Part shown: piece by piece, positions 1 through 37,658 of the stretch
How positions within the stretch are numbered: the stretch's first letter is position 1
Layout of the letters: every line of letters starts with the position of its first letter
Source of the DNA: Oscillibacter sp.
Lineage (GTDB): Bacteria > Bacillota > Clostridia > Oscillospirales > Oscillospiraceae
Reading direction: 5' to 3'
Assembly (NCBI GenBank): GCA_017446225.1
Contig: JAFSRH010000061.1
Location: 1-37,658 of the forward strand
DNA length: 37,658 nucleotides
Notes under the pieces: model-generated
What the model was told of the DNA's origin: nothing
Seen by the model: only the letters and a program-made list of their open reading frames with translations
Databases searched by the model: none
Translations under genes and position numbers: made by a program

Positions 1-693
1 CACAAGGGGGGCGTCCTCCCGGGAGAACTTCCGCACGCGCCGGAACGCGGAAACCGTGACCACGATTTCAAAGACGAAGAACACGCAAATAAAGAACGCG
101 TCCCCCGTAGACAGACAGAAGTCGTAGAAGCCGTGAATCAGGGTCGGGACCCACAGGGCGCGGCGGAGATAAGCGCGGCATTTGCGCGCGTCCCCGGCGA
201 GGTCGAAGCGTTTTGCGAGTCCGTAGAACGAACCCATGAACACGGCGTTGACGGCGTGCCCGGGCACGGAGAACACGGCCCGCATAACGGCCGTAGACAA
301 ATCGCCGTCCGACAGGTACAGAATGTTTTCCACGGTGGCGAACCCGAGCGAGACAATGACCGCGTACACAATCCCGTCAAAGATGTAATCGAAGTGGGGG
401 GACTTCCACGTCCGCCATTTCAGGACGAAATACTTCCCGCCTTCCTCCACAAGCGCGGTCATGAGGAAGTTGTCAAGGATGAGCCATGCCATGGTGTCAC
501 GCTCCACCAGCGCTTCCGCGACAATCTCCAAGACGGCCCCAAGTACAATCGCGCTGATAACCGTCAGCGCGCCCCAGCCGAAGAGGCGGATTAACAGGGA
601 AGGCGGCTCCTTTTCGATGGTGTCCTTCCTGTACGTGTAGGCGATCAGCAGGACGGACGGCAGAACAGCGAGAAACGGTATCAATGTCAACAT
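1..693 (-). CDS. prsW: PrsW family intramembrane metalloprotease (3' end beyond window)
   Basis: A membrane protein of the PrsW/CPBP-like protease group, which cleaves substrates such as anti-sigma factors inside the membrane; the substrate here is unknown. The 231 codons present show the family signature: EEGGKYF (E83, E84, K87), FDGIVYA (105-111), ENI (122-124), HAVN (H146, N149) and HGFYDF (H187), the likely metal ligands and catalytic residues. Hydrophobic segments lie near residues 1-20, 40-60, 105-125, 140-160 and 198-216. The C-terminus is missing because the gene runs off the left edge. The ATG at 693 directly abuts an AAAGGAG sequence, so a TTG three codons downstream (684), with a better 9-nt spacing, may be the true start. 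It begins 13 nt after the stop of the receiver-GGDEF gene and is probably co-transcribed with it. Confidence 0.88.
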   Translation of the reverse strand, partial: MLTLIPFLAVLPSVLLIAYTYRKDTIEKEPPSLLIRLFGWGALTVISAIVLGAVLEIVAEALVERDTMAWLILDNFLMTALVEEGGKYFVLKWRTWKSPHFDYIFDGIVYAVIVSLGFATVENILYLSDGDLSTAVMRAVFSVPGHAVNAVFMGSFYGLAKRFDLAGDARKCRAYLRRALWVPTLIHGFYDFCLSTGDAFFICVFFVFEIVVTVSAFRRVRKFSREDAPLV

Positions 694-706
694 CTCCTTT
701 CCGGCG

Positions 707-2008
707 TTACAACTGAAGCGGAACACTTTCGGAAGTGATTTGTAACCGGTCACCCATGCCTTCTTTGTCCCAGTTGGTCAGAATCCGGCGCTGTACAATG
801 TCAATGTCGTCCGGCTGGATTTCCAGCAGGAGCACCAGATACTGGTTGGCGCCGTTTTTGGTATAGACATCGCTCCGGCGCAGATTCCGGCCCAGAATTT
901 CCCCGAAACGGTCTATGGTCTCCGCGTCCCCGTTGAGCGTGTAGAGGACCAGTTCCATTTTCCGGTGGTAGTTCTCAATGGTCCGGACCAGAAAGCGGTA
1001 AATGATCCGGAAATTCTCAAAGCCGAGCGCGTACGCGCCCCGCTGACGGTTGCGCTCCCCCAAAATCATGCGGATTCCCTCCATGGTATGGGAACCGCCG
1101 TCCGGCTTCCGCTCGGACAGAAACCGCTCCCGGAACACGGCGTAGCCGTGTCTGCCGTTCTGTTTGACCTGATAGAGCGCCTTGTCGGCCTTTTCGGACA
1201 GCGTCTGAAAATCGGTCCCTTCGTCCGGGGCCATGACCGCCCCAATGGACGCGCCCAGCGGGATATTCATATCCGCGCCCATCAATTCTTTCGCCGCCTC
1301 CAACAGCATGGCGTTAATTTGGAGGGACTTCTGTTCAATCAGGGCCTCATCGCGCACATCGCGGCAAAAAACGATAAATTCATCCCCGCCGACACGCCCG
1401 GCCACGTCGGAAGTACGGATAATGCAACGCAGGATTTCCCCGAAGCGGATCAGGACCTTGTCGCCCATGGCATGGCCGTAAAGGTCATTGACCAGTTTAA
1501 AACTGTCAAGGTCAATCATCATCAGGACGCCGGTTTCTTTCGCGCAGACGTCCGAGAGGGTTTTCTGGACAAAGGTTTTGTTCAAAAGGCCGGTCATGGG
1601 GTCGGTTTCCAGCACCGTGCGCAGACCGCGGATTTGTTCGGCGTTTTCGATCTGCCTCATGGCGTTGTCAACGCGCCGGAGCAGGACTTCCGGCTTGAAG
1701 GGTTTGCGGATATAGTCAATCGCGCCGGCCTCCAGTCCGCGGCTCTCGTTCTCCTCGCGCTCATCGGACGTGATGAACACAAAAGGCACGACCCGTTGGT
1801 ACTGGTCCTGAAGGGTCCTTTGGAGTTCCAAACCGGTCATATCCGGCATGTAGAGGTCGGACAAAATCAAATCGGGCCGTTCTTCCTCGTAAATGCGGAC
1901 AGCTTCCTGTCCGGAAGAGGCGCAAAGAATCTGATATTTCACAGAGAGCGCTCTGCTGGTAACTTTCCGCATGAATGTCGCGTCATCGACAATCAATATT
2001 TTTTTCAT
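707..2008 (-). CDS. Response regulator with GGDEF and a second degenerate GGDEF domain (diguanylate cyclase)
   Basis: A 433-residue cytoplasmic protein. Residues 1-120 form a receiver domain with the acidic pair D8/D9, phospho-acceptor D51 (ILSDLYMP) and K102 (KPF). Residues 130-295 form a canonical GGDEF domain (GGDEF at 207-211), which makes c-di-GMP from GTP, with an RTSD product-inhibition site (198-201) five residues before it. Residues 325-430 look like a second GGDEF fold in which the active motif is replaced by GANQY (386-390), while an RRSD (377-380) stays at the inhibition-site position. The ATG at 2008 is chosen over one 60 nt upstream because it has a GGGAGGTG site and starts exactly at the receiver domain (MKKILIVDD). 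It is divergent from the permease-kinase fusion, a plausible phosphodonor. Confidence 0.93.
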   Translation of the reverse strand: MKKILIVDDATFMRKVTSRALSVKYQILCASSGQEAVRIYEEERPDLILSDLYMPDMTGLELQRTLQDQYQRVVPFVFITSDEREENESRGLEAGAIDYIRKPFKPEVLLRRVDNAMRQIENAEQIRGLRTVLETDPMTGLLNKTFVQKTLSDVCAKETGVLMMIDLDSFKLVNDLYGHAMGDKVLIRFGEILRCIIRTSDVAGRVGGDEFIVFCRDVRDEALIEQKSLQINAMLLEAAKELMGADMNIPLGASIGAVMAPDEGTDFQTLSEKADKALYQVKQNGRHGYAVFRERFLSERKPDGGSHTMEGIRMILGERNRQRGAYALGFENFRIIYRFLVRTIENYHRKMELVLYTLNGDAETIDRFGEILGRNLRRSDVYTKNGANQYLVLLLEIQPDDIDIVQRRILTNWDKEGMGDRLQITSESVPLQL

Positions 2009-2058
2009 TCCGGCACCTCCCGGGAGCGCTGTCCGCTCCCATCCGCGATACATTTGAT

Positions 2059-2087
2059 AATATACCATTCCGGGGGGCGTTTCGCAA
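2059..2087 (-). promoter_or_regulatory. Sigma-A-type promoter for the receiver-GGDEF/prsW operon
   Basis: Minus-strand TTGCGA (2087-2082), a 17-bp spacer, and TATATT (2064-2059). It lies about 50 nt upstream of the chosen ATG. Predicted from sequence only. Confidence 0.55.
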
Positions 2088-2240
2088 GACTGTTTTTGTG
2101 TTTCTTGTACAAAAATTTTCCTTCCGGCCGCCGCTTAATGCGGAAACTCCCGTAAAAAGTTTCGGATTATGGAGAAAATTACATAAAACTGCGGAAAATA
2201 AGCCAGAAAAATTCGTCCGCCCTCCCCCTGAAATTTTTAC

Positions 2241-2269
2241 TTGTTTTTCGCTTTCATATATGATATGAT
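2241..2269 (+). promoter_or_regulatory. Sigma-A-type promoter for the permease-kinase fusion
   Basis: TTGTTT (2241-2246), a 17-bp spacer, and TATGAT (2264-2269). A second overlapping TATGAT lies at 2259-2264. The predicted leader is about 75 nt. The 343-nt divergent region (2009-2351) holds this promoter and the leftward one; no other gene or riboswitch was recognised in it. The region is markedly AT-richer than the flanking genes. Confidence 0.6.
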
Positions 2270-2351
2270 ACTTGGAATGTGAGAATTTTCCCGGGACCTT
2301 CCGGAACGCCCGGAATTGCCTTCCGCGAAGAGAAGATAAGGATGTGATTTC

Positions 2352-5297
2352 GTGGACGCTTCCAAATACACGCCAGCCGGAGAGGACAAGGAACGTCTGC
2401 CCCGTTACCTGTCCCCGTTCCATGTTTGGGCGCTTTCGTTCGGGTGCGCGGTCGGATGGGGCGCGTTTGTCATGCCCGGGACCACGTTCCTTCCGATTGC
2501 CGGACCGCTCGGGACCGCCCTCGGTATGCTCATCGGCGGCGTTGTCATGCTCATTATCGGCGTCAACTACCACTACCTGATGAACCGCTACCCGGACGCC
2601 GGCGGCACGTTTGCCTATGTCAAGCATACCTTTGGCTATGACCACGGGTTTTTGAGCGCGTGGTTTCTGATACTGGTCTACATCGCCATCACGTGGGCGA
2701 ACGCCACGGCCCTGCCGCTGGTGTTCCGGAATCTGCTGGGCGATACGTTTAAAGTAGGCTTTCATTATCAGATTGCCGGGTATGACATCTATTTCGGGGA
2801 GGCTATGCTGTCTCTTGCGGCGCTGGAAGTGTTCGGCTTTGCGGCGATTCGCGGCGGCAAGGTCTCGGCGCGGATCCAGACGGTCGCGGCCTGTATCATG
2901 GTCTGCGGCCTTCTCGTGGGCGGCGGCGCGCTCATCGTCCGCCACGCCGACTGTTTCGCCAGAGGAAGTCTCGCGCATTTCAGGCCCGCCTTCGCTCCGG
3001 GACATCACGCCTTTGCGGAGGTGTTTAACGTGGTGGCGCTGGCTCCGTGGGCGTTTGTGGGCTTTGAGTCGGTGTCGCACGCAACGGAGGAGTTTAAATT
3101 TTCCACGAAAAAGTCGTTTCTCATCCTGTTTGCCGCCGTGCTGACGGGCATTTTCGCGTACGTCACCCTCGCGGAACTGGCCGCTTCCGTCCTGCCAACG
3201 GGTTACAGCCATTGGGACACTTACATTCGCGATATTGACAAGCTCAGCGGCCTGAAAGGCCTGCCTGTGTTCTACGCCGTCCACGCGCTCTTGGGCAATA
3301 CGGGCCTGCTCGTTCTGGGCGTCACGATTGTGGCGGCGGTCATTACCGGCCTTGTGGGAAACTCCCTCGCGGCCAGCCGCCTGATTTACGCCATGGCAAG
3401 GGACAACCTGCTCCCCAAATGGTTCGGCAAGCTCAACAACGCGAAAGCCCCCGAAAACGCGATTCTGTTCATTATGGCCATTTCCACCCCGATTCCCTTC
3501 TTTGGCCGGACCGCGATCGGCTGGATTGTGGACGTAAACACCATCGGCGCCACCATCGCCTACGCGTATACGTCCGCGGTCGCCTATAAGGTCGCAAAGG
3601 ACAACGAGCATCTCGGCGTACAGGTCACGGGTATGCTCGGACTTGTCTCGTCTTTTCTGTTCTTCCTGTACTTCCTTGTACCGAACTTCTGGTCTGTCAG
3701 TGCCCTGACTACGGAATCGTACCTCATTCTGGTGGCGTGGAGCGTGCTCGGCTTCCTGTTCTTCCGCTACGTATTCCAGCGCGATACCCGGCAACGCTTC
3801 GGGAAGTCGACCGTGGTCTGGATTACGCTGATGTTCCTGATCCTCTTCATTTCTACGCTCTGGGTCCGGGAGGCCACACAGGACACTACGCAAATCGTGT
3901 TAAACAATCTCAGCGATTACAACTATCAGGAGCTGGGCGAACACGGCGTTTCCCTCTCGCCTGTCGAACAGCAGGATACCGCTTACTACATCGAAAGCCA
4001 GATGGAGCACGTCAGCAACGCCCTGTTGAAGAACAGTATGGCGCAAATGGCCCTGATTATGTTCTCCCTCTACATCATGTTCAACCTGTACACCCTCATG
4101 CAGAAGCGCGAGCGGGACATGGAAGTGCAGAAGGTACAGGCCGAACAGAGCAACCGCGCGAAGAGCACCTTTCTGTCCAACATGAGCCACGACATCCGGA
4201 CGCCCATGAACGCGATCATAGGCTATACCACGCTTTCACAGAAAGAGGCCGGAATCCCGCCGCGCGTGTCGGACTACCTGAAAAAAATTGACGCTTCCAG
4301 CCGCCACTTACTCGCCCTCATCAATGACGTTTTGGAAATGAGCCGCATTGAAAGCGGGAAAATGGAGCTGGAACCGGAAAAATGTGACCTTGTCAAGGGC
4401 TTGGAGGAGGTCCGGGACCTGTTTACAACCCAGATGGAGACCAAACGCCTGACGTACGCCGTCACCGCGGACGGGGTCACAAACAGAACGGTCCTCTGCG
4501 ACATGAACCGCCTGAACCGCGTCCTGTTGAACCTCATCAGCAACGCCTACAAGTTCACGCCGGAGCGCGGGAGCGTCAGCGTGACGCTGATCCAGACCGG
4601 CGCGGCGGACGGCATCGCCTCTTACGAACTGCGCGTGAAAGATACCGGCATGGGCATGAGTCCGGAGTTCGCCGCGCACGTTTTCGAGGCCTACGAGCGC
4701 GAACGTACGAAAGCCGTGGAACACATTCAGGGTACCGGGCTGGGCATGGCCATCACAAAAAGCATCGTGGACCTGATGAACGGTACGATTGAAGTGGAAA
4801 CGGAACAGGGCAAGGGTACGGAATTTATTATCCGCGTCTCGTTCCCGATTGTGGAGGAGGAACAGGAGGCGGACGCGCAAAACGCCGCCGATACAATGCC
4901 GGATATTGATTTCAGCAAGTTCAGGCTCCTGTTGGTCGAGGATAACGAAATCAACCGCGAAATCGCCACTATTTTACTGGAAGAGGCGGGTTTTCAGTTG
5001 GACACCGCCGAAAACGGGAAAATCGCCGTGGAGAAAATCGCCGCGTCCCGTCCCGGGGACTACCAACTGGTCCTGATGGATATCCAAATGCCGGTCATGA
5101 ACGGTTATGAGGCTGCAAAGGCAATCCGCGCTCTGAATAATCCGGACCTTGCGAACGTCCCCATTGTGGCCATGACCGCCAACGCGTTTTCGGAAGACAT
5201 TCAGGCCGCCAAGGAAGCCGGTATGAACAGTCACATCGCCAAACCGATTGACGTCTCCAAGATGATGGAGACTTTAGCGGAAATTCTGCGCGGATAA
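2352..5297 (+). CDS. APC-type permease fused to hybrid histidine kinase and receiver domain
   Basis: A 981-residue membrane protein. Residues 15-475 are an APC-superfamily amino acid/polyamine-type permease with about 12 hydrophobic segments; the first contains GWGAFVMPGT, the unwound TM1 substrate site of this fold. A further TM (about 482-500), a roughly 65-residue loop rich in D, Q and E, and another TM (about 565-585) lead into the kinase. The HisKA domain has phospho-acceptor H613 (SHDIRTP), followed by HATPase with N731 (N box), DTGMGMS and GTGLGM. A C-terminal receiver (about 860-980) has D910 and K964. No Hpt domain, PAS or HAMP is seen, so the permease or the loop is the likely sensor. 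The GTG start at 2352 has TAAGGA nine bases upstream. The transported or sensed ligand cannot be named from sequence. It is comparable in logic to CbrA-type transporter-kinases but with a different transporter family. Confidence 0.93.
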   Translation: MDASKYTPAGEDKERLPRYLSPFHVWALSFGCAVGWGAFVMPGTTFLPIAGPLGTALGMLIGGVVMLIIGVNYHYLMNRYPDAGGTFAYVKHTFGYDHGFLSAWFLILVYIAITWANATALPLVFRNLLGDTFKVGFHYQIAGYDIYFGEAMLSLAALEVFGFAAIRGGKVSARIQTVAACIMVCGLLVGGGALIVRHADCFARGSLAHFRPAFAPGHHAFAEVFNVVALAPWAFVGFESVSHATEEFKFSTKKSFLILFAAVLTGIFAYVTLAELAASVLPTGYSHWDTYIRDIDKLSGLKGLPVFYAVHALLGNTGLLVLGVTIVAAVITGLVGNSLAASRLIYAMARDNLLPKWFGKLNNAKAPENAILFIMAISTPIPFFGRTAIGWIVDVNTIGATIAYAYTSAVAYKVAKDNEHLGVQVTGMLGLVSSFLFFLYFLVPNFWSVSALTTESYLILVAWSVLGFLFFRYVFQRDTRQRFGKSTVVWITLMFLILFISTLWVREATQDTTQIVLNNLSDYNYQELGEHGVSLSPVEQQDTAYYIESQMEHVSNALLKNSMAQMALIMFSLYIMFNLYTLMQKRERDMEVQKVQAEQSNRAKSTFLSNMSHDIRTPMNAIIGYTTLSQKEAGIPPRVSDYLKKIDASSRHLLALINDVLEMSRIESGKMELEPEKCDLVKGLEEVRDLFTTQMETKRLTYAVTADGVTNRTVLCDMNRLNRVLLNLISNAYKFTPERGSVSVTLIQTGAADGIASYELRVKDTGMGMSPEFAAHVFEAYERERTKAVEHIQGTGLGMAITKSIVDLMNGTIEVETEQGKGTEFIIRVSFPIVEEEQEADAQNAADTMPDIDFSKFRLLLVEDNEINREIATILLEEAGFQLDTAENGKIAVEKIAASRPGDYQLVLMDIQMPVMNGYEAAKAIRALNNPDLANVPIVAMTANAFSEDIQAAKEAGMNSHIAKPIDVSKMMETLAEILRG

Positions 5298-5320
5298 CGT
5301 CAAAGAAGGTGGGAATAGAA

Positions 5321-5716
5321 ATGAAAGGTGTCTGGACAAAGACCGTCCTTGTGGCGGGCGTGCTGATATCGCTGGTCGCGGTCTGCCTCATGTTCGGGAG
5401 CGGACAGCGTTACAAGTCCCTCACACAGGCGGAGGCCATGAAGGTGATGGAAAACAGTGACTGCCTGATTGTGGACGTCCGCACACAGGCCGAATATGAC
5501 GGCGGCCACATCCCGGGCGCGGTCTGCGTGCCCGTGGACGATATCCGCCAAGGAAAGCTGGACGCCCTGCCCGACAGACATCAGGTGCTGTTGATTTACT
5601 GCTATGCCGGACGGCGCGCCGTGGACGCCGCGAAACTGCTTACGTCCATGGGCTATACGAACACGTACGAGTTCGGCGGAATCGTGGACTGGACCGGAGA
5701 AGTCGTCGCCGACTGA
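5321..5716 (+). CDS. Membrane-anchored single-domain rhodanese
   Basis: A 131-residue protein with one N-terminal hydrophobic segment (about 7-26), then a rhodanese domain with DVRTQAEYDGGHIPGA (52-67) and the active-site loop CYAGRRA starting at C94. Rhodanese domains carry sulfur as a cysteine persulfide; the acceptor is unknown, and with this topology the domain is probably outside the membrane. An in-frame GTG at 5309 is possible, but the ATG at 5321 is preferred because AAGGTGGG lies about eight bases before it. It starts 23 nt after the permease-kinase gene and ends before a strong terminator, so the two probably form one unit; whether their functions are linked is unknown. Confidence 0.88.
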   Translation: MKGVWTKTVLVAGVLISLVAVCLMFGSGQRYKSLTQAEAMKVMENSDCLIVDVRTQAEYDGGHIPGAVCVPVDDIRQGKLDALPDRHQVLLIYCYAGRRAVDAAKLLTSMGYTNTYEFGGIVDWTGEVVAD

Positions 5717-5730
5717 ACAGGAAAACGGAA

Positions 5731-5758
5731 GCCGTACCCCGAAAAGGGTACGGCTTTT
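5731..5758 (+). terminator. Intrinsic terminator after the rhodanese gene
   Basis: Perfect 9-bp stem (GCCGTACCC at 5731-5739 with GGGTACGGC at 5746-5754), 6-nt loop, then TTTT. It closes the permease-kinase/rhodanese unit. Confidence 0.9.
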
Positions 5759-5792
5759 GTCGGGCCTTTTAAAGTACCCGGAAACCGGATAT

Positions 5793-5820
5793 TTTAAAAA
5801 GGACCCGGAAAGCGTATACT
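5793..5820 (+). promoter_or_regulatory. Candidate promoter for the pyridoxal/pyridoxamine kinase gene
   Basis: A good -10 TATACT (5815-5820), preceded at 16 bp by a poor -35 (TTTAAA, 5793-5798). It leaves a leader of only about 20 nt before the ATG. Confidence 0.35.
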
Positions 5821-5848
5821 CATGGGACTTTGAAAGGAGGGATCGCAA

Positions 5849-6688
5849 ATGAAGCGTATCCTGACCATACAGGACATTTCCTGCCTTGGGAAGTGTTCCA
5901 TTACGATTGCCCTGCCGGTGCTGTCGGCCATGGGCGCGGAAACGGTGATTCTGCCCACGGCGGTTTTGTCCACACACACCATGTTCAAGAATTTCACCGT
6001 CCGGGACCTCACGGACCAGCTCCTTCCCATTGCCGAACACTGGAAGAGCGAAAACGTGCGCTTTGACGCCATTTACACCGGGTATCTTGGGAGCGCCGAA
6101 GAAATCGAAATCGCGAAGCGGATTTTTGAAATGTTCCGCACGGAGGACACGCTTTTGTTCATTGACCCGGTGATGGGCGACAACGGCAAGCTCTATCCCG
6201 CGTTCGATCAGGCGTACGCCGCCCTCAACGCCGGCCTGTGCGCGGGAGCCGACATTATCGTGCCCAACATCACGGAGGCCTGTCTGATGACCGGCACGGA
6301 GTACCGGGAAACTTACGACCGGGAGTATATTGTCTCCCTGCTGGAAAAGCTCTCGGCGCTCGGGGCGGCGGTATCGGTACTCACGGGGGTGTCCCTCGCG
6401 CCGGGAAAGACGGGCGTCATGGGCTGTGACCACCGGAACGGAACGTTTTTCGAGTACCAGAACGGGCGCGTAGACGCCGTATACCACGGCACCGGCGACC
6501 TGTTTTCAAGCGTCTGCGTGGGCGCGGTCCTGCGGGGCCGGACGCTGGAGGAGGCCGTGAAAATCGCGGCGGACTACACGGCCCATACCATCCGCGTCAC
6601 GCTCAACAACCCCGCGAAACCGTGGTACGGCGTGGACTTTGAAAAGACGCTCCCGGATTTGCTGGACGCGCTCCGTACGGCGGAGTAA
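5849..6688 (+). CDS. pdxY: Pyridoxal/pyridoxamine kinase (PdxK/PdxY type)
   Basis: A 279-residue ribokinase-superfamily kinase that phosphorylates pyridoxal or pyridoxamine in vitamin B6 salvage. Visible features are the N-terminal MKRILTIQDISCLGKCS substrate region (the family usually has QSHV-type sequence here), DPVMGDNGKLY (106-116), NITEA (140-144) and the ATP/anion-hole motif HGTGDLFSS (213-221) with catalytic D217. Length is normal for the family. The ATG at 5849 has a near-perfect GAAAGGAGG eight bases upstream. The gene stands alone on the plus strand and ends 5 nt from the convergent DUF4330 gene. The choice between PdxK and PdxY naming is uncertain; kinase identity is not. Confidence 0.9.
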   Translation: MKRILTIQDISCLGKCSITIALPVLSAMGAETVILPTAVLSTHTMFKNFTVRDLTDQLLPIAEHWKSENVRFDAIYTGYLGSAEEIEIAKRIFEMFRTEDTLLFIDPVMGDNGKLYPAFDQAYAALNAGLCAGADIIVPNITEACLMTGTEYRETYDREYIVSLLEKLSALGAAVSVLTGVSLAPGKTGVMGCDHRNGTFFEYQNGRVDAVYHGTGDLFSSVCVGAVLRGRTLEEAVKIAADYTAHTIRVTLNNPAKPWYGVDFEKTLPDLLDALRTAE

Positions 6689-6693
6689 CGCGC

Positions 6694-7194
6694 TCACTCG
6701 GACGCGTTGTCGGAAAACTCCCAGTCAATGTCCAGAATAATCGCATTGTGGAACTCGATATACTCCGTTTTAAGGGTGTAGTCTTTGCGTCCGATACGGA
6801 TTTCCTGTTCATCGACTTTGTTGAGCAGAACTTCCCCGGCGGTCGTGTGGTGCCGGACCGTGAAGTACAGGTTGACGTGCTGGGGGTCCGGCGACCACTC
6901 CCCGTCCGTGCCAATGACGTAATACGGCCCCTGCTCCACCGCTAAAATCTCGCCGTCCAGCAGTTTGCCGGACGCCATCAACTGGGACGGAATGTTTTGC
7001 TGTACGCTCTCGTAGAGGTCGCTTGACACGCCTTCCGTCAGGACGCGGTACGTCATGGTAACCGGTCTTTCCTCCGTATCGCGGTCGGACAGGAGAACCT
7101 TCCACGCCACAAAGACGACTGCCGCCACAATCAGAATGACGGCGGCCACGTCCACGACATTGAACTTTCCCAATTTTGCCGCTTTTTCTTTCAT
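6694..7194 (-). CDS. DUF4330 family membrane-anchored protein
   Basis: A 166-residue protein with a short basic N-terminus (KFNVVDVAAVI), one transmembrane helix (about 14-36) and a soluble domain of about 130 residues, the layout of DUF4330 proteins in Firmicutes. The biochemical role is not known to me. It is divergent from a GT4/CsaB pair, and genes of this type commonly lie near csaB, which suggests a part in cell-surface polymer assembly. The ATG at 7194 (GGAGG nine bases upstream) is preferred over the far-upstream ATG at 7263, which would add a non-membrane basic stretch. It converges on the kinase gene with a 5-nt gap and no terminator. Confidence 0.75.
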   Translation of the reverse strand: MKEKAAKLGKFNVVDVAAVILIVAAVVFVAWKVLLSDRDTEERPVTMTYRVLTEGVSSDLYESVQQNIPSQLMASGKLLDGEILAVEQGPYYVIGTDGEWSPDPQHVNLYFTVRHHTTAGEVLLNKVDEQEIRIGRKDYTLKTEYIEFHNAIILDIDWEFSDNASE

Positions 7195-7256
7195 ATTCAA
7201 GCCTCCATGTGAATGGGTCCGCCGTGTTGACGCGGCGGGCCTTTGTCTGGAACCTC

Positions 7257-7285
7257 TGGACAAAGGACAGCGCCTATTGTATAAT
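7257..7285 (+). promoter_or_regulatory. Promoter for GT4-csaB
   Basis: TGGACA (7257-7262), 17 bp, TATAAT (7280-7285). Its -10 overlaps the -10 of the leftward promoter by two bases. Confidence 0.65.
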
Positions 7286-7304
7286 ACTTTTCATCATTTC
7301 ACAA
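7276..7304 (-). promoter_or_regulatory. Promoter for the DUF4330 gene
   Basis: Minus-strand TTGTGA (7304-7299), 17 bp, TACAAT (7281-7276). It overlaps the rightward GT4 promoter, so the two start regions should compete for polymerase. Confidence 0.5.
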
Positions 7305-7353
7305 GTAGTTTCTTCCCCGCGTGGGACAGTCTTTCCGGAAAGGAGCGTTCCTG

Positions 7354-8415
7354 ATGAAGCAGATTGCGATTTTCCAATCCGATTTGCGCGTTGGCGGAAT
7401 CCAAAAGGCGTTGATCAACATTTTAAGGGAAATCAATTACGATTCCTGTCAAGTCGACCTGTACCTGTACGATGAGGGCAGTTTTTTCGATATGCCCGCC
7501 CACGAACACTTACGCGTCATCCGTCTGAATCCCCGCCTTGCCTCCCTGAAACGCTTCGTCTACTTTCATCTGCTCTACGCGCTCTCCGGCGATATCACGC
7601 GCGGACGTGAATATGATGTGGCCATTGACTTTAACAGCTACCAGAACGAGTGCGCGGTAGGCGCGCTGAAGTCCCGGGCGCGGAAAAAAATCATGTGGAT
7701 CCACAACGATATGGAAATCAAACTACGCAACGAGCCGAAATACCGGGTTCTGTGGCACTTCTTCAAAGGCAAACTGCGCTACTATGACGAGTTCGCGGCC
7801 GTTTCCCCGGGGATTATCAACGGCTTCCGCCGCGCTTCCGGAATCCGCGACAAGGCCATTACCGCCATCCCGAACCATATCGACACGGAGGAAATCTTCC
7901 GCAAGAAGGATTTGCCCGTGGACTTTCATCCCGACCCGGACAAGCTCAATCTGTGTTCCGTGGGGCGGATTTGCCACCAGAAGGGATACGACCTGTTGGC
8001 GGGATATCTGGCGCAAGTACGCGAACGGCGGCGGGACTTCCATTTCTACCTGATCGGGGACGGTCCCGACCGCGCCGCGCTCCAACGGCAGATTGTCGCC
8101 CTTGGTCTGCGGGACTTCGTCACCCTGCTGGGCAATCAGCAGAACCCGTTCTGTTATATGGACAAGATGGACGGCTTTGTGCTCACGTCCCGTTATGAGG
8201 GACAGGGCATGGTCATTCGGGAGGCGCAGGCCCTCGGACTGCCGCTGTACATCTCCAAAAATCTGGAACCCTATAACCCGGGGATCCGCGGGTGCGCGGA
8301 CATCGTGGAGGCGTTGTCGGCGGCGGAGAAACCGGCGGAGAAGCGTTACAATGACTTGGCCGACTACAACGCGGCGATTACCCGTGACCTGAAACATCTT
8401 TTGGGGCTTTCGTGA
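7354..8415 (+). CDS. Family 4-type glycosyltransferase
   Basis: A 353-residue GT-B fold transferase. The N-terminal half has an acceptor loop GGIQKALINIL (14-24). The C-terminal half has SVGRICHQKGYDLL, LIGDGPDR and the donor-binding SRYEGQGMVIREAQALG, whose paired glutamates are typical of GT4 retaining enzymes. It transfers a sugar from a nucleotide donor to an unknown acceptor, probably at the cytoplasmic face on a lipid-linked glycan, since CsaB follows directly. The ATG at 7354 is chosen for its AAAGGAG site eight bases upstream; an in-frame ATG at 7321 lacks one. The stop codon TGA (8413-8415) lies in the same reading frame as csaB and only two codons before its GTG. Confidence 0.88.
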   Translation: MKQIAIFQSDLRVGGIQKALINILREINYDSCQVDLYLYDEGSFFDMPAHEHLRVIRLNPRLASLKRFVYFHLLYALSGDITRGREYDVAIDFNSYQNECAVGALKSRARKKIMWIHNDMEIKLRNEPKYRVLWHFFKGKLRYYDEFAAVSPGIINGFRRASGIRDKAITAIPNHIDTEEIFRKKDLPVDFHPDPDKLNLCSVGRICHQKGYDLLAGYLAQVRERRRDFHFYLIGDGPDRAALQRQIVALGLRDFVTLLGNQQNPFCYMDKMDGFVLTSRYEGQGMVIREAQALGLPLYISKNLEPYNPGIRGCADIVEALSAAEKPAEKRYNDLADYNAAITRDLKHLLGLS

Positions 8416-8421
8416 CGGGAG

Positions 8422-9534
8422 GTGGCGGACACGGACAGCAGAGACGGCATTTTAATCTGTGGGGCCTACGGGCTGGGCAACGCCGGAGACGAGGCGATTT
8501 TGAGCGCGATTTTACGCGAAGTGCGGACAGTCGCGCCGGAATCGGAAATCACGGTTCTGTCACGGGACCCGGCGGAGACTGCCGCCCGGAACGGCGTCAA
8601 GGCCCTGTATATGTTCGACCTGCCCGGTATGCACCGGGTCCTCAGCCGGACGCGGCTGTATATCAACGGCGGCGGCAGTCTCATTCAGGACGCCACCAGC
8701 CGCCGGAGCCTGTGGTACTACCTCTACACGCTCCACGCCGCCAAACGCCACGGCTGCCGCGTCCTGATGTACGGCTGCGGCATTGGGCCGGTCAGGCACC
8801 GCGGCGACCGGACCCTGACGCGGCGTATCCTCAACCACTGCGCCGACACCATCACCCTGCGGGAATCCGACTCCCTCCGGGAACTGGAAGCCTTGCGCGT
8901 GAACAAACCTGAAATCATTCTTTCCGCCGACCCGGCCCTGACGCTTACCGCCGCGCCGGAAGCGGAAGTGGACGCCGTGCTTGAACGGGCCGGAATCCCG
9001 CCGCGCGGGCGGTACCTGTGCTTGGCCCTGCGGCGCTGGAAGGGCTACGACAAGAAGGCGGCGATATTCGGCGCGGCGGCGCGGTACGCGTGGGAAACAT
9101 ACGGCCTTACGCCGGTCTTTACCGCCATTGAAAAGCGTCAGGACCCGTCCGCGCACCGTCCCGCGGCGCAAAGTCTGGACGGCGTCCCGCACTACTTTTT
9201 GGATGACGCCGGCGACACGGGGACCATTATCGGCGCGCTGTCGCGTATGGAAGTTATCGTGTCTCTGCGCCTCCACGCGCTGATTTTCGCCGCCGGTCAG
9301 GGGATACCTCTGGTTGGGGTGGTCTACGACCCGAAGGTGTCGGCGTTCCTGCGGTACCTCGGGGAGGACCTGTTTACCGACTTGGACACCCTCACGGAAC
9401 CGGCGTTATGCTCCCTGCTGGACAGGGCCGTCTCCCGCGCCGGACACCCCGAAGCGCAGGCCCGTATGGTCGAACGCCTCCGCGCCATGGAGGGCCGGAA
9501 TATGGACGCCGTCCGGCGGCTCTGGGAACGCTGA
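8422..9534 (+). CDS. csaB: Polysaccharide pyruvyl transferase CsaB
   Basis: A 370-residue protein of the polysaccharide pyruvyl transferase family. CsaB adds ketal-linked pyruvate from phosphoenolpyruvate to a secondary cell-wall polymer; in many Firmicutes this anchors S-layer (SLH) proteins. Seen here: the N-terminal GAYGLGNAGDEAIL glycine-rich loop, YINGGGSLIQD, LMYGCGIGPV, TLRESDSLREL, and the C-terminal VSLRLHALIFAAGQGIPLVG with the conserved R-x-H. The GTG at 8422 is the first possible start after the in-frame stop of the upstream gene, but a GGGAGG sequence touches it directly, so the exact start is uncertain. It converges on proC with 5 nt between stop codons and no hairpin. Confidence 0.9.
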   Translation: MADTDSRDGILICGAYGLGNAGDEAILSAILREVRTVAPESEITVLSRDPAETAARNGVKALYMFDLPGMHRVLSRTRLYINGGGSLIQDATSRRSLWYYLYTLHAAKRHGCRVLMYGCGIGPVRHRGDRTLTRRILNHCADTITLRESDSLRELEALRVNKPEIILSADPALTLTAAPEAEVDAVLERAGIPPRGRYLCLALRRWKGYDKKAAIFGAAARYAWETYGLTPVFTAIEKRQDPSAHRPAAQSLDGVPHYFLDDAGDTGTIIGALSRMEVIVSLRLHALIFAAGQGIPLVGVVYDPKVSAFLRYLGEDLFTDLDTLTEPALCSLLDRAVSRAGHPEAQARMVERLRAMEGRNMDAVRRLWER

Positions 9535-9539
9535 ACGCG

Positions 9540-10352
9540 TTATTTGTCCAGCTCTTTGGTACGCTCGAACGCGGCCCGGACCGCCTCCATAATCGCGAAG
9601 CGGACCGCGTGTTTTTCCAGCTCCGCCACGCCGGCAATCGTACTGCCCGCCGGGGAACAGACCGCCCCGCGTAATAAAGCGGGGTCCCGTCCGGTTTTGA
9701 GGGCCAACTGCGCGGTGCCGAGCATGGTTTTTAAAATGAATTGTTCGGCCTGCGCGCGGGAGAGGCCGCATTGTACCGCGCCGTCTATGACCGCTTCCAG
9801 AAACAGGCACACAAACGCCGGACCGCATCCCGTAACGGCGCTTCCCGCGTCTATGGCCGATTCCTCCAGCCTGATGACGCTTCCCGCGGGTTGTAACAGG
9901 GATAAGAAATCGTTTTCCGTCTCCTCTTCCACCGCGTTACCGGTGCAGTAAAGAATGGTGCCCTCCCCCACGGCAACGGGCGTGTTTGGCATCATGCGTA
10001 TGACGGGACAGGCGTCCGGCAAGCCGGTAAAAAGTTGGGAGATGGTCGCCGTGGACATCCCCGCCGCCACGGATACCAATGTAAAGGGCTTGTCACGTAT
10101 CACCAGCGTCTTACTGATTTCCTCCGCCGTCTTTTCCATGGACTGCGGCTTGACACAAAGGAAAATCAACGCGCACTTCTCCGCGATTTCCTGCGCGGTC
10201 GCCGGAATGACGCCGTACTCTTTCCACAAGTGTTCCGTTTTTTCCGGGTGGTGGTCCGCCGCCATGATTTCCCATTCCCCGACACGCGTGGAAGCGGCGG
10301 CGGCCAGTACCCCGCCTATGTTTCCGCAACCGATAAAGCCCGCTAATTTCAT
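9540..10352 (-). CDS. proC: Pyrroline-5-carboxylate reductase
   Basis: A 270-residue NAD(P)H-dependent enzyme that performs the last step of proline synthesis, reducing 1-pyrroline-5-carboxylate to proline. The Rossmann motif FIGCGNIGG is at residues 6-14. Also visible are CVKPQ, RMMPNTPVAVGEG, the TGCGPAF segment and the C-terminal VCSPAGSTIAG that binds substrate. Length is normal. It is the last gene of the proline operon, 33 nt after proA, and is probably transcribed from the promoter before proA. Confidence 0.95.
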   Translation of the reverse strand: MKLAGFIGCGNIGGVLAAAASTRVGEWEIMAADHHPEKTEHLWKEYGVIPATAQEIAEKCALIFLCVKPQSMEKTAEEISKTLVIRDKPFTLVSVAAGMSTATISQLFTGLPDACPVIRMMPNTPVAVGEGTILYCTGNAVEEETENDFLSLLQPAGSVIRLEESAIDAGSAVTGCGPAFVCLFLEAVIDGAVQCGLSRAQAEQFILKTMLGTAQLALKTGRDPALLRGAVCSPAGSTIAGVAELEKHAVRFAIMEAVRAAFERTKELDK

Positions 10353-10385
10353 GCCTGTTTCCTCCGTTCTTTGGCTTTTTACGGG

Positions 10386-11648
10386 TCAGCGTATTTGCCC
10401 GTGACCGTGTACGATATAGCGGTAAGAAGTCAGCTCCTCCAAGCCCATGGGGCCGCGGGCGTGGAGCTTCTGCGTGGAAATGCCCATTTCACAGCCCAGT
10501 CCGAACTCTCCGCCGTCCGTGAAGCGCGTGGACGCGTTGACGTAAACGGCGGCGGAATCGACCGCCCGCGTGAAACGTTCCGCGGCGTCCGCGTCCTCCG
10601 TGACGATGGCCTCACTGTGTCCGGTGGAATGCGCCGCGATATGGCGTATGGCGTCCTCCACGCTGTCCACGACCGCCACGGCAAGGATATAATCTAAAAA
10701 TTCGGTGTCAAAGTCACGTTCCCCGGCCGCCGTCCCGGGGATAAGGGCCGCGGCGCGGCCGTCAAGACGCAGTTCCACGGGAGGAAGTCCGCGCCCTTCG
10801 CGGTCGGCCGTCAGACGCCGTTGGAGTTTGGGCAGGAACTCCGCCGCTATGGCGCGGTGAACCAGCAGGACTTCCGCCGCGTTGCAGACGGACGGACGGC
10901 TTGTTTTCGCGTTCTCCACGATGTCCAATGCCATATCCTGATTTGCGGCCGCGTCCGCGTAAATGTGACAGATTCCGGTACCGGTCTGGATACACGGGAC
11001 CTTTGCGCGCTCCATACAGGCGCGGATCAGGCCCGCGCCGCCGCGCGGAATCAGAAGGTCAATCAGGCCTTCGGCCTCCATGAGTTCCTTCGCGCTCTCT
11101 CTGGACGTATCCTCCACAAAACCGGCCAGTTCCGGGGGAAGTCCCGCGTCCGAGAGGCCCAAACGAATCGCGCGCGCGATGGCCGCGTTGGAGCGGAACG
11201 CCTCCTTGCCGCCCCGGAGAATGACCGCGCTACCCGCTTTGAGCGCCAACGCGGCCGCGTCCGATGTGACGTTTGGGCGGCTTTCGTAAATAATGGCGAT
11301 GACGCCCAGAGGAACCGCGACTTTTTCCACAACCAGTCCGTTCGGGCGTTCCGTACGCCGGAGCACGCGCCCCACGGGGTCCGGCAGGGCGGCCGCGTCC
11401 CGGATTCCGGCCGACATTCCCGCGATTCGTTCGGGCGTCAGCAGGAGCCGGTCCGACATGACCGCGCCTAACGTGTCCTGATACTGTTCCATGTCCTCCC
11501 GGTTTGCGGAAAGGATGGCGTCCTGTTCCGACAGAAGCCGGTCGGCGATGGCCAGCAAGGCCCGGTGTTTCTGTTCCGGGGACGCCGCCGCCAGAACCGG
11601 CGCCGCCGCCTTCGCCGCCTTGAGGATCTCACGCGTTCCGCTCATCAT
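10386..11648 (-). CDS. proA: Gamma-glutamyl phosphate reductase
   Basis: A 420-residue NADPH-dependent enzyme of the aldehyde dehydrogenase superfamily that reduces gamma-glutamyl phosphate to glutamate semialdehyde, the second step of proline synthesis. Catalytic C255 sits in RPSVCNAAE. Also seen are [12 protein letters not shown], the [10 protein letters not shown] segment and the C-terminal [21 protein letters not shown] typical of ProA. Two adjacent ATG codons (11648 and 11645) follow a GGAGGGGG site; the first is used here. An in-frame ATG 63 nt further upstream has no site. Unlike many proBA operons, it is separated from proB by 90 AT-rich bases that carry their own promoter. Confidence 0.95.
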
Positions 11649-11713
11649 CCGTTCCCCCTCCATGATTCGCAATCGACAAGGAAAAATAAGGAAATTCCGC
11701 TTTTTCCACAAAA

Positions 11714-11742
11714 ATAATAACCGCTTTTGAAAAGAAAGTCAA
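11714..11742 (-). promoter_or_regulatory. Internal promoter for proA-proC
   Basis: Minus-strand TTGACT (11742-11737), 17 bp, TATTAT (11719-11714). The -35 overlaps the proB stop codon. The predicted leader is about 60 nt. Confidence 0.65.
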
Positions 11743-12527
11743 GGGACGGCAACGGCTTTTTCCCGGGCCGCCACAAATCTGGTCCCCACGGATTTCCCGT
11801 CCGCCGCCTCATAGAGAATTTCCGGCCGGGAGCCGTTCACAATCAGCATATCAATGCCTGCGTTCATACACAGGCGCGCGGCGGCCAGTTTCGTGACCAT
11901 GCCGCCGGAACTCAGCGCGGAACCCTGTCCGCCGGCCGATGAGAGGATTTCGGGCGTCAGTTCGCGCACTTCCGGGACGCGTACCGCGTCCGGATGGGAC
12001 CGGGGGTCGGCGGTATAGAGGCCGTCAATGTCCGTCAGGATGATCAGCAAATCGGCCCGGACGCTGACCGCCGCGAGCGCGCCCAGCGTGTCATTGTCCC
12101 CGAAGGCGATTTCCTCCGTGGAGACGGTGTCGTTTTCGTTGATGACCGGGAGCGCGCCCAATTCCAACAGACGCAGAATGGTGTTTGTAAAGTTCCGGTG
12201 GCGGTTTTCGTCCCGCAAATCCTCGGCCGTTAGCAGAATCTGCGCGGCGGTGTGGTTGTACTCGGCAAACAGTTTGTCGTAGACGTACATCAGTTCGCAT
12301 TGTCCCACGGCGGCGGCCGCCTGTTTGGACGGCATATCTTTCGGACGTTCCGCGAAGCCCAGTTTGCCGGTACCCATGCCAATGGCCCCGGAGGAAACCA
12401 GTACCATTTCGTTCCCCGCGTTCTTAAGGTCGCTCAGGACCTTGCACAGCGTTTCCACGCGCCGGATATTCAGGCGCCCCGTGGCGTATGTCAGCGTGGA
12501 AGTGCCCACTTTTACGACAATCCGCAT
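11739..12527 (-). CDS. proB: Glutamate 5-kinase (short form without PUA domain)
   Basis: A 262-residue amino-acid kinase that phosphorylates glutamate to gamma-glutamyl phosphate, the first and normally proline-inhibited step of proline synthesis. KVGTSTLT (6-13), VLVSSGAIGMG, INENDTVSTEEIAFGDNDTLGA and TDIDGLYTADPR are clear. The sequence ends after the kinase domain, so the C-terminal PUA domain of E. coli-type ProB is absent; short forms of this kind are known in Firmicutes. Its ATG overlaps the alaX stop by one base (TGATG) and has only a weak site (GGGTGAGAG), so translation is probably coupled to alaX. Confidence 0.95.
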   Translation of the reverse strand: MRIVVKVGTSTLTYATGRLNIRRVETLCKVLSDLKNAGNEMVLVSSGAIGMGTGKLGFAERPKDMPSKQAAAAVGQCELMYVYDKLFAEYNHTAAQILLTAEDLRDENRHRNFTNTILRLLELGALPVINENDTVSTEEIAFGDNDTLGALAAVSVRADLLIILTDIDGLYTADPRSHPDAVRVPEVRELTPEILSSAGGQGSALSSGGMVTKLAAARLCMNAGIDMLIVNGSRPEILYEAADGKSVGTRFVAAREKAVAVP

Positions 12528-13699
12528 CAGCTCTCACCCGCATTCAGGCCGGGATGTTCCCGGAAAAACGTCTCAATCTCGGCGCGCGCGGCCTGTACGC
12601 TGCCCTGTGCGAAGCCGTTACGCCCGCCGCCGCGGCCGCGCAAACGGGCGTTCATCTCTTTGACGGCGACCGCGTTACCGTCCGCGCGGACGAGTGCGTA
12701 GAGGTACCCGGAGCCGTCCTGACCGGCGAACACCGCCGCCAGTCCGCCGCACTCCCGGGCGAGCGTGTCGGCCAGACGCCGCGCGCTGTCCGGACGCGCG
12801 GAGGCCCGGAACAAAAGGACGTCCCCCGCTCCGGCGTATTCGCGCGCGATGGCGGTAAAGGCTTCCTGTTCGCGTGCGGCCAGCTCTTCTTTGACGGCGG
12901 CAAGTTCGGCCTCCAGACGTTCCACCGCCGAAAGGGTCTCCACCGGTTTCACGGACAGACGCTGTCCGACCGCGCGGTCCTGTTCAAAGACGGCGGAGAG
13001 GTAGTCGACCGCGCGTTTCCCGCACAGAATCTCTATCCGGACGCCCTCCCGGAATTTCTGACACGAAAGAACCTTGACAAGCCCCACCTGTCCGGCGCGT
13101 TGGACGTGCGTCCCGCAACAGGCGCAACGGTCCGCCTCCGGGAACGTTACAATTCGTACGGAACCGGTCAGGGCCTTTTTGCTCCGGTAGGACATATGTT
13201 CCAGTTCTTCCCGGGAAGGAAACGTAATTTCCGTTTCCCGGTCCTCCCAGATGACGGCGTTGGCACGCGCTTCGGCTTCCAGCGCCGCTTCCCACGGAAT
13301 CACGGCGTTGTAGTCAATGGTCACGGTATCCGCGCCCAGATGAAAGCCCACGTTGTCACAGTCGAACATTTCACAGAGAATGCCGGAAATGATGTGTTCG
13401 CCGGAATGCTGCTGCATATGGTCGAATCTGCGCGCCCAGTCGATTTGCCCCGTGACGTCCGCGCCGGGTTCCAGCGGGCGGTCACAGGTATGCAGAATCA
13501 CGCCGTCCCGTTCGTGCGCGTCCAGCACCGCCGCGCCGCCGAGCGTACCGGAATCGGCGGGCTGTCCGCCGCCCTCCGGATAGAACGCCGTACGGTCCAG
13601 CGTGACAAGGTAGTTTCCTTTATGCGGTTCGCATTGAAGAACCCGCGCGGAAAAGTCCGTGAGGAACGCGTCCGCGTAGTAAAGTTTTTCCGTTTCCAT
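12527..13699 (-). CDS. alaX: Alanyl-tRNA editing protein, AlaX-L type
   Basis: A 390-residue free-standing homologue of the editing part of alanyl-tRNA synthetase, which hydrolyses tRNA(Ala) mischarged with serine or glycine. Residues 1-90 form the AlaRS beta-barrel-like domain (DRTAFYPEGGGQPADSG). The zinc site is H98 and H102 (HSGEH) with C194 and H198 (CCGTH). The C-terminal 130 residues resemble a DHHA1 domain, including the glycine-rich GRGGGRNGFAQGS motif. That makes it the long, DHHA1-bearing subgroup. It lies between radC (27-nt gap) and proB (one-base overlap), an operon position with no obvious functional reason. A role in editing tRNA(Pro) is not indicated by the motifs. Confidence 0.9.
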   Translation of the reverse strand: METEKLYYADAFLTDFSARVLQCEPHKGNYLVTLDRTAFYPEGGGQPADSGTLGGAAVLDAHERDGVILHTCDRPLEPGADVTGQIDWARRFDHMQQHSGEHIISGILCEMFDCDNVGFHLGADTVTIDYNAVIPWEAALEAEARANAVIWEDRETEITFPSREELEHMSYRSKKALTGSVRIVTFPEADRCACCGTHVQRAGQVGLVKVLSCQKFREGVRIEILCGKRAVDYLSAVFEQDRAVGQRLSVKPVETLSAVERLEAELAAVKEELAAREQEAFTAIAREYAGAGDVLLFRASARPDSARRLADTLARECGGLAAVFAGQDGSGYLYALVRADGNAVAVKEMNARLRGRGGGRNGFAQGSVQAARAEIETFFREHPGLNAGES

Positions 13700-13726
13700 G
13701 AAAAATTCCTTTCTTTCCGCCGTGTT

Positions 13727-14425
13727 CTAATGAAGAAAACCGATCTCCCGCATGGAAACCATATCATTTTCCCCTATGATGATATGGTCCTGAAGCCGGA
13801 TGTCCACTTTGGACAACGCCTCCTCAATACACCTTGTCGCGGCGTAATCCTCCTGCGAAGGCGCGGCCGTGCCGCCCGGGTGATTGTGCGTCAACAGAAC
13901 GGAGTGCGCGTGACTGAGCACGGCGTTGGCTACCAGCGTACGGATATCCGTAGACACCGACACAATGTTACCGTTGGCCATACAGTGACAGATAATCAGG
14001 TTTCCTCTCTGGTTCAGGCACAGTTCGTACGTCATTTCGCTGTGCTGTCCGAAAAACATTTCCTTGCAGTACGCCCCGGCGGAGTTCACGGAAAAGAAGT
14101 CAATTCCCTGCTCCTTCAACTGTTCCAGACGAATCCAGCGGCCAATTTGAAAGACCAGCGAGAGCAGAACCGCGCTCCGTTCGCCGATACCCTCTATGGC
14201 CATAAGTTCCTCTACGGGAGAGGACATCACGCGAAACAAACTGCCGTAGGTATCCATGAGTTTATGCGCAAGGGGATTCGTGTCTTTCTGGGGGATGGAG
14301 TAAAAGAGAAGAAGTTCAAGGATTTCATGCGAGGCGAACACTTCCAAACCTCCGGTCATGAAGCGATGACGCACATTTTCACGGTGTCCTTTGTGGCAGT
14401 TGGCGGGAGGCGGAGTCTTTTTCAT
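13727..14425 (-). CDS. radC: RadC family JAB/MPN-domain protein
   Basis: A 232-residue protein of the RadC (UPF0758) family. Residues about 65-90 contain a helix-hairpin-helix-like segment (MAIEGIGERSAVLLSL). The C-terminal domain has the JAMM metal motif H180, H182 and D193 (THNHPGGTAAPSQED). The family was long labelled a DNA repair protein, but its activity is not established. It is first in the radC-alaX-proB-proA-proC series. The ATG has GAGGAG upstream. A TATGAT sequence at 14472-14467 could be its -10 element, though no convincing -35 accompanies it. Confidence 0.92.
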   Translation of the reverse strand: MKKTPPPANCHKGHRENVRHRFMTGGLEVFASHEILELLLFYSIPQKDTNPLAHKLMDTYGSLFRVMSSPVEELMAIEGIGERSAVLLSLVFQIGRWIRLEQLKEQGIDFFSVNSAGAYCKEMFFGQHSEMTYELCLNQRGNLIICHCMANGNIVSVSTDIRTLVANAVLSHAHSVLLTHNHPGGTAAPSQEDYAATRCIEEALSKVDIRLQDHIIIGENDMVSMREIGFLH

Positions 14426-14481
14426 ACGAAATTCTCCTCATTTTATATTTACGTTGGGTGTACTCTATCATAACGCGCGGC

Positions 14482-14515
14482 ACAAAAGAGAAAACGCGGC
14501 GCACAAAAGCCGCGT
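14482..14515 (-). terminator. Intrinsic terminator after the ACT-hom-lysC operon
   Basis: Minus strand: 7-bp stem (14515-14509 with 14500-14494), an 8-nt loop, then TTTTCTCTTTT (14493 downwards). It lies just upstream of radC. Confidence 0.8.
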
Positions 14516-14523
14516 AAGGGCCG

Positions 14524-14931
14524 CTATAGACGCCAGCCGAGGTGAAACAGCGCCGGGAAGAGCAGAGTTCCCAGCAAGCCCGTAAAGAACGTCAGGACGC
14601 CCGGCGCGGACAGTCCCAGCGGCCGGGAAAGCGCCTGACCCGGCGCGGAGAGCGGCTGTAAGGCCTCAACGAACCAGCCCAAGAGGAACAGGAACGCCAT
14701 AGCGGCAAAGAGAATGGCCAGTTCCCGTCCGTGCGCGGCCACGCTCCAACGGCGCGCGAACGCGTGCCCCAGCAGACACGTTACGGCCGGCGGAAGCAGG
14801 GTCCAGAGCAGAGAGAAGCCTACGGGCACGGGGCCGACCGGCCAGTGGAACAGGGAAACCATTCCCATCACCGCGAAGAGCGACAGCGCCGCCACGTAAG
14901 AGAGGACGAACGCCAGCAGATATTTTGTCAT
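14524..14931 (-). CDS. Small integral membrane protein of unknown function
   Basis: A 135-residue, very hydrophobic protein with four predicted transmembrane helices (about 4-25, 37-57, 70-88 and 108-130) and few charged residues. I recognise no family. It is the last gene of the ACT-hom-lysC operon and overlaps or closely follows lysC. An ATG at 14943 overlaps the lysC stop but has no ribosome binding site, whereas the ATG at 14931 follows GGGGGA and is preferred. Position suggests amino-acid-related transport or no relation at all; sequence alone does not decide. Confidence 0.65.
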   Translation of the reverse strand: MTKYLLAFVLSYVAALSLFAVMGMVSLFHWPVGPVPVGFSLLWTLLPPAVTCLLGHAFARRWSVAAHGRELAILFAAMAFLFLLGWFVEALQPLSAPGQALSRPLGLSAPGVLTFFTGLLGTLLFPALFHLGWRL

Positions 14932-14942
14932 GACGTCCCCCA

Positions 14943-16148
14943 TCAGTCGAAGAACTTGGCGTGAATGGCCTTGACCGCCCGGTTGACGTCCTCCTCGTTG
15001 AGCAGAACGGAAATACGGATTTCGGACGTGTTGATCATCTGGATATTGATTCCGGCCTCATAGAGAGCCTCAAACATCCGGGAAGCGATTCCGCAGTTGC
15101 TCATAAACCCCGCGCCCACAATGGACACTTTCCCGATGTGGTCGTCCGATTCCACATGGTCAAAGTGCAATGTTTCCTTATTGGCGCTCAAGAGGTCGAG
15201 CGTTTCGTCAAGGTCCTTACGGTGGATGGTAAAGGTAATGTCCTTGCTGTCCTCGCGCCCGATGGATTGTAGAATCACGTCCACGTTGATATTGTTTCTG
15301 CTGAGCAGGTCGAAAATCTGAAAGGCGATACCGGGAGTATGTTCCAGTCCCACAAGCGCGACTCTGGCAATGCTGGTATCTTTGGCAACGCCGGCAATGT
15401 TGGTTTTCTCCACTTTTGTGACCTCCTTCACTTTGGTGCCCGGTTTCCGTTCCAGACTGGAGAGCACTTCCAGATTGACCCGGAACTTTTTTGCCAGTTC
15501 CACGCTACGGTTATGCAGAACCTGCGCGCCCTGTGAGGCAAGTTCCAGCATTTCGTCATACGTGATTTCCTCCAACTTCCGCGCGTTGGGGACAAGACGC
15601 GGGTCCGTGGTATAAACGCCGTCCACGTCCGTAAAAATCTGGCAGAGGTCGGCGCGGAACGCCGCCGCCAGCGCCACGGCGCTGGTATCGGAACCGCCGC
15701 GCCCTAACGTGGTAATGTCTCCGCGGTTGTCAACGCCCTGAAAGCCTGTGACAATGACAATCCGGTGGGAATCGAGTTCCATGCGGATCCGGTCGGGGTC
15801 AATCTGCTGTACGCGGGCGTCCGCGTGCTGGGGGGTGGAGTGAATGCCCACCTGCCAAGCCGTCAGCGACACGCACGGCAGCCCCATGCCTTCCAGAGCC
15901 ATTGCGCACAACGCTACGGAAATCTGCTCCCCCGTGGACAACAGCATATCCATTTCCCGCTTTGACGGGTGCCGGTTGATTTCCTCCGCTTTGGCGATCA
16001 GGTCGTCCGTGGTATCGCCTTGGGCGGAGAGCACGACAATGACGTCGTTCCCCTTTAAATAAGTTTCCGCGATAATGCGGGCGACATTCTTGACCCGTTG
16101 GGCGTCCCGCACGGAACTTCCCCCGAATTTCTGAACAATCAGACTCAT
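14943..16148 (-). CDS. lysC: Aspartate kinase
   Basis: A 401-residue kinase that phosphorylates L-aspartate, the first step toward lysine, threonine and methionine. The KFGGSS motif is at residues 7-12; VTGFQG, TTLGRGGSDTSA and FTDVDGVYTTDPR are typical. Two C-terminal ACT domains (about 265-401) suggest feedback inhibition by lysine and/or threonine. The ATG has AAGGT upstream. It lies 56 nt after hom; the gap contains a small GCCCG/CGGGC hairpin without a T-run. The protein is single-function, not fused to homoserine dehydrogenase. Confidence 0.95.
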   Translation of the reverse strand: MSLIVQKFGGSSVRDAQRVKNVARIIAETYLKGNDVIVVLSAQGDTTDDLIAKAEEINRHPSKREMDMLLSTGEQISVALCAMALEGMGLPCVSLTAWQVGIHSTPQHADARVQQIDPDRIRMELDSHRIVIVTGFQGVDNRGDITTLGRGGSDTSAVALAAAFRADLCQIFTDVDGVYTTDPRLVPNARKLEEITYDEMLELASQGAQVLHNRSVELAKKFRVNLEVLSSLERKPGTKVKEVTKVEKTNIAGVAKDTSIARVALVGLEHTPGIAFQIFDLLSRNNINVDVILQSIGREDSKDITFTIHRKDLDETLDLLSANKETLHFDHVESDDHIGKVSIVGAGFMSNCGIASRMFEALYEAGINIQMINTSEIRISVLLNEEDVNRAVKAIHAKFFD

Positions 16149-16204
16149 GGTGTGATACCTTCTTCGTTTTCAGTCTTGCCCGTCCGGGCACTCTATCTTA
16201 CGCG

Positions 16205-17389
16205 TTACGACAGCGCGCGGATACAGGCCAGCACTTGCAGTCCGGCGGAGCGTTCCGCCGCCTCCGTGCCGCTGATACACTCCGTGAGAAACGCCGTCTC
16301 GTGGTCCTCCCGCAAGGCCTCCACTTCCCCGAACGCGCGTACGGCGTCCGTGAGGCTCCCGTCAATGCGGAAATAGTGCCGGGTGGCCAGTTCCGCGGGG
16401 TTCCGGAATCCGGCGGTGTCCGGGGACCAGCTTACCGTCCACTGTTGGGACGTCAGGCACTCCATCACGTCCGCAACGCAGGCCGAAGCCGTGGGCAGTT
16501 CGCCCGCGCCCCGGCCGTAAAACATGACTTCCCCCGTGGCGTTCCCGCGGACAATGATGGCGTTGAACACGTCCTCCACGTTGGCAACGGGGAGCGTTTC
16601 GGGAATCAGGTGGGGGGCCACGTAGGCGGTGTGGCCGTTGGACAGGCGCACGGCTCGGCCAAGAAGTTTGATCCGGTAGCCGCCCCGGCGGGCAATGCGT
16701 ACGTCACGCAGAGTAATGCCCCGGATCCCCTCCATGGGCACGGCGGACGGGTTCACCTGATGTCCAAAGGCCAAGTCGGCCAAAATACAGATTTTGCGTC
16801 CGGCGTCCAGCCCGTCCACATCGGCGGTCGGGTCGGCCTCCGCGTAACCGTGCCGCTGGGCCTCGGCAAGCGCGCCGTCAAAGGACGCGCCGTTCCGTAC
16901 CATGCGCGTGAGGATATAGTTACTGGTCCCGTTGAGAATGCCGTAAATTTCTTCAATGCGGTTGGCGGACATGCACTCGGTCAGGGGATGGAGAATCGGA
17001 ATTCCGCCGCCCACGCTGGCTTCAAAGAGATAATGGACGCGCTGTTTCCGGGCCAGTTCGAGCAGTTCAAAGCCTTTTTCCGCGACAAGCTGTTTGTTGG
17101 CCGTCACCACGTGTTTCCCCGCGAGCAGGGCGCGTTTCGTGTACTCGTACGCGGGGCCAACGCCGCCGATGGTTTCCACGACCACTTGAATTTCCGGATC
17201 CTGTTCAATGTCGCGGAAGTCGGCGGTCATGCGGGCGCGGTAGGGGCAGTCGCGGAAGCGCCGGACCAGCACCGTCTTGACGTTCAGGACTTCGCCCAGT
17301 TTTTTCCGGATTTCCCCGGCGTTGGTTTCGATGACCTTGGCAACGCCGCTTCCGACCGTGCCGTATCCCATGATTGCTGTCTGTATCAT
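16205..17389 (-). CDS. hom: Homoserine dehydrogenase
   Basis: A 394-residue NAD(P)H-dependent enzyme that reduces aspartate semialdehyde to homoserine, the branch to threonine and methionine. The Rossmann motif GYGTVGSG is at 8-15. Also seen are VTANKQLVAEKG, GGGIPILHPL, YGILNGTSNYILTRM and ADPTADVDGLDAGRK with the catalytic aspartate and lysine. The C-terminal roughly 80 residues form a shortened ACT-like regulatory domain. It follows the ACT regulator by 24 nt and precedes lysC, a common order in Clostridia, although thrB/thrC are not here. Confidence 0.95.
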   Translation of the reverse strand: MIQTAIMGYGTVGSGVAKVIETNAGEIRKKLGEVLNVKTVLVRRFRDCPYRARMTADFRDIEQDPEIQVVVETIGGVGPAYEYTKRALLAGKHVVTANKQLVAEKGFELLELARKQRVHYLFEASVGGGIPILHPLTECMSANRIEEIYGILNGTSNYILTRMVRNGASFDGALAEAQRHGYAEADPTADVDGLDAGRKICILADLAFGHQVNPSAVPMEGIRGITLRDVRIARRGGYRIKLLGRAVRLSNGHTAYVAPHLIPETLPVANVEDVFNAIIVRGNATGEVMFYGRGAGELPTASACVADVMECLTSQQWTVSWSPDTAGFRNPAELATRHYFRIDGSLTDAVRAFGEVEALREDHETAFLTECISGTEAAERSAGLQVLACIRALS

Positions 17390-17413
17390 TGTGTTCCGTA
17401 CTCCTTGCTCTCG

Positions 17414-17854
17414 TCAGCCCGCTAAAATCTCGAACTTAATCACGCCTTCCAGCGCGCGTACGTTGGAAATGAGCTGTTCCGGCTCTTCGGCCAGCCCGGA
17501 GACCTCCGCGGAGATGTTCACCGCCGCGCACCCGTTGACGGGAACGCTCTGGTTAATGGTCAGGATATTGGCCCCGGAAGTCGCGAACACCGCCAGCACC
17601 CGCGAAAGAACGCCGGAAACGTCCTTCAATATGGCCTGAAAGGTGATGATACGGTCCGACTTCATGTCAAAGAACGGCCTGACCGTGTCCTTATACTTGT
17701 AATAGGCGCTCCGGCTGATTCCCACCGCGCGCGCGGCGGCCTCCACGGTTTCCGCCTCGTGGGCCTCCATCATGCGGTTGACCTCGGCGGCGCGGAGAAT
17801 GACATCGGGCAGGACGGCGGCCGAAACCAGATAATATTTCACGTACTTTGGCAT
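17414..17854 (-). CDS. ACT domain-containing protein (PheB/UPF0735 type)
   Basis: A 146-residue protein with a short helical N-terminal part that includes a helix-turn-helix-like segment (EAARAVGISRSAYYKYKDTVRPF, in two pieces around residues 38-61). An ACT domain follows (about 70-144) with the GVLSRVLAVFATSGANILTINQ core. ACT domains bind amino acids, so this is probably a regulator of the downstream hom-lysC genes or an allosteric partner. The ATG at 17854 has GGGAGGCGG upstream; the longer open frame to 18139 lacks a site and reads through the promoter. Confidence 0.85.
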   Translation of the reverse strand: MPKYVKYYLVSAAVLPDVILRAAEVNRMMEAHEAETVEAAARAVGISRSAYYKYKDTVRPFFDMKSDRIITFQAILKDVSGVLSRVLAVFATSGANILTINQSVPVNGCAAVNISAEVSGLAEEPEQLISNVRALEGVIKFEILAG

Positions 17855-17893
17855 ATTGTCCGCCTCCCGCGCGCATTTGTTTTTACGGCTAAC

Positions 17894-17922
17894 ATGGTAC
17901 CACATTTTTCGGCCTGTTACAA
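17894..17922 (-). promoter_or_regulatory. Promoter for the ACT-hom-lysC operon
   Basis: Minus-strand TTGTAA (17922-17917), 17 bp, TACCAT (17899-17894). The leader is only about 35 nt, leaving no room for a T-box or lysine riboswitch. Confidence 0.6.
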
Positions 17923-18033
17923 CAGAACTGCCGCATTTTTTTTTGTGAGAAACGGGGAAAGAAACCGCCGCGCGTCTCCATCGGGACAGCGATTTGACGA
18001 AAACAGGCGGCGGGAGCCGGTACGGGCATTTTA

Positions 18034-18053
18034 CCGGAAGCGCGGACTTCCGG
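18034..18053 (-). other. Hairpin downstream of the GH13 gene
   Basis: A perfect 7-bp inverted repeat (CCGGAAG/CTTCCGG) with a 6-nt loop, 17 nt past the GH13 stop codon. On the minus strand it is followed by TAAAAT rather than a T-run, so it is at best a weak terminator. Confidence 0.4.
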
Positions 18054-18069
18054 ATTTTTCCATATCGTT

Positions 18070-19761
18070 TCAGGCGTCCATGTCCAGTACCGCGAACTGC
18101 CATGGACGCGCGCGCAGGGTCCGGGCCTCCACGGCGCACCCGTTCAGGTTGTCCAGCAGAACCCGTCTGACCGCCCCGGGGAGAGGAATTTCCGCTTCCG
18201 CGTCCTGAAAGTTGCCGATAACAAGGAGCGTTTGCGTGTCGCTCCGGCGGAAATAGGCCATCAGGTTTTTACGTTCGGGGAGATAGGGCGTGGTCTGACC
18301 GTAGACCGCCGTTTCCCGGTAGTCCGGATTCCGCCGCAGGGCAATGAGGGCGCGGTAGAAGTTCCATACGGAATCGGGGTCGTTACGCTGCGCGTCCAGA
18401 TTGATGGTCCGGTAATTGGGATTGACCGGCAGCCAAGGCGTACCGGACGTGAATCCGGCGTTGTCGGACGCGTCCCACTGGAAGGGCGTCCGGGCGTTGT
18501 CGCGGGAGAAGCGGTTGACGACTTCCATGGCCTCTTCCGGGGACAGCCCCGCTTCCAGCGATACCCGGTACTGGTCACGGGCGGAAATGTCGTCCACGTC
18601 CTCAATCCGGGAACAGCGCGTGTTTTCCATGCCGATTTCCTGTCCCTGATAGAGAAAGGGCAGGCCGCGCAACATGAAATTCAGGCCGCCCAGCATTTTT
18701 TTCGCCGCCACGGCGTACGGACCTTCACAGGTCCCCGCCGGCAGATACCGCGACACGCCCCGCGGCTCGTCATGGTTTTCAATGATGTTGCATAAGAATC
18801 CGGTATCGCGGGTTTTGCGCTGGCTCTCAAAACAGGCGGCCTTGTACGCTTCCGGCGTAACGGGCTTCTGCGCGTGCCAGCCTTCCGGACCCTGATTGAT
18901 GACCGTCTCCGCGAAATCGAACATGGTGGAAAAACAGCCCCGTTCGCCAATAAAAAGCGGCAGTTCCTCCGGCTTCTCGTTGAACACTTCCCCCACGGTG
19001 AACGCGTCATACTTCCGGAACGTCTCATCGGCCATTTCATTGAGAAAGTCCAGCACGCCTTTGGCCTCGAAAAGCATATGGTCCACGCTGGAAAGTCCGT
19101 CCTCGCGGTCGGCGGGATAGTCCCGGAACGGCAAAGCCTTCTTAATGTTGATGATTGCGTCAATCCGGAATCCGGCAACGCCTTTTTCAAGCCACCAGTT
19201 GATCATGGAGTAGATGTCCCGGCGGACTTCCGGGTTTTCCCAGTTCAAATCGGGCTGTTTGCGGTGGAAGAGGTGCAGGTACACAAGGTCGTCATGTCCG
19301 GGGAGCTTGGACCAGACCGGGCCGCCGAAGTACGAGCGCCAGTTACAGGGCAGGGGGTCCCCGTCCTGATGTTTCCGGATGTAGAAATACCGCCCGTATT
19401 TTCCGTACGGGTCCTCGCAGGCCTTGCGAAACCACTCATGTTCATCGGAACAGTGGTTGACGACAAGGTCCATGACAACGCGGATGTCACGCCGTCCGGC
19501 TTCCCGGAGGAGTTCGTCCATGTCGTCCATGGTCCCGAAACGGGGGTCAATGCGGTAATAGTCAGAGATATCGTAGCCTTGGTCGGCCAGCGGGGAAGCG
19601 TAGATGGGGGAAAGCCAAACCAGTCCAACGCCCAGTTCCTGAAGGTAGTCCAATTTGCTGATGACGCCCCGGAGGTCTCCGATTCCATCGGCGTTAGTAT
19701 CGCAAAAACTCTTGGGATAAATCTGGTAGGCCGTTCTGCTGTGCCACCACTTATGTTCCAT
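18070..19761 (-). CDS. GH13 alpha-glucosidase (oligo-1,6-glucosidase type)
   Basis: A 563-residue cytoplasmic glycoside hydrolase with no signal peptide. The TIM-barrel contains DLVVNHCSDEH (98-108), nucleophile D201 (GFRIDAI), acid/base E258 (GEVFNE) and H330/D331 (IENHDEPR), followed by a C-terminal beta domain. It should release glucose from the non-reducing end of isomalto- or malto-oligosaccharides; trehalose-6-phosphate hydrolase is a close relative that cannot be fully excluded. The ATG at 19761 has GGGAGGGG upstream. It has its own promoter and lies between the threonine/lysine and ascorbate loci without obvious partners. Confidence 0.9.
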   Translation of the reverse strand: MEHKWWHSRTAYQIYPKSFCDTNADGIGDLRGVISKLDYLQELGVGLVWLSPIYASPLADQGYDISDYYRIDPRFGTMDDMDELLREAGRRDIRVVMDLVVNHCSDEHEWFRKACEDPYGKYGRYFYIRKHQDGDPLPCNWRSYFGGPVWSKLPGHDDLVYLHLFHRKQPDLNWENPEVRRDIYSMINWWLEKGVAGFRIDAIINIKKALPFRDYPADREDGLSSVDHMLFEAKGVLDFLNEMADETFRKYDAFTVGEVFNEKPEELPLFIGERGCFSTMFDFAETVINQGPEGWHAQKPVTPEAYKAACFESQRKTRDTGFLCNIIENHDEPRGVSRYLPAGTCEGPYAVAAKKMLGGLNFMLRGLPFLYQGQEIGMENTRCSRIEDVDDISARDQYRVSLEAGLSPEEAMEVVNRFSRDNARTPFQWDASDNAGFTSGTPWLPVNPNYRTINLDAQRNDPDSVWNFYRALIALRRNPDYRETAVYGQTTPYLPERKNLMAYFRRSDTQTLLVIGNFQDAEAEIPLPGAVRRVLLDNLNGCAVEARTLRARPWQFAVLDMDA

Positions 19762-19787
19762 GCGTGTCCCCTCCCGTTTTTTCGCAC

Positions 19788-19815
19788 ATTGTACCATATC
19801 CAACGCGAAAATCAA
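19788..19815 (-). promoter_or_regulatory. Promoter for the GH13 gene
   Basis: Minus-strand TTGATT (19815-19810), 16 bp, TACAAT (19793-19788). Confidence 0.55.
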
Positions 19816-19825
19816 GGCCCGGGAG

Positions 19826-19862
19826 AAATTTTAACCCCCTCCCCGCGTGACACGGGAAGGGG
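19826..19862 (-). terminator. Terminator after the ulaE-unknown-araD operon
   Basis: A 10-bp stem with one G-U pair (19862-19853 with 19845-19836), a 7-nt loop, then TTAAAATTT on the minus strand. The stem is strong but the T-tract is interrupted. Confidence 0.65.
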
Positions 19863-19869
19863 AATTTTA

Positions 19870-20571
19870 TCAGTGTCCGCCCTGTCCGTAATAGGCGTTG
19901 GGTCCGTGCTTGCGCATGAAGTGCTTTTCGAGAATGCACTGCGGCGCGGGGGCGACTTTCGGATGAATCATTTCCGTAAAGAGGGACATTTTCGCCACTT
20001 CTTCCAGTACCACGGAGTGATAGACCGCCTGCGCGGCGTTCTTGCCCCACGTGAACGGGCCGTGATTGCGGCAGATGACCGCCGGGACGTACACGGGATT
20101 GATCCCGCGTGACTTGAAGGTTTCCACAATGACGTTACCGGTATTGGCTTCGTAATCCTCCTCGATTTCCTCCGGGGTCAGGTTCCGAGCGCACGGCACG
20201 GGACCGTAAAAATAATCGGCGTGCGTGGTGCCGTAGGCGGGGATATCGCGTCCGGCCTGCGCCCAGCTCACGGCGTACGGGCTGTGGGTGTGGACAACGC
20301 CGCCGATTTCCGGAAACGCCTTGTAAAGGATCAGGTGCGTTTTGGTGTCGGAAGAGGGGTTCAGCGTACCCTCCACGCGGTTTCCGTCAAGGTCTACAAC
20401 GACCAAATCCTCCGGCTTGAGTTCGTCATACTCCACGCCGGACGGCTTGATGACAAACAGGCCCTTTTCCCGGTCAATGCCGCTGACGTTGCCCCATGTG
20501 TACGTCACCAGATTGCGGCGGGGCAGTTCCATATTCGCCTCGTAGACTTCCTGTTTCAGTTTTTCGAGCAT
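19870..20571 (-). CDS. ulaF: L-ribulose-5-phosphate 4-epimerase (AraD/UlaF type)
   Basis: A 233-residue class II aldolase-fold enzyme converting L-ribulose-5-phosphate to D-xylulose-5-phosphate, which enters the pentose phosphate pathway. Visible are [21 protein letters not shown], the zinc histidines H94 and H96 (HTHSPYA) with H170 (RNHGPFTWG), and SSDTKTHL. Family members named AraD, UlaF and SgbE cannot be separated by motif; the symbol ulaF is given from its place in the ula locus. AGGAGG precedes the ATG; it starts 18 nt after the unknown gene. Confidence 0.92.
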
Positions 20572-20589
20572 GGTTATCCTCCTGACGCG

Positions 20590-21648
20590 TCACGCCGTGA
20601 TGGTGTACATAGCCGCCTCGTCAATTTCGCGGTTGGTGGCTACTAAAACGTCCTTGCCGTCCCGGTTCACAAAGTGCATGAGATTGGCGCAGCCCGTGTT
20701 ACTGTCAATCACTTCCGTATGGTACGCGCCCTCGGAATACGTGATTGCGATGGTCTGCCGCGTACCCTTGCGCCAGCCCACGACCCACGCCGGACGCCCA
20801 GCCAACATACCCGACCATGTGGCGTGCAGGAAATCGGTGTCGGCCTCCGGGAGCGGGAGTTTCCATGTCGGCACGTAATTTCCGAACGCGTCCAGATGGT
20901 AGATGGTCAGGGACGCGCCGTGGAAGGGACTGATGGTACCAAGTTCCAGTTTGCCGTCCCCGTCAAAGTCCAGCAGGATGGAGTCACTGGCCGGGACGCC
21001 GCAGAGCTGTTCAATTTCCCACTCGCCGTTAGGTTTCGCGGGCGGCGTGAACAGGAACGTCCCCTCCTCACAGCCCACGATGGCGGCGTCATGTCCGTTG
21101 ACCTGAATGGCGCGGTAGCCGTGATTGCGGAGCATACCGTCTTTGATTTTGGTCAGCTTCAGGGGATGTTCGGCGCTGAACGGCGACAGGTCCGCCGGGA
21201 GTACGGACGCGTAACAGGCGCCCGGAAAGCGCCAGTCGTTTTTGTACTCGTGCCCGGATTTCAGACAGCATACCAGCAGGAAGCGCGTCCCGTTGCGTTC
21301 CAGAATGCCGAACCGGTGCACAAACGGCGCTTCGCACAGCGTACGGATTTCCCAATCGTCCTTGCCGCGATGGGTGGCGATGACGATTTTGGCGTCTTTG
21401 GAGTCGTTCGGGGAGTAAAACTTGTGTGTGGACAAAAACTGCCCGTCCACGCCGGGGACCTGTTGCATGGTCATAATGCCGCCCGGTTCGGTCCAGACGG
21501 TTTCCAGCAGTTCCCCGTCCTCCGAAAACAGATAGCACGGGTCCCGCTTCTCCGCCGCGACAAGGAACTTGTGTTCCCCGCCGTCTATCAGTTCCGCCAT
21601 TGCGTAACACTTGTTCAGATTGGAAATGACCTTCTTTTCAACGTTCAT
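20590..21648 (-). CDS. Unknown protein in the ula locus, beta-propeller-like
   Basis: A 352-residue cytoplasmic protein with no signal peptide. I recognise no enzyme family. The sequence consists of short beta-strand-like segments punctuated by W-x-I/V and G-N/D turns. It has one FG-GAP/EF-loop-like DFDGDGKLELG segment at about residues 220-230, which together suggest a beta-propeller. Several conserved-looking histidines (HRFGIL, LRNHGYRA, PFHGAS, LHATWSG) could be ligands. It lies between ulaE and araD with 14- and 18-nt gaps, so it probably acts in the same pathway, for example as a lactonase, isomerase or sugar-acid binding protein; this is inference. The ATG at 21648 follows GGGAGG. Confidence 0.7.
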   Translation of the reverse strand: MNVEKKVISNLNKCYAMAELIDGGEHKFLVAAEKRDPCYLFSEDGELLETVWTEPGGIMTMQQVPGVDGQFLSTHKFYSPNDSKDAKIVIATHRGKDDWEIRTLCEAPFVHRFGILERNGTRFLLVCCLKSGHEYKNDWRFPGACYASVLPADLSPFSAEHPLKLTKIKDGMLRNHGYRAIQVNGHDAAIVGCEEGTFLFTPPAKPNGEWEIEQLCGVPASDSILLDFDGDGKLELGTISPFHGASLTIYHLDAFGNYVPTWKLPLPEADTDFLHATWSGMLAGRPAWVVGWRKGTRQTIAITYSEGAYHTEVIDSNTGCANLMHFVNRDGKDVLVATNREIDEAAMYTITA

Positions 21649-21662
21649 GCCAACGCCTCCCA

Positions 21663-22505
21663 TTACTGCCGGTCGAGAATATCGCCCATTGTCTTACGCG
21701 CAAAGCGTATATCGTCCGCCCACGCATCGTCATTGCCAACGTACCACATTTCCGTGACGTAACGCCGGACGCCCATGCTCCACGCCTTCTTAATGACGGC
21801 GGGGAAGTTGACGTGTCCGCTCAGGAACGGCACTTCCCGGAACACGCCCGGGACGGTCTCTTTCAGGTGGAGCGCGAGAATGTGTCCGCGGCCGCTCTCC
21901 AAGTCGTCCATCACGTCCCCGCCGGACGAGAGCGCCGCGTTGGTCAGGTTCCCGGCGTCCGGGTACACGCCCAGCCACGGACTGTGAATCAGTTTGACGT
22001 AGTACATGGACTTCCAGACGGTGTTCATGAAGTCGTTTTCCATGGTCTCAAAGCCAAGGGAAACGCCCTTGACGGCGGCCATTTCCACCGCGCGGCGCAG
22101 GTTTTCCAGAAACGCGGCTTTTGTGTCCGCGCTGCTGTCCTCATAGTACACGTCATACCCGGCCAACTGGATGATCCGGATCCCCAAGTCGTCCGCCAGT
22201 TCTATGGCCTTCTCCATGATTTCCATACTCCGGGCGCGGACCTCCGGGTCGGAGGCCCCGAAGGGGTACTTCCGGTGCCCCGAAAGGCACATACTCCGCA
22301 GAGGAAGGCCCACACGGGACATCGTATCGACCAGCGCGCGGCGTTCGTCCGCGGACCAGTCCAGTCGGGACAGTTTCTCGTCTTTTTCGTCAATGCTGAT
22401 TTCCACGAAATCATAGCCGCACGATTTTGCGAAGGTCAGCTTTTCCTCCCACGAAAGGCCGGGCGGCATGGCCTTTTCGTAAAGACCGAGGGCGTATTTC
22501 TTCAC
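21663..22505 (-). CDS. ulaE: L-ribulose-5-phosphate (L-xylulose-5-phosphate) 3-epimerase
   Basis: A 280-residue TIM-barrel epimerase of the UlaE/SgbU family converting L-xylulose-5-phosphate to L-ribulose-5-phosphate. The start LGLYEKAMP, SMCLSGHRKYPFGA, GYDVYYE, E153 (GFETMEND), D183 (YPDAGN), H208 and E252 (TEMW) fit the family's metal site, though the ligand assignment is by analogy. The GTG at 22505 follows GGGGGAG; an ATG 39 nt upstream has no site. First gene of the leftward ula transcript. Confidence 0.93.
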   Translation of the reverse strand: MKKYALGLYEKAMPPGLSWEEKLTFAKSCGYDFVEISIDEKDEKLSRLDWSADERRALVDTMSRVGLPLRSMCLSGHRKYPFGASDPEVRARSMEIMEKAIELADDLGIRIIQLAGYDVYYEDSSADTKAAFLENLRRAVEMAAVKGVSLGFETMENDFMNTVWKSMYYVKLIHSPWLGVYPDAGNLTNAALSSGGDVMDDLESGRGHILALHLKETVPGVFREVPFLSGHVNFPAVIKKAWSMGVRRYVTEMWYVGNDDAWADDIRFARKTMGDILDRQ

Positions 22506-22574
22506 AAGCTCTCCCCCTTGTTCGTTTTGCGGCCCGAAACGCACAGATACGCGTAACGGCCCTTTTTCTTCCTG

Positions 22575-22603
22575 ATTATACGGCCTCCGGGGGCGATTTG
22601 CAA
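22575..22603 (-). promoter_or_regulatory. Promoter for ulaE-unknown-araD
   Basis: Minus-strand TTGCAA (22603-22598), 17 bp, TATAAT (22580-22575), a near-consensus promoter with a leader of about 60 nt. The 422-nt divergent region (22506-22927) holds only the two promoters, repeats and leaders; no gene was found. Confidence 0.7.
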
Positions 22604-22792
22604 GAGAAATCGGAGAATTTTACTGAAAAATTTTTTCGGAAAATTCGTCATTTTGACACGGTAAACAAAACACCCTTTCCGGATTATCGCAGTCACGGCA
22701 CAGAATCCCGTATAAAACCGGGTTCGTACGCCGGAAATCCGCGAAAAAGTTTCGGGCAATTTTCACAATGACGTTTTCAAAGAAAATCAAAT

Positions 22793-22820
22793 CGAACATA
22801 AACGCCGAAACGAACATAAA
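22793..22820. promoter_or_regulatory. Candidate operator: repeated CGAACATAAA boxes
   Basis: Two exact CGAACATAAA copies at 22793-22802 and 22811-22820 (18-bp period), with an additional CGAAA at 22806. They lie just upstream of the ulaG -35 box. CGAA/TTCG cores are typical of DeoR-family operators, and a DeoR-family gene lies in this locus. Inferred, not shown. Confidence 0.45.
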
Positions 22821-22827
22821 AGAACGC

Positions 22828-22856
22828 TTGAAATCCGCGTCCCCTTCTGTTATGAT
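22828..22856 (+). promoter_or_regulatory. Promoter for ulaG-ulaC-ulaA-ulaB
   Basis: TTGAAA (22828-22833), 17 bp, TATGAT (22851-22856). The leader of about 65 nt contains a small GCCGG/CCGGC hairpin (22892-22904). Confidence 0.7.
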
Positions 22857-22927
22857 GTTGGCACAGATCATGGAGGAAACACGTCTCGTGGGCCGGCATC
22901 CGGCAAACTTTGTGAGGAGGAGAGATT

Positions 22928-24031
22928 TTGAGCAAAATTTCAGAGATGACGCGGGATAAGTGGATTATGTCCACCTTCCCGGAGTGGGGCACGTGGCTGG
23001 TAGAGGATATCGAAAACGAGGTCGTCCAGCCCGGGAACGTGGCCATGTGGTGGCTGGGCTGTACCGGTATCTGGTTCAAGACCCCCGGCGGGGCCAACAT
23101 CACCATTGACCTGTGGTGCGGCAACGGGAAACGCACCCACGGGAACGGCAAAATGGCGGTCGGCCACCAGATGGCGAATATGTGCGGCGGACGGGCCATG
23201 CAGCCCAATCTCCGCAACGTGCCGTTCGTCATTGACCCCTTCGCCTTTAAACAGGTGGACGCCGTGCTTGCCACGCATTACCATCAGGACCATATGTCCG
23301 CCGAGTGGGCCGCGCACGTCATCCAAAGCGGCATGACCACCACGGACGAGAACGGCAAGGAAATTCCGGTTCCGTTCATTGGCCCGCTCAAATCCGTGGA
23401 GACGTGGATCAAGTGGGGCGTGCCGGAAGAGCGTTGCCGGATTGTCAAGCCCGGCGATGTGATCAAAATCAAGGACCTTGAAATTGTCTGCCTTGACAGC
23501 TTCGACCGGACCTGTATCGTAACCACCGATTCCACCGGACCCGATCGCGAGGAACTGACCGGCAAGTGTCCGACCGACATGGACGAGAAAGCCGTCAACT
23601 ATCTGGTCAAGACCCCCGGCGGAAATATCTATCACTCCGGCGACTCCCATTTCTCCATCTACTTCGCCAAACATGGCAAGGATTACGACATTGACGTTGC
23701 TTTCGGCTCCTTCGGCGAAAACCCCATTGGCATGCAGGACAAAATGACGTCCGTGGACGTGCTCCGTATGGCGGAAAATCTGCGGTGCAAGGTGGTCGTG
23801 CCGATTCACTGGGACGTGTGGACGAACTTCCAAGCCGACTGCGAGGAAATCAAACTGCTGTACGATTTCAAGAAGGACCGCAACGAGTACAAGTTCCATC
23901 CGTTCTTCTGGCAGGTGGGCGGCAAGTACGTCTACCCCGCCGACAAGGATAAAATTTACTACCATCACCGGCGCGGGTTCGAGGACTGTTTCGAGGCCCC
24001 GCAGAATATCCCGTTCCGCTCTTGCCTGTAA
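22928..24031 (+). CDS. ulaG: L-ascorbate-6-phosphate lactonase
   Basis: A 367-residue metallo-beta-lactamase-fold enzyme that opens the lactone of L-ascorbate-6-phosphate to 3-keto-L-gulonate-6-phosphate in the cytoplasm. Metal ligands are seen in HYHQDH (H117, H119, D121, H122), HSGDSHF and PIHWD. The long conserved N-terminus (STFPEWGTWLVEDIENE) and full length match UlaG rather than generic members of the fold. Translation starts at TTG 22928 after GAGGAGGAGA, with no in-frame ATG nearby. First gene of the PTS operon; a large hairpin separates it from ulaC. Confidence 0.95.
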   Translation: MSKISEMTRDKWIMSTFPEWGTWLVEDIENEVVQPGNVAMWWLGCTGIWFKTPGGANITIDLWCGNGKRTHGNGKMAVGHQMANMCGGRAMQPNLRNVPFVIDPFAFKQVDAVLATHYHQDHMSAEWAAHVIQSGMTTTDENGKEIPVPFIGPLKSVETWIKWGVPEERCRIVKPGDVIKIKDLEIVCLDSFDRTCIVTTDSTGPDREELTGKCPTDMDEKAVNYLVKTPGGNIYHSGDSHFSIYFAKHGKDYDIDVAFGSFGENPIGMQDKMTSVDVLRMAENLRCKVVVPIHWDVWTNFQADCEEIKLLYDFKKDRNEYKFHPFFWQVGGKYVYPADKDKIYYHHRRGFEDCFEAPQNIPFRSCL

Positions 24032-24042
24032 TCAAACGCATC

Positions 24043-24077
24043 TCCCCCTGTGGCGCAAGACGTTGCGTCGCGGGGGA
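24043..24077 (+). other. Long intercistronic hairpin between ulaG and ulaC
   Basis: An almost continuous stem of about 15 bp: CCCCC/GGGGG base, wobble pairs, CGCAA/TTGCG top, loop GACG. No T-run follows, so it is probably an mRNA processing or stability element rather than a terminator. Confidence 0.55.
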
Positions 24078-24100
24078 CCGGATCCCGGAAAGGAGACATC

Positions 24101-24595
24101 ATGGCCGAAAAGACTATCTTGCAGAAAATCGTGGAACGGGGACACTATAAATTCGTGGACAGCGTTCCGTCATGGCAGGAAGGCGTACGGATCAGCACGG
24201 AGTCGCTCGTTGCCACCGGCTATGTCGAACCTGATTACTACAAGCAGATTGTCGCTTGTATCGAGAAGTACGGACCCTACATGGTCTATGACCACGAGGT
24301 AGCCATGCCGCATACGCAGGAAAACGCCGTGGGGGCGTTAAAAACGGGCGTGGGCTTCTTGCGCGTCAAAGAGGTTGTCGACTTCGGCGAGGACGAGGAC
24401 GGCGAAAAGAAACACGCCAAACTCTTCTTTACCCTTGTCGCCAATGATCCGAACGAACACCTTGACAATATGGCAAGCCTGATGAGCGTCTTTACGAACT
24501 ATCCCCTTCTGGACGCGCTTCAGGAAGCGAATACGCCGGAAGATATCCTCCGCGCCGAGGCCGAAAATCCCCCCGCCGATGACGATGACGATTGA
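24101..24595 (+). CDS. ulaC: Ascorbate PTS component EIIA
   Basis: A 164-residue PTS EIIA of the mannitol/fructose type domain used by ascorbate systems. It takes phosphate from HPr on H71 (MPHTQENAV) and passes it to EIIB (ulaB). The LVATGYVEPDYYKQI segment and VANDPNEHLDNMASL match the family. The C-terminus ends in a run of five aspartates, which is unusual. The ATG at 24101 follows AAAGGAG at good distance. The next gene, ulaA, starts 21 nt later. Confidence 0.93.
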   Translation: MAEKTILQKIVERGHYKFVDSVPSWQEGVRISTESLVATGYVEPDYYKQIVACIEKYGPYMVYDHEVAMPHTQENAVGALKTGVGFLRVKEVVDFGEDEDGEKKHAKLFFTLVANDPNEHLDNMASLMSVFTNYPLLDALQEANTPEDILRAEAENPPADDDDD

Positions 24596-24616
24596 CAGAA
24601 AAACAGGGAGGCTTCT

Positions 24617-26125
24617 ATGATAGTTCTTGACATTCTCAGGGCAATATGGGACTTCTTCGCCACGTATATTCTCCAGAAAGCCCCTTACATGGTCGGCTTC
24701 CTGACCCTGCTGGGCTATACCCTGATGGGCAAGAAGTGGTACGACACGCTGGCCGGCACCCTCAAGGCGATTATCGGCATGCTGATTCTCAACGCCGGTT
24801 CCGCCGGCCTGACCGGAACCTTCCGCCCGATTCTGGCCGGACTCCGGGAACGCTTCAACCTCACCGCGTGCGTCACCGACCCCTATTACGGACAAAACGC
24901 CGTACAGGACGCCATGGAGAGTATCGGCAAGAGTTTCGCCGATACCATGATGTTACTGTTGGTCGCGTTCATCATTAACATTCTGCTGGTCCGCTTCAAC
25001 CGTATCACCAAGTGCCGCGCCCTGTTCACCACCGGCCACGTACAGGTACAACAGGCCGCTACCGCTATCTGGCTTCTGATTTTCGCCCTCCCGCAACTGG
25101 CCGGCGACGGCGCGAACGTGCCGTTTCCCATGATGATTGTCATGTCCATTCTGCTGGGCGCGTACTGGGCCGTGGGCGCGAACATGACGATTAAACCCAT
25201 GCAGGAACTTTCGGACGGCGCGGGCTTCGCGATCGCCCATCAACAGATGTTCGGTATCCGTCTGGGCTACTTCCTCTCCGACAAGCTCTTTGGCGCGAAA
25301 AACGGAAAGAAACTCAAAAAAGTGGGCGACATGGAAATGCCCGGCTTTTTCTCCATCTTCAATGAGAACATGGTCTGTACGGCTCTGCTCATGACCGCGT
25401 TCTTCGGCGTCATTCTGGCCATTATCGGCAAGCCGTACTTCGTGAATAACGGCGACATTGCCGAGTCCACAAACTACGTCTGGTGGTGCTTCGACAAGTC
25501 CCTGAACTTCGCCGTGTATCTGGCGATTCTGCAACTGGGCGTCCGGACCTTCGTCACCGAGCTGACCGCGTCCTTCCAAGGTATCGCCGACAAGCTCCTG
25601 CCCTCCTCCGTCCCGGGCGTGGACTGCGCCGTATGCTTCGGCTTCGGCGACGCCAATGCCGTGACCTTCGGCTTCCTCGCCGGTCTCGTGGGACAGATTC
25701 TCGCCATCCTTGTGCTTATCTTCACCGGCTCCCCGACTATCATCATCTGCGGCTTCGTGCCCGTGTTCTTCGACAACGCTACCATTGGACTGGTCGCGAA
25801 CGAAAAGGGCGGCTTGAAAGCCTGTTTGATCATCCCGTTCTTCTGCGGTCTGATTCAGGTCTTCGGCTCCGCGCTCATCGCCGGATGGACCGGACTTGCC
25901 AACTTCGGCGGCTATCTGGGAATGTTCGACTGGGCCACCGTGTGGCCGGGCTTCACCGTCCTGATGAAATATCTGGGCTACATCGGCGTGGCGCTGGTCG
26001 CGGTCATTCTGCTGGCCATTCCGCAGATTGAGTACCGCATGGACCCCAAGGGGTACTTCCTCATTACGGAAGACTACGAGGCTTACAAGGAGTACAAGGG
26101 CATTAAGTCCGAGTATGACGACTGA
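24617..26125 (+). CDS. ulaA: Ascorbate PTS permease EIIC
   Basis: A 502-residue polytopic membrane protein of the UlaA/SgaT EIIC family that carries L-ascorbate inward while it is phosphorylated. About 11 hydrophobic segments are spread over the length. Motifs typical of the family include LQKAPYMVGFLTLLGY, GSAGLTGTFRPIL, FTTGHV and the PGVDCAVCFGFGDANAVTFGF segment. The C-terminal tail is cytoplasmic and acidic. GGGAGG lies before the ATG. A 73-nt gap with a 10-bp hairpin separates it from ulaB. Confidence 0.95.
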   Translation: MIVLDILRAIWDFFATYILQKAPYMVGFLTLLGYTLMGKKWYDTLAGTLKAIIGMLILNAGSAGLTGTFRPILAGLRERFNLTACVTDPYYGQNAVQDAMESIGKSFADTMMLLLVAFIINILLVRFNRITKCRALFTTGHVQVQQAATAIWLLIFALPQLAGDGANVPFPMMIVMSILLGAYWAVGANMTIKPMQELSDGAGFAIAHQQMFGIRLGYFLSDKLFGAKNGKKLKKVGDMEMPGFFSIFNENMVCTALLMTAFFGVILAIIGKPYFVNNGDIAESTNYVWWCFDKSLNFAVYLAILQLGVRTFVTELTASFQGIADKLLPSSVPGVDCAVCFGFGDANAVTFGFLAGLVGQILAILVLIFTGSPTIIICGFVPVFFDNATIGLVANEKGGLKACLIIPFFCGLIQVFGSALIAGWTGLANFGGYLGMFDWATVWPGFTVLMKYLGYIGVALVAVILLAIPQIEYRMDPKGYFLITEDYEAYKEYKGIKSEYDD

Positions 26126-26138
26126 TTCACCGTCCAAT

Positions 26139-26162
26139 CCCTTCCGGGGCGTCCCGGAAGGG
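26139..26162 (+). other. Hairpin between ulaA and ulaB
   Basis: Perfect 10-bp stem (CCCTTCCGGG/CCCGGAAGGG) with loop GCGT. The nearest TTTT is 8 nt past the stem, so it could act as a weak attenuator or as an mRNA 3'-end stabiliser. Confidence 0.6.
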
Positions 26163-26197
26163 CCGGGAATTTTAGTTCAGGTAAGGAGACGAATGTT

Positions 26198-26506
26198 ATG
26201 GCTAAAATGGACAACAAGAAATTCATGGTCTGCTGCGCGAACGGGGCGGGGTCCTCTCTCATGATGAAAATGACCCTTCAGAAGGTCCTCAAAAAGCACA
26301 ACATCACGCCGGCCCAGCTCCATCACTGCGCCATTTCGGAGGGCAAGTCCGCCGCCGCGAATTTCGATGTGGTATTCTGCGCCCGCAACTTCGCCAAGAC
26401 GTTTGAGGACGCCCAGAAGAAGGGTACGGTGATTATCCCGCTTAAGAATATCATGTCCGACAAGGAGATGGAAAAGGCCATGCAGGACGCGGGACTGTTG
26501 GACTGA
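26198..26506 (+). CDS. ulaB: Ascorbate PTS component EIIB
   Basis: A 102-residue cytoplasmic EIIB of the lactose/cellobiose-like fold used in ascorbate systems. The phosphocysteine loop is CCANGAGSS, and C13 is the likely phospho-acceptor by alignment with the family's CGNG-x-GSS motif; C12 beside it is extra. It accepts phosphate from UlaC and donates it to ascorbate bound by UlaA. AAGGAG precedes the ATG. Last gene before a strong terminator. Confidence 0.93.
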   Translation: MAKMDNKKFMVCCANGAGSSLMMKMTLQKVLKKHNITPAQLHHCAISEGKSAAANFDVVFCARNFAKTFEDAQKKGTVIIPLKNIMSDKEMEKAMQDAGLLD

Positions 26507-26520
26507 TTCCGCGTTTTCTT

Positions 26521-26567
26521 CGGGAAGCCGGGGAGCGGTTGCGTGCCGCTTTCCGGTTTCCCGTTTT
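26521..26567 (+). terminator. Strong terminator after ulaB
   Basis: An 18-bp stem with three G-U pairs (26521-26538 with 26546-26563), a 7-nt loop, then TTTT. It ends the PTS operon. Confidence 0.88.
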
Positions 26568-26590
26568 CGCGCCGCGCCGGAAAATCCTCC

Positions 26591-26619
26591 TTGCAATCCG
26601 TTCCGGGACATGGTAGGAT
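26591..26619 (+). promoter_or_regulatory. Promoter for the HAD-deoR pair
   Basis: TTGCAA (26591-26596), 17 bp, TAGGAT (26614-26619). It starts 24 nt after the ulaB terminator. Confidence 0.55.
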
Positions 26620-26656
26620 AGATTCCGAAATTTTACCGGGAATGGCGGGACGAACT

Positions 26657-27352
26657 ATGAAACTACGGGCCGTGATTTTTGATTTGGATAACACGCTTTA
26701 CGACTACGACACGGCGCATGGGACCGCGTTTGTAAAACTGTGCGCCTTCGCGGAAAAGACGCTGGGACTGCCGGAAGCGGAATTCCGTACCGTGTACCGT
26801 CTGGTCATGGAAGAGCAAATCACCCGCTGCGGGGGCGCGTACGCGGCGATTCATAACCGTATGATACGCTTTCAAATGATACTGGAACGTATCGGGCGGC
26901 CGATTCTGTACGCGCCGGAGATGTCCGACTTGTACTGGAACGTCTTTCTGGACGCGTGCGAACCGGTTTCGGGCGTCCGGGAGACGTTGGAGACGTTGCG
27001 CGCGGAGTACCGGCTGGGCGTGGGAACGAATATGACCGCCGATTATCAGTACCGCAAACTTCAAAAATTAGGCCTGCTGGACCTGACGGACTTTCTGGTG
27101 TCCAGTGAGGAAGTCGGGGCGGAGAAGCCGGAACGGAAACTGTTTGAAGTCTGCGCGGAAAAGGCGGGCTGTCCGGCGGAGGCCTGTTTGTTTGTGGGGG
27201 ACAGCCTGTCCCATGACGTACGGGGCGCGCAAGGCGCGGGAATGCGCGCGGTGTGGCTCTCGCGGCAACCCGGCCCCGCCGGCATCGCACGGATTGGGAG
27301 CGTTCCGGAACTGCCGGAATTTCTCCGCGCGATGGGGAGGGATGAAGTTTGA
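26657..27352 (+). CDS. HAD superfamily (IA) phosphatase
   Basis: A 231-residue haloacid dehalogenase-type hydrolase. Motif I is FDLDNT with nucleophile D9 and acid D11; motif II is GTNMT, motif III lies in GAEKPERK, and motif IV is GDSLSHDV. An alpha-helical cap lies between motifs I and II (about 17-90). Relatives of the YjjG/GPH type dephosphorylate nucleotides or sugar phosphates; the substrate here is unknown, possibly a phosphorylated by-product of the ula pathway. The ATG at 26657 follows GGCGGGA. Its stop overlaps the start of the regulator gene (TTGA), so they are translationally coupled. Confidence 0.87.
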   Translation: MKLRAVIFDLDNTLYDYDTAHGTAFVKLCAFAEKTLGLPEAEFRTVYRLVMEEQITRCGGAYAAIHNRMIRFQMILERIGRPILYAPEMSDLYWNVFLDACEPVSGVRETLETLRAEYRLGVGTNMTADYQYRKLQKLGLLDLTDFLVSSEEVGAEKPERKLFEVCAEKAGCPAEACLFVGDSLSHDVRGAQGAGMRAVWLSRQPGPAGIARIGSVPELPEFLRAMGRDEV

Positions 27353-28140
27353 AACAGGACCGTCAGACCGTGGACGCCAGACGGGCAAAAATCCTTTCCG
27401 TGGTGCGCGAACGCCAGAGAATTACCGTGGAAGAGTTGTCCTACCGCTTCGGGGTGTCGCTGATGACCATCCGGCGGGACCTGCGGGCCTTGGAGGACGC
27501 CGGGAAGTTAGGCCGTTTCCACGGCGGCGCGCGCGCGGAATCCCCCACGGTGTCCGAGTCGGAAAAGGACCGGGTGTCGTTTTACCGCCGCCTCATCAGC
27601 CGTTACGCCGCCACGCTGATTCGGCCCGGGGAGCGTGTGTTTATCAACGGGAGCGCCACGGCGCTGGACGCGCTCGAATACGTGGAGGCCTCGCCGGTGT
27701 ACGTGTTTACAAACAACGGCCTTGCGGTCGGACGCCGTTTCCCGGCGGGGGTGGACGTCACGCTTTCCGGGGGAAGCCTGCGGAACGCCGGACACATCAT
27801 GACCGGCGACTGCGCCATGAGAAACCTGCTGACCATGCGCGCCGACAAGGCCCTGATCGGCTGTTCGGGAATTTCGCCAAACGGGGAAATCCTGTGCGAC
27901 ATTCCCACGGAACTGGGCCTCAACGAGACCATGATCGGACACGCGGAGCGTTACTTCATTTTAGTGGACCATACGAAGGTAGGAAAGGCGGACACGTACG
28001 CCAGTTTTTCGCTCGAAACGGCGGGGTGTATCATCACGGACGAACACGCCCCGGCCGAAGTGCTCGAACGGCTCCGTATGCTCGACATGGAAATTATTCA
28101 GGTGGGCCGGAAGGACTTCCCGGACTTGCCAAGCGAATAA
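27349..28140 (+). CDS. DeoR/GlpR family transcriptional regulator
   Basis: A 263-residue DNA-binding repressor. The N-terminal helix-turn-helix (about 12-56) carries ITVEELSYRFGVSLMTIRRDLRALE. The C-terminal sugar-phosphate sensor domain has DKALIGCSGISPNGEI and HTKVG. It is a candidate UlaR-like regulator of the adjacent ascorbate genes, whose inducer in E. coli is L-ascorbate-6-phosphate; this role is inferred from position. The start is TTG 27349, with GGGAGG upstream and a 3-base overlap with the HAD stop codon. A bidirectional terminator follows. Confidence 0.9.
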   Translation: MKQDRQTVDARRAKILSVVRERQRITVEELSYRFGVSLMTIRRDLRALEDAGKLGRFHGGARAESPTVSESEKDRVSFYRRLISRYAATLIRPGERVFINGSATALDALEYVEASPVYVFTNNGLAVGRRFPAGVDVTLSGGSLRNAGHIMTGDCAMRNLLTMRADKALIGCSGISPNGEILCDIPTELGLNETMIGHAERYFILVDHTKVGKADTYASFSLETAGCIITDEHAPAEVLERLRMLDMEIIQVGRKDFPDLPSE

Positions 28141-28142
28141 CG

Positions 28143-28178
28143 AAAAGCGCGGTCTCCGAATCCGGAAGCCGCGCTTTT
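28143..28178. terminator. Bidirectional terminator between deoR-type gene and lyxK
   Basis: AAAAGCGCGG (28143-28152) pairs with CCGCGCTTTT (28169-28178), with a smaller TCCG/CGGA pairing in the loop. It has T-runs in both directions and serves the two convergent genes. Confidence 0.85.
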
Positions 28179-28186
28179 ATATTCGT

Positions 28187-29722
28187 TCATTCCCTGCCGT
28201 CAATAACCTTCTGCATATCGTCCCAGAGGCCGTCCAGACACTCAATCGCCCGGACGTAGAGGCGGTATTTCCGGTCGTAAATATCGGAGCGTTCCATGTT
28301 CGGGTAAATGGTGGCGGAGAAGGAGGCCATATGCTTTGTCGCCTCTTCCAGTGACGCGTACTCCCCCGTGGCGGCCGCGGTGGCGATTGCGATACCCAGC
28401 GCGCCGGTTTCATTGGCCTGTAACGTTTCGACCGGCGTCCGCATGACATCGGCGAACATCTGCGCCCAGACACGCGCCCGCGCCGCGCCGCCCGCCAGAC
28501 GAATGACAGTCGGCGGCGTCCGACGCGTCTTTAACAGGCGCTCGTAGTGGTAACGGTGGCAGAACGTCACGCCCTCGAAGATACTCCGCGCGATATGCTC
28601 CCGGGTGTGCGCCGCGCTCATGCCAATAAAGCACGCTTTCGCGTTCGGGTGGACGTTGGAGGCCATCAGGAACGGAAGGAAAATGGGCGTAAATTCTTTC
28701 GTGGGAATGCTCTCTACGCTGTCGTCCAAGAGGTCATAGACGCTTTCGCCGTCCGCGGTGACCTGTCTTTCCAGTTCGGGGATAATCTGCTTGACGAACC
28801 AAGTCAGATTTCCCGCGGAAGTCGGGGACGATTCCTCAATCAGATAATACCCCGGCAGAGCGAACAGGGAGTTCATCTGTACGCTTCCGTCCAGAACCGG
28901 CTCCTTCCGGATATACTCGTTAATGGACCAAGTCCCGGCAATCATGCACACCTTGTCCGGGTCCGTGACGCCCGCCGCAATGGCGCAGGCGTTGATATCG
29001 AACATTCCGCCGATTACGGGCGTACCGGCGGGAATCCCGCAGCGCGCGGAGGCCTCTTCCGACACGTTCCCGGCAATTTCCGTGGCGCGGCACAGCGGCG
29101 GCAGGGCGTCCCGGATATCCCCGATTCCGAACAGGTCCAGTAACCGCCGGTCGAACTGGCCGGTGTGCAGGTTCATCAGGCCGGAGCCGGAATAATCCGT
29201 GATTTCGGCCCCGGCTTTGCCGGTCAGGCGGAAGCGGATGTAGTCCTTGCACTCGAACACGTACTGAATATTCCGGTAATTTTCCGGCTCGTTGTCGCGC
29301 AGCCACGCCAGCAGGGCCACCGGCTGACAGGACATCAAATGCTGACAGGAATACGCAAAGGCCTTTTCTTCCGTGCCGTCCCGTTTCCAGTCGCGGACGT
29401 ACTCCCAAGCGCGGTTGTCGGTGGAGATGATGCCATTACGCAACGGCTTTCCGTCCTTGCCCCACAGGTACAGCCCCTTGCCGTGGCCCGACACGCCAAT
29501 GCCCGCGATGTCCGCCGGGTTGACGCCCGTCTTTTCGAGTACGCCGCGCACGACCGCGCAGTTGGCCTCCCACATCTCTTCCATGTCCCGTTCCATGAAG
29601 CCCGGTTTCAGGGCCAGCGAACGGGTAGAGATACCAAAAGCGCCCAATTCCTTTCCGTTGCTGTCAAAGAGCGCGGCCTTGGTGGCGGTCCCGCCGTTGT
29701 CAAGGCCAATGTAATAACGCAT
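28187..29722 (-). CDS. lyxK: FGGY kinase, L-xylulokinase-like
   Basis: A 511-residue two-domain sugar kinase. It shares long stretches of pattern with E. coli LyxK: GLDNGGTATKA (6-16), ERDMEEMW, ISTDNRA (99-105), GGMFDINA with catalytic D242, MIAGTWSINEYI, ESSPTSAGNLTWF and RLAGGAARARVWAQM. LyxK-type enzymes phosphorylate L-xylulose and, in the E. coli yia-sgb context, have been linked to 3-keto-L-gulonate. Either product would feed UlaE/AraD in this locus. It begins only about 20 nt after a strong intrinsic terminator, so its expression is unusual. Specificity among xylulose, ribulose and keto-gulonate is not proven. Confidence 0.85.
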   Translation of the reverse strand: MRYYIGLDNGGTATKAALFDSNGKELGAFGISTRSLALKPGFMERDMEEMWEANCAVVRGVLEKTGVNPADIAGIGVSGHGKGLYLWGKDGKPLRNGIISTDNRAWEYVRDWKRDGTEEKAFAYSCQHLMSCQPVALLAWLRDNEPENYRNIQYVFECKDYIRFRLTGKAGAEITDYSGSGLMNLHTGQFDRRLLDLFGIGDIRDALPPLCRATEIAGNVSEEASARCGIPAGTPVIGGMFDINACAIAAGVTDPDKVCMIAGTWSINEYIRKEPVLDGSVQMNSLFALPGYYLIEESSPTSAGNLTWFVKQIIPELERQVTADGESVYDLLDDSVESIPTKEFTPIFLPFLMASNVHPNAKACFIGMSAAHTREHIARSIFEGVTFCHRYHYERLLKTRRTPPTVIRLAGGAARARVWAQMFADVMRTPVETLQANETGALGIAIATAAATGEYASLEEATKHMASFSATIYPNMERSDIYDRKYRLYVRAIECLDGLWDDMQKVIDGRE

Positions 29723-29741
29723 AGCTGTTCCCCGCTTTCCA

Positions 29742-29772
29742 GAAAAATCAGGGACCGCTTCCGCGGTCCCTG
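29742..29772 (-). terminator. Intrinsic terminator between the dehydrogenase gene and lyxK
   Basis: Perfect 10-bp stem (CAGGGACCGC with GCGGTCCCTG), 4-nt loop, then ATTTTTC on the minus strand. It is directly upstream of the lyxK ribosome binding site. Confidence 0.9.
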
Positions 29773-29777
29773 TGCGT

Positions 29778-30764
29778 TCAGGCCTTGTAATCCGGGTTCA
29801 GGAGGTCCCGGCCCAAGTCCTTCCCCTCGAAGAAGTCCGCCGCGATGTCAATGGCCTTCTTGTACATGGCCCAGAGCGCGTCCTCCGTCTGCGCGGCAAC
29901 GTGCGGCGTCAGGAAGGCGTTTTCGAGCGTGAGCAGGGGCGAAGTCGCCGGAAGCGGTTCCTGTGCGTACACGTCCAGCCCCGCGCCCAAGATTTTACCA
30001 TCCCGGAGCGCCTCGTAAAGCGCGTCCTCGTCCACGATGTTCCCGCGCGCGGTACACACAATCACGGCCGTTTTCTTCATCAGCGCGAGCCGTTCGGCGT
30101 TGACAAGGTGGTAAGCCTCGTCCGTGTACGGAATGTGAATGCTGATGGCGTCCGCTTCCCGGAAAAGTTCGTCCAGTTCGACTTTCCGCGCGCCGGCCTC
30201 CTCCATGGCCTCCGCCGACAGGAACGGGTCATAGGCCAACACTTCCACGTCAAAGCCGCTGAAGAGTTTGGCGAGTATACGCGCAATCATGCCGAAGCCC
30301 AGCAGGCCTAATTTCTTTCCGCGCATTTCCCCGCCAACGCTCTTGGCCCCCCACTTGCCGGAGTTTGTGACGTGGCGGTTGTAAATCAACTGCCGTTTGG
30401 CGGCCAGAATCATGGCCATTGCCATTTCGGCGACCGCTTCCGCGTTGGCCCCCGTGGTACGGGCAACGGCAATCCCGTTTTCGGAGGCGTCCGGAAGGTT
30501 CACGGCCTCGAAGCCCACGCCGTAGCGGACCAGCAGTTTCACCGAGTCCTTGATCTGCGAAAAGATTTCCTTATCGTAGGTCTGTACGTCAATAATCCCG
30601 GCGTCCGCGCCCTTGAGGGCCTCGACCGCGCTTTCGGGGGTAAAGGGCGTCTGCGGGACCCAGACATAGGAAAGTCCGCGTCCGGCGGCGTACTCCCGCG
30701 CCCGTTCGTTCATTTCGTTATAGAGCGGGGAAGGAACCCCGTACAGGCTGACCAGCTTTTTCAT
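29778..30764 (-). CDS. D-isomer-specific 2-hydroxyacid dehydrogenase
   Basis: A 328-residue NAD(P)-dependent oxidoreductase interconverting a 2-keto acid and a 2-hydroxyacid. The nucleotide fold has GFGMIA (156-161) and D179 at the end of the second strand, favouring NAD. The catalytic triad is R240 (TARGNIVDE), E269 (DVYAQEP) and H288 (LTPHVA). There is no ACT domain, so it is not a full-length serA. In this operon the substrate is probably a sugar-derived keto acid such as 2,3-diketo-L-gulonate or a related aldonate; this is inference. It follows the hydrolase by 20 nt with AAGGAG. Confidence 0.88.
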   Translation of the reverse strand: MKKLVSLYGVPSPLYNEMNERAREYAAGRGLSYVWVPQTPFTPESAVEALKGADAGIIDVQTYDKEIFSQIKDSVKLLVRYGVGFEAVNLPDASENGIAVARTTGANAEAVAEMAMAMILAAKRQLIYNRHVTNSGKWGAKSVGGEMRGKKLGLLGFGMIARILAKLFSGFDVEVLAYDPFLSAEAMEEAGARKVELDELFREADAISIHIPYTDEAYHLVNAERLALMKKTAVIVCTARGNIVDEDALYEALRDGKILGAGLDVYAQEPLPATSPLLTLENAFLTPHVAAQTEDALWAMYKKAIDIAADFFEGKDLGRDLLNPDYKA

Positions 30765-30784
30765 TTCCTACTCCTTCTCTAACA

Positions 30785-31699
30785 TCAGGGGAAATAGACC
30801 TGTTTGGCGTTATTGTAATAGATATCGGCCTTTTCCGCGTCCGTGAAGGCGTCCGACTGTTCCAGATAATCGGCCAGATGTTCGTAAGTGTCCAGCGTGG
30901 CGGCAAAGGGCGCGTCCGTGCCCCACATCAGGCGCTGTGTCCCCACGATATCCGCCGCCATTTTGAGGTAGTCCACGGTCTCCGGATACGGGTAGGCGTC
31001 CGGCTTCATGATTTTCGGCATGGCCGCAATGTCAAACCAGATGTTGGCCTGTTTGAGCAAGGCCAATTCGGCGAGCCACTCCCGTTTCTTGTCGCGGGAC
31101 GGGGCCAGCAGGTGGCAGATGACAACTTTCAAATCCGGGCACCGGTCCGCCACGCGCATGAGCGCCGCCGACTGGTGGCTTTCCATGCCAATGTCGCCCA
31201 CGTCCAGCGCCACAACGCCCTTGTGCTGTTCAATGAGCCTGTAAATTTCCATCATGCGCGGGCCGGACAGGTCGAACGGGTCATGACAGCCCATCAGGCC
31301 GCCGCCGGAGCTGACTTCAAACTTCACCAGATGAAATTTCTTCTGGAACAGGAACCGCTCCAAGGCGGCCATATGGTTTGTCGCGAACGGATCCACCTCA
31401 CAGGACGGGCAGAAGCGGTCCGGATACTTTTCCAGCAGTTCTTCGTGGTAGATGTTCTGGAAGCCGTACATACTGCCGTTCATCAGGACGGCGCGTTCCA
31501 CGTCATTGCGGTCCATGAGTTTCAGGGCCTGTTCGGCAAGGAAACAGTCGTCCCCGTAATCGCCGTTGACGGGAAAGAGCTGGAATTCCTCCCCGTTGCC
31601 CCAGCGCGCGCGGCCTCCGCCCACGGCCCGGAGTTCCCCCCGCCGACAGTACCCCGCGACAATCTTCGCAAGGTGCAAATGCGCGTCAATCTTCTTCAT
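30785..31699 (-). CDS. Amidohydrolase-2 family metal-dependent hydrolase
   Basis: A 304-residue TIM-barrel hydrolase of the group that includes sugar-acid lactonases and decarboxylases (fuconolactonase, pyrone-dicarboxylate lactonase). Metal-site residues are H7 and H9 (DAHLHL), H196 (VICHLLAP) and catalytic D262 (MWGTDAPF). An inserted stretch (about 18-48) is rich in G, R and W. Placed between an importer and a 2-hydroxyacid dehydrogenase, a lactonase role on an imported lactone is likely but unproven; a decarboxylase role is the main alternative. AAGGAGG precedes the ATG; it is 24 nt after the permease gene. Confidence 0.8.
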   Translation of the reverse strand: MKKIDAHLHLAKIVAGYCRRGELRAVGGGRARWGNGEEFQLFPVNGDYGDDCFLAEQALKLMDRNDVERAVLMNGSMYGFQNIYHEELLEKYPDRFCPSCEVDPFATNHMAALERFLFQKKFHLVKFEVSSGGGLMGCHDPFDLSGPRMMEIYRLIEQHKGVVALDVGDIGMESHQSAALMRVADRCPDLKVVICHLLAPSRDKKREWLAELALLKQANIWFDIAAMPKIMKPDAYPYPETVDYLKMAADIVGTQRLMWGTDAPFAATLDTYEHLADYLEQSDAFTDAEKADIYYNNAKQVYFP

Positions 31700-31723
31700 A
31701 GTGTTCCTCCTTGCCCCTTTTCC

Positions 31724-32710
31724 TTAAGCGGCTTTCTTGACGACTTTACGAACCTTCTTGCGCGACTGGTCCGCGTGCTGCATAGCGTCAAACGCCACCG
31801 CCACAATGATGACCAGTCCCTTGACAAGTCCGGTCTGCGTAGAAGGCACGCTTAACAGGTTCAGGCCGTTATTGAGCAGGCCCATGAGGACCGCGCCGAA
31901 AATGGCGCCGGGTACGGTACCCTCGCCGCCCAGCAGGCTGACGCCGCCGATGACGCCCGCCGTGATGACGTCATTGGTGTAACCGGAACCGGTCGCGGCG
32001 GCGGCTTGCTGTGTCATGGACGCCAGAATAATACCGCCGATCGCGGTCGTGACGCCGGAGAGCACATAACAGATAATCGTCACGCGCTTGACGTTAATGC
32101 CGGAGATTTCGGACGCGGTCGCGTTGCCGCCGACCGAGTAGACATAGCGTCCGAACACGGTTTTCCGGAGTACGAACCAGCTCAGCAGGGCCATGAGAAT
32201 CATAAAGTAAATCGGCAGGGGGAAGCCCAGAATCTTGACCGAGCCAATGGCCGTAAAGGCGGCGGGGGCCGTGCAACTGACAATTTTGTTGTTCGTCACG
32301 ACCATGGACAGGCCCTGAAAGATACTCTGTGACGCGAACGTCACAAGGAACGCCGGGACCCCGAAACGCGTAATGATGAACCCATGGAACAGACCGGCGA
32401 GCGCGCCAACGGCAATCGCGGCGAGGATACCCACGAACAGCCCAAGGCCCGTATCGTGGAAGTAGTGGATGACCTCCACCACCGTGACCGCGCAGAAACC
32501 GCACAACGTGGCAATCGACAGGTCAATGCCGCCCAGCAGGAATACGAAAATCGTGCCGCAGACCATGATTCCGATAACCGACACCGACCAGAGCACATTG
32601 GCAATGTTGCCCACGGACAGGAACGTTGTCCCGCGCAGGACGGTCAGCGCGACCACGAGGGCGACAAGAATCATAGGCTTACTGTACTTGCCCCAGTTGA
32701 TATTGTTCAT
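31724..32710 (-). CDS. ABC sugar transporter permease (RbsC/YtfT type), second
   Basis: A 328-residue inner-membrane permease of the CUT2 family with about 9-10 hydrophobic segments. The signatures LLGGIDLSIA and GVSLLGGEGTVPGAIFGA are typical. The C-terminus is basic (RKKVRKVVKKAA). Its start overlaps the ATPase stop by four bases (ATGA). It differs from the first permease of the operon, so the channel is probably a heterodimer, as in YtfT/YjfF systems. Confidence 0.9.
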   Translation of the reverse strand: MNNINWGKYSKPMILVALVVALTVLRGTTFLSVGNIANVLWSVSVIGIMVCGTIFVFLLGGIDLSIATLCGFCAVTVVEVIHYFHDTGLGLFVGILAAIAVGALAGLFHGFIITRFGVPAFLVTFASQSIFQGLSMVVTNNKIVSCTAPAAFTAIGSVKILGFPLPIYFMILMALLSWFVLRKTVFGRYVYSVGGNATASEISGINVKRVTIICYVLSGVTTAIGGIILASMTQQAAAATGSGYTNDVITAGVIGGVSLLGGEGTVPGAIFGAVLMGLLNNGLNLLSVPSTQTGLVKGLVIIVAVAFDAMQHADQSRKKVRKVVKKAA

Positions 32711-34281
32711 GTCTCTCCCTCCTCCGCCTTTTCAATCTCTTCGGCCTCTTCCGCGACGCCCTGTCCGGCGGAGAGAACCCGCGACTGCGTGACCACTTCG
32801 TTTTTGAACTCCCGTACGATGTCGCCCTTGCGCATGACCAGAATCCGGTGGCTGACGCGCAAAAGTTCCTGTAAGTCGGACGTCACCACAATGACGGCCA
32901 CGCCCTCTTTGGCCAGATTTTCGAGAATCTGGTAAATTTCGTCTTTCGCGCCCACGTCAATACCGGCTGTCGGTTCGTCCACAATCAGCAGTTTCAGGTC
33001 ACGCATGAGCCACTTGCCCAGAACGACCTTCTGCGCGTTGCCGCCCGACATGAGGCCCACTTGCTTTTCCGGGTCCGCCGGACGGATGTCGATGGATTCG
33101 ATAGCGCGCTTGCCCATGGCGAGTTCGTCCGAATCGGAAATCGCGGTAGCGAGGTCCCCGGCGGGGCCAAAGATTTTGTTGGTTTTGACAATGTCGTAAT
33201 TCGTCAGCGCGACATTCTTCGTGGTGGACAGCAGAGGAATAAAGCCCTGTCCGCGCCGGTCCTCCGGTACAAACCCGATTCCTTCCCGAATACTGTTCTT
33301 CGGAGACGGGTCCAGTTTTTTCCCGTCAAGGTACACTTCCCCGGACGCGGCTTTGTCCACGCCGTAAATGGCCCGGACCACTTCCGTACGTCCCGCGCCA
33401 ATCAGGCCGCCCAAGCCGAGAATCTCCCCCCGGTGGACCTGAAAACTGATGTTCCGGAAGCGGTCGGATTTGTCGGTCAGGCCGCGCACGTCCAGACGTA
33501 CTTCCGCGTTCGGCGCGGAGCGGAGCTGTTTCTTGGAACCGGCGGATTCGTCCACGACTTTTCCGATCATGGTCTCAATGACTTTCGCCGGGATGATGTC
33601 CTTTTTCTCCAGCACGGCCGCGTTTTTACCGTCCCGCAGAATGGTCAGGCGGTCCGAGAGCATATACACCTCTTCCAGACGGTGCGAGATGTAGATAATC
33701 GACACGCCCTCACTCCGGAGCGTGTTAATAATCCGGAACAGGCTTTCGGCCTCCTTGCCGGACAGGGAAGCCGTGGGTTCGTCCATAATCAGCAGTTTGG
33801 AGTTCTGGGAAAGGCCCTTCAGGATTTCGATCAACTGCCGCTGTCCGATGCCCAGATGGTCCACCACGGTTTCCGGTTTGAGCGGGAAGTCGTACTTGTC
33901 GATGAGGGCCTGTGTCATTTCGTTCATCTTCCTGTAGTCGATGAACTTGCCCTTGCGGGGTTCGCGGCCCAGATAGACGTTCTGCGCCACCGTCAGCGGC
34001 GGGATTACGGACAGTTCCTGATAGATACAGGCCACGCCCAGTTTCTGGCAGTCCTGATAACTGTCAATCTCCACGGGCTGGCCTTCCCAGTAAATTTGCC
34101 CGTCATCCTTGGAGTAGACGCCGGTAATAATCTTAATGAGGGTGGACTTTCCCGCGCCGTTTTCGCCCATGAGGGCGTGTACTTCGCCGCGCCGGACTTC
34201 AAAGCGTACGTCCTGAAGGACCGGAACGCCGGAGAAACTCTTGTAAATGCCCTTTGCTTCCAGAATGGTTTCGCCGCTCAT
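32707..34281 (-). CDS. ABC sugar transporter ATPase (RbsA/MglA type, double domain)
   Basis: A 524-residue protein with two ATPase domains that drives the CUT2 importer. The first half has Walker A GENGAGKST (39-47), LGIGQ in the signature position and Walker B LLIMDEPTA. The second half has a degenerate Walker A (GLIGAGRTE, about 292-300, lacking the GKS/T), signature MSGGNAQ and Walker B LLIVDEPTAG, the usual arrangement for RbsA. The C-terminus is strongly acidic. The ATG at 34281 overlaps the first permease stop (ATGA); an upstream ATG at 34344 lies inside that permease gene. Confidence 0.93.
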   Translation of the reverse strand: MSGETILEAKGIYKSFSGVPVLQDVRFEVRRGEVHALMGENGAGKSTLIKIITGVYSKDDGQIYWEGQPVEIDSYQDCQKLGVACIYQELSVIPPLTVAQNVYLGREPRKGKFIDYRKMNEMTQALIDKYDFPLKPETVVDHLGIGQRQLIEILKGLSQNSKLLIMDEPTASLSGKEAESLFRIINTLRSEGVSIIYISHRLEEVYMLSDRLTILRDGKNAAVLEKKDIIPAKVIETMIGKVVDESAGSKKQLRSAPNAEVRLDVRGLTDKSDRFRNISFQVHRGEILGLGGLIGAGRTEVVRAIYGVDKAASGEVYLDGKKLDPSPKNSIREGIGFVPEDRRGQGFIPLLSTTKNVALTNYDIVKTNKIFGPAGDLATAISDSDELAMGKRAIESIDIRPADPEKQVGLMSGGNAQKVVLGKWLMRDLKLLIVDEPTAGIDVGAKDEIYQILENLAKEGVAVIVVTSDLQELLRVSHRILVMRKGDIVREFKNEVVTQSRVLSAGQGVAEEAEEIEKAEEGET

Positions 34282-35273
34282 GCCGACACCCCCTCTTTCG
34301 CGCCCTTTTCTCTGGCGATACGGTCCATACGTCCCTTGTACCACGCGTCAAACATGACCACTAAAATGATAATCACGCCCTTGATCACGTACTGATAGGC
34401 GGTATTCATTTCGAGCTTGCGGACGCCGTTTTCGAGCGTGACCATGAAGAGCGCGCCGATCAGCGTGCCGACCACGTCCCCGGAGCCGCCGGAGAGCGCC
34501 ACGCCGCCGACTACCGCCGCCGCAATGGGGTTAAACTCGAAATCCTGTCCGACCGCGGTTGTGGCCGACTGTAAGCGCGCCGTGGTGAACACCGCGCCCA
34601 CCGAACAGCAGAAGCCGACTATCGTGTAGACAATCATCTTGACTTTCGCCACGTCAATACCCGAGAGGGTGGCGGCTTTGGGATTCGCGCCCACGGCGTA
34701 AATTTCCGTACCCAGACGGGTATATTTCAGGAAGATTTGTCCACAGACGACAAAGACGATCATGGCAATGACCACAAAGTAGAAGTAGCCCACGGCGTAG
34801 CCCAGTACGGCGTAAGAGGAAATATTCATGGGCTGTGACTGGATCACGCCGTTTGCGTCCCGGATCGCGATCATGTACGTCAGGGCGCGGAAAATGCTCA
34901 TGGTTGCCAGTGTGCCGATGAACTCCGGGACGTGCAGTTTCCCGATGATGTAGCCGTTGATCAGGCCGCACCCCAGACCGACAATGATTCCGCACAGAAT
35001 CATACACGGAATGGGCCAGAGGGTGTACGCGTAAATATTCGCCATGGTCATGCCGACCACGGCCATAATGGAACCGGTCGAAAGGTCGATTCCGGCGGTG
35101 ATAATCGCCATAGTGACGCCCACGCCGATAATCGCCGTCACGGACGCGTCCCGCACGATATCAATGAAATTGTTGGCGTTGAGAAAGCGCGAACCGCTGA
35201 GGGCCGTAAAGAGGATTACGAGCGCCAGAAGCAGGCCCAGCGAAATCAGACGCCTGAGCGTAGTTTGTTTCAT
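34278..35273 (-). CDS. ABC sugar transporter permease (RbsC/YjfF type), first
   Basis: A 331-residue CUT2-family inner-membrane permease with about 9-10 hydrophobic segments. TAGIDLSTGSIMAVVGM and GGVALSGGSGDVVGTLIGA are the family signatures. It starts 16 nt after the binding-protein stop, with AAAGGAG ten bases before the ATG, and overlaps the ATPase gene by four bases. Substrate cannot be read from the permease. Confidence 0.9.
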   Translation of the reverse strand: MKQTTLRRLISLGLLLALVILFTALSGSRFLNANNFIDIVRDASVTAIIGVGVTMAIITAGIDLSTGSIMAVVGMTMANIYAYTLWPIPCMILCGIIVGLGCGLINGYIIGKLHVPEFIGTLATMSIFRALTYMIAIRDANGVIQSQPMNISSYAVLGYAVGYFYFVVIAMIVFVVCGQIFLKYTRLGTEIYAVGANPKAATLSGIDVAKVKMIVYTIVGFCCSVGAVFTTARLQSATTAVGQDFEFNPIAAAVVGGVALSGGSGDVVGTLIGALFMVTLENGVRKLEMNTAYQYVIKGVIIILVVMFDAWYKGRMDRIAREKGAKEGVSA

Positions 35274-35289
35274 GCGCGTTCGGCTCCTT

Positions 35290-36336
35290 TCACCAGCGGT
35301 CCTCGGCCGCGATATCCCCCACGGTTTCGATCGTGGCTACGATGGGTTCCATGATGACTTGCGGCGTCCGGGTCAGAACGTTGTAACTGTACTCGGAACC
35401 GATCATAAGCAGGGCGATTTTCGCGGCGGTGGAGCCTTCGTCCCAACTGTTGGTGTAGATGGTGCCGCTCATTTGTCCGCTTTCGATCATGGCAAGGGCG
35501 TCTTTTTCGCCGTCCGCGCCCCAGATGACGAGCTGTCCGCCCTTCCCGGCGGATTCCGCCGCCAGCGCCGCGCCTTCGGCCATGGCATCGTTGATACAGA
35601 ACACGCCCGCGAGGTCGCTGTGACTTTGCAGGAAGGAGTTCATCACGGTAATGGCGGTTTCCTTCTCGAACGAGGCGGACTGCGCCTCTACGATTTCAAT
35701 GCCGCTGTAATTGGCGATGGTGTCGCGGAAGCCCTGTTCAAGGTTGTCGGTACGGTGCAGGCCGGGGACGCCCTGAATAATGCCAATTTTCCCGGAGCCG
35801 CCCAACTGCTCGGCCATTTTGTCGGCGGCCATACGTCCGGCGTCATAGTCCACGGCCATGACCAGCGCGCTGTGGACGGTATCGGCGTCCAGATTCAGGG
35901 TAATGACGGGGATTCCGCTTTCTTCGGCCTGCGCCACGGACGGGGCAAGGGCGGTACCGTCCGAACACTGAAGGATGATGGCGTCGTAATGCTGGTTGAT
36001 GATGTCGCCCATAATCTGGACCTGCGTTTCGGCGGAGCTTTCGCCGTTGAAGGCGCTGACCTGAATGTTGTCCCACGAGGCGCACTCACGCTGGATTCCT
36101 TCGAGCCACGCCTGATTGTTCGGGGTGCCCAAGTCATGGGCCACGTACGCAATGCGGATTTGTTCGGCGGCGTAGGGGTCCTTGCGGACTTTGTTGCTTA
36201 CGCCTCCGGCGGCCGCGGCTTCGCTGGCCCCGAGATTCGGGTTCGGGTCAATCCGGACCGTTTTCTGGATCTGACAGCCGCTCAGGAACATGGTCAGAAC
36301 CATAACGGCCGCCAGCGCGGTGGTGAATCTCTTCAT
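35290..36336 (-). CDS. ABC sugar-binding lipoprotein (Peripla_BP_4 type)
   Basis: A 348-residue extracellular lipoprotein that captures the substrate for the importer. The signal peptide ends in lipobox LSGC with C21 as the lipidated residue. The mature part has a spacer rich in A and N, then the two-lobed periplasmic-binding fold of ribose/galactose type (IRIAYVAHDLGTPNNQAWLEGI, FCINDAMAEGAALAAE, VIWGADGEKDALAMIESGQM). It is nearest in pattern to YtfQ-like proteins, but the ligand is unknown. The ATG at 36336 follows AAAGGAGGG. First gene of the operon. Confidence 0.92.
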   Translation of the reverse strand: MKRFTTALAAVMVLTMFLSGCQIQKTVRIDPNPNLGASEAAAAGGVSNKVRKDPYAAEQIRIAYVAHDLGTPNNQAWLEGIQRECASWDNIQVSAFNGESSAETQVQIMGDIINQHYDAIILQCSDGTALAPSVAQAEESGIPVITLNLDADTVHSALVMAVDYDAGRMAADKMAEQLGGSGKIGIIQGVPGLHRTDNLEQGFRDTIANYSGIEIVEAQSASFEKETAITVMNSFLQSHSDLAGVFCINDAMAEGAALAAESAGKGGQLVIWGADGEKDALAMIESGQMSGTIYTNSWDEGSTAAKIALLMIGSEYSYNVLTRTPQVIMEPIVATIETVGDIAAEDRW

Positions 36337-36434
36337 GATATGCCCTCCTTTGATCTCTTTCCCGGGCGGCTTTGCGCGGATACCGTTTTCGGAATCGAAA
36401 GATATGTCATAATAGACAATTCCCCACCGGAAAA

Positions 36435-36475
36435 CTGTAAACTTCGTACAAAAACTGTCCGGCACGAGTTTACAG
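36435..36475. promoter_or_regulatory. Inverted repeat at the start of the ABC operon transcript
   Basis: CTGTAAACT (36435-36443) and AGTTTACAG (36467-36475), extendable to about 12 bp with one bulge (TCGT/ACGA). It begins one base downstream of the -10 box, so it covers the expected transcription start. It could be an operator or a 5'-end RNA hairpin. Confidence 0.6.
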
Positions 36476-36476
36476 T

Positions 36477-36505
36477 ATTGTAACATTTGCGAAACATTTT
36501 GTCAA
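36477..36505 (-). promoter_or_regulatory. Strong promoter for the ABC/hydrolase/dehydrogenase operon
   Basis: Minus-strand consensus TTGACA (36505-36500), 17 bp, TACAAT (36482-36477), the best promoter in the window. The leader is about 135 nt. Confidence 0.85.
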
Positions 36506-36520
36506 GAACCGGAAATAAAA

Positions 36521-36542
36521 TGACAGGTGTCAGTTTCTGACA
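36521..36542. promoter_or_regulatory. Three TGACA/TGTCA half-sites upstream of the ABC operon promoter
   Basis: TGACA-GG-TGTCA-GTTTC-TGACA forms two overlapping inverted repeats, 16 bp upstream of the -35 box. A candidate activator or repressor site. Confidence 0.4.
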
Positions 36543-36555
36543 AGGCGCGGCGCGA

Positions 36556-36592
36556 AAACAGGCCCCCTCTCCCGCCAGACAGGAGAGGGAGC
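36556..36592 (-). terminator. Candidate terminator after the TPR gene
   Basis: An 8-bp stem (CCCTCTCC/GGAGAGGG), 9-nt loop, followed on the minus strand by a GC stretch and then TGTTTT. The T-run is displaced, so it is weak. Confidence 0.45.
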
Positions 36593-36605
36593 ACCCATAG
36601 AAATA

Positions 36606-37658
36606 TTACGTTTGTACATCCGCCAAGCGTTCCAAGCCGCTTCTGGCTCCGTCATCCTTACTATCTATGGAATGAATTTCCTGATACAGCCGTTTGGCCT
36701 CCTGTTTTCTGCCGGTACGCTCCAACAGAAGCGCCAGTTCATGACGCGCTGGTATATTCTTCGGGTCAATGGCCAGTGCTTGCCGGAAAAGTTCTTCGGC
36801 GTCCTTGTCTTTGCCTTGACGCGCCAGCAGTTTCCCTAATTCCGTATGCGGATGTAAATTCTTCGGGTCAATGGCCAGTGCTTGCCGGAAAAGGGTTTCG
36901 GCGTCCTTGTCTTTGCCTTGACGCGCCAGCAGTTTCCCTAATTCCGTGCGGGAGTGAATATGCTTCGGGTCAATGGCCAGTGCTTGCCGGAAAAGGGTTT
37001 CGGCGTCCTTGTCCCTGCCTTGACGCGCCAGCAGTTTCCCTAATTCCGTGCGGCAATGGACATTTTGGTTATCTAAGCGGATAACTTGCCGGAAAAGGGT
37101 TTCGGCGTCCTTGTCCCTGCCTTGACGCGCCAGCAGTTTTCCTAATTCCGTGCGGGATTGGAGATGGTTTGGGTCAATGTTCATTGCTTGCCGGAAAAGG
37201 GTTTCGGCTTCTTCCTGTGCGGCTTTATCCCCTTTGCGTTTGGCCAGCAATTTTCCTAATTCCGTGTACGGCGGAATATGCCTTGGATCAATGTCAATTA
37301 CTGACCGAAAAAACGACTCCGCCTTTTTGTCTTTGTCGTTTCTCGACAGCCAGATAGCCCATTGCGTATAGAGATTACTTACAGGTCTACTACCATCCAA
37401 TTCCGGCGCGGTGTTTTCCAGCATTTCATGCACTTTTTCGTCCCATTGCGTGATTCGTTCTCCGCCCCGTGACCAGAGAAGCCCCAGACAAAGGTCAATC
37501 CGCCCCTGTTCCGACAGATTCAGCTCATGCGCCTGCATTCGGGCGTACACAAGCTCCATATACTCCCGGTAGTTGATATCCCCGAGTTTTCGTTGTTTCA
37601 TCTGCCGCATAGCCTGCCGGTTGACCATCTTATGAAACAGCGTTTCAATTTCCGGTTC
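36606..37658 (-). CDS. Tetratricopeptide repeat protein (5' end beyond window)
   Basis: At least 351 residues, no signal peptide visible. The open frame continues to the right edge without a stop and the internal ATG at 37628 has no ribosome binding site, so the true start is outside. An N-terminal helical region of about 85 residues of no known family precedes seven or more TPR units of the ELGKLLARQGRDKDAETLFRQALAIDP type (34 residues), with one 38-residue unit. TPR arrays mediate protein-protein contacts; partner unknown. Several units are nearly identical at the DNA level, which points to recent repeat expansion. Confidence 0.85.
   Translation of the reverse strand, partial: EPEIETLFHKMVNRQAMRQMKQRKLGDINYREYMELVYARMQAHELNLSEQGRIDLCLGLLWSRGGERITQWDEKVHEMLENTAPELDGSRPVSNLYTQWAIWLSRNDKDKKAESFFRSVIDIDPRHIPPYTELGKLLAKRKGDKAAQEEAETLFRQAMNIDPNHLQSRTELGKLLARQGRDKDAETLFRQVIRLDNQNVHCRTELGKLLARQGRDKDAETLFRQALAIDPKHIHSRTELGKLLARQGKDKDAETLFRQALAIDPKNLHPHTELGKLLARQGKDKDAEELFRQALAIDPKNIPARHELALLLERTGRKQEAKRLYQEIHSIDSKDDGARSGLERLADVQT
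36757..37269 (-). repeat. Near-identical 102-bp tandem repeats inside the TPR gene
   Basis: The block around TTGCCGGAAAA recurs with an exact 102-bp period at about 36781, 36883, 36985, 37087 and 37189. A sixth, diverged unit follows 114 bp later. Long stretches, including silent positions, are identical between adjacent units. Each period encodes one 34-residue TPR. Confidence 0.9.

Follow-up and report, generated by a model that had tools for sequence, protein, structure and literature searches.

A candidate transporter-derived receptor kinase from Oscillibacter sp. in which an APC-type permease is fused to a hybrid histidine kinase

The fusion gene and its surroundings

The window, the whole stretch of 37,658 nucleotides analysed here (Oscillibacter sp., contig JAFSRH010000061.1), encodes a 981-residue protein in which an amino-acid permease, a transmembrane hairpin and a histidine kinase with receiver follow one another. 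The features are as follows.

707..2068, minus strand: divergent REC-GGDEF response regulator (Pfam), a candidate output partner, not conserved
2236..2264, plus strand: promoter-like hexamers TTTACT-17-TATGAT 5' of the fusion, by consensus match alone
2352..5297, plus strand: APC permease-TM hairpin-HisKA-HATPase_c-receiver fusion, 981 residues, GTG start, TAA stop
2406..3791, plus strand: APC-fold permease core, residues 19-480 (TM1-12 numbered by analogy with AdiC)
2454..2462, plus strand: TM1 G35-W36-G37, predicted unwound substrate-binding segment (alignment)
3045..3071, plus strand: TM6 P232-W-A-F-V-G-F-E-S240, predicted substrate segment (alignment to GkApcT)
3810..4157, plus strand: TM13-outer loop-TM14-coil hairpin, residues 487-602 (AlphaFold2 model)
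4158..4358, plus strand: HisKA with H613 at 4188-4190 (Pfam and alignment)
4500..4844, plus strand: HATPase_c with N731 (Pfam and alignment)
4929..5276, plus strand: receiver with D910 at 5079-5081 (Pfam and alignment)
5321..5716, plus strand: rhodanese (PF00581, Pfam E 7.3e-18), active-site motif CYAGRR, N-terminal hydrophobic segment
5729..5756, plus strand: 12-pair hairpin with a T-rich stretch after it, 3' of the rhodanese gene (listed on the minus strand in the scan)

An in-frame TAA at 2337-2339, just 5' of the fusion frame, makes GTG 2352 the earliest start possible. Pfam matches, all above cut-off, place AA_permease_2 (PF13520) at residues 20-447 (E 1.4e-28; 100.4 bits against a curated cut-off of 27, with profile positions 1-405 of 427 covered), AA_permease at 24-466, HisKA at 603-669 (E 2.6e-19), HATPase_c at 717-831 (E 3.5e-24) and Response_reg at 860-975 (E 2.9e-24). 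An earlier note on this DNA had proposed a single frame of this composition, with H613, N731 and D910 as key residues and no PAS, HAMP or Cache sensor. Pfam and the structural model bear out this architecture, and the three residues lie where the note had put them and are kept in relatives: H613 in 46 and N731 in all 47 rows of a 47-row alignment, D910 in all 34 rows that span its position, a count that leaves out 12 shortened sequences and the receiver-less L082. With the HisKA histidine, the HATPase_c N box and the receiver aspartate all in place, the protein is a hybrid histidine kinase. PAS, HAMP and Cache gave no match in it at E<=0.001, using a Pfam library that finds PAS in other proteins.

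Distribution of the fusion

Relatives of residues 1-583 are encoded at 58 loci from named assemblies. Permease and kinase share a single frame in 50 of them, including L086, which is broken further upstream; six others end inside the permease at the locus edge, and L060 and L092 lack a joint frame. The same domain order, which the earlier note had suggested looking for in other genomes, is thereby found well beyond the window. Isolates carrying it are E. ruminantium FB3002 and Lachnospiraceae AC2031, NE2001 and LC2019. Rumen, deer, goat or sheep are named in 19 of the 58 record titles, and 27 more carry RUG or RUI codes or the species name ruminantium; we take RUG to denote rumen genomes.

Within the window's own family the fused form occurs in 15 of 200 genomes and the stand-alone form only in 1 more (E<=1e-100), and two genomes of the same genus gave no match at this threshold. 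A second family of the phylum has matches to the permease module in 69 of 151 genomes (E<=1e-50); identity reaches 66%, and most of the frames concerned are ~800-1060 residues long. Broader samples yielded matches in 16 of 295 genomes of the order and, at E<=1e-50, in 10 of 398 of the phylum, the latter with frames of more than 800 residues in 3 genomes besides the window's. The permease-kinase fusion is real and widespread.

The permease core and its substrate site

The AlphaFold2 model of the fusion shows an APC fold, with 5+5 inverted repeats and broken TM1 and TM6, whose last membrane helix runs unbroken into the kinase. The structure-search matches listed are APC carriers and give little information on the remaining parts. 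The TM1 APC motif that the earlier note had recognized is present as a G-W-G version of GxG, with Trp at the position held by T, S or A in GkApcT, AdiC and CAT1. W36 is invariant in all 47 rows of alignment A1, and G35-W36-G37, P232, A234, G237 and F238 are invariant in the 18 rows of A2, which comprises kinase forms, cyclase forms and one stand-alone permease.

The fusion resembles APC/SLC7 carriers such as GkApcT, AdiC, CAT1/CAT4 and y+LAT1 in its fold and in its GxG and TM6 backbone binding segments, whereas these carriers are stand-alone proteins. By alignment, Thr43 of GkApcT corresponds to W36 in TM1, Phe231 and Asp237 to W233 and E239 in TM6, Lys191 to M183 in TM5 and Glu115 to V109 in TM3. 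According to the text of PMC5803215 available to us, the outer gate of GkApcT consists of Thr43 and Phe231, and backbone amides of TM1 hold its substrate carboxylate, so that binding could survive a Trp side chain in place of Thr43. The same text describes Lys191 mutants that keep ligand binding and lose transport, save for a weak Asn variant. In fused proteins the TM5 Lys site is occupied by L, M, F or T and the TM3 Glu site by T, V or A (47-row alignment). We considered whether loss of the TM5 Lys could signal loss of transport and rejected this, since the Lys is missing in stand-alone kin too; as these kin also lack the TM3 Glu, the absence of the two residues is no mark of a receptor.

The stand-alone kin of the same subfamily (e.g. 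L024, L121-L126 and L129-L134) share 32-47% identity with the window's permease and G[W/F]G in TM1, and have neither hairpin nor kinase. Their TM6 mostly reads GFDxIPQ as against GFExxS[HN] in fused proteins, and most have Pro in TM3 where fused proteins have Trp115. Fusion-specific residues, with helix labels of our own assignment, are W for P at 115 (TM3), N for F at 337 (TM8) and, in TM6, E for D at 239 and S for P at 242. The earlier note had held that homologues whose permease part had lost the substrate site would speak against its proposal; as far as can be judged from sequence, no such loss accompanies fusion, and the TM1/TM6 core is conserved.

Two observations from this comparison run against taking the permease for a receptor. 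Part of the other stand-alone kin have F for W36, and these kin have other residues at A234, so both the TM1 Trp and the TM6 Ala vary among them. Separately, in L082 the phospho-acceptor His is missing along with the W and E of TM6, and there is no receiver either (47-row alignment).

The TM13/TM14 hairpin

In the model, a helix spanning residues 537-631 is continuous into HisKA, and the loop region consists of two extended helices with no binding domain. Residues 467-602 have no match in the Pfam library used, which may lack a STAC model; the structural model shows a TM hairpin there. In conservation, expressed as 1 minus scaled entropy over 47 rows, the TM1 region reaches 0.88 against 0.71 for the permease as a whole; TM13 has 0.74 and HisKA 0.81, while the outer loop, at 0.39, ranks below every other part of the membrane module save for the N-terminal tail. 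Loop size ranges between 27 and 60 residues, and in the 4 of 47 rows with 27 residues about half of the loop is missing; L066 and L074 are examples of natural shortening. This contrast between a conserved permease core and a variable outer loop makes the permease the likely sensor. The earlier note had left the choice between the transporter and the loop at about residues 500-565; it is the first option that gains from these data, together with the variety of outputs described below, and the second that loses.

One membrane module, several outputs

Permease and hairpin are found fused to HK-REC, HK-REC-REC, HK alone (L082), GGDEF and GGDEF-REC-GGDEF-EAL, as assigned by Pfam on 8 representatives and by local profiles on the remainder; L023 and L099 gave no hairpin match. 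Some loci hold more than one form: L054 and L055 have an HK-REC-REC form with a GGDEF-REC-GGDEF-EAL form behind it, and L096 has tandem kinase and cyclase forms plus a third, GGDEF form. Of the 10 cyclase forms in A2, L098 has a disrupted GGDEF motif and the other 9 an intact one; L187 carries a further GGDEF lineage. The tree separates the GGDEF lineages, as two origins would, but a single clade is not rejected (AU p 0.158). In a second structural model the GGDEF part is of low confidence.

In a tree of 89 permeases, which leaves out 11 fragments or duplicates, all 76 fused sequences lie on one side and the 13 stand-alone sequences on the other side of a branch with SH-aLRT 99. This split recurs with support 100 in an 88-row set and 100/99 in a careful 32-row tree. 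Among the fused sequences, the window's falls into a group with L038 and eight members of the second family (support 99), which suggests transfer between families. The occurrence of the same permease and hairpin on several outputs is the pattern of an input domain, and the permease part is most likely a plug-in nutrient sensor.

Neighbouring c-di-GMP and HPt genes

In the HK-REC-REC clade and its kin, genes recur in the order HK-REC, REC-GGDEF-EAL, HPt, fusion, and the HPt example that we checked is a Pfam Hpt protein. Within 6 kb, a c-di-GMP gene is present in 40 and an HPt gene in 35 of 69 fusion loci (duplicate L106 dropped, fragments kept). Where at least 6 kb of flank is available, c-di-GMP genes accompany 32 of 50 fusions against 6 of 33 other hybrid kinases, and HPt genes 22 of 50 against 2 of 33; the Fisher p-values of 4e-5 and 1.5e-4 overstate independence, as the loci are akin, and the counts exclude L183-L196, which would lower the fusion figure. 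The controls were hand-picked, with 16 regions at other kinase matches and 20 from a 33-row list in which 8 rows are fusions; one match beside a fusion and a few others were left out. For c-di-GMP they divide into 0 of 15 in the window's family and 6 of 18 in genomes with other fusion loci. One of these six, L165, turned out to contain a fusion truncated at the edge where its contig starts, so that 5 of 32 is the cleaner control figure.

The c-di-GMP association holds in clades other than the window's. The divergent REC-GGDEF gene of the window was considered as a conserved partner, which is not supported: the available flanks of fusion loci L183-L186 and L188-L195 contain no GGDEF, EAL or HPt gene; the same-family loci L105, L107, L108 and L109 have none of these partner genes either. 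The closest fusion loci, L183-L186 and L191-L194, are thus without HPt or c-di-GMP gene in their available flanks, an observation unfavourable to a receptor function. On another contig the window's genome encodes HK-REC-REC, REC-GGDEF-EAL and HPt in that order, without a permease, and the fusion's receiver could therefore relay through that HPt.

The downstream rhodanese gene

The rhodanese gene starts 23 nt past the fusion stop (GTG 5309 is an alternative start), and the two genes likely form one operon. The hairpin at 5729-5756 may mark the end of this two-gene transcription unit, although terminator-like matches are no commoner here than in shuffles. In the window's clade a rhodanese gene adjoins the fusion in 8 of 10 members (the window, L183, L184, L185 with two copies, L186, L191, L192 and L194) and lies 1.6 kb away in L193; none was found near the fusion in L038. 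Outside this clade it adjoins the fusion in L084 and L010. Overall, a same-strand rhodanese gene lies at most 2 kb downstream in 9 of 72 fusion loci and in 0 of 34 other kinase loci, a count that omits the window's copy, which nearly duplicates a shorter locus, and L010, whose flank is short; both have the rhodanese.

Clues to the ligand

Family and fold make the ligand class of the earlier note, an amino acid or amine, a reasonable one. Of seven stand-alone permease contexts inspected, five gave hints, and L100 and L141 gave none. L139 lies near genes for sulfoacetaldehyde acetyltransferase, an aminotransferase and a CoA transferase, L140 near an aminotransferase and alanine dehydrogenase, L142 near an aminotransferase and MMSDH, and L138 near an MMSDH-like gene just below its cut-off; L143 has YeeE-type sulfur transport, alanine dehydrogenase and a CoA-disulfide-reductase-like rhodanese protein (below cut-off). 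These five sets of neighbours are presumably in keeping with the breakdown of taurine or beta-alanine. Taken with the rhodanese, they lead us to a sulfur-containing or omega-amino acid as candidate ligand, a guess from gene neighbours that we hold tentatively and that has the odds against it. The window's genome has no above-cut-off match to the aminotransferase family of L140 and L142, which tells against this ligand class. No AA_permease_2 protein other than the fusion was detected in that genome, and no upstream RNA family (T-box, riboswitch) reached gathering score in nine sources.

Relation to known systems

In CbrA, CrbS and RpuS, as described in the sources available to us, a multi-helix nutrient carrier likewise precedes a histidine kinase, in some cases a hybrid one, and CbrA transports histidine (PMC7096432, PMC13022988, PMC9100948). 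As the earlier note had correctly stated, that group draws on another transporter family: it combines an SLC5/SSS carrier with cytosolic STAC and PAS linkers, whereas the present fusion has AA_permease_2, a TM hairpin and no detected PAS. Residues 20-466 match AA_permease families only (Pfam, E<=0.001), and no SLC5/SSS carrier was found. The Kuenenia ammonium sensor kinase Ks-Amt5 is a further case of a carrier recruited as a sensory domain without HAMP, reported to bind and not translocate NH4+ (PMC5764959). It differs in its Amt domain, its ligand and its coupling through loop 5 and a C-terminal linker instead of a TM hairpin, and the portion of that article available to us mentions no cyclase form (PMC5764959). 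No Amt/Rh domain was found in the fusion, whose membrane part matches only AA_permease families in Pfam. Among the open-access literature matches listed there is no APC-kinase or APC-GGDEF fusion; the protein is apparently an undescribed variant of the transceptor-kinase kind, of which SLC5 and Amt cases are already known.

Proposed mechanism and alternatives

On the basis of the architecture, conservation, module swapping and gene neighbours observed here, we consider a transporter-derived receptor kinase of transceptor type, with the permease as sensor, the best explanation (probability about 0.6). The usual TM1/TM6 site of the permease domain would hold the ligand, a small amine or amino acid, and the change of bound state would move the TM13/TM14 hairpin, the last helix of which extends without a break into the first DHp helix. 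This movement would alter autophosphorylation at H613, up or down, and phosphate would pass from H613 to D910 and, by way of an HPt protein, reach a response regulator that is a protein of its own. The membrane part is an exchangeable module, which has come to be placed on kinase, cyclase and cyclase/phosphodiesterase outputs, and in the window's clade it may act together with the membrane-anchored rhodanese on a ligand of the class proposed above.

The strongest competitor, which we nevertheless regard as unlikely, is that permease and kinase are both active and largely independent: the former would serve in ordinary uptake or exchange, and the latter would respond to a different cue. CbrA provides a precedent, with uptake reported without the kinase domain and kinase function without SLC5 (PMC7096432, in the text available to us), so fusion by itself does not make a transporter the sensor. 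Carrier fold and motifs are intact in the fusion, which, as the sole AA_permease_2 protein detected in its genome, could be a needed carrier. Unlike CbrA, however, the fusion has no detected PAS or other cytosolic sensor, and permease and hairpin recur together on several outputs, as an input domain would.

Distinctly less probable is sensing by the TM13-TM14 outer loop, with the permease as passenger or membrane anchor. The loop does sit where a periplasmic sensor loop would be expected, and in the window's clade the fusion has the gene of a membrane-anchored rhodanese as its neighbour, but a conservation of 0.39 against 0.71 for the permease, the reduction to 27 residues in 4 of 47 rows and the modelled pair of bare helices all argue against it. 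We give slightly less credence still to a fusion that senses rhodanese-linked redox or sulfur chemistry, such as an envelope persulfide or thiosulfate state, in place of an amino acid: the linkage to rhodanese in the window's clade, and its absence from the control kinases, would favour this, yet the gene was not found in 63 of 72 fusion loci and several stand-alone kin adjoin amino-acid catabolic genes. That two separate genes were joined through a frameshift or in assembly, which the earlier note had named as a possible refutation and for which the broken or frameshifted relatives L060, L086 and L092 might be cited, is refuted by the unbroken frame in the window, the joint frame at 50 of 58 loci from other assemblies and further cases in family-wide searches, and has a negligible probability.

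Returning to the transceptor-type kinase, a broader proposal, which we would put at somewhat below even odds, is that the APC permease has become an input module for general use in Bacillota, and perhaps in some other gut bacteria, exchanged among hybrid kinases, diguanylate cyclases and cyclase-phosphodiesterases. Some operons, such as L096, would then feed one nutrient signal into a phosphorelay and c-di-GMP at once through two or three paralogous receptors, and the window's clade, paired with a membrane-anchored rhodanese, would read a sulfur-containing amino acid. If this is true, rumen and gut Clostridia gain a nutrient input into phosphorelay and c-di-GMP signalling of which there is no example among the literature matches listed. 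Whether fused carriers sense occupancy or flux is open even for CbrA, and output swapping makes sensing testable with simple reporters. The family offers natural variants for this question: one permease on different outputs, stand-alone kin as controls, loop-shortened forms and one form that lacks both the kinase His and the TM6 site residues.

Arrangement and spread of the fusions

The permease fusions occur singly, in tandem pairs and, in one locus, as a series of three paralogues:

L096:4336-16490, three paralogous permease fusions in an operon-like series

These three are of the HK-REC-REC, GGDEF-REC-GGDEF-EAL and GGDEF types, and they are preceded by an HPt gene and a REC-GGDEF-EAL gene. 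The genome of the window itself holds a set of signalling genes on another contig:

L144, own genome, contig C14, HK-REC-REC, REC-GGDEF-EAL and HPt genes

Their order matches that upstream of fusions in other genomes, and no permease fusion accompanies the set.

Permease-kinase fusions lacking a receiver are paired in tandem at L135, L136 and L188, the last pair being assigned from local profiles only. Pfam finds HisKA weak or missing in the one protein examined from each of L135 and L136, and in the L136 protein HATPase also falls below the cut-off. The tandem partners possibly act as heterodimers.

One genome has two fusion copies, that of L080 and an incomplete one, the latter in a region wrongly counted among the control loci:

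L165:3-2645, + strand, permease-kinase fusion whose start is lost at the contig edge

Three fusions (L056, L068, L089) come from contigs that binning assigned to Flexilinea or Chloroflexi, and they are close to the Clostridia forms, which points to either transfer or misbinning.

Altered fusions

L082:2337-4934, permease fusion without the phospho-acceptor His
L092:5986-6450, 155-residue permease fragment upstream of a GGDEF gene, E. ruminantium ATCC 17233

In L082 the phospho-acceptor position is occupied by T, and W233 and E239 of TM6 are absent as well; sensor site and kinase seem to have changed jointly. In E. ruminantium ATCC 17233 the fusion is reduced to a permease fragment, whereas strain FB3002 (L067) retains it in full.

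Neighboring genes

A GGDEF protein of >1100 residues is encoded 3' of the fusion at L057, L059, L066, L067, L074, L077, L080, L091 and L094. The one of these nine examined with Pfam, that of L057, has SBP_bac_3 domains as well, which may provide a further amino-acid-type input into c-di-GMP.

L139:2750-9706, pair of stand-alone permeases belonging to the subfamily of the fusion permease

Flanked by sulfoacetaldehyde acetyltransferase and aminotransferase genes, this pair represents candidate taurine carriers.

5309-5716, + strand, rhodanese gene, predicted membrane-anchored, immediately 3' of the window's fusion

The coordinates of the earlier note (2352..5297) end shortly 5' of this rhodanese gene.
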